Notes under the pieces: model-generated
Seen by the model: the letters and a program-made list of their open reading frames with translations, nothing else
What the model was told of the DNA's origin: nothing
Databases searched by the model: none
Program-made: the position numbers and the translations under genes
DNA from: Bryobacterales bacterium
Lineage (GTDB): Bacteria > Acidobacteriota > Terriglobia > Bryobacterales > Bryobacteraceae
Reading direction: 5' to 3'
Length of the DNA: 64,000 bases
NCBI GenBank assembly: GCA_016789755.1
Contig: JAEUQG010000356.1
Coordinates: 1 to 64,000 of the forward strand
Shown here: piece after piece, positions 1 to 64,000 of the stretch
Numbering within the stretch: the first letter of the stretch is position 1
Layout of the letters: every line of letters starts with the position of its first letter

Positions 1-1080
1 CGACAACGCCATCTCCGCCAGATCGAGCCGCGCGATCTCCGGCACATCCCGCTGGTGACGCCGCAGAAAATCTTCTTCGGGATAGAGCCGCACCACCACT
101 CCAGGGCCTGTTCGGGCCGCACGGCCGGCGCGTTGGATCGCCGATGCCTGGCTGATCTTCTTTACGCTGAGCAGCGGCAATCCGCTCCAAGGCGAATGCG
201 ATGCCACGCGCGCCAGACCCGTGTCCACTACGGCTCTCACTCCTTCAATCGTTACGGAACTCTCGGCTACGTTCGTGGACAGAATCACCTTGCGCCGCCC
301 TGCCGGTTGCACGGCGCGATCCTGTTCTTCCGGCGAGAGGTCGCCGTGCAACGGCGCCAGCAACAGATCCCAACGCCGGGCCGCCGGTTCCAGGGCCCGC
401 AGAGAGCGCTGGATTTCCGCCGCGCCGGGGAGAAACACCAGCACGTCGCCCGGTACGTTCTTCGTCAGCAATCCTTCCACTGCGCCCTGCACCTGCTGCT
501 CCAGCGCATCCGAGGAATGCGGCCGGTACTGCACGCTCATCTCAAACAGCCGGCCCTCACTGCGTAACGCCGGGCATCCGCCGAGAAACATGGCGATGGG
601 AGAGGCATCCAGCGTGGCGGACATGACCACGATTTTCAGATCGCGCCGCGGCCCCGATTGCAAACGGCGTAACAGAGCCAGGGCCAGGTCGGTATCCAGA
701 TGGCGCTCGTGGAACTCATCGAGCACCACCGCATCCACCCCGCGAAGCAAGGGGCTGGAAACGATCTTCCGCGTCAGCACGCCTTCGGTGAGGAAGCGCA
801 GCCGCGTGCGCGGCCCGGCCACTTGTTCGAACCTGACCTGATAGCCGACTGTCTCCCCCAGTTCCTCGCCGCGTTCCGCCGCCACTCGCCGTGCCGCCAG
901 CCGCGCGGCCAACCGTCGAGGCTCAAGCACCCATACTTCACCTTTCACCGCATCCAACAGCGCCGGAGGCACGCGCGTCGTTTTTCCGGCCCCCGGCGGC
1001 GCCTCCAACACCAGACAGCTATGCTCGCGCAGCGCGGCGGCAATCTGTGGAAGCAGGGAATCTACCGGGAGGAAGGTCAA
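1..1080 (-). CDS. hrpB: ATP-dependent RNA helicase HrpB, N-terminal part (runs off the window)
   Basis: DEAH-family helicase read on the minus strand from a TTG at 1080 to the window edge; about 360 residues are visible of a family length near 820. Visible motifs in order: Walker [10 protein letters not shown], the Walker B variant DEFHERHL (HrpB has DEFH in place of DEAH), SAT motif MSATLD, then [10 protein letters not shown] and [12 protein letters not shown] typical of motifs V and VI. This is the RecA1/RecA2 core; the HA2 and C-terminal domains lie outside. TTG was chosen because no ATG or GTG lies at a sensible place upstream, and a perfect TATAAT sits 6 nt before it, giving a leaderless transcript. 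Function in bacteria is poorly defined RNA remodelling. The family call is firm; the exact start is less so. Confidence 0.88.
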
Positions 1081-1085
1081 GCTAG

Positions 1086-1094
1086 TATTATAAA
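1086..1094. promoter_or_regulatory. divergent -10 elements between hrpB and the amidohydrolase
   Basis: Only 22 bp separate the two divergent starts. Minus-strand reading gives a perfect TATAAT (1092-1087), 6 nt before the hrpB TTG. Plus-strand reading gives TATTAT (1086-1091) or TATAAA (1089-1094), 8-11 nt before the ATG at 1103. The two -10 boxes overlap physically, so the promoters should be mutually exclusive. No Shine-Dalgarno sequence is present on either side. Inferred from sequence alone. Confidence 0.4.
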
Positions 1095-1102
1095 AACCGC
1101 CT

Positions 1103-1987
1103 ATGCACCGACGCGAATTCTCCGCATCGCTTCTTGCTTCCGCCATCCCGGCCACAGCCGCGCCGAACTACCGTATCGTCGATTCCCACGTGCACGTCTG
1201 GAAGAAGGACCCCCGTTTTCCCTGGGCGCCGGAAACGAAGACTCCGCCGGAGAAGGATGCCAGTGCGGAGATGCTGCTCCAACTGATGAAGCAGCACCAC
1301 GTGGAGCGTACGGTGATCATCCAGGTGATTCACTACCGCTGGGACAACTCCTATCTCGCTTCCGTGCTGAAACAGTACCCGAAGATGTTTCATGGCGTCG
1401 CCCGAGTCAACCCGGAAGATCCGGCGGCCCCCGATCATTTGTCAAAGCTCGTCACGGAACAGCGGTTTCGAGGAGTGCGCCTCAGTCCGAATGCGACAGC
1501 CGCCGGCGATTGGATTCAGGGGCCGCTGATGCCGCCCCTGTGGAAGCGTTGTCAGGAATTGAAGGCGCCCATGACGCTGCTCATGCCGGTGACACGTTGC
1601 CCCGATGTGTCCGGCTTGATCGAAAAGCACCCGGATCTGACGGTCGTCATCGATCACATGGCCGACAGCCCCATCGGCAAACCGCGGGAACTGGACAAAC
1701 TCATCGAACTGAAACGCTACCCCAGGGTGTTCGTGAAGATCTCGCACACATGGTCGTTGTCGAAGCAGGAGTTTCCCTGGCGTGACACGCACGATCAAGT
1801 CCGCCGCCTCTACGACGCGTTCGGACCGAGGCGCCTGATGTGGGGCACAGACTGGCCGGTGAGCGAACACCGCGCGCGCTATGAGCAGACGCTGGCGGTG
1901 GTGCGCGACGAGATGAAGTTCCTCAACGAGGAAGACAAGAGTTGGATGCTCTCGAAGACCGTCGAACGTGTCTGGCCCTTCCGGTAA
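1103..1987 (+). CDS. amidohydrolase-2 family metal-dependent hydrolase, exported
   Basis: A 294-residue TIM-barrel hydrolase of the Amidohydro_2 (PF04909) type, related to L-fuconolactonases and 2-pyrone-4,6-dicarboxylate lactonases. Seen: an N-terminal RREF leader followed by a short hydrophobic stretch and APN, like the shortened Tat leaders of this phylum; the metal-site motif DSHVHVW at residues 27-33; VIDHMAD near 182-188; and GTDWPVS around 248-254 with the likely catalytic Asp at 250. The substrate cannot be read from the sequence; lactones or decarboxylation substrates are the usual choices. It is followed after 6 nt by an alpha/beta hydrolase, so the two are probably cotranscribed. 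Confidence 0.85.
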
Positions 1988-1993
1988 GCCACC

Positions 1994-2632
1994 ATGCCTG
2001 CTCCCATCCCGCGTGGCGAAACATTCGAGGCCGAAAATGTTCGCGGCTACCTGCACATGCCGGACGCAGCCGGCGGTGCTGCAATCGTCCTTGCCCATGG
2101 CGCCGGCTCCAACGCCGATGCCCCGCAGCTTGTTCAGTCCGCGGCCGCCTTCCGCGAAGCCGGGCTGATCGCCCTGCGCATTCACTTGCCCTTCCGGCTC
2201 TTGCGCAAAGGGCCGCCCCACCCTTCCACTGCCGCGCTCGATCGCCAGGGATTGCGCGACGCCGTCACGGCAGTCCGCCGGCTCGGCGCAGCACGAGTCC
2301 TTCTCGCCGGCCATTCCTACGGCGGGCGCCAGGCAAGCATGCTTCTGGCGGAGGACCCCTCCGTGGCGGAAGCACTGCTGCTGCTGAGTTATCCGTTGCA
2401 TCCTCCCGATAAGCCGCTGCAGCAGCGCACGGCGCACTTTCCGGACTTGCGTACCCCTACGCTGTTCGTTCATGGAACGAAGGACCCCTTCGGCACGATC
2501 GAGGAACTGACCGCGGCCATTGCTGCGATTCCCGGGCCGGCCGGGTTGCTCCAAGTTGTGGGCGCCGGGCACGATCTGCGCAAACTGCCGCTTGCCGAAG
2601 TCGTCTCCCGCGCTTTGCCGCTGCTACATTAA
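1994..2632 (+). CDS. alpha/beta hydrolase (KANL3/Tex30-like)
   Basis: A 212-residue cytoplasmic alpha/beta-hydrolase. The catalytic triad can be read: nucleophile Ser108 in GHSYGG, acid Asp164 in HGTKDPFG and His193 in GAGHDL. LAHGAGSNAD near residue 33 forms the oxyanion side. The short length without a lid and the HGAGSN start match the KANL3/Tex30 group of small hydrolases, whose substrates are unknown. No signal peptide is present. It starts 6 nt after the amidohydrolase stop, and 4 nt separate its stop from the next ATG. Confidence 0.82.
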   Translation: MPAPIPRGETFEAENVRGYLHMPDAAGGAAIVLAHGAGSNADAPQLVQSAAAFREAGLIALRIHLPFRLLRKGPPHPSTAALDRQGLRDAVTAVRRLGAARVLLAGHSYGGRQASMLLAEDPSVAEALLLLSYPLHPPDKPLQQRTAHFPDLRTPTLFVHGTKDPFGTIEELTAAIAAIPGPAGLLQVVGAGHDLRKLPLAEVVSRALPLLH

Positions 2633-2636
2633 AAAA

Positions 2637-2969
2637 ATGCCGACAATTCTGCTGCTGCTGGGCTCCAACCTGTTCATGACTATCGCCTGGTACGGACACT
2701 TGAAACACCGCAGCACCGATTTGTGGCGGGTCATTCTCATCAGTTGGCTGATCGCTCTGCCTGAGTATTGCCTGCAGGTTCCCGGCAACCGCTTCGGTTA
2801 CGGCAAGTTCACGGCCTATCAGTTGAAGATCCTCCAGGAAGTCATCACCCTCTGCGTCTTTGTCGGGTTCGCATACTTCTATCTCGGCGAATCGTTGCGC
2901 TGGAATTATGTGCTTGCGTTTCTGTGCATGCTGGCGGCGGTGGTATTTGCGTTCTGGGGCAAGAACTGA
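2637..2969 (+). CDS. DMT-family small membrane protein (DUF486)
   Basis: A 110-residue integral membrane protein with four hydrophobic helices. The opening MPTILLLLGSNLFMTIAWYG, the internal PEYCLQVPGNR and a final helix ending in FWGKN are characteristic of DUF486 (COG3169), a half-size relative of drug/metabolite transporters; transport by this family is unproven. Start chosen at 2637 because the upstream in-frame part lies inside the preceding gene and lacks hydrophobic character. Gap to the previous stop is 4 nt, so it is likely the third gene of the operon. Confidence 0.85.
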   Translation: MPTILLLLGSNLFMTIAWYGHLKHRSTDLWRVILISWLIALPEYCLQVPGNRFGYGKFTAYQLKILQEVITLCVFVGFAYFYLGESLRWNYVLAFLCMLAAVVFAFWGKN

Positions 2970-3163
2970 TCCGCTTTCAATCGCAATTGTAAGGCAAAAG
3001 ATTTCTTCTTCATTTTCTGTATTCCACTTCTCTATTTCTATTTCTCCGTGGCCGATGTGCCGATCTGATTCGTGGGATAGCTCGCATCCATTCCGCGTAC
3101 TAGCCCGACAAAGACGAAATGAGTTCAAACAGCACAATCGCTCCAGGCGCTGGATACCGCCTG

Positions 3164-4015
3164 ATGAGACTAATCGTACTGACCAGCATGATGGCGTTGA
3201 CCGTTCATGCTGCGTCTTTCATGCATGTGAATAACGGAGTTTGGAGCAGCGGGTTCTCGACGGCGGGGACGCTGCTGGCTGCAAACGTGCCGGCCACCGT
3301 TGACCCGCACTTCCGCTTGTTGTCCACGCCGGCCGGTTGTGCCGGGCCAACCTGCACACAGGATGGCGGGGCTCCGTTCGGCACCAATAGCTATGTCGTG
3401 CAGGACCCGGGCGGGCAATATCCGTTCAATGGGACATGGCTGAGTAACAATGCGAACTCCCTATGGCTGGGGCCGCGCAGCAACCAATTCAATCCGCAGG
3501 TATGGGGAACGGCGCCGAACGTCGAGGTCTTTGCCAGTTCCACTGACTTCTATGTCTATCGCATGGTGTTCAATTTTTCGGCGCTGGCTCTGTTGCACAA
3601 TACGGCCAATATCCAGTTGGCATGGCTGAGCGATAACAGCAGCACCACCGATGGTCTGCTGCAGTCGCACATCCGGCTGTGCGGTATCGCCGCGGCGACG
3701 GACCCTGTTTGCAGCGCCTCCACCGCGATCGGTTCCTCCAGCAACACGGGGCAGAATTCGCTTTCACTGACACCGGTGTCCATTGTCCATGGTGCAAACA
3801 ACGCCAATTTCTCTTCGGGGTTGAACGCTTTGGACTTCATCGTGTACAACCAGGTGATTCCTTTTGGAGGGAACCCTTCGGGAATGAGAGTGCACCTGCT
3901 ATCGGCCGATGCGGACCCGAATCCGACACCGCCGATTCCGGAACCGGCGTCGTTGCTGCTGATCAGCACTGGGCTGATTGTGGCTGGGTTGTACCGCCGC
4001 CGCACGACTTGCTAG
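3164..4015 (+). CDS. PEP-CTERM sorting-domain protein
   Basis: A secreted protein of about 283 residues. It begins with a signal peptide (MRLIVLTSMMALTVHAASF). The C-terminus has IPEPASLLL, one transmembrane stretch and a basic RRR tail: the three-part PEP-CTERM signal cut by exosortase EpsH/XrtA in organisms that export polysaccharide. The middle is a beta-rich, Asn/Ser/Thr-rich domain of unknown role. An alternative in-frame ATG at 3119 would add 15 residues before the signal peptide. The 194 bp upstream contain no gene. No exosortase is encoded in this window. Confidence 0.85.
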   Translation: MRLIVLTSMMALTVHAASFMHVNNGVWSSGFSTAGTLLAANVPATVDPHFRLLSTPAGCAGPTCTQDGGAPFGTNSYVVQDPGGQYPFNGTWLSNNANSLWLGPRSNQFNPQVWGTAPNVEVFASSTDFYVYRMVFNFSALALLHNTANIQLAWLSDNSSTTDGLLQSHIRLCGIAAATDPVCSASTAIGSSSNTGQNSLSLTPVSIVHGANNANFSSGLNALDFIVYNQVIPFGGNPSGMRVHLLSADADPNPTPPIPEPASLLLISTGLIVAGLYRRRTTC

Positions 4016-4034
4016 AGCAGGCAACATATCCGTG

Positions 4035-4052
4035 GGGGCCTTGAAAAGCCCC
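4035..4052. terminator. possible terminator hairpin between convergent genes
   Basis: GGGGC (4035-4039) and GCCCC (4048-4052) form a 5 bp GC stem with an 8 nt loop in the 50 bp gap between the PEP-CTERM gene and the convergent propeller gene. No T tract follows on either side, so this is a weak candidate placed mainly by position. Confidence 0.3.
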
Positions 4053-4065
4053 TGCGGGAGAACAC

Positions 4066-5145
4066 TCAACTGCCCAGACAAATCACCTTGCCGTCCTGGG
4101 TTGCGATCACGACGCGGCCTTCGGACAACGCAGGGCTAGCCGAGACGGGGCCGCCGGCTTCGAACTCGAACAGCTTGGTTCCCTTGGCCGCGTCCAGCAC
4201 ATAGAGCCGGCCGTCGTTGGAGCCGATGAAGACTTTGCCGGCACTCACGGCGGGCGACGATTCCACGCGAGCACGCGTGGTGAACTCCCACAGAACCTTG
4301 CCCGACTTCGGGTCCATGGCGCGGACGATCTTGTCGCGCCCGCCAAGAATCACCCTGCCGTCTGCCACAGCGGCCGACGAATAGAAGGGGAACTTGCGAA
4401 CCGGATGCTCATAGCGCCAGGCGATCTTGCGGGCCTTTCGGTCCAACGCCAGGATTTCGTTGGCGTAAGTCCCGACAAAGAACACGTCTCCGAGAATGGC
4501 CGGCGAGGCGCCCATGTACGATCCGGTTTTGATTTGGTACATCTCCTTGCCGTCTTTGATGTTGATGGCCCGGAACACGCCGTCACAGCCGGAAACATAA
4601 GCGAGTCCATCCTGCACGGCCGGGGTTGCGTGGACGGGGCCATCGGTGTGGAACGACCAGAGTTGTTTGCCGGTCTTCAGGTCGAGCCCGTAGAGGTTGC
4701 CGTCATACGACCCGATCAACACACGGTCTCCAACCACTACCGGAGACGACTTGATCTCGCTTCCCGTGGCGTAGGTCCAGGCGGGCCTCCCATCCGCGGC
4801 ATGAACCGCATGCACGACACCGCCCAGATCGCCGATAAGCACCAATCCCCCGTTTACGGCGGGTGTCGATTCGCCCACCGCTTCCTTGGTCTTGTACTTC
4901 CACTTCGGCTTACCGGTCGCCAGGTCCAGAGCGAGCAGTTCCTGAGTCGAAGATCCGATGTAGACCACGCCGCCCTCGATGGCTGCCGACGACTCGATGA
5001 CATCCCCGGCCTCGTACGTCCAGAGCACTTTCAATTGCGCGGGTACATTCGCGGTGCTTACCCCGGTCAGCGACGGGTTGCCCCGGAACTGCGGCCATTG
5101 GGCGAGCATCGGCCAAACCAAGACGAACAGAACTACCAGGCGCAT
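4066..5145 (-). CDS. PQQ-like beta-propeller repeat protein, secreted
   Basis: A 359-residue protein with a signal peptide ([16 protein letters not shown]) and then [12 protein letters not shown], the usual opening of acidobacterial and planctomycete outer-membrane PQQ-like propellers related to BamB. At least seven repeats of the form V-x-GGxVYIGSSDGxLYALDxxTGKxxW run through the protein. No cytochrome domain, no dehydrogenase catalytic residues and no lipobox are visible, so it is better regarded as a binding scaffold than a quinoprotein enzyme. Its ATG lies 13 nt inside the end of the Fe-alcohol dehydrogenase gene, so the two are translationally coupled. Confidence 0.85.
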
Positions 5146-6239
5146 TCGTACACCTCCCGAGCCCCCGCAGCATCGAGCGGGCGCGGATTAAACCTTCCCG
5201 TCCATTGATGCGACGCAGCCTCACTCAGTTGCGCGAAATCCGATTCTTCCACGCCCGCGTCGCGCAACCGGCGCGGCAACCCTGCCGCCAGCGCCAGTTC
5301 CTCCAGCCGTTCCGGCAGGGAGGAATGCAGTTCCCTGTATGATCCATGCACAGCCGCCGCATTCCACCGCACCACATGAGCCAGCAGCAGTGCGATGGCC
5401 GTCCCGTGCGTTGTCCCATAGCGTGCGGTCAGCGGATTGGCGCAGGCGTGAGTAGCCCCTAGCATCGAATTCTCGATCGCCATTCCCGCCAGATGAGAGC
5501 CCAGCAGCATCTTGCCCATAGCCTCCAGGTCATCGGCGGCTGTCACCACGCGCTCGAAGCTGGACTCCATCAGACGCCAGGCTTGCATGGCGAAGCTCAG
5601 CGAAATGGGATTCCGTTTCGTGGTGACCCAGGTTTCCACGGCGTGGCTGAGGGCGTCGTACCCAGCGGTGGCCTTCACCGCGGCGGGCGCCGTCAGGCAC
5701 AATTCCGGATCGAGCAATGCGATGCGGAACGCCGCCTGCGGATCGCCGCATGCCATCTTGACATGCGTTTCGGCGTCGCTGATTAAGGCGTACGTCTGCG
5801 CCTCGCTGCCGGTGCCCGCCGTTGTCGGCACGCCGATCATCGGCAGCATTGGCTTGGTGGCTTTGCCCCAACCCCAATAACCCTTCATGTTGCCGCCGTT
5901 GGTCAGCACGAAGTTGATTCCCTTGGCGCAATCCATCGAACTGCCGCCGCCCAGCCCGACGATCGAATCCACATGATGCGGGCGCGCAAAGGCGCGGCCC
6001 TCGTCCACCATCTTCGTGTCGGGGTTGGCATCGAAGCCGTGAAAGGGATAGACGTGAATGCCCTCCGCCTCCAGTTGCCGCACCGCCGCATCGACATAGC
6101 CGGCCGCGCGCACACCCTGGTCGGCCACCAACAGCGAACGGTGGAATCCGAGTTCCTTCGCCAGCCTCCCCAGATCCCGGAACTTCCCGGCCCCATAAAG
6201 CACGCGTGTGCGCGGAAGATAATCCAGTTCCGCTTGCAT
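5133..6239 (-). CDS. iron-containing alcohol dehydrogenase
   Basis: A 368-residue group III (Fe-ADH, PF00465) oxidoreductase. Seen: the NAD(P)-binding [13 protein letters not shown], the [16 protein letters not shown] segment, and a metal-site set from D and H in [11 protein letters not shown] in [11 protein letters not shown] and H in GTTHGTAIA. The family reversibly oxidises alcohols or lactaldehyde-like substrates with NAD(P)H; this member's substrate is unknown. It starts 2 nt after the amidohydrolase gene and overlaps the downstream propeller gene by 13 nt. Confidence 0.9.
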
Positions 6240-6241
6240 TC

Positions 6242-7669
6242 TTACTCCGTCGTTCTACCTTTCCCGCTGCGCGCCTGTTTCGCGATTTCCTTCACTTCGG
6301 CCAAGAGCTTCGGCGCGTGATAGACATAGCCGTCTTTGATGGTCCACTCGATGCCGCGCCGCAGCGGACTCAACAGCTTCAGATTCTCCAACGGATTGCC
6401 GTTCACAATCAGCAGATCCGCCGTCCAGCCGGCGCGCACGCGGCCGAGCGTTCGCTCCTGACCCAACATCTTCGCGCCGTTCACCGTGGCATGCTGAACG
6501 ACCTGTAGCGGATGGAACCCCGCCTCCTGGTGCAACTCCAATTCACGCAGGAATCCGAACCCGTACATCTGATAGATGTAGCCGGCATCCTCGCCCGTGG
6601 TGACCGTGCCGCCCATACGCGCAAAATCTCTGACGGCCTTCATCCAGATCCGGTAGTTCTCTTTCCAATACACTTCGTCCGCCGTGCTCCAGTCGAAGAA
6701 GTACGACCCGTGGTTTTCCCGGCTTGGCTGGAAGAACTTCTCCAGAGCGGGGTGCAGATATTCGCGAAACTCCGGCTTCGTTTCGGCCCGCTGCAAATCC
6801 CGGCTGGCTTCGTAGATATTGAACGTCGGGTCCCAGGCGACACCGGCTTTCACCATCCCGGCGAGCACCTTTTCCAGCAAGGCTGGATCGGCCTCCCGCC
6901 ACAGCCTGCCGGCGTAACGAAAACGGTGGACTTCGTCGGCGTAGTTGTAGTCAGGCGGGAAGTTCTGCACTCCGTCGCGCAGGGCGGCGTCAGGGATTCC
7001 ATACCAATGTTCAATCGTGGCCGTGCGGTTGGCGATGTTGTCCCAGGCGTTGGTCTCCTCCACGCCCACATGGTGCGCCACGGGAAGCTGCAAGGCTCTG
7101 GCTTCCTCCATCATGGCGTTCATCGTGTCACGGTGAATTCCGACAATCTTGATGCCGTCGGCGCCCATTTGCTTGAGCTGGCGCACGCGGGCTCTCGATG
7201 CATCCGGATCGGCGGGCCGCCCGAAGAAGGGATACAGGAACAGGCGAGGCGCGGCGACACGGCCTTCGCGCGATGCCTCGCGCATCGCCTTCGTCCTTTC
7301 GAAATTGCTCCCTACATCGCGGACGGTAGTGATGCCGCTTGCCAGCCAGAGCTTGAACACATACTCGACGGGCATGGCCACGCCGCCGCGCTCGTCGTGG
7401 CTGTGGCCGTGCATGTTGATGAAGCCGGGGAGGACGTACTTGCCCTTGGCATCGATCTCCACGCCGCCCCGGCCCGCCGGACCGCCGACACTGCGGATGA
7501 CGTTGTTCTCCACGACGATGTCGCGCGGGCCGGAGGCGGGCGTGCCGTTCCCCTCCAGCACCATCGCATTGCGGATGATCAATCTGGCGTATCGCCTGCC
7601 GTGTTCGGGCTGTTGCCCGTACAGGCAGAATGCGGCGGCCAGCGCCGCAATCAGGCGGCCAGCGTACAT
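6242..7669 (-). CDS. exported amidohydrolase (imidazolonepropionase/prolidase-like)
   Basis: About 475 residues with a signal peptide (MYAGRLIAALAAAFCLYGQ). A small N-terminal beta domain (LIIRNAMVLEGNG), the first metal motif GFINMHGHSHD, a mid-barrel AHHVGVEE and a C-terminal Asp in TTGEDAG identify an amidohydrolase-1 superfamily member. Its C-terminal WTADLLIVNGNPLENL is the standard closing of this group. Start at 7669 was preferred over an in-frame ATG 39 nt upstream because it opens the signal peptide and overlaps the upstream stop by one base (TAATG). A related amidohydrolase lies at the far right end of the window. Confidence 0.85.
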   Translation of the reverse strand: MYAGRLIAALAAAFCLYGQQPEHGRRYARLIIRNAMVLEGNGTPASGPRDIVVENNVIRSVGGPAGRGGVEIDAKGKYVLPGFINMHGHSHDERGGVAMPVEYVFKLWLASGITTVRDVGSNFERTKAMREASREGRVAAPRLFLYPFFGRPADPDASRARVRQLKQMGADGIKIVGIHRDTMNAMMEEARALQLPVAHHVGVEETNAWDNIANRTATIEHWYGIPDAALRDGVQNFPPDYNYADEVHRFRYAGRLWREADPALLEKVLAGMVKAGVAWDPTFNIYEASRDLQRAETKPEFREYLHPALEKFFQPSRENHGSYFFDWSTADEVYWKENYRIWMKAVRDFARMGGTVTTGEDAGYIYQMYGFGFLRELELHQEAGFHPLQVVQHATVNGAKMLGQERTLGRVRAGWTADLLIVNGNPLENLKLLSPLRRGIEWTIKDGYVYHAPKLLAEVKEIAKQARSGKGRTTE

Positions 7670-8907
7670 TACCTTTGCACCGCGCCGCCGCGGCCCATGA
7701 TCGGCCAAACGTCGACGATCCGGTCGCCGTCGGCTACGTAGTAACGGTCATAGACGTTCGTGCTGGTGTCGAGGTTGGAGCAGTACAACTCCACCTTGTC
7801 GCCCAGCTTCAACCCGTCGCCGTCGTTCCATTTCAGGATGCCGTACTCCGCGCCCTGATTCTCCACCTTGATCTCCGGGCGTCCCTTCACTTCATCGGTG
7901 GGTTTCAGCATAGCCTTGTTCCCCGCGTCGATTGTCACCTGGCCGCGGTGATTGGCGCTCACCGCCGTGGTCAACACCGTCAGCGAAGTCTTAAAGTCCG
8001 AGTACTCTTTCGTGCCCGCCTTACTCCCCACGTACATGTACAGCGTGTCCATGAAGACGTAGGAGCCGGCTTGCAACTCCGTTAACCCGATTTCCTTGTC
8101 GATGTTGTAGGTGCCTGTGCTGCCGCCGGTGATGAGGGGAACATTCAATCCTGCCTTTTTGCAAAGCATCGCTGTTTCCACCACGGGTGCGATGTCCTTG
8201 ACCGACTTCTCGCGGCGGGTCTCCCAACCCTTGGTATGCGAGGCGCCGCCGGAATAGCCCATGACGCCGCCGAACTTCAAGTTTTTCTTCGAGTCAATGC
8301 GTTTGGCCAGTTCCAGGCCGGGCTGTCCGGTGGCGTGGCCGGCGCGGGTCAGTCCGGAATAGAGGTCGATGAGAACGATCGGGCGTATGCCCGCCGTTGC
8401 CGCGGCCTCATCGAGCAGATCCACAGTGATCGGATCGTCGGCAACCATCATGAACGAAGGATCTTTCTTCGAGAGCAGGATTCCGCGCCAGATCTTGTTC
8501 TTCCCCGCGGGCTGGCAAGTGTAGAGTACGTTCTTGATGCCCGCCCCTACCATCAACTCCGCCTCGGCGATGGTCGCGCAGCAGATACCCAGCGATCCGA
8601 GAGCCACCTGCCGTTTGGCAACGTCTGTCGATTTGTGAATCTTGCAGTGCGCGCGCAGGTCGATTCCGGTGCGTTTGCAGTGCTCCGCCATTGTCTTCAG
8701 GTTCTGATCGAAAAGTGCTTTGTCCAATACCATGCACGGCGTGGGCAGGTCGTCTTTGAAAATACCGGTGAAGTCCTTGCGAGCGATCTTGGCTTCGATA
8801 TCCGCGTAGCGGAAGGGACGTTTCGTCAAACCGGGAGTGCTCGCGGCAGATGCCCAGGCACTGCCGAAAGTGGTAGCTAGCATGGTTCGGCGGGTCATGC
8901 CGTTCAT
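7669..8907 (-). CDS. PLP-dependent alanine racemase-fold protein, D-threonine aldolase/D-serine dehydratase-like
   Basis: A 412-residue fold-III PLP protein with a Tat-like leader (MTRRTMLATTFGSAWASA), so probably periplasmic. DLPTPCMVLD begins the barrel. R85-x-H-C-K89-I-H-K is the signature of D-threonine aldolase and DSD1; K89 should hold PLP. GGSTGTYN near residue 270 would bind the phosphate. In DSD1 enzymes a C-terminal H-x-C pair binds Zn; here the matching region reads VELYCSNLD, with Cys but no His two places before it, so the metal site may be altered. Substrate unknown. It is 6 nt downstream of cobT and overlaps the next gene by one base. Confidence 0.8.
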   Translation of the reverse strand: MNGMTRRTMLATTFGSAWASAASTPGLTKRPFRYADIEAKIARKDFTGIFKDDLPTPCMVLDKALFDQNLKTMAEHCKRTGIDLRAHCKIHKSTDVAKRQVALGSLGICCATIAEAELMVGAGIKNVLYTCQPAGKNKIWRGILLSKKDPSFMMVADDPITVDLLDEAAATAGIRPIVLIDLYSGLTRAGHATGQPGLELAKRIDSKKNLKFGGVMGYSGGASHTKGWETRREKSVKDIAPVVETAMLCKKAGLNVPLITGGSTGTYNIDKEIGLTELQAGSYVFMDTLYMYVGSKAGTKEYSDFKTSLTVLTTAVSANHRGQVTIDAGNKAMLKPTDEVKGRPEIKVENQGAEYGILKWNDGDGLKLGDKVELYCSNLDTSTNVYDRYYVADGDRIVDVWPIMGRGGAVQR

Positions 8908-8913
8908 GATAAC

Positions 8914-9921
8914 TCAGTCCGGCTGGGACGGTTCGGATCGGGCTACACCGGCCCCGTCGAAAGTGGCCATCTCGTGATAGATGCGGCAGGCGGTCTGGAA
9001 AAGTCCGATCAGTAATGCCGCGCCCGATCCCTCTCCTAGCCGCATGTCCAGGTCCAGGCAGGGACGCGCTCCCAATCGCTGCAACATGAGGCGATGGCCC
9101 TTTTCCGCGGACTGGTGCGAATAGAAGACGCAGCGCAGCGCGGCCGGGTCCAGAGCCTGCACCACCAATGCCGCGGCGCAACTGATGAATCCATCCAGCA
9201 CCACCGGAAGCCGATGCCGTGCGCCGCCGAGGATCATCCCTGCGATAGCCAGGATCTCGAAGCCCCCGAAGGCGGTGGCGATATCCATCGGATCCCGCGA
9301 AGAGTGCAGCGCCAGTGCGCGCCGCAACACCTCCACTTTTTGCTGCACGACGGCCGCATCGGAGCCTGCGCCAGCTCCGGCTGCCTCTGCCGGATCGACT
9401 TCGCCATAGGCGCAAAGCAGGGCCGCCGCGGATGTCGAATTTCCGATGCCCATTTCCCCGCATGCCACAATGTCGAACCGTCGGGCCGCTTCCGCCGCCA
9501 ATTGCGTGCCTACCTCCAATGCCTGCAACCCTTCGGCCCGCGACATGGCCGGCTGCCGGGCAAAGTTAGCGGTTCCGTTGGCGACCCTCCTTGAAAGAAC
9601 ACCTGCTACCGGCTCTCCGGCGATTCCGGCATCCACGACGTGTGGCTCAATTCCGTAGTGGCGGCACATCACGCTGATTGCCGCGCCGCCGCCAACGAAG
9701 TTCATGGCCATTTGCCGTGTCACTTCGCTTGGCCAGGCGCTCACCCCTTCGGCCACCACTCCGTGATCGCCGCAAAACAAATAGGCGCCCGCCCGAGGCG
9801 CCGGCGGCGGTTCCAACTCTCGAAGGCGGGCATAATCGAGGAGCATGTCCTCCATCCGCCCGAGACTCCCGGGAGGCTTGGTCAGGGAATCCAGATGCTT
9901 CTGCACACGCTCACAGATCAT
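8914..9921 (-). CDS. cobT: nicotinate-nucleotide--dimethylbenzimidazole phosphoribosyltransferase
   Basis: Makes alpha-ribazole phosphate from nicotinate mononucleotide and dimethylbenzimidazole, the lower-ligand step of cobalamin assembly. About 335 residues, close to the usual 350. Diagnostic pieces: LDSLTKPPGSLGRMED at the N-terminus, GDHGVVAEGVSAWPSEVTRQM, GMGIGNSTSAAAL (reads EMGIGNSTS here) and the catalytic Glu in DMRLGEGSGAAL near the C-terminus. ATG 9921 was preferred over one 75 nt upstream because the extra residues do not match the family; it overlaps the cobC stop by 11 nt. Confidence 0.95.
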   Translation of the reverse strand: MICERVQKHLDSLTKPPGSLGRMEDMLLDYARLRELEPPPAPRAGAYLFCGDHGVVAEGVSAWPSEVTRQMAMNFVGGGAAISVMCRHYGIEPHVVDAGIAGEPVAGVLSRRVANGTANFARQPAMSRAEGLQALEVGTQLAAEAARRFDIVACGEMGIGNSTSAAALLCAYGEVDPAEAAGAGAGSDAAVVQQKVEVLRRALALHSSRDPMDIATAFGGFEILAIAGMILGGARHRLPVVLDGFISCAAALVVQALDPAALRCVFYSHQSAEKGHRLMLQRLGARPCLDLDMRLGEGSGAALLIGLFQTACRIYHEMATFDGAGVARSEPSQPD

Positions 9922-10429
9922 ATGTCCGTATCTCGCAGTAGTCCTGTAGGAAGCCCTCGGGCCGCCGGCCTGTGAGCAACGAATCGAGCACCGCATGCAG
10001 ACCCTGATGACCTACCGCAATGGCAGGGAACGGACCCTGGCGGATTCGAGTAAGCGCCCTCTCGGCGCGGGTAACAATCTCCTCCCAACGTTCCCCCCCG
10101 GGTGCGGGGATGCCGAACCAGTTGGTGAGCTTCTTTGCCGCCAACTCTGGCCATTCGTCCTCCACTTCACTCCAGCGCAGGCCCTCCCAGTCGCCCATGC
10201 CGATCTCGGACAAGTCCGCGAGAGTGACGCGCTCGATGGATTCCGGCAAACATGCGGCGGTTTCCTGCGCCCTGCGCAGAGGGCTGACGTAGCATACCGC
10301 TGCGTGCAGTTTCGGCAACGCATTGCGGGTCTGCGCCAAGCCGGCTTCGCTCAAGGCCGTGTTGAACCGTCCGAGCAAAACCCCCTTGCGCTCCGGTTCT
10401 CCGTGTCTTACCAGAAGCAATTGCGGCAT
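9911..10429 (-). CDS. cobC: histidine phosphatase, probable alpha-ribazole-5'-phosphate phosphatase
   Basis: A 172-residue phosphoglycerate-mutase-superfamily protein. LLLVRHGEP carries the phospho-accepting His9; later elements are SPLRRAQETA, the acid Glu in SEIGMGDWEG and the second His in AVGHQGLH. By sequence alone it is only a histidine phosphatase, but its place between cobS and cobT, overlapping both (22 and 11 nt), supports removal of phosphate from alpha-ribazole phosphate or adenosylcobalamin phosphate. Confidence 0.88.
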   Translation of the reverse strand: MPQLLLVRHGEPERKGVLLGRFNTALSEAGLAQTRNALPKLHAAVCYVSPLRRAQETAACLPESIERVTLADLSEIGMGDWEGLRWSEVEDEWPELAAKKLTNWFGIPAPGGERWEEIVTRAERALTRIRQGPFPAIAVGHQGLHAVLDSLLTGRRPEGFLQDYCEIRTYDL

Positions 10430-11133
10430 GAAACAAATAGTAGAGCAAACGTTTCCGACACCAGGCACGTGGCGCCCAGGCAATCGCCATTGACTCCACC
10501 CAGCCGCGCATCGAACCAGCGATTCAAAACGGATGTGGACAGTCCTGCCGCTACCAGGATCGCGGCGCCGGCGGCAACACCGGGAAGAAAGGCAAATGCA
10601 ACGCCGCTGGCGATGGCGAAGACGGCGGTGATGGAATCCAGGTCGCGCGAGAACGCCGCTCCCAATCCATCGCCCACCGGGCGCGAGACCCACGCTTGCG
10701 CTACCAGAGCGGCACGAGAGACAGCAAGGCAAGCCACCAAGTCCCTGACGCCATCGGCTGGCAGCCGGGTCAACGCCTGCCAGCGCATGGCCACTACGTA
10801 AACCAAGGCCAACGCGCCGAAGACCCCGATACGGCTGTCCTTGAGGATGGCGGTCATTTTCTCCCGCGACCGGTGGGCGCGTAAAGCATCTGCTACGTCC
10901 GCCAGGCCGTCTTCGTGCAACCCTCCGGTCACCAGCGCCAGGAAAGCTAGCACCAGCACGGCGGTGAGCGAAGACCCCAACGACGGCTCCAGCATTCGCA
11001 GCCACTGTCCGGCGAGCCATCCCAAACCAGCCCCTACGAGAGGGAAAAAGAGGGCGGAGCGACCGGGCGGCGCCGTTCGCCCCCGTATGGGCAGCACCGT
11101 AAGGAACTGAATCGCCCCCAGCAGCCGTCTCAT
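10408..11133 (-). CDS. cobS: adenosylcobinamide-GDP ribazoletransferase (cobalamin synthase)
   Basis: About 241 residues, integral membrane. FLTVLPI near the start, GGLHEDGLADVADAL with its acidic Mg-binding residues, KDSRIGVFGALALV, and GGVNGDCLGAT near the end are CobS hallmarks. Multiple hydrophobic helices follow. It joins adenosylcobinamide-GDP to alpha-ribazole, the last step of nucleotide-loop assembly. The ATG at 11133 overlaps the cobU stop in an ATGA arrangement, and the 3' end overlaps cobC by 22 nt. Confidence 0.95.
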   Translation of the reverse strand: MRRLLGAIQFLTVLPIRGRTAPPGRSALFFPLVGAGLGWLAGQWLRMLEPSLGSSLTAVLVLAFLALVTGGLHEDGLADVADALRAHRSREKMTAILKDSRIGVFGALALVYVVAMRWQALTRLPADGVRDLVACLAVSRAALVAQAWVSRPVGDGLGAAFSRDLDSITAVFAIASGVAFAFLPGVAAGAAILVAAGLSTSVLNRWFDARLGGVNGDCLGATCLVSETFALLFVSCRNCFW

Positions 11134-11639
11134 CCCTTCACCTTCAGAGGGCAGCCGAAGGCCATCCAATACACGGCATCGGCCGCCTGCGCCATGCGCT
11201 GATTCATCCATCCGGCTTCATCGCGAAAGCGCCGCGCCAGGGCGTTTTCCGGTACGATTCCGCAGCCCACCTCATTGGTAACCAGGATCACAGGCCGCTC
11301 TACGCATGCCGCGACGACCGCCTCGCCGGCCGGACGAAGGTCCTCTACGCCTGCCAGTATCAGATTACTCACCCAAAGCGTGAGGCAATCGACGACGGCT
11401 GCATCGAATTTTCCGGCATGTTGCGTGATCGCTCCGGCCAAGTCCCGCGGCGCCTCGACGGTCTCAAAGCGGGGTCCACGTTCCAGGCGATGCATTTGCG
11501 CTCTGCTACACATTTCATCATCCAACAGCTCTGCCGTTGCGATGTAGAGCAGGCGGGAACCCTTTCCGGCAGCTAAATCGAGGGCGAACCGGGTCTTACC
11601 GCTGCGGCTGCCGCCCCCTACCAGAATCACTCGCGTCAC
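11130..11639 (-). CDS. cobU: adenosylcobinamide kinase / adenosylcobinamide-phosphate guanylyltransferase
   Basis: A 169-residue bifunctional enzyme that phosphorylates adenosylcobinamide and then guanylates it. VILVGGGSRSGKTRFA is the P-loop, YIATAELLDDEM and the following MHRLERGPRF (with the His that carries GMP) and VVDCLTLWVSNL are diagnostic; VTNEVGCGIVP is the conserved C-terminal motif. The start is GTG at 11639, overlapping the Rrf2 gene stop in a GTGA arrangement. No corrin-ring genes are nearby, which fits cobinamide salvage or a locus split across the genome. Confidence 0.95.
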   Translation of the reverse strand: MTRVILVGGGSRSGKTRFALDLAAGKGSRLLYIATAELLDDEMCSRAQMHRLERGPRFETVEAPRDLAGAITQHAGKFDAAVVDCLTLWVSNLILAGVEDLRPAGEAVVAACVERPVILVTNEVGCGIVPENALARRFRDEAGWMNQRMAQAADAVYWMAFGCPLKVKG

Positions 11640-12148
11640 ACCTGAGGCGGGTGAACGCAGTCGTTCATCTTTTCCTGGAGCATCGGCTGGATCTGGATGC
11701 TCTGAGCAGACTCGAGAAGGCGGGACATGTCGGATTCCCCGCAGAGCAGATCCTTTAACGTTACTTTGCGCAGCACCCCATCCAGGACCTCCTGGACGGT
11801 AGTCCAGAGTACCCGTAGCGCGCAGTCGGTGGCGTGTGTGCAAACTTTGCCTAGTCCGGAGTGACGGTCGCAGAATTTGGGGCTGAAGAAGCGTCCGCCG
11901 AGCACGTCCATCACTGATCCGACGGTGATTTGGTCCGCCGGTTGAGCCAGAGTGTAGCCGCCCGCCTGGCCCCGAACGCTCGTTACGATTCCTCCTAACC
12001 GTAGAAGTCTCATCAACTTGGCGACGTTGGGAATGGACAAGCCTTCGGCCCGGCTGATTTCGGGGATACTGAGGCTCTCCCCATCCTGGAGCCGTGCCAT
12101 ATGGATCAGGCACCGAAGCCCGTACTCTTCTTGGGCGCTCAACTTCAT
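11636..12148 (-). CDS. Rrf2-family transcriptional regulator with three-cysteine cluster
   Basis: A 170-residue winged-helix regulator (MKLSAQEEYGLRCLIHMA opening). The recognition helix region reads GLSIPNVAKLMRLLRLGGIV. Three cysteines at 93, 103 and 109 (spacing 9 and 5) resemble the Fe-S ligands of IscR, NsrR and RsrR, with a wider first gap than the CX5CX5C common in NsrR, so Fe-S binding is likely but unproven. The extra tail of about 45 residues after the cluster is unusual. Its stop overlaps cobU by 4 nt, so it is coupled to the cobalamin genes and may sense redox or NO to control them. Confidence 0.88.
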   Translation of the reverse strand: MKLSAQEEYGLRCLIHMARLQDGESLSIPEISRAEGLSIPNVAKLMRLLRLGGIVTSVRGQAGGYTLAQPADQITVGSVMDVLGGRFFSPKFCDRHSGLGKVCTHATDCALRVLWTTVQEVLDGVLRKVTLKDLLCGESDMSRLLESAQSIQIQPMLQEKMNDCVHPPQV

Positions 12149-12154
12149 TCCACT

Positions 12155-12160
12155 ATTCTA
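12155..12160 (-). promoter_or_regulatory. -10 element of the rrf2-cob operon
   Basis: TAGAAT on the minus strand, 6 nt before the Rrf2 ATG, inside the 48 bp gap after the kinase gene. A TTACGT lies 16 nt further upstream. The gap is far too short for a cobalamin riboswitch, so control would come from a protein or from read-through of the kinase transcript. Confidence 0.35.
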
Positions 12161-12196
12161 GTGCATGTGAACGAAAACGTAAGGAATGAATCGGCC

Positions 12197-13843
12197 TTAG
12201 CGCGATTTGGCTGGGGCGGTGAAGCCGATTCCTACCGGACTGAGGGTGCCGGAAGGCTCCGGGGTCTCCTGCGGAGGGGCGATTTCCACCCGTTGTTCGG
12301 GCAGGTTGGTCTGCCACCAGGCCGCGGCGTCGTCGTCACTCCAGGCGAACTGGTTGCGCAGGCAACGAAGACGGCGACCCAATTCCTGCGCCGAGAAGAT
12401 CCGCTTAGTGGGGTCCTTCTCGAGTAGTTGCATGACGATGTCTTCCAGGGCGGGGGGGATGGGCAATTCCGTCCTCTGGCTGGGCGGCACCGGCGGCTTT
12501 TGCACATGGGCGATGGCGAGGGCCGTTGGGTTCGTTTCGGTAAAAACCATCTGCCCGGTCAGGAGGAAGTAGGCAACGCACCCCAGGCTGTACAAATCGG
12601 CTCGGCCATCGATGGTCTGTTCGCCCATGGCGATCTCGGGTGAAAGATAGGCCGGCGTGCCGGTGGCGGTCCCTTCCATGGTGTGGACGGACATATCTTC
12701 CCGCATGAGAGTCTTTACCAGCCCGAAATCAAGCACTTTGGTGAAGTCGTACTCCAGGCCGAGACGGCAAAGGAAGATGTTTTTCGGCTTGATGTCGCGG
12801 TGGACCATGCCGGCGCGGTGCGCCTCTTCGAGCGACTGGCAGACCTGGGAGAGGATGCGGACGACACGGCCTGCGGGCATGGGGCCGTAGCGATCTATCA
12901 ATGATTGTAAATCGATTCCGTCCAGCAGCTCCATTACGTAGTAGAAAGTGTTGTCTTTCGTCTTGCCGAAATCGAACAGGGCCACTGTGTGCGGGCTGCG
13001 CAGACTGGCCGTGGCTTTCGCTTCGCGCTCGAAGCGCCGTTGGATGACATGCTCCTGGCGTGCCGAGACACCGGCCAGAACTTCGGGCCGGATTAGCTTG
13101 ATGGCCGCATCGCGGGCCAGCATCTTGTGCTTGGCACGCCAAACCTCGCCCATGCCACCCTTGCCGATCATGAAATCGAGAGTATAGCTGCCCAACTCTT
13201 CGGCCTTCTGTTGCGTCAACTGCATCTTGAACATGCGTTTGCTGAGGACGTACATCCAGACGGCCATTAAGAACATGGGGAACAGCCAGATCGCCAGCCG
13301 GTTCCAGGGGAGGGGGGCAAAGCCGTACAGCCGCAGGTTAATGGCGTAGGCGAACGGCCAGGACGCGGCACTCAACAAACCGGCGAGTCCTGCTTTCATC
13401 GGCGAGTTCGGCAACAGCAGGCCACACAGCGACAACCACACTGCAACCGAAGACAAGCCACGGACGGGTTCGTTCGGATTCCAGCCGAGCGAAGTTTCGA
13501 ACATCGCGATAGCGAAGCTAACCGCAATCTGAAACACAATCCCAAGGTCGATCAGTGTTTCCTTTTTCACCAGACTGTAGCGGTTGACGGCGGTCAACCC
13601 GACGGCGAGCAGCATCAAGCCCAAGAGGGTAAGCCGCAGGGCCGGCTTATCCAACATGGCACTCATTTCCGGCTGCAACAGATTCTGCAGAGAGAACGTG
13701 ACCACGGTGGTGACCGCGCACATGACGGAGATCCAGCACAGCCTCTCCGCCGCCTTCTGAACCATGGCGGGTGGGAGTTTGAAGGCCACAGGACTGGGGC
13801 TATCCATCCCGCTTGACGCTCTGGCAACCTGCATCGGATCCAC
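12197..13843 (-). CDS. membrane-anchored serine/threonine protein kinase with N-terminal multi-pass domain
   Basis: A 548-residue Hanks-type kinase. Residues 30-210 hold five or six hydrophobic helices. The kinase domain follows: IGKGGMGEVW loop near 225, AIKLIRPE with the catalytic Lys, HRDIKPKN near 346 and LDFGLVK for DFG, then TPAYLSPE. A Pro-rich tail follows. Most bacterial membrane kinases have the catalytic domain first and a single helix after it; here the order is reversed, so the membrane part may be the sensor. The start is GTG at 13843, with AAGGAG 9 nt upstream. It faces the TonB receptor gene across 171 bp. Confidence 0.9.
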   Translation of the reverse strand: MDPMQVARASSGMDSPSPVAFKLPPAMVQKAAERLCWISVMCAVTTVVTFSLQNLLQPEMSAMLDKPALRLTLLGLMLLAVGLTAVNRYSLVKKETLIDLGIVFQIAVSFAIAMFETSLGWNPNEPVRGLSSVAVWLSLCGLLLPNSPMKAGLAGLLSAASWPFAYAINLRLYGFAPLPWNRLAIWLFPMFLMAVWMYVLSKRMFKMQLTQQKAEELGSYTLDFMIGKGGMGEVWRAKHKMLARDAAIKLIRPEVLAGVSARQEHVIQRRFEREAKATASLRSPHTVALFDFGKTKDNTFYYVMELLDGIDLQSLIDRYGPMPAGRVVRILSQVCQSLEEAHRAGMVHRDIKPKNIFLCRLGLEYDFTKVLDFGLVKTLMREDMSVHTMEGTATGTPAYLSPEIAMGEQTIDGRADLYSLGCVAYFLLTGQMVFTETNPTALAIAHVQKPPVPPSQRTELPIPPALEDIVMQLLEKDPTKRIFSAQELGRRLRCLRNQFAWSDDDAAAWWQTNLPEQRVEIAPPQETPEPSGTLSPVGIGFTAPAKSR

Positions 13844-14014
13844 CTCTTCTATCTCCTTACTAGATTACGCGAACTGGCGTTTGGTTTCAGATCAGGCAAA
13901 AGCCGACCGAACAATATTAATTACGGTTCATCCCCGGCGAGCGGTTCAACTTCTTGCAGGGCCGTAATGTGTCAAAATGATTACATATTTGTTACAGTCT
14001 CAGAGGTCCGCATT

Positions 14015-17000
14015 ATGACATTTCGTAACCTGATTGTTTGTAGTATTTTAGCTGCGTTTTCGGCGTTCGCGCAGAACCCCGTGGTCTCCGGCCGCATCGT
14101 GGATTCGAGCGAAGCCGCGCTTCCCAACGCGAAAGTTGACATCGGCAACCGCGCCACTGCGGTTCGCACCACCACCACCACAAACAACGAGGGCTATTAC
14201 GTCACGCCCCCGCTTCCGCCGGGAATTTACGATATCACGGCATCCGCCACCGGATTCAAGGAAGCCCGCATCGATGCCTTACGTCTGGAAATCGGGCAGG
14301 CCCGCACCATCAACATGACGCTGCAGCCGGGTGAGGTGAAGGAATCCATCACGGTCAGCGACACCGCTCCATTGCTTACCACGAGCCGCCCAGATCGCGG
14401 CACGGTGGTGGAGAACAAGTTTCTAATGTCGATTCCGCTGAACATCCGTAACCCCTATTTGCTGCTGGCAAATGTTCCGGGAGTGACGACGGGCCGTCTG
14501 GCCGGCGACAACACGGCGTCGCAATCGACAACGAACAACTTCCGGATCAATGGAGGACGGGGATCCACCAGCGAGATCCTGATTGACGGCGCGGCGAACA
14601 CGGGCACGTACAACAACCAGGTTTCGGCGATGCCGCAACTCGACTCGATCCAGGAGTTCAAGGTCAACACATCGCCCTACGCGGCCGAGTTCGGACGCAC
14701 AGGCGGCGGGGTAGTGAGCTTTTCCATCAAGTCCGGGACGAACGATCTGCATGGCACCTTTCATGAGTTCCTTCGCAACTCCGTGCTGGACGCCGCCGGG
14801 TTCAACTCCAATCGCGCGGGGCTGACGTCGAAGCCAACCTTCCAACGCAACCAGTTCGGGCTCACCAGCGGTGGTCCGGTGTTGCTCCCGAAACTGTACA
14901 ACGGCAAGAGCCGCACGTTCTGGTTTTTCGCCTACGAGGGGCTGCGCCAGCGCAGTTTGAATCCGTACACGGGCACGGTACCCACGGAGTTGGAGCGGGT
15001 CGGGAACTTCTCGCAGTCGCGCGACACGAATGGATCTCCGTTTCTGCTCTACGATCCACGCACTACACAACTGGATCCGGATCGTCCCGCGGGCACGACA
15101 CGCTATATTCGGACGCTGTTCCCAGGCAACATCATCCCCTCATCGATCCTCAACCCGATTGCGACCAACGTGCTGAAGTACTACCCAACCGCCACGCAAC
15201 GCGGACTGGGCCAATCGGACATCAACAACTTTTTCGTAGCCGCGGCCAATGCTCTCGACGGGAACCGCGTGGACACGCGCGTGGATCATCAGATCAACGC
15301 CAAGCACACCGCTTTCGTCCGGTACAACTGGTTTCAGAACATCAATGCCCAGCCGTTGGTATTCGGCCACTTCGCCTCCCCCGTGGAGACGCCGAACCGT
15401 ATTCCGGGGATCAATATTGTGGGCAACCACACCTGGACAATGGGTGCGGGAACGATCTTCCAGCATCACTTCTCGCTGGCGCAGAGCGAAACCAATCGCA
15501 CCCCGCTGAGCATCGATTTCGACCAAACATCGCTCGGGTTGCCGCGCAGTCTGGTGGACGGCCAGCGGGTGAAATACTTCCCGCGTTTTTCGATCGGCGG
15601 GCTGACGCAACTGGGGGTTACGGGAACCGGTTACAACGCGGTGAAGTCACGGACGTGGCAATACAACGCCTCGGTGACGATGCTGCGAGGCAAACACACG
15701 TTCAAGATGGGCGCCGATTTCCGGCGCTTCCCGGTGTCGATTGACCAATCTTCGCCGTTGGCATTCAGTTCGTCGGGTTCCTTCACCGCGGGGCCGAATC
15801 CGCAAGCCGCAGCGGCGCGTACGGGGCGGGGGCTGGCAGATCTGATGCTTGGTATTGCGTCGGTGAGCTACCAGATCCGGCCATTGGAATTGCACCGTCA
15901 TCCTTATTACGCGTTATTCTTCCAGGATGAATGGAAATTGAAGCCGCGCCTGACGCTGACTTTGGGCATGCGCTACTCACTTGAACTGCCCCGCACGGAA
16001 GACGCGAACCAGTATGTGTTCCTCGACATGGACTCGCCGAGTCCGCTGGAGGGGAAAGTGGCGGGATTGAGCGGGCTGCGCGGAGGTGTAGGCTTTGTGG
16101 GGGTGAATGGAGTTGGGCGCCGCACGCAACTGGCCGACCGCAACAACTGGGATCCGCGCATCGGCATCGCGTACGAACTGAACGAGCGGACTGCCATCCG
16201 ATCCGGTTTTGGCGTGTTCACTTCGTCTATCGCTCCGAACACCGACGCCGCACTTGGCTTCTCTGCGACGACGAGCTCACTTGTGGCTCAGCCGGACGGT
16301 GTCACACCGCTCTACAACCTCTCTAATCCGCTGCCCGGCGGATTCATCCAACCGACAGGAAGCGCGCTTGGGCTTTCGACGAATCTCGGCCAGGGCATTT
16401 CAGGTCCGGTACGACAACAGCGATTGCCCTACCAGATGCAATGGTCGCTCGACGTGCAGCGTCAACTGCCGTGGCAGACGGTGGTGGAGGCCGGCTACGC
16501 GGGTTCGGCGGGAGTAGCGTTGCCGAGCGGCGTGCAATACAACCAACTGCCCGATCAGTATCTTTCCTTGGGCACGCAACTCAATGCGACGGTGGCCAAT
16601 CCCTTCTTTGGGGTGATCACGGAGCCCACCTCGACACTGAGCCGGACTACTGTGCAGCGCGGCCAACTGCTGCGACCTTTCCCGCAGTTTACGGGAGCGT
16701 CGGCCAGCCAGGCGCCGGCCGGGCATTCCACATATCACGCGATGCAGATGCGCGTGGAGCGCCGGTTCGCGGATGGTCTGGCGCTGTTGTTCGCCTACAC
16801 GCATTCGAAGCTGATCGACAATGTCGGCGACTTTGGCGGGTTCCTTGGACCCGGCGGCTTCGCCAACAACAACTGCTTCTCCTGCGACCGGTCAGTGTCC
16901 TTCTACGATATTCCGGATGTCGTGCGCCTCAGTTTGCGCTACGAACTTCCCTTCGGCGTCGGCAAGCCGCGCGTCAACAAAGGCGTGATGGCGCGGATCA

Positions 17001-17458
17001 TCGGAGGGTGGTCCACTGGCGTATATTACACGTGGGACAACGGGACGCCGGTCCAGTTGACGAACCCCAACGATTCGAATTCGTTCGGCGGCAGCGCGCG
17101 TCCAGTGGCTACGGGACAACCGGCTGCGATCGACAATCGGAAGTTGGAAGACGGCGCGCCGTACTTCAATGCCGCGGCATTTGCGCGGGCGCCGCAGTTC
17201 ACCTTCGGCAACGTGAGCCGCAACCTTTCCGATGTTCGCGCCCCCGGCAACAAGAACTGGGATTTGCTGATCGAGAAGCGTTTCAGTATCAATGAGCGGA
17301 TGGCGCTCGATTTCCGCACTGAACTGTTCAACGCCTTCAACAACGTCGTGTTCAGTGGACCGCAAACGAGCATCACGTCCGCCGATTTCGGGCGCATCCG
17401 CCTGTTGCAGGCGAATGTGCCGCGGCAGATTCAGTTCGGGCTCCGGTTCAGCTACTGA
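14015..17458 (+). CDS. Oar-like TonB-dependent receptor with carboxypeptidase-regulatory domain
   Basis: An outer-membrane protein of about 1,147 residues. Signal peptide (to AFAQ near residue 20), then a CarboxypepD_reg-like beta-sandwich (VVSGRIVDSSEAALPNAKV to about residue 100), a plug domain with NFRINGGRGSTSEILIDGA and EFGRTGGGVVSF, and a large barrel ending in LRFSY with an aromatic C-terminal residue as required for BAM insertion. The group is very abundant in Acidobacteria and is thought to import large substrates or bind extracellular material; there is no SusD partner here. Start chosen at the ATG opening the signal peptide rather than 48 nt upstream. The 171 bp upstream hold no gene. 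Confidence 0.9.
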   Translation: MTFRNLIVCSILAAFSAFAQNPVVSGRIVDSSEAALPNAKVDIGNRATAVRTTTTTNNEGYYVTPPLPPGIYDITASATGFKEARIDALRLEIGQARTINMTLQPGEVKESITVSDTAPLLTTSRPDRGTVVENKFLMSIPLNIRNPYLLLANVPGVTTGRLAGDNTASQSTTNNFRINGGRGSTSEILIDGAANTGTYNNQVSAMPQLDSIQEFKVNTSPYAAEFGRTGGGVVSFSIKSGTNDLHGTFHEFLRNSVLDAAGFNSNRAGLTSKPTFQRNQFGLTSGGPVLLPKLYNGKSRTFWFFAYEGLRQRSLNPYTGTVPTELERVGNFSQSRDTNGSPFLLYDPRTTQLDPDRPAGTTRYIRTLFPGNIIPSSILNPIATNVLKYYPTATQRGLGQSDINNFFVAAANALDGNRVDTRVDHQINAKHTAFVRYNWFQNINAQPLVFGHFASPVETPNRIPGINIVGNHTWTMGAGTIFQHHFSLAQSETNRTPLSIDFDQTSLGLPRSLVDGQRVKYFPRFSIGGLTQLGVTGTGYNAVKSRTWQYNASVTMLRGKHTFKMGADFRRFPVSIDQSSPLAFSSSGSFTAGPNPQAAAARTGRGLADLMLGIASVSYQIRPLELHRHPYYALFFQDEWKLKPRLTLTLGMRYSLELPRTEDANQYVFLDMDSPSPLEGKVAGLSGLRGGVGFVGVNGVGRRTQLADRNNWDPRIGIAYELNERTAIRSGFGVFTSSIAPNTDAALGFSATTSSLVAQPDGVTPLYNLSNPLPGGFIQPTGSALGLSTNLGQGISGPVRQQRLPYQMQWSLDVQRQLPWQTVVEAGYAGSAGVALPSGVQYNQLPDQYLSLGTQLNATVANPFFGVITEPTSTLSRTTVQRGQLLRPFPQFTGASASQAPAGHSTYHAMQMRVERRFADGLALLFAYTHSKLIDNVGDFGGFLGPGGFANNNCFSCDRSVSFYDIPDVVRLSLRYELPFGVGKPRVNKGVMARIIGGWSTGVYYTWDNGTPVQLTNPNDSNSFGGSARPVATGQPAAIDNRKLEDGAPYFNAAAFARAPQFTFGNVSRNLSDVRAPGNKNWDLLIEKRFSINERMALDFRTELFNAFNNVVFSGPQTSITSADFGRIRLLQANVPRQIQFGLRFSY

Positions 17459-17473
17459 GTCCATGTCATGAAT

Positions 17474-17506
17474 CGCGGACCGTGCAGCGGGATTGTGCGG
17501 TCCGCG
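17474..17506 (+). terminator. strong hairpin after the TonB receptor gene
   Basis: CGCGGACCG (17474-17482) pairs perfectly with CGGTCCGCG (17498-17506) around a 15 nt loop, 15 nt after the receptor stop and just before the next gene's -10 box. No T tract follows, so it may act as a mRNA 3' stabiliser or factor-assisted terminator. Confidence 0.5.
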
Positions 17507-17516
17507 GCAGCTTCAG

Positions 17517-17522
17517 TATAGT
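17517..17522 (+). promoter_or_regulatory. -10 element of the sialidase-like gene
   Basis: TATAGT lies 6 nt before the ATG at 17529 and no Shine-Dalgarno sequence is present, consistent with a leaderless transcript that begins directly after the hairpin ending at 17506. Confidence 0.4.
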
Positions 17523-17528
17523 CAGCGC

Positions 17529-18734
17529 ATGGTCTCTGCGCGTGCGCGTCTGCTCTTGCCGTTGACAGCGATGGCTCGTGGAGAGCCGTTGTCTTTTCGC
17601 ATCCAGCGGGAAATCCCGCTGCGACACGCGGGGCCCGACTTCTGCTGGTTTCATCCGCGTGTGGCGGCAATTCCGGGCGCAGGAAAGCAGGGAAAGCCCC
17701 GTATTGTCATGACGCTGTGCCGGCACCTGGATGCCGACGATCACTACTCCGGGCTGTGGTACATGGTCACGGACGATCTGGGCGTGACGTGGAAAGGCCC
17801 TTACGAAGTTGAGCACATGAAGGCGCGGCCGGAGACGGGGGGACTGCATTCGTCAGTCCACGATGTGACACCTGTATGGCATGGCAAGACAATGAGGGTG
17901 CTTGCCGTTGGAGGACGCACTCTCTATGACGCTGCCGGTAAACATGTCAGCGGCGAATTAGGAAAAGGCGGAACCGCCTACGCGGTCTACGACCCGAAGC
18001 CGGATCGGTGGTCGGCATGGAGTGCGCTGGAACTTCCCTCGGAGCGCATGTTTCAGAACTGCCGCAGTGCCTGCTCGCAACTACACGTCAAGCCGGACGG
18101 CACCGTGCTGGTTCCTGTTTACTACCAAAAGGTGGGGACGCCGTTCTGGGCAATCACGGTGCTGGAATGCCGCTTCGACGGCGTGCGAATGCGTTACGTG
18201 CGGCATGGAACCATCCTAGAGGAGGATACGGATCGAGGTCTGGCTGAACCCTCCATCATTTTTCACGGCGGACGCTACTTCCTCACGATTCGACATGACA
18301 AGAGAGCGTATGTTGCCGACAGCCGCGATGGATTGTTCTACCAGCCGATGAAGCCATGGCGCTTCGATGACGGGGCGGATCTTGGGAGCATAAACACGCA
18401 GCAGCATTGGGTAAGGCACACCGATGGGTTATTTCTCTGCTACACGTCCTTGCGCGCCGGCAACCGCAATATTGCCCGAGGCCGGGCGCCGATCTACATC
18501 GCGCGTGTCGATACGGACAAGCTTCACGTCCTGCGTTCGACGGAACAGGTGCTGATTCCGAACCGAGGATTGATGCTCGGGAACTTCGGTGCGGCGGAAG
18601 TTACACGCGATGAATCCTGGGTCACGGACGCGGAGTTCCTCTGGTACAGTCACGGCTACAAGCCGACTGAGCAGGGCGGCAATGGGAGCGTGTGGGTGGC
18701 CCGCGTCATGTGGCCGGCGCCGAACCGAGTGTGA
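17529..18734 (+). CDS. sialidase-superfamily (BNR/Asp-box-like) exported protein
   Basis: About 401 residues with a short leader (MVSARARLLLPLTAMARG). An Asp box (TDDLGVTW) near residue 85 and repeated beta strands with solvent-facing acids suggest a six-bladed sialidase-type propeller; LAEPSIIFHGGRYFLTIRHD and the late NFGAAEVTRDESWV look like active-site blade loops. Residues needed for a true exo-sialidase (the Arg triad and RIP motif) cannot be confirmed, so the substrate is left open; many acidobacterial relatives are annotated exo-alpha-sialidase. It stops 3 bp from the convergent VWA gene. Confidence 0.65.
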   Translation: MVSARARLLLPLTAMARGEPLSFRIQREIPLRHAGPDFCWFHPRVAAIPGAGKQGKPRIVMTLCRHLDADDHYSGLWYMVTDDLGVTWKGPYEVEHMKARPETGGLHSSVHDVTPVWHGKTMRVLAVGGRTLYDAAGKHVSGELGKGGTAYAVYDPKPDRWSAWSALELPSERMFQNCRSACSQLHVKPDGTVLVPVYYQKVGTPFWAITVLECRFDGVRMRYVRHGTILEEDTDRGLAEPSIIFHGGRYFLTIRHDKRAYVADSRDGLFYQPMKPWRFDDGADLGSINTQQHWVRHTDGLFLCYTSLRAGNRNIARGRAPIYIARVDTDKLHVLRSTEQVLIPNRGLMLGNFGAAEVTRDESWVTDAEFLWYSHGYKPTEQGGNGSVWVARVMWPAPNRV

Positions 18735-18737
18735 GAC

Positions 18738-19631
18738 TCATGGGGAAACGTATGCCCTTCGCGCCAGCACACGAGCTTGCGGATAGCGTTTTCGCGCACC
18801 GTCGCTCAACTCCACTACAATGCTCCGTTGTTGGCCGGAGAGGCCGCTTGCCGGCGCAAAGTGCAGGCTGTAGCGTTGCCGCATCCTCTCCAGCATGCGG
18901 CGAAAGTCCTCACCGATGTGGTTCGCCTTCAGGACCTCGCCTCCTGTTTCCCGCGCCAGTTCCTTCAGGTCCACGCCGAACAATCGCATCCGCAGATTCA
19001 TCGCTCCGTTGAGAAGCCGCGGTCCCTGGACTTGCAGCGAGTTCATCACGGCATCGGCCTCCCAGAGTTTTCGCAGGACATCCTGCTTGGGGTGGTACGA
19101 CTCGCTCTGTCCATCGGAGACCAGGAGTATCGCCCGGCGGCGGCGGGAGCGCGCCAGATTGAGGAACTCCGCCGCGGCATGCTGCAATGCTCCGTGGATG
19201 TCGGTTCCGCCACCGAAGCCGCGGCCGCAGATTTCGGCGATCGTACTGGCGACTTGGGCGCGGTCCTCGGTGAACGGGGCGGCGGTTACCGCGTGCCGGG
19301 TGAAACGGATGACGGCAACACGGTCCTCATTGCGGAGCGTATTGAGTGCCGCTCTTGCCGCCGCGTTGACCTGGCCGATCGCTTTATCCATGCTGCCGCT
19401 GGTATCGAGAATAAGAATCACGTCCAGCGGGTCCTGCTCCAAGCCGAAGTAGAGAATCTCGCGAGGTTCTCCGTTATCGCGCACGGAGAAATCGGTCTTT
19501 GCCAAGTTCCGCACGATGTTGCCGCGATGGATGACCTGCGCATCCACGCGGACGAGCGAAACGTCTGCGCGGAACACGGCATCCTGGCCGAACAGCGTGG
19601 CGCATGCCCAGAACAGGAGGAACAGGTTCAA
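18738..19631 (-). CDS. secreted VWA-domain protein (acidobacterial VWFA-related type)
   Basis: A 297-residue protein with a signal peptide (MNLFLLFWACATLFGQ). It opens with the short beta domain (VRVDAQVIHRGNIVRNLAKTDF) that marks the Acidobacteria-specific VWFA-related family (TIGR03436), then a von Willebrand A domain with intact MIDAS motif DTSGSMD near residue 75 and a downstream GGGTDIHGAL. It probably binds a protein ligand through a divalent cation outside the inner membrane; the partner is unknown. The start is a TTG at 19631 that overlaps the DUF1080 stop in a TTGA arrangement. Confidence 0.85.
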   Translation of the reverse strand: MNLFLLFWACATLFGQDAVFRADVSLVRVDAQVIHRGNIVRNLAKTDFSVRDNGEPREILYFGLEQDPLDVILILDTSGSMDKAIGQVNAAARAALNTLRNEDRVAVIRFTRHAVTAAPFTEDRAQVASTIAEICGRGFGGGTDIHGALQHAAAEFLNLARSRRRRAILLVSDGQSESYHPKQDVLRKLWEADAVMNSLQVQGPRLLNGAMNLRMRLFGVDLKELARETGGEVLKANHIGEDFRRMLERMRQRYSLHFAPASGLSGQQRSIVVELSDGARKRYPQARVLARRAYVSP

Positions 19632-20233
19632 TCCGGCAATACCTTCACCAGCAAGTTTTTGAACTCCATTTGTAACGGCGGTCCGCCGTGCAGTTGCAAG
19701 GCGATGAATCCTGAATCTTCTACCGGCTCATTTTCCACCCATTCCGCGCTCTTGACGCCGTTCAGTTCGAGGGTGATGCGATTGCCCCGAGCGGTGATCG
19801 TATATTCATTCCAATCGGACTTCCTGAGCGTGGCCAAGGCGGCTCCACTCGCGTTCACCAACACTTTCTTGCGCCGCGACTCATCGTACAAGCATCCCCA
19901 ATACTGCTGGCCCATGTCGGCCTGGTAGCCGATGACCTCATGAGAGCCTTCCATCGGCTTGCTGCGGAACTGAATACCGGAATTCGCCTTGCCCGTCTCA
20001 TCCGTCATGCGGAAGGTGACTTTCAGTACGAAATTCCTGTAGTGTTTCTTGGTACGGAGAAAATCGTTGTATTTGAGTCCCGGAGACTTGCCGATGATCA
20101 CGCCCGCTTCGACGCGCCACAGCCCCGGCGTATCCACAATCCAGTCGTTGAGATTCTTTCCGTTGAACAACGGGCGGAATCCGTCCTGGGCAAACGCCGC
20201 AGAGGCGCATATCAGCAACAGGGCAAGTCTCAT
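19628..20233 (-). CDS. DUF1080 family protein (3-keto-disaccharide hydrolase-like)
   Basis: About 201 residues with a signal peptide (MRLALLLICASAAFAQ). FRPLFNGKNLNDWIVDT and WRVEAGVIIGK are the classic DUF1080 (PF06439) opening, with a jelly-roll, LamG-like fold to the end (GGPPLQMEFKNLLVKVL). Some members hydrolyse 3-keto-glycosides; most are uncharacterised secreted proteins. It sits in one operon with the VWA gene. Its ATG shares the CATG at 20231-20234 with the start of the divergent propeller gene, and a TACAAT lies 7 nt upstream of the ATG. Confidence 0.85.
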   Translation of the reverse strand: MRLALLLICASAAFAQDGFRPLFNGKNLNDWIVDTPGLWRVEAGVIIGKSPGLKYNDFLRTKKHYRNFVLKVTFRMTDETGKANSGIQFRSKPMEGSHEVIGYQADMGQQYWGCLYDESRRKKVLVNASGAALATLRKSDWNEYTITARGNRITLELNGVKSAEWVENEPVEDSGFIALQLHGGPPLQMEFKNLLVKVLPD

Positions 20234-21416
20234 GATCCTGATTGTATGCGCGGCTGTGTGTTCGATGCAGGCGCAGGATTGGCCGCAATTGCGCGGACCC
20301 AACCGCGATGGAAGCTACGCCGGTCCAGGCCGCGTTCCCGTGGCGCAGCTTTGGAAGAAGGGCATCGGTCAGGGATTTGCCGCGCCGTCGGTTGCGCAGG
20401 GCAAACTGATCGTCTTTCACCGGGATGGCAACAAAGAACTGGTAGAGGCGTGGAATCCCGCCAATGGGGCAAAGATCTGGAGCTACGGCTATGCCACCGC
20501 CTACCGCGACGATTTCGGGTTCGATGAAGGACCCCGTGCTGCTCCCACGATCGACAACGGCAAGGTCTACACATTCGGGGCCGAGGGCCAGTTGCATTGC
20601 GTGAATCTGGCTGATGGAAAGAGGATCTGGAGCGAAGATACGCACCGGCGCTTCCGTGTGCGGAAAGGTTACTTCGGAGCGGCCAGCGCGCCCATCGTGG
20701 AAAACGGGAAGGTGTTGGTGAACATCGGTGGGCCTGAGGCAGGCATTGTGGCCTTCGATGCGCAGACGGGCAAACCTGCCTATCAGATTACAAGCGACGA
20801 AGCGGGGTATTCGTCGCCCGTTGCGGCCATGGTGGGCGGCCTTCGCCGCGTGCTGTTTCTGACACGCGCCGGACTGGTGGATGTGGATGCGGCTGAGGGC
20901 AAGGCGCGGCATCAGATGCCATGGCGGTCGCGCTCGCAAGCTTCCGTGAATGCGGCGATGCCGGTGGCGGCGGGCGACACGGTATTTCTTTCGGCCAGTT
21001 ACGGCACCGGTGCGATCGCGCTGGACGTAAAGGGCGGGTCCTACACAAAGCTCTGGTCGAACGACGATTCGCTGTCCTGCCACTATGCAACGCCGGTGCA
21101 CGTCAATGGAGTCCTGTACGGGTTCCATGGGCGGCAGGAGGAAGGGCAGGAATTCCGTGCCGTTGAGCTTCGCACGGGCAAGGTCCTCTGGAGCACCGGG
21201 GGGCTGAGAGCCGGCACGGTTACCCTTGCCGGCGACACACTGCTGGTACTGCGAGAGAATGGTGAGTTGATCACTGCCAAGGCCGATCCCAAACAGTTCC
21301 GGCCGGCCGGCAAATACCAACTGCTGGACGGAGTGGTGCGAGCCTATCCCGCAATCGCCGATGGCCGGCTCATCCTACGGAACGAGACGCACATGACTGC
21401 GTACCGCCTGCAATGA
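20232..21416 (+). CDS. PQQ-like beta-propeller repeat protein, secreted
   Basis: About 394 residues: signal peptide (MILIVCAAVCSMQAQ), the WPQLRGPNRDG motif and successive blades such as KGKVYTFGAEGQLHCVNLADGKRIW. It resembles the propeller at 4066-5145 but is diverged. No catalytic or haem motif is visible. The next gene, a Gfo/Idh/MocA oxidoreductase, overlaps its stop by 4 nt (ATGA), which suggests a role in sugar metabolism for the pair. Start chosen at the ATG opening the signal peptide; that ATG overlaps the DUF1080 ATG on the other strand. Confidence 0.85.
   Translation: MILIVCAAVCSMQAQDWPQLRGPNRDGSYAGPGRVPVAQLWKKGIGQGFAAPSVAQGKLIVFHRDGNKELVEAWNPANGAKIWSYGYATAYRDDFGFDEGPRAAPTIDNGKVYTFGAEGQLHCVNLADGKRIWSEDTHRRFRVRKGYFGAASAPIVENGKVLVNIGGPEAGIVAFDAQTGKPAYQITSDEAGYSSPVAAMVGGLRRVLFLTRAGLVDVDAAEGKARHQMPWRSRSQASVNAAMPVAAGDTVFLSASYGTGAIALDVKGGSYTKLWSNDDSLSCHYATPVHVNGVLYGFHGRQEEGQEFRAVELRTGKVLWSTGGLRAGTVTLAGDTLLVLRENGELITAKADPKQFRPAGKYQLLDGVVRAYPAIADGRLILRNETHMTAYRLQ
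20241..20246 (-). promoter_or_regulatory. -10 element of the DUF1080 gene
   Basis: TACAAT on the minus strand, 7 nt before the DUF1080 ATG. It lies inside the first codons of the divergent propeller gene, so polymerase initiating here must cross the other gene's start region. Confidence 0.35.
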
Positions 21417-22420
21417 ATCCACCTCAACGCCTACGTGGCGCACTCATCGGCTGCGGCTATTTTGCCCGCATCCACATGGAGGCATGGCAGCGGCTGCGGG
21501 ATCTTGCTTCGATCGAAGCCTGCTGTGACATCGAGCCGGAAAGGGCATCGAGCTTCGGCGGCGCGCACGGCATTGCACGCAGCTACGACGATTACCGCCG
21601 CATGCTGTTGCGGGAGAAACCGGATTTCGTAGATATCGTGACTCGGCCGGACACTCACTTCGAGATTGCCGCCGCGGCGGCGGACCTGGGGATCCCAATC
21701 CTCTGCCAGAAGCCTCTTGCGCCGGCATTGGAAGGCGCGGAGCAGATGGTGGAATATTGCGAGGCGCGGGGTGTGCGGCTGATGGCAAACGAGAACTGGC
21801 GCTGGCAAGCCTGGTTTCGGGAATTGAAGGCCTTGCTTGGCAGCGGGGTGATCGGCAAACCTTTTTACTTTGCGTTGCGCCATCGTGTACCCGACGGCGT
21901 TGGGGAGCACCCCTATGCACGCCAGCCGTACTTCGTCGAGATGCCTCGATTGCTATTGATCGAAACGATGATTCACTTCATCGATACGGCACGTTTCCTG
22001 CTTGGCGATCTGGCGTTGCACAGCGCGATTCTGCGGCGCGTCAATCCGCATGTGAGAGGCGAGGATGTCGTGCTGCTCACGTTCGAGGGCGATGGATTGG
22101 CCGGGATGATTGACGGGAACCGGCTCAGTCCGGCAGAGCAGGAAGGGCCTGTCATGGGGGATATGCGTATCGAAGGCGACGCGGGGACGCTCTCGCTCGA
22201 CGGAGGCGGGCGCATCTACATTCGTCCGGTGGATGGGCCTATGCGCGAGCACTCCTACGCTCTGCCTGTTGCCGGCTACCGGGGAGACAGCGCGTACCAG
22301 ACGCTGCGGCACTTCGTCGAGTGCCTTCACTCGGGGCGGGAGTTTGAGACATCGGGCCGCGAGTATCTCAAGACCACTCGGCTTGTTTTCGAGGCCTACG
22401 ACAAGGCCGGCTGGCTATGA
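21413..22420 (+). CDS. Gfo/Idh/MocA family NAD(P)-dependent oxidoreductase
   Basis: A 335-residue cytoplasmic protein. N-terminal Rossmann fold with ALIGCGYFARIHMEAW, a CQKPLA motif matching the EKP signature (Glu replaced by Gln), then the C-terminal beta-sheet domain with ETMIHFIDTARFLLGD placing the catalytic His. Typical substrates are inositols, sugars or 3-keto-glycosides. Its last 6 nt overlap the convergent DUF302 gene. Confidence 0.9.
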   Translation: MNPPQRLRGALIGCGYFARIHMEAWQRLRDLASIEACCDIEPERASSFGGAHGIARSYDDYRRMLLREKPDFVDIVTRPDTHFEIAAAAADLGIPILCQKPLAPALEGAEQMVEYCEARGVRLMANENWRWQAWFRELKALLGSGVIGKPFYFALRHRVPDGVGEHPYARQPYFVEMPRLLLIETMIHFIDTARFLLGDLALHSAILRRVNPHVRGEDVVLLTFEGDGLAGMIDGNRLSPAEQEGPVMGDMRIEGDAGTLSLDGGGRIYIRPVDGPMREHSYALPVAGYRGDSAYQTLRHFVECLHSGREFETSGREYLKTTRLVFEAYDKAGWL

Positions 22421-22795
22421 GGCATCGCGCATCATTGCCACCACGACATCTTCCACCTCTCGGGCCACCGATTCCAACGCTGACGAATCGAAGAGTTTCA
22501 TCAGTGCGGTGGGGAGAATGGTCGCCAGGTGGATTCCGTCTGCCGCTTCGTACACTGAGATCCGGCAGGGCAGGGCGGCGGAGAGCGCTCCGTCGGATTC
22601 CAACACCTGTTTGGCCTTGTGCGGGTTGCAGACCTCGTAGACCAGACAAGGGGTAGCGAGATCGACTCCTTTATTTCGCATGGTTTGCTGGAGATCGTGC
22701 ACCGCGATCACTCCGAACTGATGTTTTGTGGCGGACTGGCGGAGCGCCTCGTCGATTTCAGCAATGGTCCTCGCCGAGCGCAGTTGAAAAATCAT
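22415..22795 (-). CDS. DUF302 family protein
   Basis: About 126 residues of the DUF302 (COG3439) alpha/beta fold, with GVIAVHDLQQTMRNKG and YEVCNPHKAKQVLESD typical of the family. One Cys is present in EVCNP. Members are often found with sulfur or redox genes but have no assigned reaction. The ATG at 22795 has GGAGG 8 nt upstream and was preferred; an ATG at 22816 and a GTG at 22822 are alternatives. It is divergent from a DUF2892-cytochrome peroxidase pair. Confidence 0.85.
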   Translation of the reverse strand: MIFQLRSARTIAEIDEALRQSATKHQFGVIAVHDLQQTMRNKGVDLATPCLVYEVCNPHKAKQVLESDGALSAALPCRISVYEAADGIHLATILPTALMKLFDSSALESVAREVEDVVVAMMRDAS

Positions 22796-22866
22796 CGTGG
22801 ATTCCTCCGCTCCCATTGTCACTCCCAGCGCCGTTCTGCATCTATCCTTCCGAAGGAGCGAATGCA

Positions 22867-23073
22867 GTGACGATTGACCGATATCTTCGACTGATTGCGG
22901 GTTTGTTTGTGATGGCGTCGGTGGCCCTGGGCCATTGGGTGGACCCGCGCTGGTTTCTCCTTACGGGGTTCGTTGGTTTGAACCTCTTCCAATCCGCTCT
23001 TACAAACTGGTGTCCGATGATCACCATCCTGAAGAAGCTTGGGGTTCCGGCGACGGCGGGAGGGTGCGCATGA
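22867..23073 (+). CDS. DUF2892 small membrane protein
   Basis: A 68-residue protein with two transmembrane helices: DRYLRLIAGLFVMASVALG and FLLTGFVGLNLFQSALTNW, then CPMITILKKLGV. This matches DUF2892 (YgaP membrane-domain-like), often fused to rhodanese domains. The single Cys after helix two is the conserved position. Start is GTG at 22867 with AAGGAG upstream. Its stop overlaps the cytochrome c peroxidase ATG by 4 nt. Confidence 0.85.
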   Translation: MTIDRYLRLIAGLFVMASVALGHWVDPRWFLLTGFVGLNLFQSALTNWCPMITILKKLGVPATAGGCA

Positions 23074-24113
23074 AGATGCTTGCCGCGGCGGCGATTGCCG
23101 TGGCGCTTCCTGCCATGGCGCAGGATTCCTTGCTGCGGCAGGCACAAGCGGCGTTCCGTCCCATTCCGGCCACCGCACCGGCGCTTCGGTCAAACCTGTC
23201 GAACCCGGCCAAATTGGAACTGGGGAAGATGCTGTTCTTCGATCCGCGTCTCTCTTCGAGTTGGCTCATCAGTTGCAACACCTGCCATAATGTCGGCCTG
23301 GGTGGCGTTGATCTGCTGGAAACCTCGATCGGCCATGGGTGGCAAAAGGGGCCGCGAAACAGCCCGACGGTTCTTAATGCCGTGTTCAACATGGCGCAGT
23401 TCTGGGACGGACGAGCGAAGGATTTGAAGGAACAGGCGATGGGGCCTGTGCAGGCCGCCGTGGAGATGAACAGCACTCCGGCGCGCACGGTGAAAACGCT
23501 GAAGAGCATTCCTCAATACGTATCGCAGTTCCGCAAGGCGTTTCCGGGCGAATCCGATCCAGTCAGCTTCGAGAACATGGCTCGGGCCATTGAGGTTTTC
23601 GAGGCGAGTCTCATCACTCCCGATTCCGCCTTCGACAAATATCTGCGCGGCGAGCCAGCGGCTTTGAACGCACAGCAGAAGGAGGGTTTGGAGGCGTTCA
23701 TGTCGAAAGGTTGCCGCAGTTGTCATGGCGGTGTAAATCTCGGGGGACAAGGCTACTTTCCTTTTGGCGTTGTGGCAAAGCCGGGCGCAGAGGTGCTGCC
23801 GCCGGGTGACAAGGGCCGTTTCGCGGTCACCAAGACTGCCAGCGATGAGTACGTGTTCAAGTCGCCCTCGCTTCGCAATATCGCTCTCACCGGGCCGTAT
23901 TTCCATTCCGGCAAGGTATGGGATTTGAGGCAAGCGGTGGGTATTATGGGCTCGTCGCAACTTGGTGCAACGCTGACGGAGAAGGAAACTGACGCTATTG
24001 TTGCGTTCCTGCAAACCTTGACGGGGCGTCAGCCGGAAGTGACGCATCCGGTCTTGCCGCCGCACACGAAAGAGACGCCGTTGCCCGATTCGGGCGTCAG
24101 AGGCCAGGAGTAA
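23070..24113 (+). CDS. di-haem cytochrome c peroxidase (MauG/CCP family)
   Basis: A 347-residue periplasmic protein with signal peptide (MKMLAAAAIAVALPAMAQ). Two c-haem sites are visible: CNTCH at 69-73 and CRSCH at 215-219. LGKMLFFDPRLS, PTVLNAVFN, FWDGRA and the late PSLRNIALTGPYFHSG are standard CCP motifs. It would reduce peroxide with electrons from a small cytochrome c or act as a MauG-like oxidase. The Lys/Pro-rich tail after TGRQPE is not conserved. Operon with the DUF2892 gene. Confidence 0.92.
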   Translation: MKMLAAAAIAVALPAMAQDSLLRQAQAAFRPIPATAPALRSNLSNPAKLELGKMLFFDPRLSSSWLISCNTCHNVGLGGVDLLETSIGHGWQKGPRNSPTVLNAVFNMAQFWDGRAKDLKEQAMGPVQAAVEMNSTPARTVKTLKSIPQYVSQFRKAFPGESDPVSFENMARAIEVFEASLITPDSAFDKYLRGEPAALNAQQKEGLEAFMSKGCRSCHGGVNLGGQGYFPFGVVAKPGAEVLPPGDKGRFAVTKTASDEYVFKSPSLRNIALTGPYFHSGKVWDLRQAVGIMGSSQLGATLTEKETDAIVAFLQTLTGRQPEVTHPVLPPHTKETPLPDSGVRGQE

Positions 24114-24140
24114 GGAGGACGGACCAGTCGCGGTGTGCCG

Positions 24141-25508
24141 TCAGGGGCGCGTGCCGAAACGGTAGAGCGCCTGATCGGTACGGATGTAGATGCTCCCTTC
24201 GCTCAGCGCGGGAGTAGCGTAAATGGACTCGCCGATATCGTTGACCTGCAGGATTTCCCAGTCGGCGGCAGAACGCAAGACAGAGACTTTGCCGTCTTCG
24301 GAACCGAAATAAACGCGTCCTTCGGCGGAGACGGGAGAAGAGGAATAGCCGCTGATGGCTCCTGTGAGCCGCGCAGTTTTGTGCACCTTGCCGGAGGCGC
24401 TGTCATAGGAGGTGAGGATGCCTCCGTTCTTGACCACGTAGAGGATATCGCCGACCAGGATTGAGGTGGGGATGACGCCGTTGAATCCTTTGTCCACGCG
24501 CCATACTTCGGTGGCTTCAACGCCTGTTGCAGTGCGCTCCAACCGGAGGGCGGTGAGAGCAGTGGGGCCGCCGACTTCGCGCTGCTTCTGATCCCATTCG
24601 TCTTCGGTGATGATCATGTCGCGATTGCCGGAGAATTTCGCGATGCCGTGGAGGAACGGGTCGTCCGCATATTCGTCCTGGGTGAGTTTGCCGTCGCCAT
24701 TCCTGTCCAGTTTCGCGGTGCGGGTTGAGAAGGGAGCGGGCGTGTCGCCTCCATAACCGAATACGTAGAGCATGTTGCCGCGAAGGATGGGGCTGCCGAC
24801 GACCGCAGTGCCCAAATTGCGAAGGGTGGCGATACGCTTCCCGGATTTGTTGTAGGCTCCGAATTGGCCTCTGCTGACAGTGAGGATAAGTGGCTCAGAG
24901 GCGGTGAAGGTGAGAGGCGTGCCCCAGCCTTCGGATTCCTCACGGCCGGTTTTCCAGCGGATCTCGCCATTGGCGCGGTCGAAGGCGGCTATGTAGGAAT
25001 CCTGCAGTTGATCGGCGACGAAGACGACGTGATTGCCGGATATCACAGGCGAAGCGCCGAGACCCATGGAGTTATGGAAAGGGCCGAGGGGGACACGCCA
25101 GCGCTCGCGGCCGGCGTTGTCGTAGGCGACCATGCCGTAGTCCTTGAAGAACGAGTACACGTTCTCGCCGTCGGTGACTGGGGTGATCGCGGCAGGGTGG
25201 TTCAGGCGATTGTGGATTTCGGTGCGGGCGCGGGGGACCGATTTCTCCCAGACACGTTTGCCCGTGGCGCGTTCAAAACATTCGGTATAGAGCTTGTTTT
25301 CGTCGTAGGACGTAAGGAAGATGTGCTTCGCGGTAAGTACGGGCGAGGACTTGCCGGGCCGGACCGGGGTACGCCACACGAGGTTCTTCGACGGGCCGAA
25401 TTCGACCGGGTAGCCGGTGTCCGCGGCGATGCCGGAGCCGTTGGGGCCGCGGAACCGCGTCCAGTCTTCCGCCAACAGGTTGGCGGCTAGAAACAGCAGG
25501 AAGTACAT
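24141..25508 (-). CDS. PQQ-like beta-propeller protein with embedded EF-hand loop
   Basis: About 455 residues: signal peptide (MYFLLFLAANLLAE), DWTRFRGPNGSG, then propeller blades. Between blades near residues 280-320 lies an insert with a complete EF-hand loop, DRNGDGKLTQDEY, followed by a second acidic stretch, so Ca2+ binding is likely. This layout is common in Planctomycetes and some Acidobacteria. Its ATG lies 5 nt after the stop of the upstream ABM-fold gene. No enzyme residues are recognisable. Confidence 0.85.
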   Translation of the reverse strand: MYFLLFLAANLLAEDWTRFRGPNGSGIAADTGYPVEFGPSKNLVWRTPVRPGKSSPVLTAKHIFLTSYDENKLYTECFERATGKRVWEKSVPRARTEIHNRLNHPAAITPVTDGENVYSFFKDYGMVAYDNAGRERWRVPLGPFHNSMGLGASPVISGNHVVFVADQLQDSYIAAFDRANGEIRWKTGREESEGWGTPLTFTASEPLILTVSRGQFGAYNKSGKRIATLRNLGTAVVGSPILRGNMLYVFGYGGDTPAPFSTRTAKLDRNGDGKLTQDEYADDPFLHGIAKFSGNRDMIITEDEWDQKQREVGGPTALTALRLERTATGVEATEVWRVDKGFNGVIPTSILVGDILYVVKNGGILTSYDSASGKVHKTARLTGAISGYSSSPVSAEGRVYFGSEDGKVSVLRSAADWEILQVNDIGESIYATPALSEGSIYIRTDQALYRFGTRP

Positions 25509-25513
25509 TCCGG

Positions 25514-25897
25514 CTATTGTATGTCGTAAAGGGCGGCGGAAAATTTCTTGCCGGTGAGGCATTGCTCGATGGCGGGCCAAGCACGCTGGTGATCGTCGTT
25601 GGCGACCCACGCGAGGCGCTGCTCTTCGGTTTGGAAGCTGATAAGCAAACGCCATTTCGATTTGGGGGCGTCGCCGGCCGGGGTGCTGCGCAGTTTGAGC
25701 AGTTTCACGTCCACGAATCCGGCCTGCTTGCCGATGGTGGGGCGGAAGACCGTTTTGAAGTTCTTGATAAGGTCGGCTTCCTTTGCCGGATTGACCTCGA
25801 GTTCTACGTGCAATTGGATGGGCTCTGCCATGGCGCTGTCTCCGTGTGTGGCCACCGTAGCGGCGGCGATAACCTGCAGGGATGTTCTGCGGTTCAT
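25514..25897 (-). CDS. exported small protein, probable ABM/dimeric alpha-beta barrel fold
   Basis: 127 residues. A Tat-like leader (MNRRTSLQVIAAATVATHG) precedes IQLHVELEVNPAKEADLIKNF, the ferredoxin-like opening of antibiotic-biosynthesis-monooxygenase-type proteins, and a second half with WRLLISFQTEEQRLAWV. No cofactor-binding residue is evident; many members act without a metal or flavin. Operon with the propeller gene downstream. A second ABM-type protein lies at 57244. Confidence 0.65.
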   Translation of the reverse strand: MNRRTSLQVIAAATVATHGDSAMAEPIQLHVELEVNPAKEADLIKNFKTVFRPTIGKQAGFVDVKLLKLRSTPAGDAPKSKWRLLISFQTEEQRLAWVANDDHQRAWPAIEQCLTGKKFSAALYDIQ

Positions 25898-25906
25898 AAG
25901 TTTTCG

Positions 25907-25927
25907 ATTGTATCAGGTGGGTACAAT
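25907..25927. promoter_or_regulatory. inverted repeat ATTGTA-N9-TACAAT between divergent operons
   Basis: ATTGTA (25907-25912) and TACAAT (25922-25927) are perfect inverted copies 9 bp apart in the 45 bp gap between the ABM/propeller operon and the GH88/sulfatase operon. Each half reads as TACAAT, a good -10 hexamer, on the strand leading away from the centre: 9 nt before the minus-strand ATG and 15 nt before the plus-strand ATG. It may be a pair of face-away -10 elements, an operator, or both. Confidence 0.45.
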
Positions 25928-25942
25928 AGGAATTCACTCCAC

Positions 25943-27292
25943 ATGCAGATTGATTCGCAGTTGACCCCGCGGGCGCTGGCTCCGCGCCTTCAGGATGTGT
26001 TCGAGCAGGCCGGCAGGAAGATTCGTTCCTTGGAGAACGGATGGGATCCGGCCTCGGGTTCGCCGGTGTTTACGGTGAACGGCAAGTACACCAGCCGCGG
26101 ATGGACAGAATGGACGCAGGGCTTTCAGTTTGGCTCGGCGATTCTGCAGTTCGACGCGACGGGGGATGCGGATTTTCTGGAGATCGGGCGGTCGCGGACG
26201 GTTGGTGTGATGGCGCCGCATATCACGCACATCGGCGTGCACGATCACGGGTTCAACAACGTCAGCACGTATGGGAATCTGTTGCGTCTGATGGTGGAGG
26301 GCAGGACAGAGGCGAACGTCTGGGAACGGAACTTCTATGAACTGGCGCTGAAGTGTTCCGGCGCGGTGCAAGCGGCACGCTGGACCGCGCTGAAGGACGG
26401 CGGATTTATTCATTCCTTCAACGGGCCGCATTCGCTATTTGTGGATACGATTCGCACGGTGCGGGCGCTGGCGTGCGGGCACCGGTTGGGGCATGCGCTG
26501 CTGGGTGAGAACGACAGGAGGTTTTCGCTGCTGGACCGTTTGTTGCAGCATGCACAGGCCACGGCGAGGTATTCGGGGTACTACGGGGAAGGGCGCGATG
26601 CCTACGACAGTCGGGGGCGGGTGGCGCAAGAAAGCGTATTCAATACGAACGATGGGAACTACCGGTGTCCGAATTCGCAGCAGGGGTACTCGCCGTTTTC
26701 GACGTGGACGCGCGGGCTGGCGTGGGCGATGTTGGGCTTCGCGGAGGAACTGGAGTTTCTGGAAACGGTGAGCGATGGGGAGTTGGAGGCGCATGGCGGG
26801 CGCGCGGCGGTGGTGGCGTGGATGAAGAAGGCCGCTGAGGCGACTTGCGATTTTTACATCGAAAACACGGCAGCGGATGGGATTCCGTATTGGGATACGG
26901 GGGCTCCCGGTTTGGCGGGTTTGGGTGAATGGCGAGTGAAGGCGGCGGATCCGTTCAACGATTGCGAGCCGGTGGATGCGTCGGCGGCGGCGATTGCGGC
27001 GCAGGGTTTGTTGCGGCTGGGGAGGTATACGGGGGATGCGCGCTACTGGCAGGCGGGGTTGTCAGTGTGCCGGACGCTGTTCGCGGAGCCTTATTTGAGC
27101 ACGGCGGAAGGTCACCAAGGGTTGCTGCTGCATGCGGTGTATCACCGTCCCAATGGTTGGGATGCCGTGCCGGCAGGGCACAGGGCGCCTTGCGGAGAAT
27201 CGTGCATGTGGGGCGACTATCATCTAATGGAAACGGCTCTGTATTTGATGCGAGTGGTGGAAGACAAGCCATATTTGACCTTCTGGGCGTGA
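25943..27292 (+). CDS. glycoside hydrolase family 88-type unsaturated uronyl hydrolase
   Basis: 449 residues of an (alpha/alpha)6 barrel. HVHDHGFNN near residues 98-106 carries an Asp where GH88/GH105 enzymes have one of their catalytic acids, and FVDTIRT near 165 matches the second. Aromatic and His-rich stretches (FSTWTRGLAWA, APCGESCMWGDYHLME) line the groove. No signal peptide is visible, so it is likely cytoplasmic, as GH88 enzymes usually are. They remove the 4,5-unsaturated uronic acid left by polysaccharide lyases. The neighbouring sulfatase suggests a sulfated uronic-acid glycan. Confidence 0.82.
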   Translation: MQIDSQLTPRALAPRLQDVFEQAGRKIRSLENGWDPASGSPVFTVNGKYTSRGWTEWTQGFQFGSAILQFDATGDADFLEIGRSRTVGVMAPHITHIGVHDHGFNNVSTYGNLLRLMVEGRTEANVWERNFYELALKCSGAVQAARWTALKDGGFIHSFNGPHSLFVDTIRTVRALACGHRLGHALLGENDRRFSLLDRLLQHAQATARYSGYYGEGRDAYDSRGRVAQESVFNTNDGNYRCPNSQQGYSPFSTWTRGLAWAMLGFAEELEFLETVSDGELEAHGGRAAVVAWMKKAAEATCDFYIENTAADGIPYWDTGAPGLAGLGEWRVKAADPFNDCEPVDASAAAIAAQGLLRLGRYTGDARYWQAGLSVCRTLFAEPYLSTAEGHQGLLLHAVYHRPNGWDAVPAGHRAPCGESCMWGDYHLMETALYLMRVVEDKPYLTFWA

Positions 27293-27305
27293 TACAACGG
27301 TGGGC

Positions 27306-28787
27306 ATGCAGCGGCGTGCTTTTCTTCAGACCTCATTGTCGGCTCCGGCAGCGGCACAGCCTGGGCTGAGCGAGCGGCCGAACATACTGTTGTTCTGCAC
27401 GGACCAGCAAAGGTTCGATACGATTCGAGCGCTGGGCAATGAGCACATCCGCACTCCTAACCTGGACCGGCTGGTGAGCGAAGGCGTGGCTTTTACGAAC
27501 GCGTATTGCCAGACTCCGATTTGCACGCCGAGCCGAGCTTCTTTTCTAACAGGGTGCTACGCCAGTTCGTTGCATGTGAACCGGAACGGGAATGCATACT
27601 TTCCGGCGCAGCATGTGCCGAAACTAATCTCACGAATCTTGAGCGAAGCCGGCTACGACTGTGCGATGGTGGGCAAGTTCCATCTATCCTCATCGTACAA
27701 GCGGGTGGAACCACGGTTGCACGACGGGTACCGGTTCTTCGAGTGGAGCCACGGGCCACGGAACGATTGGCCCGTGGAAGAACACAGTTACGTGCGTTGG
27801 TTGCGCGATCAGGGGGTGGATTTTCAGACAGCGTACGGTGCACGGCAGTTTCCGGACCGGCCGAAGGAGTTCAACGCAGGGATTGCCGCGGCGCATCATG
27901 AGGGGCGCTGGTGCGCTGATTACGCCTGTTCCTGGATTGCGGGGAAGCTGGCTGCTCCGTGGTTCATTACGGTGAATACGTATGCGCCGCATCCCCCCTT
28001 CCACCCGCCTCCGGAGTTTCTGGAGCGGATGGATCCGGCGCGGATGCCGCTGCCGTTGTGGGGGCCGCAGGATGCGGAGAATCAGGCCCGTTTCGCTCGA
28101 GTGGATTTTCAATCGAAGCCGCGCGATCCGTCGTCGTATCCGAGCCGGATGATGAAGGCGGCCTATTACGCGCAGGTGGAATTCATCGACGATTGCTTCG
28201 GACGGGTGTACAAAGCGCTGGAGGCTTCCGGGCAGTTGGAAAACACTCTGATTGTATTCACGTCGGACCACGGAGAAACCATGGGAGATCATGGCCTGAC
28301 GCACAAAGGGTGCCGGTTTTACGAGGGGCTGAGTCATGTGCCGTTCATTGTGTCTTGGCCGAAGCGGGTACGGAAGGGCATGCGCAGCGCGGCGCTGGTG
28401 GAGTTGACGGATATCGTTCCGACGCTGCTGGAAGCCGCGGGTTTGCCGTTGCCGCCGTATTTGCATGGGAAGTCGCTGATGCCTATTGCCAGCGGGAAAG
28501 ACGATGGCGCGAAGTTGCGGGAATTTGCGCGCAGCGAATATCACGATGCGCTGCAGATGAAGGATGCCACGCATGCCAACATGCTGCGGAATGACCGGTA
28601 CAAACTGGTGCACTATCACGGCCACGCGTGGGGTGAACTGTACGATTTGGAAAAGGACCCGAATGAGTTTCGCAACTTGTGGGGGGAACGCGGGCATCTT
28701 GCGTTGCGGGCGGAACTGACCAGGCAGTTGTTCGACGCGGTGATGCTGACGACGGATGCGGGGCAGCCTCGGGTAGGGCCCATGTGA
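27306..28787 (+). CDS. type I sulfatase, exported
   Basis: 493 residues with a short Tat-like leader (MQRRAFLQTSLSAPAAA). The formylglycine site is C73-T-P-S-R, followed by ASFLTG. Metal-site residues are in NILLFCTDQQR near the N-terminus and TSDHGETMGDHGL near residue 320. The C-terminal part (KLVHYHGHAWGELYDLEKDPNE) is standard for the family. A cognate FGE would be needed elsewhere. Acts on sulfated sugars, probably with the upstream GH88. TACAAC lies 7 nt before the ATG, so an internal promoter is possible; GTG 27300 is an alternative start. Confidence 0.9.
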   Translation: MQRRAFLQTSLSAPAAAQPGLSERPNILLFCTDQQRFDTIRALGNEHIRTPNLDRLVSEGVAFTNAYCQTPICTPSRASFLTGCYASSLHVNRNGNAYFPAQHVPKLISRILSEAGYDCAMVGKFHLSSSYKRVEPRLHDGYRFFEWSHGPRNDWPVEEHSYVRWLRDQGVDFQTAYGARQFPDRPKEFNAGIAAAHHEGRWCADYACSWIAGKLAAPWFITVNTYAPHPPFHPPPEFLERMDPARMPLPLWGPQDAENQARFARVDFQSKPRDPSSYPSRMMKAAYYAQVEFIDDCFGRVYKALEASGQLENTLIVFTSDHGETMGDHGLTHKGCRFYEGLSHVPFIVSWPKRVRKGMRSAALVELTDIVPTLLEAAGLPLPPYLHGKSLMPIASGKDDGAKLREFARSEYHDALQMKDATHANMLRNDRYKLVHYHGHAWGELYDLEKDPNEFRNLWGERGHLALRAELTRQLFDAVMLTTDAGQPRVGPM

Positions 28788-30145
28788 TGGTAGACCAGGT
28801 TGCCGCCTACATGGCGGGGCACGGGATGGTGCGGCGCGGGGAGAAGGTCGGCGTGGCTGTGAGCGGGGGGGCGGATTCGATGTGTTTATTCCATGCGTTG
28901 CTGGAATTGCGCCCGCGATGGGATCTCGAACTGCACGTGCTCCATGTGAATCATGGGTTACGGGGGGAGGCCTCGGATGCCGACGAGCGCTTTGTCGTGG
29001 CGGCTTCGAAGTCATGGGATGTGCCTGTGCATGTGCGGCGGGTGACGGTGCCGGCAGGGGAGAATCTGGAGCAGGCGGCACGGACAGCGCGGCTGACTTT
29101 CTTCCGGGAGATGCGGCAATTGGTGGACAGGGTGGCAACGGGGCATACGTTGAACGATCAGGCTGAGACCGTGCTCTTCCGGTTTCTGCGAGGGACGGGA
29201 CCGTCGGGGTTGACAGGGATTCTACCGTCTACGGCGGACGGGTTGATCCGGCCGTTGCTGTCCGTGAGCCGGGCCGAGGTGGAAGGGTTTCTGCGGGAAA
29301 AAGGCGTTGGGTGGCGGACGGATGAGACCAACCGGGAACGGAATTTTGTCCGGAACCGGATTCGTCTGGACCTTCTGCCCCTGCTGGAACGGGTCTACAA
29401 TCCGGGGGTTATCGGTCAACTGGCACAGACGGCGGACATCGCGCGCGAGGAGGAGGGTTTCTGGAAGGGGTACCTGACGCGGTACGAAGTGAGGTTAGTT
29501 CAAGGCGCGGTGGTGCTGGGTACCGATGTGCTGGCGATGGAAGGCAGAGCTGTGGCGCGGCGGCTGGTGCGGGAGGCAATCCAACAGGTGAAGGGGGATC
29601 TGCGGGAGATTGAGTATAAGCATGTGGAGGCGGCGTTGCGGCTGGCAACGCAGAAGGAGGGATCGGGGCGGCTGCAACTGCCCGGCGTGGATGTGTTCCG
29701 GTCATTCGATCGGGTGCGAATTGCGCGGCTGGGGGATTATGCTCGGGAGCGGCGCGCGGTTTCGATGCCGCTGGGGGTGCCTGGGGAGATACATCTACCC
29801 GAAGGTGGTGTGCGGCTCCGCGCCACCCTGGTGGACGGGTATAATGAGGATCAGGCGGAAACTACCAGTTGCAACTTGCTGGATTGGGACCGGATCGAGG
29901 GGCCGTTGACCGCGCGCTACTGGCTACCGGGGGATGGTTATCATCCGGCGGGCTCGGCAAGAGCGCAGAAGATCAAAGATTTGTTTCAGTTACACAGGGT
30001 TCCCTTATGGGAACGGCGGTTTTGGCCGATGGTAGAATCAAGCCAGGGTATTGTGTGGACGCGGCGGTTCGGAGCGGCACGGTTCGCTTCGGCTGGGCCG
30101 GCCACTGCTCGCGCGCTGCAAATTGATGAATTATCCGATGACTAG
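28787..30145 (+). CDS. tilS: tRNA(Ile)-lysidine synthase
   Basis: 452 residues. The ATP-pyrophosphatase P-loop SGGADS is at 26-31, followed by LHVLHVNHGLRG, VATGHTLNDQAETVLFRFLRG and RPLLSVSRAEV, all TilS hallmarks; the C-terminal domain of the long TilS form is present. It puts lysine on C34 of the AUA-reading tRNA, an essential step. The ATG overlaps the sulfatase stop by one base (TGATG), an odd pairing of a house-keeping gene with a glycan operon. Confidence 0.95.
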   Translation: MVDQVAAYMAGHGMVRRGEKVGVAVSGGADSMCLFHALLELRPRWDLELHVLHVNHGLRGEASDADERFVVAASKSWDVPVHVRRVTVPAGENLEQAARTARLTFFREMRQLVDRVATGHTLNDQAETVLFRFLRGTGPSGLTGILPSTADGLIRPLLSVSRAEVEGFLREKGVGWRTDETNRERNFVRNRIRLDLLPLLERVYNPGVIGQLAQTADIAREEEGFWKGYLTRYEVRLVQGAVVLGTDVLAMEGRAVARRLVREAIQQVKGDLREIEYKHVEAALRLATQKEGSGRLQLPGVDVFRSFDRVRIARLGDYARERRAVSMPLGVPGEIHLPEGGVRLRATLVDGYNEDQAETTSCNLLDWDRIEGPLTARYWLPGDGYHPAGSARAQKIKDLFQLHRVPLWERRFWPMVESSQGIVWTRRFGAARFASAGPATARALQIDELSDD

Positions 30146-30222
30146 TGGAATCAAACCGGCTCGAACTTGCGTCTATAAAAGTAGTTGCGCGCGTGTGTGC
30201 GATCGTTTGATTAGGGAGAATC

Positions 30223-32121
30223 ATGAATTCCAACGTTAAGACCGCAATCTTCTGGGTGGTGCTGATCTGCGTCGCCGTCCTGCTGTGGACGGTGGTGAAG
30301 CACGGCAAGAACAAGCCGCCCGCCAATCTTACCTTCTCCCAATTCCTCTATCAGGTGGAATCCGGGAAGGTGAAGAAGGTGACCATCGCGGGCAATGACG
30401 TGTCCGGCGAACTGAGTGACGACAACCAGTTCCGGACGACGGTTCCTCTGAACTATCCCGATCTCTACAAGCAACTGCGCGATAAGAATGTCGGCATGGA
30501 GATCAAGGAAGCCGGGACAAGCAACTGGGTTTCCATCCTGATGAACGTCGTGCCTTTCGTGCTGCTGCTGGCATTTTGGATCTTCATGATGCGGCAGATG
30601 CAAAGCGGTGGAAACAAGGCGCTTTCTTTCGGCAAGAGCCGGGCTCGACTGCATTCCTCGCAGCAGAAGAAGGTGACGTTCAAGGATGTCGCCGGTGTAG
30701 ATGAGGCGAAGGAAGAGCTTCAGGAGATCATTGAGTTTTTGCGCGAGCCGGCGAAATTTCAGAAGCTGGGCGGACGAATTCCGAAAGGCGTGCTGCTGAT
30801 CGGGTCGCCGGGAACTGGTAAGACGTTGCTGGCGCGGGCGATCGCGGGCGAAGCGAATGTGCCCTTTTTCTCGATTTCCGGTTCGGATTTCGTGGAGATG
30901 TTCGTGGGCGTCGGGGCTAGCCGCGTGCGCGATTTGTTCGAACAGGGCAAGAAGAACGCTCCATGCATCATTTTCATCGATGAAATCGATGCCGTGGGCC
31001 GTCATCGCGGAGCCGGACTGGGCGGCGGGCACGATGAGCGCGAACAGACTCTGAACCAGTTGCTTGTGGAAATGGACGGCTTCGAGTCGAACGAAGGCGT
31101 AATTCTTGTGGCCGCGACGAACCGGCCTGACGTGCTGGATCCGGCGCTGCTGCGGCCCGGGCGTTTCGACAGGCGCGTGGTAGTGGATCTGCCGGACGTG
31201 CGCGGGCGCGAGAGCATCCTGAAGGTTCATACAAAGAAGATTCCGTTGGGCGACGATGTGGAGTTGAGCGTGATCGCGCGTGGTACGCCCCGTTTTGCCG
31301 GGGCCGATTTGGCCAACCTGGTGAACGAAGCGGCGTTGATTGCGGCACGTCAGAATCGCAAGGTCGTGACGATGATCGACTTTGAGATGGCGAAGGACAA
31401 GGTGCTGATGGGGGTGGAACGCAAGAGCCGCATCATCAGCGACGAAGAGAAGAAGCACACCGCCTATCACGAAGCGGGCCACGCCTTGGTGGCTGCGAAG
31501 ATTCCGCAGGCCGTTCCGCTGCACAAGGTGACCATCATTCCCCGCGGCATGGCGCTGGGCTTGACCATGTTTCTGCCGGAAGGCGACCAGGTGGATTACA
31601 CCAAGGAGCAGGCGGAAGCACAAATCGCCGTAGGCATGGCGGGACGCATCGCCGATGAGATCTTCTGCAATATGAAGAGCGCCGGCGCGAGCAACGATAT
31701 CGAGCGGGCCACGGAACTGGCTCGCAAGATGGTTTGCGAGTGGGGGATGAGCGATCTTGGGCCGCTGAGCTTCGGCAAGAAGGACGAGCAGATCTTCCTT
31801 GGCCGGGAAATCAACACGCACCGCGACTACAGCGAGTCGACCGCGATGAAGATTGACGACGAGGTGCGGTCGCTGGTGCAGAATGGCTACGACCGGGCGC
31901 GGGCGATCATTGAGAATCACCGGGAAGCCATGGTCCGCGTTGCCGAGGCGTTGCTGGAGCGGGAAGTGCTGGACGCGAATCAGGTGCGGTTGCTAATCGA
32001 CGGTGAATCCATCGGTCCGGTGCGGACGTCCGGCGATGGGAAGCCGCAGCCGGCGGTGCGTCCTGAAGGCGGGCTTCGCGTGCCCGGTTTGATGGAAGGC
32101 GCCGGCCCGCAACCCGCGTGA
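30223..32121 (+). CDS. ftsH: ATP-dependent zinc metalloprotease FtsH
   Basis: 632 residues, full length. Two transmembrane helices (residues 7-24 and about 105-125) flank a small periplasmic domain. AAA+ module: Walker A GSPGTGKT at 193-200, Walker [15 protein letters not shown] with [18 protein letters not shown]. Zinc site HEAGH at about 416-420. It degrades membrane proteins and short-lived regulators. Preceded by a 77 bp gap with AGGGAG before the ATG. The HAD gene downstream overlaps by 4 nt. In many bacteria tilS and ftsH are adjacent, as here. Confidence 0.97.
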
Positions 32122-32762
32122 TTCCCGCGTTTCCTGTCTATTTGTTCGACGTTGACGGAACCTTGGTAGATTCCGCCGCGGATATTTGCGGCGCGGTGAG
32201 ACAGGCGTTGGAGGGTACGCGTGCGCGAGCGGTAGACGAGGCCTATTTGCGGCGGTACATCGGATACCACCTGTTCGATTTGTTCGAGGACCTGATTCCC
32301 GATGTGACCGGCCAGGAGAAGCAGGATCTGCTGGCCAAGTACCGGACGATTTATCTGGGTCGCGGTCATTCGTCTACGAAGCTGTATCCCGGAGTGCGGG
32401 AGGCGATGGCCCAGATTGGCGGGCGTAAATCGACAGCGACAACGAAGTCCACAGCCACCGTGAGATCGGTGTTGGATTTGTTCGGCCTGCTGCGGCATTT
32501 CGACCATGTGCAGGGGACGGATGGATTCCCGGCGAAACCGGCGCCCGATGTGATTCAGAAGTCACTGGAGGTGTTCGGGGTCCCCCCCGATCAGGTGCTC
32601 ATGGTGGGCGATGCGGCGACGGACATGGCGGCAGGACGTGCCGCGGGCGTAAAGATCTGCGCCGTGAGATGGGGATATGGCAACCACGCCGAGATGGCGG
32701 CATACGAACCGGATTACTGGATTGAGGATCTGGCGGAACTGGCGATCCGCCCGGTCGACTAA
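32118..32762 (+). CDS. HAD-superfamily phosphatase, phosphoglycolate phosphatase-like
   Basis: 214 residues. Motif [10 protein letters not shown] at 11-19 with the nucleophile Asp, a helical cap, the Lys in FPAKPAPD and the motif IV acids in [11 protein letters not shown]. This fits Gph-like or PpaX-like enzymes that detoxify phosphoglycolate or other small phosphates. The start is GTG, overlapping the ftsH stop (GTGA). Confidence 0.85.
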
Positions 32763-32782
32763 CTGCCGGGCGCGGCGCTAAA

Positions 32783-33733
32783 TCAGCGCAGTCTTACCAT
32801 CCGTTCGGCGATCGCTTTTTCCAGACGCTGCTTGCGTTCCGCGGTGAGAGTGGGATCGCCGGCCAGCAGTTGCTGTGCCTTCGCGTTTGCGGTGCGCGCC
32901 TTTTCTTTGTTTCCGCCTGCTTCATAGGCCTCGGCGAGCGAATCCTGAGTGTTGGCGGAGTGCGGGTATGCCGTTGCGGACCATTCGAGCACGGCGATAG
33001 CCTGCTGCGGGTCGCCCTGCTGGAGCAGCGTGGCGGCCATCATATTCAAAGTGCTTTCTTTGACTACGGGAGCTGAGCGGTCGAGTTCCTGGGCTGCATT
33101 CAGCAATTGCCGAGGTGTCGCCTTTTTCTCTCGAATTTGGTGAAAAGCGCTGGCCGGCGAAGGCGCCGGAGCCTTGTAGGAAGACTTCACCGTGCCTTTC
33201 TTTTCGGCGATCGCGAGGGCAGTGGGATAGAACTGGACGAAGGTGTTTTCCACGGCGCCGTTGGGCGTGTGGCAAGAATGGCAACGCGAGTTCTGGCCGA
33301 ATTCCTTGGCCGTTTTCTTGAGCGCACGCATGCCTCCGGAGAAGTCGAAATAAGCCCATCCGGTGGAGTAGCGTTTGCTGTCCTTCACGGCCACTTCGAT
33401 GGCCGCTATATCGGTTTGATAGAAACCACCTTTGTTGATGGAGCCGTGCGAGGTGGAGTAGCGAATCTCCAGGACGAACATCGTGCCTTCGGGCCAACGG
33501 CCGGTTTGCTGGAATGAGGCGAAGGCGGATGGTGTGACGTAGACGTTATCGAACATGGGGTTTTCGAGCGCCATGGACGCGGCAGGCCCGTAGGTCATGC
33601 CGAGGCCGGTGGATAGGAAAACCCAGTTGCGGTAGTTTGCGGGAAAAGCCAGGTCTCCTTCTTCGGTGAACCGCGGCAGATCCGCGGCGTACGTCCCCGC
33701 GAAGCCCAGGAGCAAGATCAGCAGCAATCGCAT
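32783..33733 (-). CDS. cytochrome P460-type domain fused to TPR tail, periplasmic
   Basis: About 316 residues with signal peptide (MRLLLILLLGFAGTYA). The N-terminal half (FPANYRNWVFLSTG, MFVLEIRYSTSHGSINKGGFYQ and the single c-haem site CHSCH at 151-155) is cytochrome P460 family (PF16694). The C-terminal 130 residues are two or three TPR repeats (QQGDPQQAIAVLEWSATAYPHSANTQ). P460 enzymes oxidise hydroxylamine or detoxify NO; whether the haem-Lys cross-link is present cannot be seen. The TPR tail is an unusual addition. Confidence 0.85.
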   Translation of the reverse strand: MRLLLILLLGFAGTYAADLPRFTEEGDLAFPANYRNWVFLSTGLGMTYGPAASMALENPMFDNVYVTPSAFASFQQTGRWPEGTMFVLEIRYSTSHGSINKGGFYQTDIAAIEVAVKDSKRYSTGWAYFDFSGGMRALKKTAKEFGQNSRCHSCHTPNGAVENTFVQFYPTALAIAEKKGTVKSSYKAPAPSPASAFHQIREKKATPRQLLNAAQELDRSAPVVKESTLNMMAATLLQQGDPQQAIAVLEWSATAYPHSANTQDSLAEAYEAGGNKEKARTANAKAQQLLAGDPTLTAERKQRLEKAIAERMVRLR

Positions 33734-33883
33734 GGATACCAGGGTAGCTGGTTTCCTTGCTTGCGGCGATGGTCGTCGCGTCACACTTCCTTACGTCGAA
33801 TCTTACCGTTTCCAGGATGCGTCTTTGCCACATTGTCCAGTAACGGGCCTTCCACGGCACGGCTAGAACAAGGAGCCCTACAA

Positions 33884-34153
33884 ATGAAATCTGCGTACCC
33901 TTCAAGCCATCGTCATGGCAGCCACGGCAGGCGCCGCCTTCGCACAGGACCCAGTCAGTCTACGGAACGTCTCCCCCGGCGATTCCTATTTCCGCCGGGG
34001 AAGGCAATCCGAACGGCGTTACCACAGCCAGCGCCGCGAACTGGAGAGCGAATCGAATACCGTGTACGGGCGACGTCCAGTTTCAAAGGGCAAAGCCACA
34101 CAACGACAACTTTGACGCGGTCGATCACATTGGAAGAGCCGATGGATCGGTAG
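33884..34153 (+). pseudogene. possible frameshifted remnant of a secreted protein
   Basis: In the 529 bp gap before the GH116 gene, AAGGAG (33870-33875) stands 8 nt before an ATG at 33884, an ideal start. The reading frame from that ATG is not protein-like at first, but the +1 frame reads LRTLQAIVMAATAGAAFAQD, a convincing signal peptide with AFAQ cleavage site, and later the first frame looks plausible again (IEYRVRATSSFKG). One missing base near 33890 and one compensating change would restore a short exported protein. Could also be chance; there is no recognisable family. Confidence 0.25.
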
Positions 34154-34182
34154 CGGTTCGAGGACAACGTAGCTATGGAGGG

Positions 34183-34206
34183 AGGGAGTCAGGAGGCGTA
34201 CTCCCT
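34183..34206 (+). promoter_or_regulatory. inverted repeat upstream of the GH116 gene
   Basis: AGGGAGT (34183-34189) and ACTCCCT (34200-34206) form a perfect 7 bp inverted repeat with a 10 nt centre, about 57 nt before the GH116 start. A TTATACT -10-like hexamer follows at about 34214. Candidate operator or mRNA hairpin. Confidence 0.3.
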
Positions 34207-34262
34207 TGCGGGCGTTATACTGAAAGCGCCCTAGCAGTTCAGATCCATTCCGGAGGAACCAA

Positions 34263-36947
34263 GTGGCATCCCACCGCCGATCCTTCCTGCAGCAGGCGGC
34301 ATTGCTTCCCGCTGCCGCAGCGCAGACTCCTTCCCCTTCCGCACCGAAGCAAGCCCCGGCGCGACCGGCGGACATCGTATACCCGCGTGTATTCCGCGGG
34401 AGGCAACTGGCCACCATCGCCTTCCCTCTGGGAGGCGTTGCGGCAGGGAGCCTCAGTCTGGGAGGACGAGGGCAGCTTCGCGATTGGGAGATCTTCAATC
34501 GCCCCGATAAAGGGAACAACCTGCCCTACGCGTTCCCCTGTATTTGGGCACAAGTGGGAAAGAATGAGCCGGTGGCGCGAGTGCTGGAGTCTCGCATCCT
34601 GCCCCCCTATCAGGGGCAATCGGGACTCGGCTCACAGAACGCACCGGGGTTGACGCGGCTGGCTTCGGCTACGTTCACCGGTGAGTACCCGTTTGCGCGC
34701 ATCGATTTCACCGACCGGCGGCTGCCGGTGAAGGTGTCGCTTGAGGCCTTCACGCCGATTATTCCGCACGAGCCGGACGATTCCGGCATCCCGGCTGCCG
34801 TGTTGCGCTACCGCGTGACGAATCCGAACGCGGCGGAGGCGAAAGTGTCGATTGCCTGGTCGATCGACAATCCATCCGGCTTCCGTGTCGTGCGCGGGGC
34901 GGCGCAGGCAGTGACGGGAGACACGCGGAAGAACGAGTTTCTCAGCGCCGATGGAATGGATGGCATCTTCATGTCGAATCCGGGGCTGGCGGACACCGAC
35001 GTGCTGAAAGGCACGTTCGCGCTTTGCCTGCTGGAGCGTGGCGCCGGTGAAACGACGTATTTGCGGGGCTGGCCCAAGGGACGGTGGTGGAATTCGCCGA
35101 TGCTGTTCTGGGATGATTTTTCCTCCGATGGCGCGTTGGGACCGGAACCGGACGAGCGAAACAATGTCGGCGCGTTATGTTTGCAGCGCACGATTGCCGC
35201 GAAAGCGTCGGCGGAGTTCACTTTCATACTGGCGTGGCATTTTCCGAACCGCACCCCGCAGCGCTGCGGATGGCGCGCACCGAAGGGGCAGGAGCAGACT
35301 GTCATCGGCAACTGGTACGCAAAACGGTTCGACGATGCTTGGGCAGCGGCCTGGTATCTGGCAGGGAATCTGAAGGAGTTGGAGAAGGAATCACGGTCGT
35401 TTACCAGGGCGATTCGCGAGAGCACGATTCCCGATAGCGTGAAAGATGCGGCGATGGCGAATCTGTCGACGCTGGCTTCGACTACTTGTTTTCGCACCGC
35501 GGATGGCGAGTTTCACGGCTTTGAGGGAGTGAACGATCAGGCGGGCTGTTGTTTCGGCAATTGCACGCATGTGTGGAACTACGAAACCGCGACGGCATTT
35601 CTGTTCCCCAGCTTTGCGCGATCGCTGCGGCAGGCGGCCTTCGGCTATTGCGTGGACGATGCCGGTGCGATGCATTTTCGCCAGATGCTGCCCGATGGGC
35701 AGGAGCGGCTGGGGTTTGCGGCTACAGACGGGCAGATGGGACAGATCGCTCACGCTTACCTGGACTGGCGTTTGTCCGGCGATACGGAGTGGCTGCGGCG
35801 CCTGTGGCCGAATATCAGGAAGTCGTTGGAGTTTTCCTGGATTCCCGGCGGGTGGGACGCCGATCGCGATGGCGTGATGGAAGGAGTGCAGCACAATACC
35901 TACGACGTGGAGTTCTACGGGCCGAATCCGCAATGCGGCGTATATTACCTGTGCGGGCTGCGGGCGGCGGAGGAGATGGCCCGGGCGCTTGGGGATGCGG
36001 CGGCGGCCGATGAGTACCGGCGGCTATTCGAGCGGGGCAGCAAGTGGATCGATGCCAACCTGTTCAACGGCGAATACTACGTGCAGCAGATCAAGGGCTA
36101 TTCGAAAGAGCAGATTGCGCCTGCGCTGCGCAGCAACATGGGCTCTGAGGACACGATGAAGCCCGAGTATCAGATGGGCGAAGGGTGCCTGATCGACCAG
36201 TTGGCCGGGCAGTATTTGGCGGATGTGGCCGGACTTGGGCCGTTGCTGAATCCGAAGAACATCCGCAAGGCGATGGAGTCGATCGTGCGCTACAACCACC
36301 GCTCTTCGCTGGAAGAACACGATTCCGTGCAACGGATCTATGCGGTGAACGACGAGTCCGCGCTGCTGATTTGCGATTACGGGAAAGCTCCGCGCCCGCG
36401 AATTCCGTTTCCCTACTATGCCGAGGCGTGGACCGGATTGGAGTATATGGCCGGGGCGCAGATGATCTACGCCGGTTTGGCGGCGCAGGGCGTGCGGGCG
36501 TTTCAGGAAGCGCGGCTGCGGCACGACGGCGAGCGGCGCAATCCGTGGGATGAGCCGGAGTGCGGGCACCACTACGCACGGGCAATGTCGGCGTGGTCGG
36601 GCGTGGTGGCGATGAGCGGGTTCCTTTATCACGCAGCGGAGAAAAGCGTGAGGATCACACCGCGTTCCGCTGCCAGCACGAAGTGCTTCTGGTCGACTGC
36701 GACGTCATGGGGCGTGTACCGGCTGGTGAAAGTCGCCGCGGGCACGCAACTGAGCATCGATGTTCTGCATGGCACGCTCGACATTGTCACGTGCGCTTTC
36801 GAGGGGCTGGGCGAGCCGAAAGTTTCGCTCGACAGCACTGTCTTGGGGCACAAGACGGAGCGCGCAGGAAATCGCGTCCTTATCCGGCTTGCCCAGCCTG
36901 TGCAGGTTCAGACGGGCCAGCGCTTGCAGGTGGAGCTTGTGTCTTGA
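34263..36947 (+). CDS. GH116 family beta-glucosidase / glucosylceramidase-like, exported
   Basis: 894 residues. Tat-like leader (HRRSFLQQAALLPAAAA), then an N-terminal beta-sandwich (GRQLATIAFPLGGVAAGSLSLGG) and a C-terminal (alpha/alpha)6 catalytic domain, the GBA2/GH116 layout. CTHVWNYE places the nucleophile at Glu441; IDQLAGQY places the likely acid/base at Asp645, matching the DQCAGQW motif of animal GBA2. VQHNTYDVEFYGPN is a third conserved stretch. Substrates would be beta-glucosides or xylosides. Start is GTG with GGAGG 6 nt upstream. Overlaps the next gene by 4 nt. Confidence 0.88.
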   Translation: MASHRRSFLQQAALLPAAAAQTPSPSAPKQAPARPADIVYPRVFRGRQLATIAFPLGGVAAGSLSLGGRGQLRDWEIFNRPDKGNNLPYAFPCIWAQVGKNEPVARVLESRILPPYQGQSGLGSQNAPGLTRLASATFTGEYPFARIDFTDRRLPVKVSLEAFTPIIPHEPDDSGIPAAVLRYRVTNPNAAEAKVSIAWSIDNPSGFRVVRGAAQAVTGDTRKNEFLSADGMDGIFMSNPGLADTDVLKGTFALCLLERGAGETTYLRGWPKGRWWNSPMLFWDDFSSDGALGPEPDERNNVGALCLQRTIAAKASAEFTFILAWHFPNRTPQRCGWRAPKGQEQTVIGNWYAKRFDDAWAAAWYLAGNLKELEKESRSFTRAIRESTIPDSVKDAAMANLSTLASTTCFRTADGEFHGFEGVNDQAGCCFGNCTHVWNYETATAFLFPSFARSLRQAAFGYCVDDAGAMHFRQMLPDGQERLGFAATDGQMGQIAHAYLDWRLSGDTEWLRRLWPNIRKSLEFSWIPGGWDADRDGVMEGVQHNTYDVEFYGPNPQCGVYYLCGLRAAEEMARALGDAAAADEYRRLFERGSKWIDANLFNGEYYVQQIKGYSKEQIAPALRSNMGSEDTMKPEYQMGEGCLIDQLAGQYLADVAGLGPLLNPKNIRKAMESIVRYNHRSSLEEHDSVQRIYAVNDESALLICDYGKAPRPRIPFPYYAEAWTGLEYMAGAQMIYAGLAAQGVRAFQEARLRHDGERRNPWDEPECGHHYARAMSAWSGVVAMSGFLYHAAEKSVRITPRSAASTKCFWSTATSWGVYRLVKVAAGTQLSIDVLHGTLDIVTCAFEGLGEPKVSLDSTVLGHKTERAGNRVLIRLAQPVQVQTGQRLQVELVS

Positions 36948-37945
36948 GCCGGACCATCCTGGTGCTGGTGGGCGGGTTTCTAGGGGCCGGCAAAACATCG
37001 CTTATTCTGGCGGCCGCACACATGTTGGAACAACGCGGCATCCGTGCCGCGGTGATTCTCAACGATCAGGCTGGTTCTTTGGTGGATACGGAACTGGCGC
37101 GGCGGCGCGATGTTTCCGTGGATCAGGTTACGGGAGGGTGCTTCTGCTGCCGCTTTCATGACCTGGCAGCCGCGGCGGAGAGGTTGCTCGACGCCAATCC
37201 CGCGGTTATTTTCGCAGAGCCCGTTGGGAGTTGCACGGATATTGCCGCTACGGTTGTGCAGCCTTTGGTACGACTCTATGGCGGCCGCTTGCACGTGGCG
37301 CCGTTTACCGTGTTGGTGGACCCGTCTTCCGCAGTTCAGCACGAGTGCGATGACTTGGCGTACCTGTACGGAAAGCAGATCGAGGAGGCCGACCTTGTCC
37401 GAACCACCAAGGCAGATCTGCATCCGGAGGCGCAGATCAGCGCGCGCACGGGGCAGGGAATCGTGGAGTGGCTGCAAGAGGTGCTGGCAGGGACAACAAC
37501 CGGCGGATCGCGGCTCATCCAGGTTGACTATGGATGTTATGCACGTGCCGAGGCCGTCCTCGGATGGTTGAACTTCGAGGGTATGCTGCGGTCGAAGCCT
37601 GCTGCTCCGGCGGAGGTCGTTGGGCCGCTGCTGGACAAGATTGTTGCTCTGAGTTGTGCGGCCGGTGTCGTGCTTGTGCACTGCAAAGCGATTGGCAGCG
37701 CGGCGACCGGCTATGTGAAGGCGGCGGTGACTGCCAACAGCCTGGAACCGGATGTGGAGGGCGATCTCACGGCATCGCCTTCGACACGACACCGCGTGTT
37801 GCTGAATCTGCGGGGGCTGGGGGATCCGGATTCGCTGCGGCGGATTGTGGATGAGGCTCTCGATTCGTTGCCGGGCGAGTGGTTGGAACGGCGAATGGAC
37901 AGCTTTCGCCCCGCCGCGCCAGTGCCGGCATATCGTCCTGGCTAG
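36944..37945 (+). CDS. COG0523/CobW-family G3E GTPase (metal chaperone)
   Basis: About 333 residues. Walker A GGFLGAGKT at 10-18, the diagnostic metal-binding GGCFCC at 64-69, and TKAD in place of the guanine-specific NKxD. After the GTPase domain the C-terminal CobW_C domain is weakly conserved. COG0523 members deliver Zn or Co to target proteins under metal shortage. The start is TTG at 36944, in a TTGA overlap with the GH116 stop; this tie to a glucosidase is not a known partnership. The stop shares a CTAG with the convergent BstA-like gene. Confidence 0.85.
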   Translation: MSRTILVLVGGFLGAGKTSLILAAAHMLEQRGIRAAVILNDQAGSLVDTELARRRDVSVDQVTGGCFCCRFHDLAAAAERLLDANPAVIFAEPVGSCTDIAATVVQPLVRLYGGRLHVAPFTVLVDPSSAVQHECDDLAYLYGKQIEEADLVRTTKADLHPEAQISARTGQGIVEWLQEVLAGTTTGGSRLIQVDYGCYARAEAVLGWLNFEGMLRSKPAAPAEVVGPLLDKIVALSCAAGVVLVHCKAIGSAATGYVKAAVTANSLEPDVEGDLTASPSTRHRVLLNLRGLGDPDSLRRIVDEALDSLPGEWLERRMDSFRPAAPVPAYRPG

Positions 37946-38463
37946 TGGGCAACAGGCGCGTTGTGGATGTGCGCCAAGTGGTGCCGGCCGTGCCAGGAAT
38001 ACATGGCTAGCATGATAGAGAGGGTCATCGGACCGTATTCCGGATGCGAATAGCGGCGGTCGAAATCTTCGGGGCGCAAGGCGCGGAGAAACATCGTCCA
38101 GCGCGCATGCAGGGCTTCGAGCAGGCGTAAGGAGAGTTCGACAGGAGCGTGCGCGCCGTCGGCGAAGCAAGCCCATGCCGCCTCGTCGTACGGCATGATC
38201 GTCGGGTTGTCCATAGACATGGCGAACTTGCACCGGATGTAACTGTGAATATGGCTATCGACGACGTGGTGCACGACCTGGCGAATGGTCCACCCGCCTT
38301 CGCGGTAGGGCGTGTCCAACTGCGCATCGGTCATGCCGGCGACAGCCTCGCGTAGCTGAGCGGGCAGTTGCTCGATGTCGCTGAGCCATCGCTCGCGAAG
38401 ATCCGAGGTGATCTCAGCGGGGCGGACATATTGACCGATGGGGTAGCGGGGATCCAGAGGCAT
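37942..38463 (-). CDS. DinB-superfamily protein, YfiT/BstA-like
   Basis: About 173 residues of a four-helix bundle. PRYPIGQYVRP is the typical YfiT opening; metal-binding His residues are in RQVVHHVVDSHIHS and WHGRHHLAHI. Relatives are bacillithiol S-transferases (BstA) or putative metal-dependent hydrolases. Whether this organism makes bacillithiol cannot be told here. ATG 38463 was preferred over 38481. It is 46 nt downstream of the acetate kinase gene on the same strand. Confidence 0.85.
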   Translation of the reverse strand: MPLDPRYPIGQYVRPAEITSDLRERWLSDIEQLPAQLREAVAGMTDAQLDTPYREGGWTIRQVVHHVVDSHIHSYIRCKFAMSMDNPTIMPYDEAAWACFADGAHAPVELSLRLLEALHARWTMFLRALRPEDFDRRYSHPEYGPMTLSIMLAMYSWHGRHHLAHIHNAPVAH

Positions 38464-38509
38464 GCCGACAGCATGCCACAAACCCGCCGGGGGAATCGGA
38501 GTTCCGCGG

Positions 38510-39613
38510 TTAACCGGCAGCGGTCAGGATCTTGTGAGCACGGCGGGCTACGATTATCTCTTCATTGGTTGCCAGCGCGACCACGGCAACTGAGGACGAA
38601 TCGCCCGATACGACACGATCGCCGGCGCCTTGTGCGTTGCGCCCGGCATCGAGTGCGATGCCGAGGAAGTCCAATCCGGCGCAGCAGGCTTGGCGGAGCC
38701 GGGCGCTGTTCTCGCCAATGCCGCCGGTGAAGGCAATGGCGTCAATGCCGCCCATGGCGGCGGCATAAGCTCCGATGGTCTTGCGGACTTCATAGGTGAA
38801 GACATCGAGTGCCAGTTGCGCGTCCTCATTGCCGGACGCGGCGGCTGTTTCGAGGTCGCGCACATCGCCGCCGGGGACTCCGCTCAAGCCTGCAAGTCCG
38901 CCGGTTTTCGTCAACTGGGTGTAGATTTCTTCTAATTGCCAGCCTTGGCGCCGCATCATATAGAGGACGGCGAAAACGTCCAGTTCTCCGTGCCGGGTAG
39001 CGTTCTCCAAACCGGATTGCGGCGAAAAGCCCATCGTAGTGTCGACGGATTCCCCGTTGCGAATGGCGCACATGGAACTGCTGCCGCCGAGGTGGCAACT
39101 GACCAACCGCATCGCATTGCCGGGGCGCGACAGGATTTCGGGCACGCGTTCGCTGACGAATTGATGCGAAGCGCCATGGAAGCCATAGCGGCGAACACCG
39201 TATCTTTCGCGCCATTCGGAGGGTACTCCATAACGGGCGGCATGCTCCGGCATGGTGCGATGGAATTCGGTTTCGAAAGCTGCCACTAGCGGCACGTCAG
39301 GCAGGGCTTGGCGAAACGCATCGATGGCCGTTAAGTAGATGGCGTTGTGCGCGGGTGCGGCGGGCAAGAATTGCCGCAATGCATCGACGACGTCATCGTT
39401 GACCAAGAATGTGCCGCGAAAGCGCGGACCCGCGTGAACTGCCTTCAACGCGACGGCATCGACAGGCGCGCCACCGGTGTCCATGGCTTGGATGGCAGCG
39501 CGGTAGTCGGCGACGCGCTCCTGCTTTCCCCGGGCGACGACACGCCCTTCCGGCATCGCAAGTAATTGATACTTGAGCGATGTCGATCCTAGGTTCGGTA
39601 TGAGTATGTTCAC
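38510..39613 (-). CDS. ackA: acetate kinase-family protein (divergent)
   Basis: 367 residues, ASKHA fold. NLGSTSLK near residue 7, RYGFHGASHQFV, SCHLGGSSS, FTGGIGEN and TNEE are acetate kinase motifs. Two departures stand out: the usual HRVVHGG reads LKAVHAG, putting Lys57 where the transition-state Arg is, and MGTRSGD reads NATRHGE. It is shorter than the usual 400. No pta is adjacent. It may be a genuine AckA or a kinase for another short acid. Start is GTG, overlapping the upstream TPR gene stop (GTGA). Confidence 0.75.
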   Translation of the reverse strand: MNILIPNLGSTSLKYQLLAMPEGRVVARGKQERVADYRAAIQAMDTGGAPVDAVALKAVHAGPRFRGTFLVNDDVVDALRQFLPAAPAHNAIYLTAIDAFRQALPDVPLVAAFETEFHRTMPEHAARYGVPSEWRERYGVRRYGFHGASHQFVSERVPEILSRPGNAMRLVSCHLGGSSSMCAIRNGESVDTTMGFSPQSGLENATRHGELDVFAVLYMMRRQGWQLEEIYTQLTKTGGLAGLSGVPGGDVRDLETAAASGNEDAQLALDVFTYEVRKTIGAYAAAMGGIDAIAFTGGIGENSARLRQACCAGLDFLGIALDAGRNAQGAGDRVVSGDSSSVAVVALATNEEIIVARRAHKILTAAG

Positions 39614-40755
39614 TTCAGTCCGTATTGCTGGCGGATGACGGAGGCGTTTTTGGACGCCTGGCCCTGGAAGGGGCTCTTAATGGCGGCGCACTGCACGTTG
39701 AACTTCAAAGCTTCCGCCATGAGCTTCTTGTCCTTTTTCGGTTCGCCCATCTTGTAGTTGGAAAGGGCGAGGTAGAAGAGCGTCTGAGCTTTGAGCTGAT
39801 CGTTGTCGGAGACCAGCGGGAGCGCCTTGCGTAGCGATTCGTCGGACTCCTTCCACTTGCTTTGGTTGCCGTATGTGACGCCTGCCATCCAATGCCCCAA
39901 GCCTGTCATCAGGTTCTTGCGCTTTTCCCAGTCGGCGTCCGCGACGCCTTCGGGCTTGGCTTTGGAGCCCATGACTTCAGCGAGTTTGTTGGACAGTTCC
40001 ACGATACGCGCCGGATCGCCCTTCTTGTTGAAATGGTGGTCGGCTACGGCGAGCAGCATGTCTTCGCTCGATTGGTCTTTCTGCAAGACGCGTTCGGCGA
40101 CGGCAATCGCCTTGTCATTCTGGTTGGTCTGCCGAAGGGCGAAGAAGTAGGGAAGGCTCAGTGGGGCGATGTACTGGCCCTGGGGGTTGCGGGTTTCGAG
40201 CGCCTCATAGAGGAGAATGCGGTGGTTGGGATCCTGGGCAGCTACGGCCGCGGCATAGAGCGAATACTCCGTGTAGGTATCCACCTGCTTGGCATAGTCT
40301 ACGTTGGCCTTCCATGTCTCGGCCTCGTCCTCATCCGAAGGCTTCGGGGCGGCAACGGCTCTTTTCGCCAGGTCGCTGGTTTTCCCTGCCCATTCCTTAA
40401 TAAGGGCGGCATCCTTCTTGCCTTCCGCGGCCTTCAGGCAACTGTGCGCGGTTGCCACGTCGTTGGGATCCAAGGCCAGCAGTTTGCCGCCGGTCTCCAA
40501 AACCTTGTCGAAGTTGCCCGCCTTGAGGTAGGCGGCCACCATTTGTTCCAGCACCCAGCCCATGCCTTCGTGCTTGGCATGTTTCTGGGTGAATTCCTCC
40601 ATGAGAGCGGTCTTCTTGGCAGCGTCGGCCTCCTGGCCGATCTGTTGCAGCAGTTGCCCTTCGGGTGTTTCGGCATTGATCGTCAACTTGTGCCGCTGGC
40701 CGAAAAGGGGTGCTCCGGCGAGAAGAACAGCGAGCAAGAGGGAGGTGATTCTCAT
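39610..40755 (-). CDS. secreted TPR-repeat protein
   Basis: 381 residues with signal peptide (MRITSLLLAVLLAGAPLFGQ). Helical repeats run throughout, for example WVLEQMVAAYLKAGNFDKVLETGGKLLALDPND cut short and SKWKESDESLRKALPLV. Likely a periplasmic scaffold; partner unknown. AGGAGA lies 5 nt before the ATG. First gene of a minus-strand set with acetate kinase and the BstA-like protein. Confidence 0.8.
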   Translation of the reverse strand: MRITSLLLAVLLAGAPLFGQRHKLTINAETPEGQLLQQIGQEADAAKKTALMEEFTQKHAKHEGMGWVLEQMVAAYLKAGNFDKVLETGGKLLALDPNDVATAHSCLKAAEGKKDAALIKEWAGKTSDLAKRAVAAPKPSDEDEAETWKANVDYAKQVDTYTEYSLYAAAVAAQDPNHRILLYEALETRNPQGQYIAPLSLPYFFALRQTNQNDKAIAVAERVLQKDQSSEDMLLAVADHHFNKKGDPARIVELSNKLAEVMGSKAKPEGVADADWEKRKNLMTGLGHWMAGVTYGNQSKWKESDESLRKALPLVSDNDQLKAQTLFYLALSNYKMGEPKKDKKLMAEALKFNVQCAAIKSPFQGQASKNASVIRQQYGLK

Positions 40756-40783
40756 GGCTTCTCCTGTGGGACTTCAGCATGAG

Positions 40784-40812
40784 AGTATAACCTAAACAAC
40801 ATCGGAGCGGAA
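40784..40812 (-). promoter_or_regulatory. promoter of the TPR-ackA-bstA operon
   Basis: Minus-strand TATACT (40789-40784) with TTCCGC 17 nt further upstream, about 28 nt before the ATG and upstream of a clear Shine-Dalgarno. The -35 match is weak. Confidence 0.35.
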
Positions 40813-40843
40813 ACGCATTTTTGCCGTCGTCCGTGAGAGCATT

Positions 40844-40937
40844 TTCCAATCCAGAAATGAGCCTGAAAGTGAAGTTTGATTCCAATGCGGAGTGAGCCTG
40901 AACCGAGGAAGTGATTCCAGTGCGGGATGAGCCTGAA
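40844..40937 (+). repeat. left-end repeats of the IS-like element (three copies)
   Basis: Copies at 40844-40867 (24 bp), 40880-40902 and 40915-40937 (23 bp each). Each starts TTCCA and ends ATGAGCCTGAA or GTGAGCCTGAA; the middle is variable. They match the right-end copies in inverted orientation. Spacing between copies is about 12 bp. Confidence 0.85.
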
Positions 40938-41006
40938 GGAAACGGTTCGAAGGTTCCAGAGTTTCTCCTTTTTGGGTATGCCGGCGGAGCCGGGGATGGG
41001 TCGAGA

Positions 41007-41037
41007 GGGAAGGGGGCGGCGTTTGAGCCCCCTTCCC
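41007..41037. terminator. 11 bp hairpin after the transposase gene
   Basis: GGGAAGGGGGC (41007-41017) pairs perfectly with GCCCCCTTCCC (41027-41037), loop 9 nt, between the transposase stop and the left-end repeats. It would block transcription entering or leaving the element. No T tract. Confidence 0.5.
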
Positions 41038-41082
41038 CGGTTGGCAATGTAGAGATCCACGCTTCCGTTAGGACAGGCTGGA

Positions 41083-42312
41083 TCAAATGGCAAGCCGAAC
41101 GCGCTTGAGGATATCGAGTTTCGCCTTCTGCATGAGGCGAGCGGCTTCGGTGTCGCTGTGCTGGGTGGCCCACTCCTGGAGCATCTTCTCGGTGATGCCA
41201 GGCTTGAGGTAACCCTGCCAGCCCGGCAAACTGCGCAGTTTCTCGAACGGCGTCATGTAGCCCTCGGAGGGATAGCGCCTTCGGACGCGGCCCTTGTCCG
41301 ACCGCACCAGCACGGCGAAGCCACAGGGCCGGTGGAAGTTCAAGTAAGGGTTGAACTGCGCGGTAAGGAATTGCTGCAGTTGGCCGGCGTGCTCGGAGGC
41401 GATGAATCCGTAGCCAACGTGCTTGCGCACGACAGCTCCGTTCTTGCCCTCTATCAGCGCGTTGTCGCTGGAGCGATTGGCCCGTGACTTGGTGAATTCG
41501 GCCAGCAACTTGTTCAACAGTTTGGCAACGCGCTTGTTGATGAACTCGCTGCCGTTGTCGGAATGAAAGCCCAGGATGCGGAACGGATACTGATGCAGGA
41601 TCGCTTCCAGTACCGGCAACATGTGCCTTTCGCTGATCGTCTCCACGCATCCGATGTTCTGCCACTGCGTGACGGTGTCCACGGAGTTGACGAAAAAGAT
41701 CCCCTCCTTGCCGTCCTTCCGGCCCTGATGCACGGTGTCGAGGCGGAGGTATCCTGGTTTGCCTTTGGGATCGGGCTTTCGGCGTTCTCCGATGGACACC
41801 TTGCTGGCTTGGGTGTGCTGGAATTTCACCCGGTGCTTGCGATACGCCGGACTGCGCCGCAGGTTGTACAGGTGCGACACCGAGATGCCAGCCAAACGCT
41901 GATATTGCTGATTGCCGAAGACCTTGAACTCGCGGTGCAGGATGTGACATAGCGCTGGACCGGACAGATCCTCGTGCGCCGCATCGGTGGCTGCTAGTAG
42001 TGCGATGTCCTCGGCGGTGTAGCGGACGGTGAACTCCGGGCGCACCGCCGGACGCCGGACAATCGTGCGCTCCTCCATCCAGCGGGCGATCAGGCGTGTC
42101 AACTGCGCGCGGCTGGTGGTGGTCACGGTCTGGAGAAATCGGCGAACGATACCCTTGCCCCGTCTGTCGAGTTTGGCGTAGCGCTGGGCTTTCAGTACCG
42201 CTGCGATGAGTTTGTACTTCTCTGCCGTGTCTTCGATCTGGAACGTGATCTTCCGGCTGCCGGAAAGTAGTTGTTCCATCTCGCTCACACTGAGCGTATC
42301 CATGTTCTTCAT
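41083..42312 (-). CDS. DDE transposase with integrase core domain
   Basis: About 409 residues. The N-terminal third looks like helix-turn-helix DNA-binding domains (FLQTVTTTSRAQLTRLIARW). The integrase core has Asp192 (RLDTVHQG), Asp252 (HSDNGSEF) and Glu288 (EGKNGAVV), 35 residues between the last two, the classic DD(35)E triad; the protein appears intact. Start chosen at 42312 because an ATG at 42354 lies inside a terminal repeat. Related proteins are annotated as integrase-catalytic-domain transposases in Acidobacteria and Proteobacteria. Confidence 0.85.
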   Translation of the reverse strand: MKNMDTLSVSEMEQLLSGSRKITFQIEDTAEKYKLIAAVLKAQRYAKLDRRGKGIVRRFLQTVTTTSRAQLTRLIARWMEERTIVRRPAVRPEFTVRYTAEDIALLAATDAAHEDLSGPALCHILHREFKVFGNQQYQRLAGISVSHLYNLRRSPAYRKHRVKFQHTQASKVSIGERRKPDPKGKPGYLRLDTVHQGRKDGKEGIFFVNSVDTVTQWQNIGCVETISERHMLPVLEAILHQYPFRILGFHSDNGSEFINKRVAKLLNKLLAEFTKSRANRSSDNALIEGKNGAVVRKHVGYGFIASEHAGQLQQFLTAQFNPYLNFHRPCGFAVLVRSDKGRVRRRYPSEGYMTPFEKLRSLPGWQGYLKPGITEKMLQEWATQHSDTEAARLMQKAKLDILKRVRLAI

Positions 42313-42343
42313 GCGGAATTGCATTCCTCTGAAGCTTCGCCTT

Positions 42344-42436
42344 TTCAGGCTCATCCCGCATTGGAATCAAATCCCCACTTCGGGCTCGTCCCGTATTGGA
42401 ATCACTCGGCCACTTCAGGCTCATCGCGCGTTGGAC
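42344..42436 (-). repeat. right-end repeats of the IS-like element (three copies)
   Basis: Copies at 42344-42366, 42379-42401 and 42414-42436, each 23 bp, reading TTCAGGCTCAT or TTCGGGCTCGT first and ending TTGGAA or TTGGAC on the plus strand. They are inverted relative to the left-end copies, with about 12 bp between copies, and lie just upstream of the transposase start. Confidence 0.85.
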
Positions 42437-43588
42437 AATTCTAATCCTTGACACAGCCTCCAGCCATCGCGCATCCTGGATAGAGACGCGCATTTCATTT
42501 CTCACTTCGGCAATCGATGATTCCACAATGCGCTCGCCGACAGGTAAATCTTCCGGACTCGCTCTTACGACCACTTCCTCGAAGAGCCGCAGCAAATCCC
42601 GCGGCGCGCCACCGGACATTTCAATCAACCGGTCAGCAAGCGCCGAGTTTCCTCCGGCAATCGGGTTGCCGAGCAACGCCTGGCACCCCTCGTCGCCAAG
42701 CCTGCGCTGTACAAGGTTCCGTAGTACAGTCCAGCCGTGCGCGGATGGCGCGGCCGAGTCGCGGCTCTCTTGCAGTTTGACGCTGGGTATGATGGTGATC
42801 TTACTGTACGAATAACTTCCCGCAGCCATGCAGGCACTGTGTAGACGCAATGGAGCGATTCGAATTCGAGAAGATACAGATGGTTACGGAAGAGCCGCTC
42901 CAAACGATCCATCATCCCCTGCTCATTCGATGGCGTCGCTCGGAGTTTCTCCAGACTGTCCAGAATGAAGACGACACGCGTACCGCCCCCGTACTGTTCG
43001 CGAACTTCCTGAAGCCCTTCCTCGACAAAGGAGCGAGTTTCCGAAGCCAACTCGCGCAGATGGCCTGACAAATGCTGTTGCAATCTCTCACGAAAGGTGG
43101 TGCTGGTATGCAATTCAGCCTTGAGGTCTACGCCGGCGGAGACCGTGAACTCCTTGAAGTCCACCTTCGTTCTGGTGAGGTAGTTGTAGAAGCGAGACCA
43201 ATACGACTCGCCCTTCGGCAACTTAACTCCCAGTTCTTCCAATCCAACGCTGAAAGCTCCCGCGACTGTGTAGAGCAGATCGGAAATATCCACTGGCTCG
43301 CCAAGGTTCAGATAGTCTTCCGCATCGGCGTAGATCACCAGGTAGCCAGAACTCTTAAGCTCCTTCTTCAACCTCAGTAGCTGTGTTGTCTTCCCGGCGC
43401 CGCTAAATCCAGAAAACAACCGGAGACTGCTGATCTCGCTGAGTTCAATTTCGTTCCGCATGCGGGCCACGGGGTCATAGCAGACCCTCCCAGATAGGGA
43501 CGTAGAGGGCACTATCCGGCTCAACGGACTTGATCTGCAGGCTGCGATACATCGCCCCCAGCAATTGTTTGTTTTTCCCTATGTCCAC
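42437..43588 (-). pseudogene. AAA/STAND-type ATPase gene, broken by two frameshifts and an IS insertion
   Basis: Starts at GTG 43588 (or ATG 43552: MYRSLQIKSVEPDS, then ALYVPIWEGL). One extra base near 43481 shifts frame; the next frame resumes with YDPVARMRNEIEL and the Walker A GFSGAGKTTQLL, then a Walker B-like VVFILDSLEKL. A second shift near 42801-42820 is needed to continue into ITIIPSVKLQES and MSGGAPRDLLRLFEE, an ATPase C-terminal helical part. It then ends at the IS right end; no matching sequence is found beyond the left end, so the 3' part is lost. Two independent lesions plus insertion mean the gene is dead. Confidence 0.85.
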
Positions 43589-43609
43589 GTATGTTCATCT
43601 TAACTCTCC

Positions 43610-43615
43610 TACAAT
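43610..43615 (+). promoter_or_regulatory. -10 element of the isocitrate dehydrogenase-type gene
   Basis: TACAAT, 6 nt before the GTG start at 43622, with no Shine-Dalgarno; suggests a leaderless transcript. Confidence 0.35.
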
Positions 43616-43621
43616 AAGACC

Positions 43622-44626
43622 GTGCCCCATCCAGTAACTCTTCTACCCGGCGACGGGATTGGTCCTGAGGTCGCCGCGGCTACGGTTCGCGCGGTTGATG
43701 CTACGGGAGTGGCGATCGAATGGGATCGCGTCGAGCTTTCCGGCGAAGTGATCGAGCGGACGAAGCAATCGGTTCCCGATGCCGTGCTCGAGTCCTTGAA
43801 TCGTACTCGTGTCGGACTGAAAGGGCCGGTGACGACTCCTGTGGCCGGCGGGTTTCAGAGCGTGAACGTGGCGCTGAGAAAGAAGCTCGATTTGTTCGCC
43901 AATGTGAGGCCGGTGCATTCGTTGCCGGGTGTCAAGACGCGGTTTCAAGACGTGGAGATCGACATGGTGATCTTCCGGGAGAACACCGAGGATCTCTATT
44001 CGGGCTTGGAACATGAAGTGGTTACCGATGTCGTCACCAGTTTGAAGGTGATTACGCGCACCGCGTCCACGCGCATCGCGAAATACGCGTTCGAGTACGC
44101 GCGGACGAACGGACGGAAGAAGGTCACGGCGATTCACAAAGCGAACATCATGAAGCTGGGCGATGGGTTGTTCTTGCGGTGTTGCCGCGAAGTGGCCGAA
44201 CAGTACAGCGACATTCAGTACAAGGAACTGATTGTGGACAATGCATCGATGCAGATGGTGATGCGGCCGGAGACCTTCGATCTGCTGCTGCTGCCGAACC
44301 TGTATGGCGACATCGTGTCGGATCTGGCGGCGGGGTTGGTGGGCGGGCTCGGGCTGGTGCCCGGAGCGAACATGGGCGAATCGCACGCGGTGTTCGAGGC
44401 GGTGCACGGCAGCGCTCCGGACATTGCGGGGAAAGGGATCGCCAATCCGACGGCCTTGATGCAATCGGCGGTGATGATGCTGCGCTATCTGGGCGAACGC
44501 GATGCGGCGGAACGCCTGCACGGGGCGATCGCCAAGGTGTATGCGAAGGGCGAGACGGTGACGGCGGACGTGGGCGGGAAGGCATCGACAGACGAGTTCA
44601 CCGATGCCGTGATTGCCGCGCTGTAA
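43622..44626 (+). CDS. isocitrate/isopropylmalate dehydrogenase family, probable NAD-dependent isocitrate dehydrogenase
   Basis: 334 residues. LLPGDGIGPEV opens the fold; SVNVALRKKLDLFANVRPV and FRENTEDLYSGLEH form the substrate site, and the Ser-Asn pattern in SVNVALR favours isocitrate over isopropylmalate. NLYGDIVSDLAAGLVGGLG is the family signature, with HGSAPDIAGKG in the cofactor site. The start codon is GTG. It is followed after 18 nt by the arginase gene. Confidence 0.85.
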   Translation: MPHPVTLLPGDGIGPEVAAATVRAVDATGVAIEWDRVELSGEVIERTKQSVPDAVLESLNRTRVGLKGPVTTPVAGGFQSVNVALRKKLDLFANVRPVHSLPGVKTRFQDVEIDMVIFRENTEDLYSGLEHEVVTDVVTSLKVITRTASTRIAKYAFEYARTNGRKKVTAIHKANIMKLGDGLFLRCCREVAEQYSDIQYKELIVDNASMQMVMRPETFDLLLLPNLYGDIVSDLAAGLVGGLGLVPGANMGESHAVFEAVHGSAPDIAGKGIANPTALMQSAVMMLRYLGERDAAERLHGAIAKVYAKGETVTADVGGKASTDEFTDAVIAAL

Positions 44627-44644
44627 CACGATACTCTGTAGATA

Positions 44645-45559
44645 ATGCGCTGTTCCGATATCGCCGTGATCGGCGCGCCTCTGGATCTGGGAGCCGGACG
44701 GAGGGGCGTCGACATGGGCCCATCCGCTATTCGCGTCGCGAATCTCGACGCGCGGCTTGCCGCGCTGGGATACGAGGTACACGATTGCGGCAACGTTGAG
44801 GCCGAGCAGGCCGAGAGCGTGGCGCCGGGGCACAAGTCCGCGCGCTATTTGCGGGAGATCGCGGCGACCTGCAAGCGCATCTCTTCGACGGTGCAGAAGG
44901 CGCTGCGGGCGGGGCAACTTCCGCTGGTGCTGGGCGGAGATCATTCGGTGGCTGCCGGTACGGTTTCGGGCGTGGCCCGTCATTACCGGAGGCAGAAGAA
45001 ATCCATCGGGCTGCTGTGGATCGATGCCCACGCCGATATGAATACGCCGGAAACATCGCCAAGCGGAAATGTTCACGGTATGCCGCTGGCGTGCCTTGTC
45101 GGGATGGGCCCGCGGGAGTTGACGCATCTCAATGGATTTTCGCCGGCCGTCGATCCGCGCAATGTGGTGCTGGTGGGGATCCGCGATGTGGACCAGTTGG
45201 AAAAGCCGCACGTGAAGCAAAGCGGAGTGCACGCGTTCACGATGCGCGACATCGACGAGCGGGGGCTGCGGGCGATCATGAAGGAAGCGATCGAGATCGC
45301 TTCGGCGGGGACGGCGGGAATCCATCTCTCGTTCGATATGGATTCTGTCGATCCGCAGTTTGCGCCTGGGGTGGGGACGCCGGTGCGCGGCGGCATCACG
45401 TACCGCGAAGCGCATCTGGCGATGGAGACGGTGAACGATTCCGGGCTGATGCTCTCGATGGAAGTGGTGGAAGTGAACCCTGTGATCGATGAAGTAAACC
45501 GTACGGCCGAGCTGGCCGTGGAGTTGATTACGTCCGCTCTTGGAAAGAGGATCCTGTGA
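44645..45559 (+). CDS. rocF: arginase
   Basis: 304 residues, ureohydrolase fold. The binuclear Mn site is complete: GGDHS, DAHADMN and SFDMDSVDP, with SGNVHGMPLA for substrate binding and EVNPVID near the end. The N-terminal APLDLGAGRRGVDMGPSAIR matches RocF-type arginases, which split arginine to ornithine and urea. Overlaps ddl by 4 nt. Confidence 0.93.
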   Translation: MRCSDIAVIGAPLDLGAGRRGVDMGPSAIRVANLDARLAALGYEVHDCGNVEAEQAESVAPGHKSARYLREIAATCKRISSTVQKALRAGQLPLVLGGDHSVAAGTVSGVARHYRRQKKSIGLLWIDAHADMNTPETSPSGNVHGMPLACLVGMGPRELTHLNGFSPAVDPRNVVLVGIRDVDQLEKPHVKQSGVHAFTMRDIDERGLRAIMKEAIEIASAGTAGIHLSFDMDSVDPQFAPGVGTPVRGGITYREAHLAMETVNDSGLMLSMEVVEVNPVIDEVNRTAELAVELITSALGKRIL

Positions 45560-46533
45560 AAACACGCGTTGCCGTCATTTATGGAGGACGGAGCGGCGAA
45601 CACGAAATCTCGTTGCGTTCAGCCAAGTCGATTATCGAAGCGATGGACCCGGAGCGGTACCATGTGCTCCACTATGTCATTTCGAAGGAAGGGCGGTGGT
45701 CGCCGAAGCCGATTCAGCCCGAGCCGGGGGCGAACTCGCACATCGACGTGGTGTTCCCGGTGCTGCACGGCACGTTCGGCGAGGACGGAACGATGCAAGG
45801 GTTGCTGGAGCTGGCGGATCTGCCCTATGTGGGGCCGGGTGTGTTTGCTTCGGCCGCGGCGATGGACAAGGATGCGATGAAGCGGCTGTGCGTGGAGCGC
45901 GGACTGCCTGTGGTGGAGTGCGTGACGCTGACGGGCGCGGACGTGGATGCGGCGCTGATCACCAGCCTCTACGGATTTCCCGTATTCGTGAAGCCGGCGA
46001 ATCTCGGATCGAGCGTGGGCATCAGCAAAGCGCGCAATGCGGCGGAGTTGGAGGCGGCGGTGAAGCTGGCGGCGCAGTTCGACCGGAAGATCATAGTGGA
46101 GCGCGCCATCATCGGGCGGGAGTTGGAATGCGCGGTGTTGGGAAACGACGAGCCGCAGGCATCGCTGCCGTGCGAGATACTGCCGTCGAAGGAATTTTAC
46201 GATTACGAAGACAAGTATCTGTTGGACAAAGCGAAGTGCGTGGTGCCGGCCGAATTGCCGCCGGTGATCACGGCGGAGCTGCGGGCGATCGCGGTGGAAG
46301 CCTACAAGGCGGTGCAATGCGAAGGCATGTCGAGGGTGGATTTTCTGCTGGAGGCGGCGACCAACAAACTCTACATTAACGAGATCAACACGATTCCCGG
46401 GTTCACTTCTATCAGCATGTTTCCGAAGATGTGGGAGCATTCGGGGCTGCCTATGGCGGGGCTGGTGGACAGGCTGCTGGAACTGGCGATTGAGCGTCAT
46501 AAGGCGCGCAAAGCGCTGCGATATTCCATCTGA
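45556..46533 (+). CDS. ddl: D-alanine--D-alanine ligase
   Basis: 325 residues, ATP-grasp. VIYGGRSGEHEISLRSA at the N-terminus, VFPVLHGTFGEDG, VKPANLGSSVGISKA, and the C-terminal YINEINTIPGFTSISMFPKMW with metal ligands. Makes the D-Ala-D-Ala end of peptidoglycan precursors. GTG start overlapping the arginase stop (GTGA). It is not with other mur genes here. Confidence 0.96.
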   Translation: MKTRVAVIYGGRSGEHEISLRSAKSIIEAMDPERYHVLHYVISKEGRWSPKPIQPEPGANSHIDVVFPVLHGTFGEDGTMQGLLELADLPYVGPGVFASAAAMDKDAMKRLCVERGLPVVECVTLTGADVDAALITSLYGFPVFVKPANLGSSVGISKARNAAELEAAVKLAAQFDRKIIVERAIIGRELECAVLGNDEPQASLPCEILPSKEFYDYEDKYLLDKAKCVVPAELPPVITAELRAIAVEAYKAVQCEGMSRVDFLLEAATNKLYINEINTIPGFTSISMFPKMWEHSGLPMAGLVDRLLELAIERHKARKALRYSI

Positions 46534-47981
46534 TGCCCTTCTATCTTCCAGCCCTATTGTTGTTGTTTGCCGACGATCCGGCGGAGCAACTGGAGAAGCT
46601 GCTGAAGCAGTTTGTCGATGTGTTCAACGTCGTCGATGCCAACGCGGCGGACGCAGTGGCGCCGCCGCAGGCGCTGTATCAGGGAGCGATTCCGGGCATG
46701 CTGCGCGGGCTGGATCCGCACTCCATTTTCTTCGATCCGGGCCAATTCGAGCAGTTGAAAGAACTGGAGCGCAGCACGAAGAAAGGGTTCGGCAGCGTGG
46801 TGAGTGTGTTGCCGGGGCGGGTGATCTTTCTGCAGACGCTGCCCGGCACGCCGTCGGCGCGGGCGGGAATTTCCGGGGGCGACGAGATTCTTGCGATCAA
46901 CGGCATTCCGCTGGCGCAGTTGGATATGGACCAATTGATACAACTGCTGTCGGAATCGCGGCAACAGCAGGCGCGGCTGGACGTGAAGCGGCAGGGCAAT
47001 GCGCGGCTGCTGACGTTCGTGATGACGCCGGAAGATGTGGAGTCGCCGGCGGTGGACCGGGCGTTTCTGCTGAAGAACGGGACGGGTTACGTCCGCATTT
47101 CGAGTTTCGAGAACGAAACAGGGAAGCAGTTGCAGGATGCGATTGAAAAGATCGGCGGGGACAAACTGCGGCATTTGGTTTTGGATTTGCGCAACAACCC
47201 CGGCGGGGTGCTGCCGGCGGCTTTGGACGTGGCGTCGCTGTTTCTGCCGCCTGGGACGAAGATCCTTTCCATCCGCGGGCGGTCGAAGGAAGAAGAGAAC
47301 ATCAAGGTTGCGGAGAAGGCGAAGCCGTACGGTTTCAAGGTGGCGGTGCTGCTGAACGGGAAATCGGCGAGCGCATCGGAGATTGTGGCGGGGGCGATGC
47401 AGGATCACGACCGCGGCATCGTGCTGGGCGAGCCAAGCTTCGGCAAGGGGCTGGTGCAGAGCGTGTTTCCGCTGTCGTCGTCCTCGGGGATGGCGCTGAC
47501 CACGGCCTATTACTACACGCCGAGCGGGCGTTCGATTCAGCGCCCGTTGCGCAACAGCAGGCTGGACGAGATCACGCAGGCGGCGCAACCGGAGTACAAG
47601 ACGGCGAAGGGGCGCACCGTGCGCGGCGGGGGCGGCATCATACCCGATGAGGTCGTGTTTCCGGAAGCGGTGACGCAATTCCGCGCGGTGGTGGATGCGA
47701 GCGCGATTCTGACGACGTTCGCCACGCAATACACGCTGAAACATAAGATCGATGAAACGTTCGATATTACTCCCGCGCTGCTGGATGAAGTGCAGGTGTT
47801 TCTGTCGGAGAGCCGGATCCGCCCGAATCTGGCGGAGTGGTCCCGCGAACGCGACTGGATCAGTTCGCGGGTGAAGCAGGAGATCCTCAATCAGGCTCTT
47901 GGGGTGGAGCGGGGAGATGAAGTGGAGTTGCGGCGCGATCCGGTGGTGCTGCGTGCGATGTCTCTGCTAGGAGTCCCGTAA
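46533..47981 (+). CDS. S41-family C-terminal processing peptidase
   Basis: 482 residues. A weak N-terminal hydrophobic stretch (MPFYLPALLLLFA), a helical part, a PDZ domain (VVSVLPGRVIFLQTLPGTPSARAGISGGDEILAING near 95-130, cut here), then the S41 core with the catalytic Ser in the KSASASEI stretch (residues 277-284) and Lys305 in FGKG. Processes or degrades periplasmic proteins by their C-termini. ATG overlaps the ddl stop by one base; the next gene starts directly after its stop. Confidence 0.93.
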   Translation: MPFYLPALLLLFADDPAEQLEKLLKQFVDVFNVVDANAADAVAPPQALYQGAIPGMLRGLDPHSIFFDPGQFEQLKELERSTKKGFGSVVSVLPGRVIFLQTLPGTPSARAGISGGDEILAINGIPLAQLDMDQLIQLLSESRQQQARLDVKRQGNARLLTFVMTPEDVESPAVDRAFLLKNGTGYVRISSFENETGKQLQDAIEKIGGDKLRHLVLDLRNNPGGVLPAALDVASLFLPPGTKILSIRGRSKEEENIKVAEKAKPYGFKVAVLLNGKSASASEIVAGAMQDHDRGIVLGEPSFGKGLVQSVFPLSSSSGMALTTAYYYTPSGRSIQRPLRNSRLDEITQAAQPEYKTAKGRTVRGGGGIIPDEVVFPEAVTQFRAVVDASAILTTFATQYTLKHKIDETFDITPALLDEVQVFLSESRIRPNLAEWSRERDWISSRVKQEILNQALGVERGDEVELRRDPVVLRAMSLLGVP

Positions 47982-50900
47982 ATGCGTTTCGGATATCTGG
48001 CGCCGGTTGCGGCCGCGGCGGTGTTGCTATCTCAAGTGACGACGCTTTCGAAGAACGACGAGCAGTTGTGGAGGCATCGCAACCGCGGCAAGGCCTACTA
48101 TGAGAATCCGACGACGCAACTCAAGGCCATCGATGAGTTCCGCAAGGCGCTGGAACTTGCGCCTGATTCGACGCGTGACCGGCTGAACTACGGGCTTGCG
48201 CTGTTTCGCGGCGGCAAGACGGAGGAAGGAATTGCGGAGCTGAAGAAAGTGCAGGCGGCCGATGGGAAGCTGCCGCACACGTGGTTCAATCTGGGGATTC
48301 ATTTCAAGAAGCAAGGGGAGGCCGAAGAGGCGGCGGCGATGTTCCGGAAGATGGTGGAACTGGTTCCCAGCGATCCTGTTTCGCACTACAATTTGGCGGT
48401 GCTGTACAAGCTGCAGAACAAGCTGCCGGAATCGATGGCGCTGTTTGAGAAGGCGGCGCGATTGGGGCCGAGTCTGGCCGCTCCGCATTTCCAGCTTTAC
48501 AATGCGTTCCGGCTGGCGGGTAAGCGCGAGGATGCGGCGCGGGAACTGGCGTTGTTTCAGGAATTGAAGAAAGCGCAGGAAGCAAGCGGCAACACGGAAG
48601 ACATGGAGTGGAACGAGTACGCCGAGATCTACGATCCGATCGAGCCAGCGGTTCAGGCCGCGCCGTTGATAGCGCCGCAAGCGGTGAAGTTCACCGAGCG
48701 CAAGCTGGCGGAGCCGTTGGGCGGAGAAGGCGCCGGGTTGCTGGTGTTCGATGCGGACGCCGATGGGCGCGCCGATTTGCTGGCGTGGAGTTCGCGCGGC
48801 GGAGTGCTGTTCGGGAAGGGGGCGGCTACGGTTCCGGCGCCTGCTCTGCAAGCAGGGCGATACTTTGCCGCCGCGGATGTGGATAACGACGGTTATGCGG
48901 ATCTGGCGATGATTACCGCGGAGGGCGCGCAACTGGCGCGCAATCGAAAGGGAACGTTCCCGGTGGCGGAGGTGCTGGCGCAAGGGTCGTTCCGGCTCGC
49001 GCTGTGGCTCGATTACGACCACGATTACGATTTCGATCTGTTGTTGTTTGGGGAAAAGAACGTGCTGTTGCGCAATCAGGGTGAGGCAGGCTTCGCCGAC
49101 CGGACCGGCGATTTCCCCTTTGTGGCGGGCATGCCCGCGGCCGGCATCGCCTATCGCACGGTGCCCGATACGAAGGGTGTCGACGTGCTGGTGACCTACA
49201 CGGATCGGGAGTCCGTGTTGTATCGGGATCTGCTGGCAGGGAAGTTTCGCGCCGAGTCTTCGCGAGTGCCGCAAGGGGCGATGCATTTGCGGGCAGAGGA
49301 TTGGAACGCCGATTCGGTGTTCGATGTAACTTACGTTCATCAAGGCAAGCTGAATGTAGCGGCGGCGGTGAACGGCCCATATGTTTTTGTGGATGCGGCC
49401 AATACGGGCTCAGTGCAGTTGCACAGTGTCCCCGCGCAAGCCATGGCCGCGGCCGACTTCAATGGCGACGGGCGTACGGATGTGGCCGTACTGAACGAGC
49501 GCGGCGTGTTTTTGCAGACTAACTCCGCGGTGACGGCGAATCGTCAGCTTGCGGTGCGCCTGACCGGAGTGAAGAATCTGAAGCTGGCGCAAGGCGCGGA
49601 AGTGGAAGTGCGCAGCGGCCGCTTCTATCAGAAGCAGCGCTACGAGGGTTATCCGCTGCTCTTCGGGTTGAAGACGCAGACGCAAATCGACGCGGTGCGC
49701 ATTACCTGGCCGAACGGGCTGATTCAGAACGAGACCGCGCCGATTGCGGGGCGGGCGGTGGAGTATAAAGAAGCTCCACGTCTTTCCGGATCGTGCCCGA
49801 TGATCTACACCTGGGACGGCAGCGAGTTTCGCTTCCTGACGGATGTGCTGGGGGTTGCGCCGTTGGGGGCAAGCTCCGGGGACGGGCGATTTTTTCCGGC
49901 GGATCACGATGAGTACGTATTTATCCCCGGCGACGTGCTGAAGGCGCGCGGGGGCGTTTACGATTTGCGGATCACGGAGGAGTTGAGCGAGGTGACGTAT
50001 CTCGATCAGTTGAAGCTGATTGCGGTGGATCATCCGGCGGATGTGGAAGTGTTTTCCAACGATAAGTGGAAATCGCCGCCGTTCGCCGAGTTCCGGCTCT
50101 TCACCAGCCGCCGGCGGATGACGCCGGTGCGCGCCGCGGTGGATGGCCGGGATACGCTTGGAGCGCTACTAGGGCGGGATCGGCGCTATGCGGGGCCGGC
50201 GAGACGGACGATGCAGAATACGGCCGAAACATTCGTGCTGGAAATTGATTTTGGCCCGCGGGCGCCTGCGGACAACGCGGTGCTGGTGCTGCATGGGTGG
50301 GTGGATTGGGCCGACGGCAGCGCTTTCCGCAACCTGGCGCAACAGCCGGGGCGGGAGTTGACGCCGCCTTATCTGCAGGTGCGCGATGCATCGGGTGAGT
50401 GGCGGACTGTGATTGAGGATATGGGCATTCCGTCGGGGAAGGCGAAGACAATCGCGGTCGATCTTGGCGGTAAATTCCTTTCCGCTTCGCGCGAGGTGCG
50501 CATTGTCACGAATCTGTGTGTTTATTGGGATCAAGTTTTTCTTGCGGTGCAGGAGCCGGCTCCGGTGCGGAAGACGGAGGCAGCGCTGGCGGAAGCGGAA
50601 CTGAGGTTTCACGGGTTTTCCACGGCGGTGATCGATGCGGACCGACGGCAGCCGGAGACATTTCTGTATCGCCAGACATTGACGGAGGCGCCCTGGAATC
50701 CCACGCCCGGAATGTACACGCGCTTCGGCGATGTTCGTGCGCTGCTGGGCCAAGCCGACGACCGCTATGTCGTCATGGGGTCGGGCGATGAGGTGGGGTT
50801 GCGATTCAAGGCTCTGCCTGCGCCAGGCGCCGGTTGGAAACGCGACTTTCTGTTGTACGTGGATGGGTGGGCGAAGGATGCCGATGCGAACACTGCTTTT

Positions 50901-51053
50901 TCGCAATCTGTGGAGCCACTTCCATTTCACGGTATGTCACAATATCCGTATCCCGCGGCGGAAAAATATCCAAGCGGAGAAACGCATAGCGATTACCGCA
51001 AGCGTTATCAGACGCGTCCGGCGGCGCAGCTTGTGAAGCAGATTGCACCATGA
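47982..51053 (+). CDS. TPR - FG-GAP/VCBS - ASPIC/UnbV multidomain protein, exported
   Basis: 1,023 residues. Signal-like N-terminus (MRFGYLAPVAAAAVLLSQV); TPR repeats over about 20-190; FG-GAP/VCBS propeller strands with Asp-rich loops (FDADADGRADLL, DVDNDGYADL, DFNGDGRTDVAVL) over 240-510; an ASPIC/UnbV module (LAQGAEVEVRSGRFYQKQRYEGYP) near 525-590; and a long C-terminal beta-rich part of unknown function from GSCPMIYTWDGSEFRF on. Calcium binding by the D-x-D-x-D loops is likely. Overlaps the pentahaem gene by 4 nt, so the proteins likely work together. Confidence 0.85.
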   Translation: MRFGYLAPVAAAAVLLSQVTTLSKNDEQLWRHRNRGKAYYENPTTQLKAIDEFRKALELAPDSTRDRLNYGLALFRGGKTEEGIAELKKVQAADGKLPHTWFNLGIHFKKQGEAEEAAAMFRKMVELVPSDPVSHYNLAVLYKLQNKLPESMALFEKAARLGPSLAAPHFQLYNAFRLAGKREDAARELALFQELKKAQEASGNTEDMEWNEYAEIYDPIEPAVQAAPLIAPQAVKFTERKLAEPLGGEGAGLLVFDADADGRADLLAWSSRGGVLFGKGAATVPAPALQAGRYFAAADVDNDGYADLAMITAEGAQLARNRKGTFPVAEVLAQGSFRLALWLDYDHDYDFDLLLFGEKNVLLRNQGEAGFADRTGDFPFVAGMPAAGIAYRTVPDTKGVDVLVTYTDRESVLYRDLLAGKFRAESSRVPQGAMHLRAEDWNADSVFDVTYVHQGKLNVAAAVNGPYVFVDAANTGSVQLHSVPAQAMAAADFNGDGRTDVAVLNERGVFLQTNSAVTANRQLAVRLTGVKNLKLAQGAEVEVRSGRFYQKQRYEGYPLLFGLKTQTQIDAVRITWPNGLIQNETAPIAGRAVEYKEAPRLSGSCPMIYTWDGSEFRFLTDVLGVAPLGASSGDGRFFPADHDEYVFIPGDVLKARGGVYDLRITEELSEVTYLDQLKLIAVDHPADVEVFSNDKWKSPPFAEFRLFTSRRRMTPVRAAVDGRDTLGALLGRDRRYAGPARRTMQNTAETFVLEIDFGPRAPADNAVLVLHGWVDWADGSAFRNLAQQPGRELTPPYLQVRDASGEWRTVIEDMGIPSGKAKTIAVDLGGKFLSASREVRIVTNLCVYWDQVFLAVQEPAPVRKTEAALAEAELRFHGFSTAVIDADRRQPETFLYRQTLTEAPWNPTPGMYTRFGDVRALLGQADDRYVVMGSGDEVGLRFKALPAPGAGWKRDFLLYVDGWAKDADANTAFSQSVEPLPFHGMSQYPYPAAEKYPSGETHSDYRKRYQTRPAAQLVKQIAP

Positions 51054-53674
51054 CGACTCGCTGGTTTTCCATCATCGCCATCGCGCTGTTGCTCAATTCG
51101 GTTTACCTTTCAGCGCTCCCTTCGGCAACCATTTTTTACATGACCAACGTGCTGCTGCATCTGGCTCTGGGCGGCGCGTTCCTGCTGCTGTTGCGAGTGC
51201 GCGGATGGATGAAGCCGGGGCTGCCGATTTTTCTTTCGGTATTGCCTGCGCTTTATCTCATTCGTTATGGCGCAATTCGTGAGAATCGAGTTTGGCTGTG
51301 GATGCATATCGCGTTGGCGGTGGCGGGTGCGGTTACGGTATGGATGCACGCGCGCAAGCGCGAGCCGCAACTGGCGCGGTGGATGTTTCTTTCGCTGGTG
51401 TTGCTGGCTGTCGTGCCGGGCGGTGTGAAGCTGCTGGAAAAACCGGAGCTGGTGGCGAACGCATCGGAGACGCCTGCTTCGATGGAAGAAGAGGGCGATG
51501 GGCCGAGGAGTCCCTTCTGGCCATCCTCGGCGCGCACGAACGTGGGGCTGGTGCCCTCCAGCTACTTCCTCGATTCCGATCAGTGCGGCACGTGCCACAA
51601 GGACATCTACGAACAGTGGAAATCGTCGGTGCATCACTTTGCGAGCTTCAACAATCAGTTCTACCGCAAGTCGATCGAGTTCATGCAGGAGAAGCAGGGA
51701 TCGACGAAGCCCAGCCGGTGGTGCGCGGCGTGTCACGATCATGCGGTGATTTTCAACGGCAAGTGGGAAACGCCGATCAAGGATCAGATCGGCACTCCGG
51801 AGGCGAAGGCGGGATTGGCGTGCGTGTCGTGCCATTCGATTGTGCATGTGAAGGACACGATGGGGAACGCGGGGTTCACGCTGGAGTACAACTGGCTGCA
51901 CAGCATCGCGGCGAACCGCAGTCCTTATGTGCAGTCGTTCGACAAGTTTCTCACCTATCTCAATCCGCGGCCGCACCGGCAGACGTTTCTCAAGCCGCTG
52001 CACAAGACACCGGAATTCTGTTCGTCGTGCCACAAGGTGCATCTGGATGTTCCGGTGAACAGCTATCGCTGGATGCGAGGGTTCAACGACTACGACAACT
52101 GGCAGGCGAGCGGCGTCTCCGGGCGCGGAGCGCGGTCTTTTTATTACCCGAAGGAGAGCCTGGATTGCTCGGGTTGTCACATGCCGCTGGTTGCCTCGAA
52201 CGATCCGGGCAACCGCAACGGACGGGTGCATTCGCACCGGTTCCCCGCGGCGAACACAGCGGTGGCGCATGTGAACAAAGACCATGCGCAGTTTGAGGTG
52301 ACGAAGAATTTTCTGCAGTCGGGGTTCATCACAGTGGATATCTTCGCGGCGTCGCCGATCGACGAATCGGCGAAGGAGGCGCGGATGATCCGGCGCGCGG
52401 GCGATGCGGCACAGAGTGCGATGTCGAGCTTCGCGGTGGGTGAAGAAGCGGAATCGGGCGGGCAGGTGTTTCTGCGCGAAGTGGGCAAGGTGGCGGCGCC
52501 GCTGAACAAATCGGGAGCGAAGTTTCAGCCGGGCACGACGGCGCGCGTCGATGTGGTGGTGCGGACGAGGCGCATCGGGCATTTTTTCCCCGCGGGCACG
52601 GTGGATGCCTTCGATGTATGGCTGGAGTTGGAAGGCAAGGACGCCACGGGCAAGCATGTCTTCTGGAGCGGACGAGCGGCGGATAACGGGAGCGGGCCGG
52701 TGGAATCCGGCGCGCATTTCTACCGTTCTTACCAGCTCGACGGCGAAGGGCACATGATCGACAAGCGGAACGCTTGGCAGACGCGTAGCGTGCTGTACGT
52801 GCGGCTGATTCCTCCGGGTGCGGCCGATACGGCGCATTTCCGGGTGAAGATCCCCAAGGATGCGAAGGGGCCGGTGACGTTGCAGGCGAAGTTGAACTAC
52901 CGCAAGTTCGCCTGGCATTACACGCAATTCGCATTCGAGGGGATGGAGAAGCCGGATCTCCCGACGATTGTCCTGGCGAAGGCGGAAGCGCAAATGGAGT
53001 TAGGAGAGACATCGGATTGGAAGCAGACGGTGCTTGCGGAGGATTACGAGCGGTGGAACGATTGGGGGATCGGCATGCTGCTGCAAGGCGATTTGAAAGG
53101 CGCCGAGTATGCCTTCAAGAAGGTGATGGAGGCGAAGCCCGAGTATGCCGACGGGCCGTTGAATGTGGCACGGGCGCTGATTCAGGAAGGGGAAACGGAT
53201 GCGGCGAAACCATACCTGCAGAAGGCCGCGCAGCTTGGTCCGGCACTGGCGCGGGTGATGTTCTTTCAGGCGATGGTGGACAAGGCGGACGGCAACTACG
53301 ACGCGGCGATCGCCAATCTGAGGAAGGCCGCCGGACAGTATCCGGAAGACAGGGTGGTGCTGAATCAATTAGGGCGGCTTTTGTTTTTGAAGCGCGATTA
53401 TGGGGAGGCGGCTCGCACTCTGGACCGTGTGCTGAAGGTAGATCCGGAGGACTTGCAGGCGCACTACAGCCTGATGTTGTGCTACCGGGGATTGGGCGAC
53501 GCGGCGCGCTCGGAAAAGCACGCCAAGTTATTCCAGCGGTTCAAGGCCGACGAGTCGGCGCAGGCGATCACCGCCAAGCAGCGCCAGTTAAGTCCGGAAG
53601 ACAACAATGAAAGGCAGATGATTCACGATCATGAGAGTGTGCCTTTGCCTGGCGCTCTTCGCGCTGCTCGCTGA
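51050..53674 (+). CDS. membrane-anchored pentahaem cytochrome c with C-terminal TPRs
   Basis: 874 residues. The N-terminal 125 residues form four or five transmembrane helices. Five c-haem motifs follow: CGTCH at 179, CAACH at 225, CVSCH at 258, CSSCH at 324 and CSGCH at 373, with extra His residues for axial ligation. The pattern resembles the cytochrome c554 and multihaem nitrite-reductase-like families. After a beta-rich middle (TTARVDVVVRTRRIGHFFPAGTVDAF cut short) the last 200 residues are TPRs. Predicted role: electron transfer in the periplasm or at the surface. Overlaps CRTAC1 by 44 nt. Confidence 0.87.
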   Translation: MTTRWFSIIAIALLLNSVYLSALPSATIFYMTNVLLHLALGGAFLLLLRVRGWMKPGLPIFLSVLPALYLIRYGAIRENRVWLWMHIALAVAGAVTVWMHARKREPQLARWMFLSLVLLAVVPGGVKLLEKPELVANASETPASMEEEGDGPRSPFWPSSARTNVGLVPSSYFLDSDQCGTCHKDIYEQWKSSVHHFASFNNQFYRKSIEFMQEKQGSTKPSRWCAACHDHAVIFNGKWETPIKDQIGTPEAKAGLACVSCHSIVHVKDTMGNAGFTLEYNWLHSIAANRSPYVQSFDKFLTYLNPRPHRQTFLKPLHKTPEFCSSCHKVHLDVPVNSYRWMRGFNDYDNWQASGVSGRGARSFYYPKESLDCSGCHMPLVASNDPGNRNGRVHSHRFPAANTAVAHVNKDHAQFEVTKNFLQSGFITVDIFAASPIDESAKEARMIRRAGDAAQSAMSSFAVGEEAESGGQVFLREVGKVAAPLNKSGAKFQPGTTARVDVVVRTRRIGHFFPAGTVDAFDVWLELEGKDATGKHVFWSGRAADNGSGPVESGAHFYRSYQLDGEGHMIDKRNAWQTRSVLYVRLIPPGAADTAHFRVKIPKDAKGPVTLQAKLNYRKFAWHYTQFAFEGMEKPDLPTIVLAKAEAQMELGETSDWKQTVLAEDYERWNDWGIGMLLQGDLKGAEYAFKKVMEAKPEYADGPLNVARALIQEGETDAAKPYLQKAAQLGPALARVMFFQAMVDKADGNYDAAIANLRKAAGQYPEDRVVLNQLGRLLFLKRDYGEAARTLDRVLKVDPEDLQAHYSLMLCYRGLGDAARSEKHAKLFQRFKADESAQAITAKQRQLSPEDNNERQMIHDHESVPLPGALRAAR

Positions 53675-55244
53675 CGCGCAAGTCCGCTACACCGACGTTA
53701 CGCAACAGGCGGGAATCCGCTTCGTGCACAACAACGGCAAATCGGGGAAGAAATGGCTGCCGGAGACTCTTGGGTCGGGGTGCGCGTTTTTCGACGCGGA
53801 TGGGGATGGGTGGCAGGACATTCTACTGATCAACGGCAAGAGCTGGACTGCGAAGCCGGTGAAGTCGCTGCACAAGTTGTACCGCAACAATCGCAACGGA
53901 ACGTTCACGGACATCACGGCGGGGAGCGGGCTGGACGTGGAGATGTACGGGATGGGCGTGGCGATTGCCGATTACGACAACGACGGCCGCGAGGATGTGT
54001 ACATTACGGCGCTGGAGGGCGACCGGCTGTTTCACAACGAAGGGGCGGCGAAGTTTCGCGATGCGACGCAGGCGGCGGGGATACAGAATGCAAACTTCGG
54101 GACCAGCGCCGCATGGTTCGATTACAACAAAGACGGGCTGGTGGACCTGTTTGTCGCGAACTATGTGCAGTGGAGCCCGAAGCAGGATCTGTTCTGTTCG
54201 CTGGATGGATCGGCGAAGTCGTACTGCACGCCAGAGTCGTACAAGGGGGTGGCGCCGAAGCTGTATCGCAATACGGGCGGGGGGAAGTTTCAGGATGTGA
54301 GCCAGCAGGCGGGCGTTGCGGATGGGCGGAGCAAGTCGCTGGGAATCGCGGTGCTCGATTTCGATATGGACACATGGCCCGATCTCTTTGTGGCGAACGA
54401 TACGCAACCGAACAAGCTGTACCGCAACAACCGGAACGGGACGTTTACCGAGACCGGGCTGACGGCGGGGGTGGCGTTTGGAGAAGACGGGACGGCGCGC
54501 GGAGCAATGGGGACCGATGCGGCCGATTACGACGGTTCGGGGCGGCCGCATCTGCTGGTGGGGAACTTTTCCAACCAGATGCTGGGGCTGTATCACAACG
54601 AGGGGAACGGGCTGTTCGTGGATGAAGCGCCGCGGTCCACCATCGGGCGGCTGTCATTGCTGAACCTGACGTTCGGAACATTTTTCTTCGATTTTGATTT
54701 GGACGGGTTGTTGGACATTTTCTGCGCGAACGGGCATTTGGACGCGGAGATCGAACGGGTGCAGCCGAAGGTGAAGTTCCGGCAGCCGCCGATGCTGTTG
54801 CGCAACGCGGGGAAGGGTCAGTTCAGCGCGGTCCATGCGGGTGCGGATTTCGCCAAGCCGCTGGTGGCGCGCGGGGCGGCCTACGCCGATTACGACAAAG
54901 ACGGGGACCTGGATCTGCTGATTGCGAATAACGACGGGCCCGCGGTGCTGCTGCGCAACGATCTGGCGCAGAAGCCGCACTGGTTGCGGGTGAAGCTGAC
55001 CGGCGCGAAATCGAACCGCAGCGGCATCGGGGCGACGGTGCGCGTGGAAACGGCGGCGGGGCGGCAGTGGCGGACGGTTCATTCCGGATCGAGCTATTGT
55101 TCGCAGAGCGAACTGGGGCTGACGTTCGGACTGGGACAGCAGACGCAGGTGAAGTCCGTGGAAGTGCGGTGGCCGAGCGGGATTGTGCAGACGATTGCGA
55201 ATCCGAAGGCCGACCAGACGCTCGAAGTTACGGAAAAGCAGTGA
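53631..55244 (+). CDS. CRTAC1-family FG-GAP/ASPIC-UnbV secreted protein
   Basis: 537 residues with signal peptide (MRVCLCLALFALLADA). VRYTDVTQQAGIRFVHNNG and LGSGCAFFDADGDGWQDILLING open a VCBS propeller with many DxDxDG loops (IADYDNDGREDVY, DYNKDGLVDLF, DFDMDTWPDLF), and the C-terminus has an ASPIC/UnbV module (SNRSGIGATVRVETAAGRQW). This is the standard CRTAC1 plan, secreted and calcium binding. The 44 nt overlap with the pentahaem gene is long and suggests strict coupling. Confidence 0.9.
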   Translation: MRVCLCLALFALLADAQVRYTDVTQQAGIRFVHNNGKSGKKWLPETLGSGCAFFDADGDGWQDILLINGKSWTAKPVKSLHKLYRNNRNGTFTDITAGSGLDVEMYGMGVAIADYDNDGREDVYITALEGDRLFHNEGAAKFRDATQAAGIQNANFGTSAAWFDYNKDGLVDLFVANYVQWSPKQDLFCSLDGSAKSYCTPESYKGVAPKLYRNTGGGKFQDVSQQAGVADGRSKSLGIAVLDFDMDTWPDLFVANDTQPNKLYRNNRNGTFTETGLTAGVAFGEDGTARGAMGTDAADYDGSGRPHLLVGNFSNQMLGLYHNEGNGLFVDEAPRSTIGRLSLLNLTFGTFFFDFDLDGLLDIFCANGHLDAEIERVQPKVKFRQPPMLLRNAGKGQFSAVHAGADFAKPLVARGAAYADYDKDGDLDLLIANNDGPAVLLRNDLAQKPHWLRVKLTGAKSNRSGIGATVRVETAAGRQWRTVHSGSSYCSQSELGLTFGLGQQTQVKSVEVRWPSGIVQTIANPKADQTLEVTEKQ

Positions 55245-55257
55245 GACAATAGAGGCC

Positions 55258-56175
55258 ATGCGCGTGGTGCTGGAAATCCTGGATGGGCCGCTCGCCGGAC
55301 GCACAGTGGAGCTATCCGCGGGGGAATCTGTGTCTGTGGGGCGGACGGCGAAATCGCAACTGATGCTGCCGCACGACAATTTTCTATCGGGTTTGCATTT
55401 TCTGGTGGAGTTCACGCAGGCCGGGGTCGTGTTGCGGGATTGCAACTCGAGCAACGGCACGTGGGTGAACGGGGACCGGGTGACGGAACGCCCGTTGGGA
55501 GACGGCGACCAGATTTCGGCGGGCCAGACGCGTTTTCGTGTGTGTTCAGAGATGGAGGATGAAGCGGACAAGCGCAGTTCCACGGTGCTGTTTGCGGTGC
55601 CTAAATTTCAGGAACAGACGGGCGTGCACAGCATCGAGGCGCCGGCGTTTTCGGCGGAGCAGCAGCGGGTCATCGACTATCTGAAACAACTTCCCGCGCC
55701 ATTGTTTGGGCTGTTGAACGCGGAGATCGAGCAGCACGTGCCGCACTTTCTGATGGGTTCGGGCGAGCCGTTCCAGTTTCTTTCCGAAGGGCTGGGAGTG
55801 GACCAGATGCAGCCGCCCGCGGTGTACCTGACCCAGTTCACGCCTTCGTCGGTGCTGTTGCCGCGGCTGATCCAGGAGGGTTGGGGAAAGCCGTGGATGA
55901 CTTTCGTCACGAGCCAGCATCCGGCGCCGGAACTGGCGAGGCATTTGCGCAACCTGATGCTGGTGTCGACCGCCGATCAACGGCCGTTCTATTTCCGCTA
56001 CTTCGATCCGAGGCTGCTGCCGGTGCTGCTGCCGTCGTTCAACGGGCAGGAGCTTTCGCAGTTTTTCGGTCCGGTACACACGATGCTGATTGCGGATCCG
56101 GCGGATCCGGCCCGGCTGCTGGAGTTCGGATTGACTCCGCAGGGGCTGGCGGGGCGGGCGCTGGCGTTGCGATAA
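55258..56175 (+). CDS. FHA domain - DUF4123 fusion protein
   Basis: About 305 residues, cytoplasmic. Residues 1-98 are an FHA domain: SVGRTAKSQLML, S and H in FLSGLHF, and CNSSNGTWVNGDRV, so phosphothreonine binding is likely. Residues about 145-275 match DUF4123 (PF13503): LIQEGWGKPWMTFVTS, LRNLMLVSTADQRPFYFRYFDPRLL cut short, and SFNGQELSQFFGPV. DUF4123 proteins are adaptors that load type VI secretion effectors, but no T6SS gene is near. FHA-DUF4123 fusions also occur in isolated loci. GACAAT 7 nt before the ATG suggests its own promoter. Confidence 0.82.
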   Translation: MRVVLEILDGPLAGRTVELSAGESVSVGRTAKSQLMLPHDNFLSGLHFLVEFTQAGVVLRDCNSSNGTWVNGDRVTERPLGDGDQISAGQTRFRVCSEMEDEADKRSSTVLFAVPKFQEQTGVHSIEAPAFSAEQQRVIDYLKQLPAPLFGLLNAEIEQHVPHFLMGSGEPFQFLSEGLGVDQMQPPAVYLTQFTPSSVLLPRLIQEGWGKPWMTFVTSQHPAPELARHLRNLMLVSTADQRPFYFRYFDPRLLPVLLPSFNGQELSQFFGPVHTMLIADPADPARLLEFGLTPQGLAGRALALR

Positions 56176-56184
56176 AAGAGATCT

Positions 56185-57234
56185 ATGTTTCGTTTCCTGG
56201 CTGTAGCGATTGCGATGTCCGCGCTGGCCGCGGAGGAGCCGCAAGTGACCGTGTTCCGATCGGGAGAAGGCGGGTACCATTCGTATCGCATTCCGGCGAT
56301 CGTGTCGACGAAGAAGGGGACGCTGCTGGCGTTCTGCGAAGGGCGAAGGGACAACCGGAGCGACACGGGGAACATCGATCTGCTGCTGAAGCGCAGCGTG
56401 GATCAGGGCAAGACGTGGTCGTCGACGATTGTGGTGGCGGACTTCGGGCCAGACGTGATCGGGAACCCGGCGCCGGTGCTGGACCGGAAGACGGGGATCG
56501 TGTGGCTGCTGTTGACGAGCAATCTGGCGAGCGATCCGGAGAAGTCGATTCTCGCTGGGACATCGAAGGAAAGCCGGCGCGTGTGGGTGACACACAGCAA
56601 GGACGACGGTTTGAGTTGGGCAAAGCCGGCGGAGATCACCAGCATGGTGAAGCCGCGGGGATGGAGTTGGTATGCCACGGGTCCGGGGAACGGTATTCAA
56701 TTGAAGAGCGGGCGGCTGGTGATTCCGTGCGATCATTACCGCACCCCGACGGCGCGGTATTCGCATGTCGTCTATAGCGACGATCATGGCGCGACGTGGA
56801 AGGTGGGCGGCATTGTGGGAGATACGATGAACGAATCGGCGATCGCGGAATTGCCCGATGGATCGCTGTTGTTCAACATGCGCAGTTATGCGGGAAAGAA
56901 CCGCCGCGCGATTGCCCGCAGCCGCGATGGCGGTATAACGTTCGAGCCCGCGACGCTGGACGAGGCGCTGATAGAGCCGGTTTGCCAGGCGAGCCTGATC
57001 CGACACGGCAAGACGCTGCTGTTCGCCAATCCGGCGAGCACGCGGCGGGAGAACATGACGGTGCGGGTTAGCCGCGACGGCGGGAAGAGTTGGGCGTTGG
57101 TGAAGGCGCTGCATCCTGGGCCTTCGGCATATTCGAATCTCATTTCACTGAAGCGAGGCTACGCGGGTTTGTTGTACGAGCGAGGCGAGAAGTCGGCGTA
57201 CGAGACCATCACGTTTGCCCGCTGGAAACAATAA
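56185..57234 (+). CDS. exo-alpha-sialidase (neuraminidase)
   Basis: 349 residues with signal peptide (MFRFLAVAIAMSALAA). SYRIPAIV carries the RIP motif with the first catalytic Arg; five Asp boxes follow (SVDQGKTW, SKDDGLSW, SDDHGATW, SRDGGITF, SRDGGKSW) marking a six-bladed propeller. AFCEGRRDNRSDTGNID matches the acid/base loop and SAYSNLISL the late Tyr region. Likely active on terminal sialic or related acids of glycoconjugates. It is 9 nt after the FHA gene and 9 nt before the ABM gene. Confidence 0.9.
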   Translation: MFRFLAVAIAMSALAAEEPQVTVFRSGEGGYHSYRIPAIVSTKKGTLLAFCEGRRDNRSDTGNIDLLLKRSVDQGKTWSSTIVVADFGPDVIGNPAPVLDRKTGIVWLLLTSNLASDPEKSILAGTSKESRRVWVTHSKDDGLSWAKPAEITSMVKPRGWSWYATGPGNGIQLKSGRLVIPCDHYRTPTARYSHVVYSDDHGATWKVGGIVGDTMNESAIAELPDGSLLFNMRSYAGKNRRAIARSRDGGITFEPATLDEALIEPVCQASLIRHGKTLLFANPASTRRENMTVRVSRDGGKSWALVKALHPGPSAYSNLISLKRGYAGLLYERGEKSAYETITFARWKQ

Positions 57235-57243
57235 AGGAACATC

Positions 57244-57534
57244 ATGAAAGTCGACGTTGTAGCGCACATCCATTCCAAGCCGGGGATGGAAGCCGCTTTG
57301 CGGGAAGTTCTGGAATCGTTTGTGGAGCCGACGCGGAAAGAGGATGGCTGCCTCCGCTACGATCTGTTTGTGGATCTGGATGACGCGACGAAGTTCACGT
57401 TCATCGAGGAGTGGTCGAGCCGTGAGGCGCTGGACGCGCATGGCCGGTCGGCGCACATTGCGGCGGGCCGGGCCAAGTTTCCGGAATTGCTGGCGCAGCC
57501 GGGATGGGTGCAGGTGGTGACTCGGATTCTGTAG
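57244..57534 (+). CDS. antibiotic biosynthesis monooxygenase (YgiN-like)
   Basis: 96 residues of the dimeric alpha-beta barrel. KPGMEAALREVLESFVEPTR, EDGCLRYDLFVDLDD and EEWSSREALDAHGRSAH fit ABM (PF03992) proteins such as the quinol monooxygenase YgiN. AAGGA precedes the ATG. The next gene begins at the base after its stop. Confidence 0.88.
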   Translation: MKVDVVAHIHSKPGMEAALREVLESFVEPTRKEDGCLRYDLFVDLDDATKFTFIEEWSSREALDAHGRSAHIAAGRAKFPELLAQPGWVQVVTRIL

Positions 57535-58131
57535 ATGGCCGGGTTGTGGGTTGGGCTGGTGTTGTTCGCGAGCGGGTTGACGGGAGCGACGCGCTGCCGT
57601 GACATTGCGAGTGCCGATTTGCGGAATGCGGTTCTGGAAGCGGCGCGGGATTCCGGCGGGCACGATTACGGCTTGTGGAACGGACCGGCGCCGGGCGGTG
57701 CGTTGCGGATGCGAGACGGTGTCGCTTGGCAATGGGATGGCGGCCCATGGGGGAAGCATGTGCGCCAGGGGCGCCCACCGGACTGGAAAACCAGTATCGA
57801 ACAGGATGTCCTGCTGGCGGAGTCCGCATCGAGCGGCACGCGGTTGCTGGTTCTGGAGCAGGTGCAACTGACGGGCTCGAATGCTTACACTTACATCCTT
57901 GGATTTCAATGTGTGGCGGGAGCGGTGAAGAAGGTTTTCGAGGCATCGGGTCAGGGCGTACGGCTGGAGCGGGTGAGAAGAGACGGGATGGACATCAAAG
58001 TTGGTATTTGGGGTGAGAAGGACGCGCACTGCTGTCCTGGACGGGAGGCGCTGGTGAAATACAGTTGGCGGCCGGCCCGCGGCGGGTTTGTGCGGGAGTC
58101 CTCGAACGCGCTGTGCTGGTGGCTTCCGTGA
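57535..58131 (+). CDS. exported protein of unknown function with CCP motif
   Basis: 198 residues. Signal-peptide-like start (MAGLWVGLVLFASGLTGA), then no recognised family. Six cysteines in the mature part: one near residue 21, one in FQCVAGA, a pair in DAHCCPGREA and one in ALCWW, suggesting disulfides. The CCP pair before a final beta strand resembles the LppP/LprE-type lipoprotein ending, but no lipobox is present. Directly abuts the ABM gene, so cotranscribed. Confidence 0.6.
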   Translation: MAGLWVGLVLFASGLTGATRCRDIASADLRNAVLEAARDSGGHDYGLWNGPAPGGALRMRDGVAWQWDGGPWGKHVRQGRPPDWKTSIEQDVLLAESASSGTRLLVLEQVQLTGSNAYTYILGFQCVAGAVKKVFEASGQGVRLERVRRDGMDIKVGIWGEKDAHCCPGREALVKYSWRPARGGFVRESSNALCWWLP

Positions 58132-58278
58132 GCGGGTTTGGCTTGTTGCGAATCGCTGCCGAAAAATTCCTGCAAAAAAGTGTTCCGTGCTTGAGAGCGC
58201 CGCTGTCCTATTGGGCATGAAGCGGCTGTGCTCCCCGTGGAAGCTTCAATTCACAATCACAGTCGAGGTAATAACAAG

Positions 58279-58674
58279 ATGACGATGAACACTCGTTTCC
58301 TGGTGGCGGCCCTGGGTATGGCCTCCCTTTTTTCCACCGGCGCATTCGCCGATTGCCGTAAGCGCACCGCATTGCGTTCCACAGCCGCCGGGGCCGGTCT
58401 GGATGTGAGCGGACAGGCGGAAGTGCGTGAGCAGGGCGGCCGTCAGAAGTTCAAGGTGTCGATGGATGCGCGCGTGGCCAACGGTGCGACTTTTATCGTG
58501 TTGGCGAACGGAGCAGCGGCCGGAACGATCACGATCGTCGCCGGTGATGGGGAACTGGAGTTGAAGAACTACGATGGCCAGACTCTTCCGTCGGCCGTCA
58601 ACCCGGTGTGCACGGTCGGTCCCGTCGTGGTAACGGATGCCAACGGCGTGGCTGTGCTTTCGGGATCGTTCTAA
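58279..58674 (+). CDS. small secreted protein of unknown function
   Basis: About 131 residues. Signal peptide (TRFLVAALGMASLFSTGAFA) then a compact beta-rich domain (RQKFKVSMDARVANG, TITIVAGDGELELKNYDG, VVVTDANGVAVLSGSF) with two cysteines, like the CHRD-type or immunoglobulin-like small secreted domains. It has its own 147 bp upstream region with TTGAGA and GAGGT (9 nt before ATG), so it is likely expressed alone and perhaps strongly. Confidence 0.65.
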   Translation: MTMNTRFLVAALGMASLFSTGAFADCRKRTALRSTAAGAGLDVSGQAEVREQGGRQKFKVSMDARVANGATFIVLANGAAAGTITIVAGDGELELKNYDGQTLPSAVNPVCTVGPVVVTDANGVAVLSGSF

Positions 58675-58801
58675 CCGGATTTGCGTGGGCCTCCCCGCCT
58701 GCGTAGCAACTACGGGGAGACAAGCGTGGGACAAGCCCGCGCAAAAGCGCCCGTATTGCGGGAAGTGGATCCACCGGGTCCGCTGTCCGCGGTGCGGGCG
58801 T

Positions 58802-58807
58802 TATAAT
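58802..58807 (+). promoter_or_regulatory. -10 element of the xdhC operon
   Basis: Perfect TATAAT, 9 nt before the ATG at 58817. It cuts through the in-frame cysteine-rich extension described in the findings. Confidence 0.45.
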
Positions 58808-58816
58808 TGCATACTG

Positions 58817-59653
58817 ATGGATGTTTACGAGGAACTAGTGCGCCTGCGGCGATCGGGGCAGAAGTGCGCCATCGCGACGATTGTGCAGGTGAACGGTTCC
58901 ATTCCCAGTTATCAGAGCGCGAAGCTGCTGGTGCGTGAAGACGGCAGCATGGTGGGCACGATCGGCGGCGGATGTGTCGAAGCAGAAGTGTGGAACGCGG
59001 CTCGTGAAGTGATGGAAACGGAGAAGCCGCGGCACCTGACATTCAGCCTGGGTCAGGATGCGGCCTACGACAACGGGCTGATCTGCGGAGGCCAGTTGAA
59101 CGTTTTCGTCGAACCCGTGCTGCCTCAGCCCTTCGCGATTATTTTCGGCGCGGGGCACATTTCCAAGAGTCTGAGCAAAGTGGCGAATCTGGCGGGCTTT
59201 GCCACGGTCATCGTGGACAACCGGGACACTTTCGCCAATGGCGAACGCTTCCCCGAAGCCGATCGGATCTTTGCCGAGGAATACGAAGACGTCTTCCCCC
59301 AACTGACGGTGAACGAGAGCACGTACCTGGTGATTGTGACGCGCGGGCATCGGGACGATATGCGGGTGCTTCGCTGGGCTGTATCGACTAATGCGCGCTA
59401 CATCGCCATGATCGGCAGCAAGCGGAAGACGATCGGGGTGATCAAGGAACTGGAAAAGGAAGGCATGCCGCGCCAGGCGTTCGAGCGGATCTTCGCTCCG
59501 ATGGGCTTCGACATCGGCGCGATCACTCCCGAGGAGATCGCTGTTTCGGTGGTGGCGGAGATGATCGCCATGCGCCGCTCCCCGGAATCGGATTGGCGCA
59601 AGCTCTCGAAATCTCTATTTGCCGGCGAAGCATCGCGAGCCCTTCTCAAGTGA
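58817..59653 (+). CDS. XdhC/CoxI-family molybdoenzyme maturation protein
   Basis: About 278 residues. N-terminal XdhC_CoxI domain (IATIVQVNGSIPSYQSAKLLV, GTIGGGCVEAEVW) and a C-terminal Rossmann domain (IIFGAGHISKSLSKVA, IGSKRKT). It inserts sulfurated Moco into xanthine dehydrogenase-type enzymes; none is in this window. ATG 58817 was chosen by homology, but the frame is open for 180 nt upstream. Overlaps the next gene by 4 nt. Confidence 0.9.
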   Translation: MDVYEELVRLRRSGQKCAIATIVQVNGSIPSYQSAKLLVREDGSMVGTIGGGCVEAEVWNAAREVMETEKPRHLTFSLGQDAAYDNGLICGGQLNVFVEPVLPQPFAIIFGAGHISKSLSKVANLAGFATVIVDNRDTFANGERFPEADRIFAEEYEDVFPQLTVNESTYLVIVTRGHRDDMRVLRWAVSTNARYIAMIGSKRKTIGVIKELEKEGMPRQAFERIFAPMGFDIGAITPEEIAVSVVAEMIAMRRSPESDWRKLSKSLFAGEASRALLK

Positions 59654-60237
59654 ACTGCTGCGGAATCATTCTTGCCGCCGGCGCAAGCCGACGGATGGGC
59701 CGTGTGAAAGCGCTGCTCGTATGGGAAGGCGAGACGTTTCTCGATCGCCTGACGGGCGCGATGGGTACGGTGTGCCGCGAGGTTGTTGTGGTGCTGGGGC
59801 ACCATGCGGATGCGATCCGCGCTGGGGTGCGGCGCGAGGCGCGCTTTGTCGCGAATCCCGATCCGGAGCGCGGGCAGCTCAGCTCCTTGCAGTGCGCGTT
59901 GCGCGCCATGCGGGGCGATGCGGAGGCGTTTCTGTTCACACCGGTGGACTATCCGGCGATTGCGGAAAGTACGATGGCGCAGTTGCGCGATGCGCTGGCA
60001 GCTCATCCCGACCGGCTGATCGCCGTGCCGCGGCAGGGCGGGAAGCGCGGGCATCCGGTGGCGTGCCGAGTCGCTTTGGCGGCTGAGTTTCTGGCGTTGC
60101 CCGCCTCCGCCAGGACCAGCGATCCGATTCACGCCCATGTGGGCGAGACGATCTATGTGGATGTCGACGATGCCGGCATCCTGACCGATATCGACGATCC
60201 GCAAGCCTACCAGGCTTTGCTTGCCTCCCGCGCATGA
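59650..60237 (+). CDS. MocA-like molybdenum cofactor cytidylyltransferase
   Basis: About 195 residues, NTP-transferase fold. ILAAGASRRMGRVKALL is the nucleotide loop; FTPVDYPAIA carries the metal Asp; KRGHPVACR and DIDDPQAY are typical of MocA/CoxD-type enzymes that make molybdopterin cytosine dinucleotide. Start is GTG, overlapping the xdhC stop (GTGA); the pairing supports a Moco role. Overlaps the AsmA gene by 4 nt. Confidence 0.87.
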   Translation: MNCCGIILAAGASRRMGRVKALLVWEGETFLDRLTGAMGTVCREVVVVLGHHADAIRAGVRREARFVANPDPERGQLSSLQCALRAMRGDAEAFLFTPVDYPAIAESTMAQLRDALAAHPDRLIAVPRQGGKRGHPVACRVALAAEFLALPASARTSDPIHAHVGETIYVDVDDAGILTDIDDPQAYQALLASRA

Positions 60238-62558
60238 AACGCAAGATCCTCATTGGCGTCGTATTGCTGGCATTGGCCGCCGTGATCGCAGCTCCCTTTT
60301 TGAAGGCGGACCAGCACCGCGCGCGGATTCAACAGGCGCTGGAGAAATCTCTGGGCCGGCGGGTGGAGATTCTTGGGAAGGTGAATTACAGCCTGTGGTC
60401 CGGGCCGGGGTTTTCCATTGCCGATGTGGTGATCCACGAAGACGCAGCGGTTGGGATGGAGCCATTCGCCTATGTGGCGGTGCTGGATGCGCGCATCAGC
60501 CCGCTGGCGGCGCTGCAAGGGCGGTGGGAAGTAGACAGCATCCTGCTGGATGAGCCGCGGCTTAATGTGGTGAAGCGGGAGAGCGGCGCCTGGAACGTGC
60601 GAGCCTTTCTGGCCCGGCCGGGGCAGGAAATACCCGCGAAGCTGCCCTCGATCAGTGTTCGCGGGGGGCGAATCAACCTGCGCTTTTCGGACACCAAATC
60701 GGCTGTCTATCTGACGAACGCGGAGGTGGACATTTCGGCTGCGGGCGGATCCGCGATCGACGTGCGGTTTTCGGCTGAGCCGGCGCGCACGGATCGCATC
60801 GCACAGGGCTTCGGAACGCTGGAGGGGCGCGGGCGGTATCGGTGGCACGCAGACCGTCCCAGCGAACTGGATTTCGATCTCGAGTTGCAGCGTAGCGCTC
60901 TGACAGAGGCTGTGACGCTGCTGGGCGGACTGGGTTCCGGGATGCGCGGGTTCTTTGCGGCGAAGGCGAAGGTGAAGGGGCCGCTGCATGCGCTACGCAT
61001 TGAAGGGGGAGCGCGGCTCGAAGAGGTGCAGCGCTTCGGGCTGCTGAGCACCGGATCGGGGAACTGGCCCATACAGTACAAAGGGACGCTCGATTTTCCA
61101 GCAGGAGAACTGGATCTGGTGACGGGAGAGGGCGCCAAGCCAGTGCCCTTCCGTCTGCGTCTGCGGGCGCACACGCTGCTTGCCAATCCCTCATGGGGCG
61201 CGATTGCGGAATTCAGCCAGTTGCCCGTGGCCGATCTGCGCGATCTGTTTCAGCACATGAACGTCAGCCTGCCCTCGCGCGTGGCGCTGGACGGCAAGCT
61301 GAGCGGCGTGCTCGGCTATTCCCGGAATCACGGGCTGCAAGGCGTGTTGGAGATGCCGGAAGCGAGCGCGAGGAGCGGCGAGTCCACCTTCGCCGTGCGC
61401 GGCATGCGGTTCACCATCGACGGGCAGGCGTTCCGTCTCGCTTCCACGACGGTGGATCTAGGCGAGGGGCGCAGCGCGGAAGTGGAAGGCGCTTACAGCC
61501 CGGCGGCGCAATCTCTGCGATGGAGCACGCAATCGCCGATGGCGGTGAAACAGTTTCTTACGGTATTCGGCCAGTTCCTGGGCGACGCGCAGATTCCGCT
61601 GCTCTCTTCGATCGAGACAGGGGATTGGCAAGGCGCCGCCGGATATGCGCAAAGCGGAGATCAGCCGGCGTCCTGGAATGGAGCGTTCACGATCAGCAAG
61701 TCCAGGATTCCTGTACAGGGCCTTTCGGAAGCTGTCACGGTGGATCGTGCGCGGGTGTCGATCCAAAACAACCGAGTGCAACTGGAGGGGATTGAGGGAT
61801 CGGCGGGTTCGATCGCATTCACGGGCAGTTACCGGCAGGAGGTTTCGCGCGCCCGTCCGGAGCGTTTGCGTATCGTCATCGAGCAGGCCGATCTGGCGGC
61901 GCTGGAGCAACTGTTCCTGCCCTCGCTCAAGCGGGCGGGCGGCATTCTGGGCAGGCTGGCGGGACGGAACCAGGCTGCGCCCGAATGGCTGCGCAACCGG
62001 CATCTGGAGGGGGCGGTGGTCATTTCCGATCTGCGGCACGGCGAGTTTCGCATCGGCCAGACAAGCGCCAACGTGCTGTGGGACGGACTCCAGGTGGATT
62101 TGGATAACATACAGTGGCAGCGCGATGAAGCGGGTGCATCCGGTTCGATTCGCATCTCGCTGGCTCGCGGAGAGCCACAGTATTCCATTCAGGCGGCGAT
62201 TCGCAATGTGCCTTGGCGTGGAGGCGCTGTGAGCGCCGAGGCGGCGGTGGAGACGAGCGGCACCGGATTGGGGTTGGTGCGCAACGCCAAGTCGACGGGA
62301 AAATTTCAGGCGCGCACACTGGAGTTTTCTCCCGAAAGCGATTTCGTGAACGTGAGCGGGACTTTCGAGTATTCCGCCGCGCGGGGCAACCCCGTGCTGA
62401 AACTGCAAGCGATAGAAGCCACGTCAAACGGGGACATCTACACAGGGCAGGGCGGAAGCGAAGGCGACGGAAAACTATCGGTGGAACTTGCGGCGGGAAC
62501 GAAGCGCACCCGGATGACAGGCCAGTTGTGGCCGTTCCAATTGGACATCGCCCGCTGA
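60234..62558 (+). CDS. AsmA-family membrane-anchored protein
   Basis: 774 residues. One N-terminal transmembrane helix (ILIGVVLLALAAVIAAPFL) then long repetitive beta structure of the AsmA/Vps13-like type: NYSLWSGPGFSIADVVIHED, VDSILLDEPRLNVVKRESG and LPSISVRGGRINLRFSD are typical. Such proteins bridge the periplasm and move phospholipids or affect outer-membrane assembly. Its place after two Moco genes is unexplained. The stop lies 5 bp from a convergent gene. Confidence 0.85.
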   Translation: MKRKILIGVVLLALAAVIAAPFLKADQHRARIQQALEKSLGRRVEILGKVNYSLWSGPGFSIADVVIHEDAAVGMEPFAYVAVLDARISPLAALQGRWEVDSILLDEPRLNVVKRESGAWNVRAFLARPGQEIPAKLPSISVRGGRINLRFSDTKSAVYLTNAEVDISAAGGSAIDVRFSAEPARTDRIAQGFGTLEGRGRYRWHADRPSELDFDLELQRSALTEAVTLLGGLGSGMRGFFAAKAKVKGPLHALRIEGGARLEEVQRFGLLSTGSGNWPIQYKGTLDFPAGELDLVTGEGAKPVPFRLRLRAHTLLANPSWGAIAEFSQLPVADLRDLFQHMNVSLPSRVALDGKLSGVLGYSRNHGLQGVLEMPEASARSGESTFAVRGMRFTIDGQAFRLASTTVDLGEGRSAEVEGAYSPAAQSLRWSTQSPMAVKQFLTVFGQFLGDAQIPLLSSIETGDWQGAAGYAQSGDQPASWNGAFTISKSRIPVQGLSEAVTVDRARVSIQNNRVQLEGIEGSAGSIAFTGSYRQEVSRARPERLRIVIEQADLAALEQLFLPSLKRAGGILGRLAGRNQAAPEWLRNRHLEGAVVISDLRHGEFRIGQTSANVLWDGLQVDLDNIQWQRDEAGASGSIRISLARGEPQYSIQAAIRNVPWRGGAVSAEAAVETSGTGLGLVRNAKSTGKFQARTLEFSPESDFVNVSGTFEYSAARGNPVLKLQAIEATSNGDIYTGQGGSEGDGKLSVELAAGTKRTRMTGQLWPFQLDIAR

Positions 62559-62563
62559 GGGAA

Positions 62564-63004
62564 CTACACGCCGAACTGAGTCAAGTGATGGTCCAGATGT
62601 CTCCACATCAGGCATCCCCAGTCTTTTTCCGACAAGCGGCCGAAGGCGGCATGATCGCGAAACGGCTTACCGCGATGCGCGGCAAAGCGCTCGAGTGCGG
62701 CGGCGAGAGCCTTGCGGTTGCGGTCGAGGTCTTCGGGCCCCTGATGGATAAATTCGGGGGCCGTCGGCGCGCCTTTGGGCCAGGGCAGAACGTAGATGAC
62801 GAGATAGCGCAGCAATCGAAAGCGCATGGGGGTCCATTTTTCGGTGACCTCCATTTCCCCCATGGCGGAGCGCATCGGACCGGTGCAATGCGCGACCATT
62901 TGTCCGGCGTTCATCTTTCCCCATTTCGGCCGCTGATTGTGCTGTAGGCGGGCAAAGCGCTCCAGCAGTTCGTTGCGCACCCCGGCATCCCATACGGTTT
63001 TCAT
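62564..63004 (-). CDS. DUF1569 protein (DinB-like fold)
   Basis: 146 residues. RNELLERFARLQHNQRPKWG, MVAHCTGPM, GKPFRDHAAFGRLS and WGCLMWRHLDHHLTQFGV match DUF1569 (PF07606), a four-helix DinB relative with conserved His residues for a metal. Function unknown. TAGCAT lies 7 nt before the ATG. Confidence 0.8.
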   Translation of the reverse strand: MKTVWDAGVRNELLERFARLQHNQRPKWGKMNAGQMVAHCTGPMRSAMGEMEVTEKWTPMRFRLLRYLVIYVLPWPKGAPTAPEFIHQGPEDLDRNRKALAAALERFAAHRGKPFRDHAAFGRLSEKDWGCLMWRHLDHHLTQFGV

Positions 63005-63014
63005 AGGCGTTATG

Positions 63015-64000
63015 CTAGCGCATCCTGCGGCCGTTGACGATGACCGCTTCCACCAGGCGGGTGTTCCGGATATCGTCGAGGGGATTGGCGCCGAGGAGCA
63101 CGAAATCGGAGGGCGGCAACTGGCGCCCCATCATTGCTGCGGCATGGACGGTGGCGGCGCGGAGCGCATCGAGAGGGGTCAATCCCGCTTCGACCAGCAG
63201 TTCGAGTTCCTGGTGGAGGGCCGATCCCGGCCTGGTGAAGTTGTCTCCGCCATCGGTGCCGGCCACGAAGCGCAGTCCGGCCCTGTGCATGGCGCGAACC
63301 AGTGCGATGCCTTTGGACCAGTATTCCTTCATCATCGCCGCCGTTTCGGGTCGGCGTCGCGTGGATGGGGCGAGGAGGAAGGCTTTCTCCCAGACGAGCG
63401 TGGGAACGAAATAGGCGTCTTTCCACTGACGAAACATTTGTGCCGCTTTTTGTTCTGAGTAGGAATCGAGGGCGAGGCGGCCGGTTTCGCCCACCGGTCC
63501 GAAGTCCACCGCCGGGACACCCTTGGCGATCCTTTCCCGCAATTCCGATTCGCGGGAGGAGCAAGCGACCAGGACTCCGGTGAGATGCTCGACGGTGCGC
63601 TGGCCGGCTTGGATGGCTTCGCTCACCGTGAGCGAGTCGGGAACGTGTCCCATCACGGGTAGCTTCTCCGCGTTGGCTTTCGCCGTCACGGCGGCGTATG
63701 CATCCTGGCTGAGGTTCTGCTGGACCTTGATGAAGTCGACGCGCAGCGCCGCCATCCGTTGCACTTCGGCGGTGGCCTGAGCAGCGCCGGCCGCAATGAG
63801 CATGGTGGAACCGGCTTTGGAAGGGGGGCCGTCCAACATCGCTCCGGCGACCATGAGGCGCGGGCCGTCCACCTTTCCGGCGGCGATCGCATCGCGAAGG
63901 GAGACGATGGATTGGGGGACGCTGCCCATGTCGCGCACCGAGGTGATGCCGTGTTCGAGAAGTTGGCGCAGGGCCGGACGGGGATCGGAATCGTCGCGGA
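63015..64000 (-). CDS. amidohydrolase (imidazolonepropionase-like), partial
   Basis: Open to the right window edge; about 328 residues of the C-terminal part are visible. HGITSVRDMGS near the edge, GHVPDSLTVSEAIQAGQRTVEHLTG, VAGTDGGDNF with the late metal Asp, and FVLLGANPLDDIRNTR at the C-terminus match amidohydrolase-1 enzymes, similar to the gene at 6242-7669. The N-terminal metal motif and signal peptide lie outside. Confidence 0.85.
   Translation of the reverse strand, partial: RDDSDPRPALRQLLEHGITSVRDMGSVPQSIVSLRDAIAAGKVDGPRLMVAGAMLDGPPSKAGSTMLIAAGAAQATAEVQRMAALRVDFIKVQQNLSQDAYAAVTAKANAEKLPVMGHVPDSLTVSEAIQAGQRTVEHLTGVLVACSSRESELRERIAKGVPAVDFGPVGETGRLALDSYSEQKAAQMFRQWKDAYFVPTLVWEKAFLLAPSTRRRPETAAMMKEYWSKGIALVRAMHRAGLRFVAGTDGGDNFTRPGSALHQELELLVEAGLTPLDALRAATVHAAAMMGRQLPPSDFVLLGANPLDDIRNTRLVEAVIVNGRRMR

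Follow-up and report, generated by a model that had tools for sequence, protein, structure and literature searches.

Cobalamin (B12) genes are usually controlled by an RNA switch, the riboswitch, and within the Rrf2 superfamily of regulators E. coli IscR represses its own promoter. The described system closest to the one reported here is RisR of Myxococcus xanthus, a member of Rrf2 group IS6 that PMC9973013 reports to act on suf and isc as an Fe-S repressor. According to that paper, the group includes Acidobacteria, the Myxococcus gene sits ahead of suf, and the cysteines of the protein are C92, C102 and C108. For Streptomyces NsrR, the available part of PMC5411485 gives Asp8 as a ligand. Among the literature matches listed, we found no report linking an Rrf2 regulator to the control of cob genes, and no such link is shown in the accessible portions of PMC4263372 and PMC7726332.

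We analysed a 64-kb stretch of DNA (the window) from a genome of 8.2 Mb, assembled in 596 contigs and 87% complete. On its minus strand an rrf2 gene is followed by cobU, cobS, cobC and cobT, each overlapping the next. The features of the locus are as follows.

12197-13843, minus strand: Ser/Thr kinase gene, upstream of rrf2
12155-12160, minus strand: -10 box TAGAAT of a predicted leaderless promoter, 6 nt before the rrf2 ATG
11636-12148, minus strand: rrf2, RisR-like regulator of 170 aa (PF02082, 105.4 bits; tree placement)
11130-11639, minus strand: cobU (PF02283, 176 bits; NF004469 above cut-off; profile scan over 11130-11642)
10408-11133, minus strand: cobS (PF02654; TIGR00317 above cut-off), overlapping cobU by 4 nt
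9911-10429, minus strand: cobC-like histidine phosphatase gene (PF00300; best match TIGR03162, below cut-off), overlapping cobS
8914-9921, minus strand: cobT (PF02277; TIGR03160 above cut-off), overlapping cobC
7669-8907, minus strand: gene of the alanine-racemase-N / D-ser_dehydrat family (PF01168, PF14031), 6 nt after cobT

The chain of overlaps had been described in an earlier note on this DNA, and both the gene coordinates and a direct reading of the first junction bear it out: cobU starts with GTG, and the GTGA that it has in common with the rrf2 stop makes the 4-nt overlap. The interval singled out there, 11130-12148, takes in rrf2 and cobU and falls short of the full run, which extends to 8914. 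The name cobC is given on context and family because the TIGR03162 score of 94 bits lies below the cut-off of 163. The gene at 7669-8907 is BhcC-like, with a score under the cut-off of the BhcC model, and, being on the same strand as cobT, possibly belongs to the same transcript; a counterpart follows cobT in L079, the closest relative of the locus (94% identity), and in G042 (cluster c21).

The regulator belongs to the Rrf2 superfamily, its PF02082 score comparing with a cut-off of 30 and its TIGR00738 score of 96.8 bits with one of 73.3. It falls below every NCBIfam equivalog cut-off tried, namely those for IscR (69.3 against 207.6 bits), NsrR (60.9 against 182), RirA (55.5 against 193), CymR (72.6 against 195) and suf_reg_Xantho, the SUF regulator TIGR02944, which gives the top equivalog score (73.6 against 110.7). 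An AlphaFold model (mean pLDDT 79.5, dropping to a low-confidence 55-56 across the cysteine loop) shows the Rrf2 fold with its winged helix, and Foldseek matches it to IscR, NsrR, RsrR and CymR with E values of 5e-9 to 2e-4. The three cysteines C93, C103 and C109 form a C-x9-C-x5-C motif and are invariant, as are E7, E8 and C13, in 28/28 rows of an alignment of chosen sequences that includes the window (A1), which agrees with the earlier assignment to the Fe-S type. We infer that the protein binds an Fe-S cluster, in which E8 may be a candidate ligand by analogy with Asp8 of Streptomyces NsrR. The cysteine spacing, which the earlier note had contrasted with the CX5CX5C of NsrR, is a mark of the SUF-operon/RisR-like subfamily and not of a B12 role: it occurs in 95 of 99 rows, including 61/61 from the window's own family (clade A, below) and 31/35 from SUF-linked proteins. 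Five residues at or close to the putative recognition helix (S38, P40, N41, V42 and M46) are identical in all 61 clade A rows and variable among the 35 SUF-linked rows, a pattern in keeping with changed targets. Between the window and L079 the regulator is 92% identical, compared with 77-84% for the cob genes, and its dN/dS is 0.026, a rough figure with dS near saturation.

Relatives of this regulator stand with suf genes in 25 named loci from other Acidobacteriota, Gemmatimonadota, Neomarinimicrobiota, Latescibacterota, Armatimonadota and other groups; 24 of them have the gene behind suf, whereas in L150 it precedes sufB. In a tree of 101 distinct proteins of the 154 found, RisR not being among them, the window's family makes up a branch of 61 rows, clade A, which is separated with moderate support (86/91) from the 35 SUF-linked ones; the clade A counts omit outgroup rows L002 and L005 and third-group rows L137, L138 and L142. 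The label SUF needs 3 changes on this tree and the label B12 needs 7, the latter taking in L116 and the G125 remnant described below. At E 1e-20 the window protein has a match in 86 of 150 genomes of the order, 40 of which were put in clade A by identity (at least 58%, across 142 residues or more; the count excludes a fragment in G050). SUFBD (PF01458) is present in 43 of the 46 genomes with another rrf2, in 5 of the 40 clade A genomes (complete in G053, G103 and G117, shortened in G118 and a single weak match in G040) and in none of the 64 genomes that lack this rrf2; the window's own genome, at 87% completeness, gave no match. NifU_N (the IscU/SufU family) is found in 149/150. The simplest history would be that ISC replaced SUF and the SUF regulator survived, and because G053 and G103 carry a SUF-linked copy alongside the clade A one, a duplication before the loss of SUF is also possible.

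Upstream of rrf2 the window reads TAGAATagtggaATG. The pattern TAnRAT, picked after viewing 30 of the loci, precedes the ATG by 4-10 nt in 55 of the 61 genes of clade A, the window included (by exactly 6 nt in 43); among SUF-linked genes it does so in 1 of 35, and its background frequency is 2.4% of positions. The transcript is therefore predicted to be leaderless and would have no room for a leader RNA switch. The earlier argument had been that the gap between rrf2 and the kinase gene (12149-12196, 48 nt) cannot hold a riboswitch. A riboswitch upstream of the kinase gene, also looked for, was not found: the window has no Rfam match at gathering score, and the region 5000-15000 has none to E 1. 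DNA of 77% identity is shared with L079 from 12162, two bases upstream of the -10 box, to 7362, where the L079 contig ends, and blastn gave no match between the two upstream of 12162. The shared unit thus begins at the promoter, and we judge the kinase gene to lie outside it; that gene has no tblastn match in L079, and its sole match (E 1e-20) beyond its own genome among the compared loci is one of 35% in L039. The gene order of the window recurs in L079, where rrf2 and cobU are separated by a gap of 3 nt instead of overlapping, and the arrangement appears in looser form in further relatives.

Conservation of the rrf2-cob neighbourhood, which the earlier note had proposed as a check, proved partial. 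B12 genes lie on the same strand within about 8 kb downstream of rrf2 in 17 of 40 clade A genomes, from six genera, which is a lower bound because downstream coverage was uneven (about 1.5-8 kb), and are absent from the stretch examined in the remaining 23. The linked genomes are listed here.

g1: G000, G083, G042, G044, G124
g11: G060, G105, G026, G070
g12: G039, G049, G052, G040, G030
g14: G063; g38: G114; g35: G103 (behind a radical SAM gene)

Among named loci with at least 3 kb downstream, whose organisms overlap with these genomes, B12 genes follow rrf2 in 19 of 45. The run in g11, g12 and g14 is rrf2-(OpuAC)-cobQlike-cobD-btuF-btuD-btuC-(cobU)-(cobT)-ftsX, and clade A runs also occur with OpuAC, a radical SAM gene, or ftsX and an ABC ATPase. 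The gap from rrf2 to cobU is 92 nt in G083, and gaps behind rrf2 measure 53-289 nt in other clusters, which would give room for separate promoters. At least 37 of the 51 named loci of clade A have glgP as their divergent neighbour, a count that may be low because some gene models run into rrf2 (L082, L086). CobU scores above cut-off in 18 clade A genomes, near rrf2 in 10 and far away or on another contig in 8, and also in 13 of the 46 genomes with another rrf2 and 17 of the 64 without this one. Two g1 genomes have their cob cluster elsewhere: in G118 it is riboswitch-led, and rrf2 has no B12 genes in the stretch examined, while in G125 a CobS remnant sits right behind rrf2, a 213-aa open frame matching CobS over its second half only (27 bits) and devoid of the GGLHEDGLADVADA-type block found in other CobS sequences. 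At L045:8408-9049 stands the CobS remnant that immediately follows rrf2 in a genome of the window's genus, an open frame missing the conserved block. Separately, rrf2-led B12 clusters contain a CobQ relative of about 288 aa with no Pfam match (for example L047:7987-8853), seen in 11 named loci and in G039, G049, G060 and G105; by eye it lacks the glutamine amidotransferase part and is perhaps a shrunken, inactive CobQ.

In a genome-wide search that scored a capped number of candidates per genome, the genome of the window has two cobalamin riboswitches, one before cobQ-btuF-btuD-btuC (C199) and one at a TonB receptor gene (PF07715; C85). These stand at other B12 genes, so that the nucleotide-loop genes are split from the riboswitch-led ones. 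A riboswitch lies inside the cluster in 3 of the 17 linked genomes: in G044 and G124, of the same genus as the window, between rrf2 and the cobQ of a cobQ-to-cobT run, and in G103 after the radical SAM gene (L116). The other 14 clusters (the window, L039, L040, L047-L049, L056, L075, L100, L107, L110-L112 and L218, matched to their genomes by contig coordinates) were scanned directly and gave no cobalamin riboswitch, and each of these genomes has at least one elsewhere, in G039 before a TonB receptor. The named loci L083 and L085 also have a riboswitch in an rrf2-linked B12 cluster. Folding of 17 gaps behind rrf2, to look for an undescribed RNA switch, returned z-scores of -1.5 to 1.1, apart from L081 (-2.6) and L103 (-4.1), in a test that is insensitive, since L084 and L085 hold real riboswitches at z = -0.5 and 0.0; seven such gaps, when aligned, show little conservation. 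G060 (C1) carries two cobU genes, 156671-157165 and 3059824-3060333, one behind rrf2 without a riboswitch and the other adjoining a strong cobalamin riboswitch.

The search for a binding site upstream of rrf2, suggested at the outset, yielded no operator conserved among the promoters of clade A. When 43 of these were aligned on the -10 box and scanned for dyads, a maximum of 4 sequences had 5/6 pairs, whereas the maxima of shuffles averaged 3.1 and went as high as 5. The RisR palindrome GAC-N7-GTC occurs in 0 of the 61 clade A regions of 150 nt upstream of rrf2, that of the window among them, where shuffles give 1.9 on average. The dyad CACTAgaaTAGTG of the window overlaps the -10 box; only its ACTAgaaTAGT recurs, in L079, and because no other row has it, among the matches listed, it was not counted as an operator. 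A 24-bp near-palindrome, AATCTTGACTTTTTnGTACAGATT, recurs before sufB in L130-L158, L054 and L055 and so is common to SUF promoters from several phyla. We modelled it from 24 sufB upstream regions with a seed chosen by eye post hoc; in this training set 22 of 24 score at least 12.9, seven of them being near-identical sequences from Neomarinimicrobiota, and L150 and L161 fall below. A general carry-over of this operator was rejected, with scores of at least 14 in 4 of 61 clade A regions (three from the window's genus) against 0.33% of shuffles; the best such site in the window, at -39 to -16, scores 8.8 bits, a value expected by chance in about 5%. Genome-wide, at up to 3 mismatches, the motif was found in none of the 40 clade A genomes, in 2 of 8 added SUF genomes, both times just before suf, and in 1 of 4 without this rrf2, while the reversed motif as control gave 0 of 52; the clade A negative is weak because the search misses 6 of the 8 SUF genomes. 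In three loci of the window's genus (L083, L084 and L042), the glgP-rrf2 intergenic region carries paired sites resembling the SUF motif (12-23 bits), which could make glgP a target.

We favour the reading, at a probability of about 0.6, that the window encodes a RisR-like Fe-S regulator, left an orphan by the loss of SUF, whose transcript also carries cobUSCT. The protein would descend from regulators located at SUF operons; SUF would have been mostly lost in its family, leaving the isc operon with its own Rrf2, and the orphaned gene would have been kept and transcribed from its own leaderless promoter. With cobU-S-C-T directly behind rrf2 and overlapping its stop, these genes are likely cotranscribed with it from the rrf2 promoter, bypassing B12 riboswitch control, while the genome retains riboswitches for cobQ-btuFDC and the TonB receptor. 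If Rrf2 represses its own promoter in the manner of E. coli IscR, as we infer, then completion of cobamides would be coupled to the status of Fe-S or iron; control by Fe-S, redox or iron is possible, and plausible by position and family. The patchy linkage counts against the favoured reading, as do the lack of a conserved operator, the gaps wide enough for separate promoters, the moderate support for clade A and the gene at 7669-8907, which at 94% is conserved as well as rrf2 itself. The stronger version, in which a SUF-derived Fe-S sensor has been rewired such that genes for cobamide completion and uptake answer to Fe-S or iron through an autoregulated leaderless promoter and not a riboswitch, we regard as rather doubtful.

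Much of the evidence on neighbours could be read as passenger linkage, in which genome shuffling put cobUSCT behind a constitutive leaderless promoter and the regulator has its targets elsewhere. The divergent glgP, unrelated to B12, is a commoner neighbour than B12 genes are downstream (at least 37/51 against 19/45), the runs include OpuAC, radical SAM and ftsX-ABC ATPase genes, rrf2 persists where the cob genes have gone (G118 and, with its remnant, G125), cobU is present in 17 of 64 genomes that do not have this rrf2, and the B12 label changes 7 times on the tree. This account has a substantial chance, short of even, and must contend with a linkage that persists in two separate clades and with 14 of 17 clusters that have no riboswitch in genomes that have one elsewhere. 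The same two observations, together with the set of Fe-S ligands, are what speak for the proposal of the earlier note that Rrf2 is a dedicated B12 regulator directly sensing redox, NO or iron. The family and the linkage on which that proposal drew were confirmed, but a riboswitch intervenes between rrf2 and the cob genes in G044, G124 and the named loci L083 and L085, 23 of 40 clade A genomes have no B12 genes in the stretch examined, glgP is the commoner neighbour, and no shared operator was found; we consider it unlikely.

A different target would be the isc operon, if the clade A Rrf2 had taken it over in trans. Of 21 clade A genomes looked at, 20 have GAC-N7-GTC in the 250 nt before the Rrf2 gene of isc, where six fixed bases would place it by chance in about 6% of 250-nt regions. 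However, 19 of 20 genomes without a clade A rrf2 carry it too, and isc encodes an Rrf2 of its own in 21/21 clade A genomes looked at, with three cysteines (C-x6-C-x5-C in L001). Control of isc by the clade A protein was rejected on the equal occurrence of the palindrome, and a takeover is very improbable. Each isc upstream region has one to three copies in 39 of 41 genomes, for example upstream of 1896 in L001.

Under the favoured reading of an orphaned SUF regulator, the protein appears to have outlived its operon in part of the family and to have acquired a promoter of its own; some lineages have it before B12 genes without the usual RNA switch. Were this to extend to regulation, completion of B12 would depend on the supply of Fe-S clusters, a connection of which there is no report among the literature matches listed. 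Even without control of B12 the history of this orphaned regulator can be traced, and the analysis provides two DNA motifs through which Fe-S control in Acidobacteriota could be tested.

Set against known systems, the window protein shares the Rrf2 superfamily with IscR, NsrR, RirA, CymR and the Xanthomonas-type SUF regulator and lies under the cut-offs of all of them. The locus has the same cob genes as operons controlled by the cobalamin riboswitch RF00174, which is present in G044 and G124 of the same genus and absent at the window cluster. The Rrf2 proteins of SUF operons (25 named loci) are 43-61% identical to that of the window, with E7, E8 and C13 in common and the same cysteine spacing in 31 of 35, but their genes lie behind suf in 24 of the 25 loci, in operons whose promoters carry the 24-bp near-palindrome, whereas the window rrf2 is not at suf. 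Adjacency to SUF or ISC, a mark of RisR and group IS6, is thus seen in the 25 named relatives and not in the window. RisR itself resembles the window protein in its Rrf2 family, in its three cysteines at x9/x5 spacing and in the association of the wider subfamily with SUF, a likeness drawn from the cysteine positions in the available text of PMC9973013 and not from a direct comparison with the RisR sequence. Unlike risR, the rrf2 of the window has no GAC-N7-GTC palindrome and lies away from SUF and ISC, ahead of cob genes and behind a predicted leaderless promoter.
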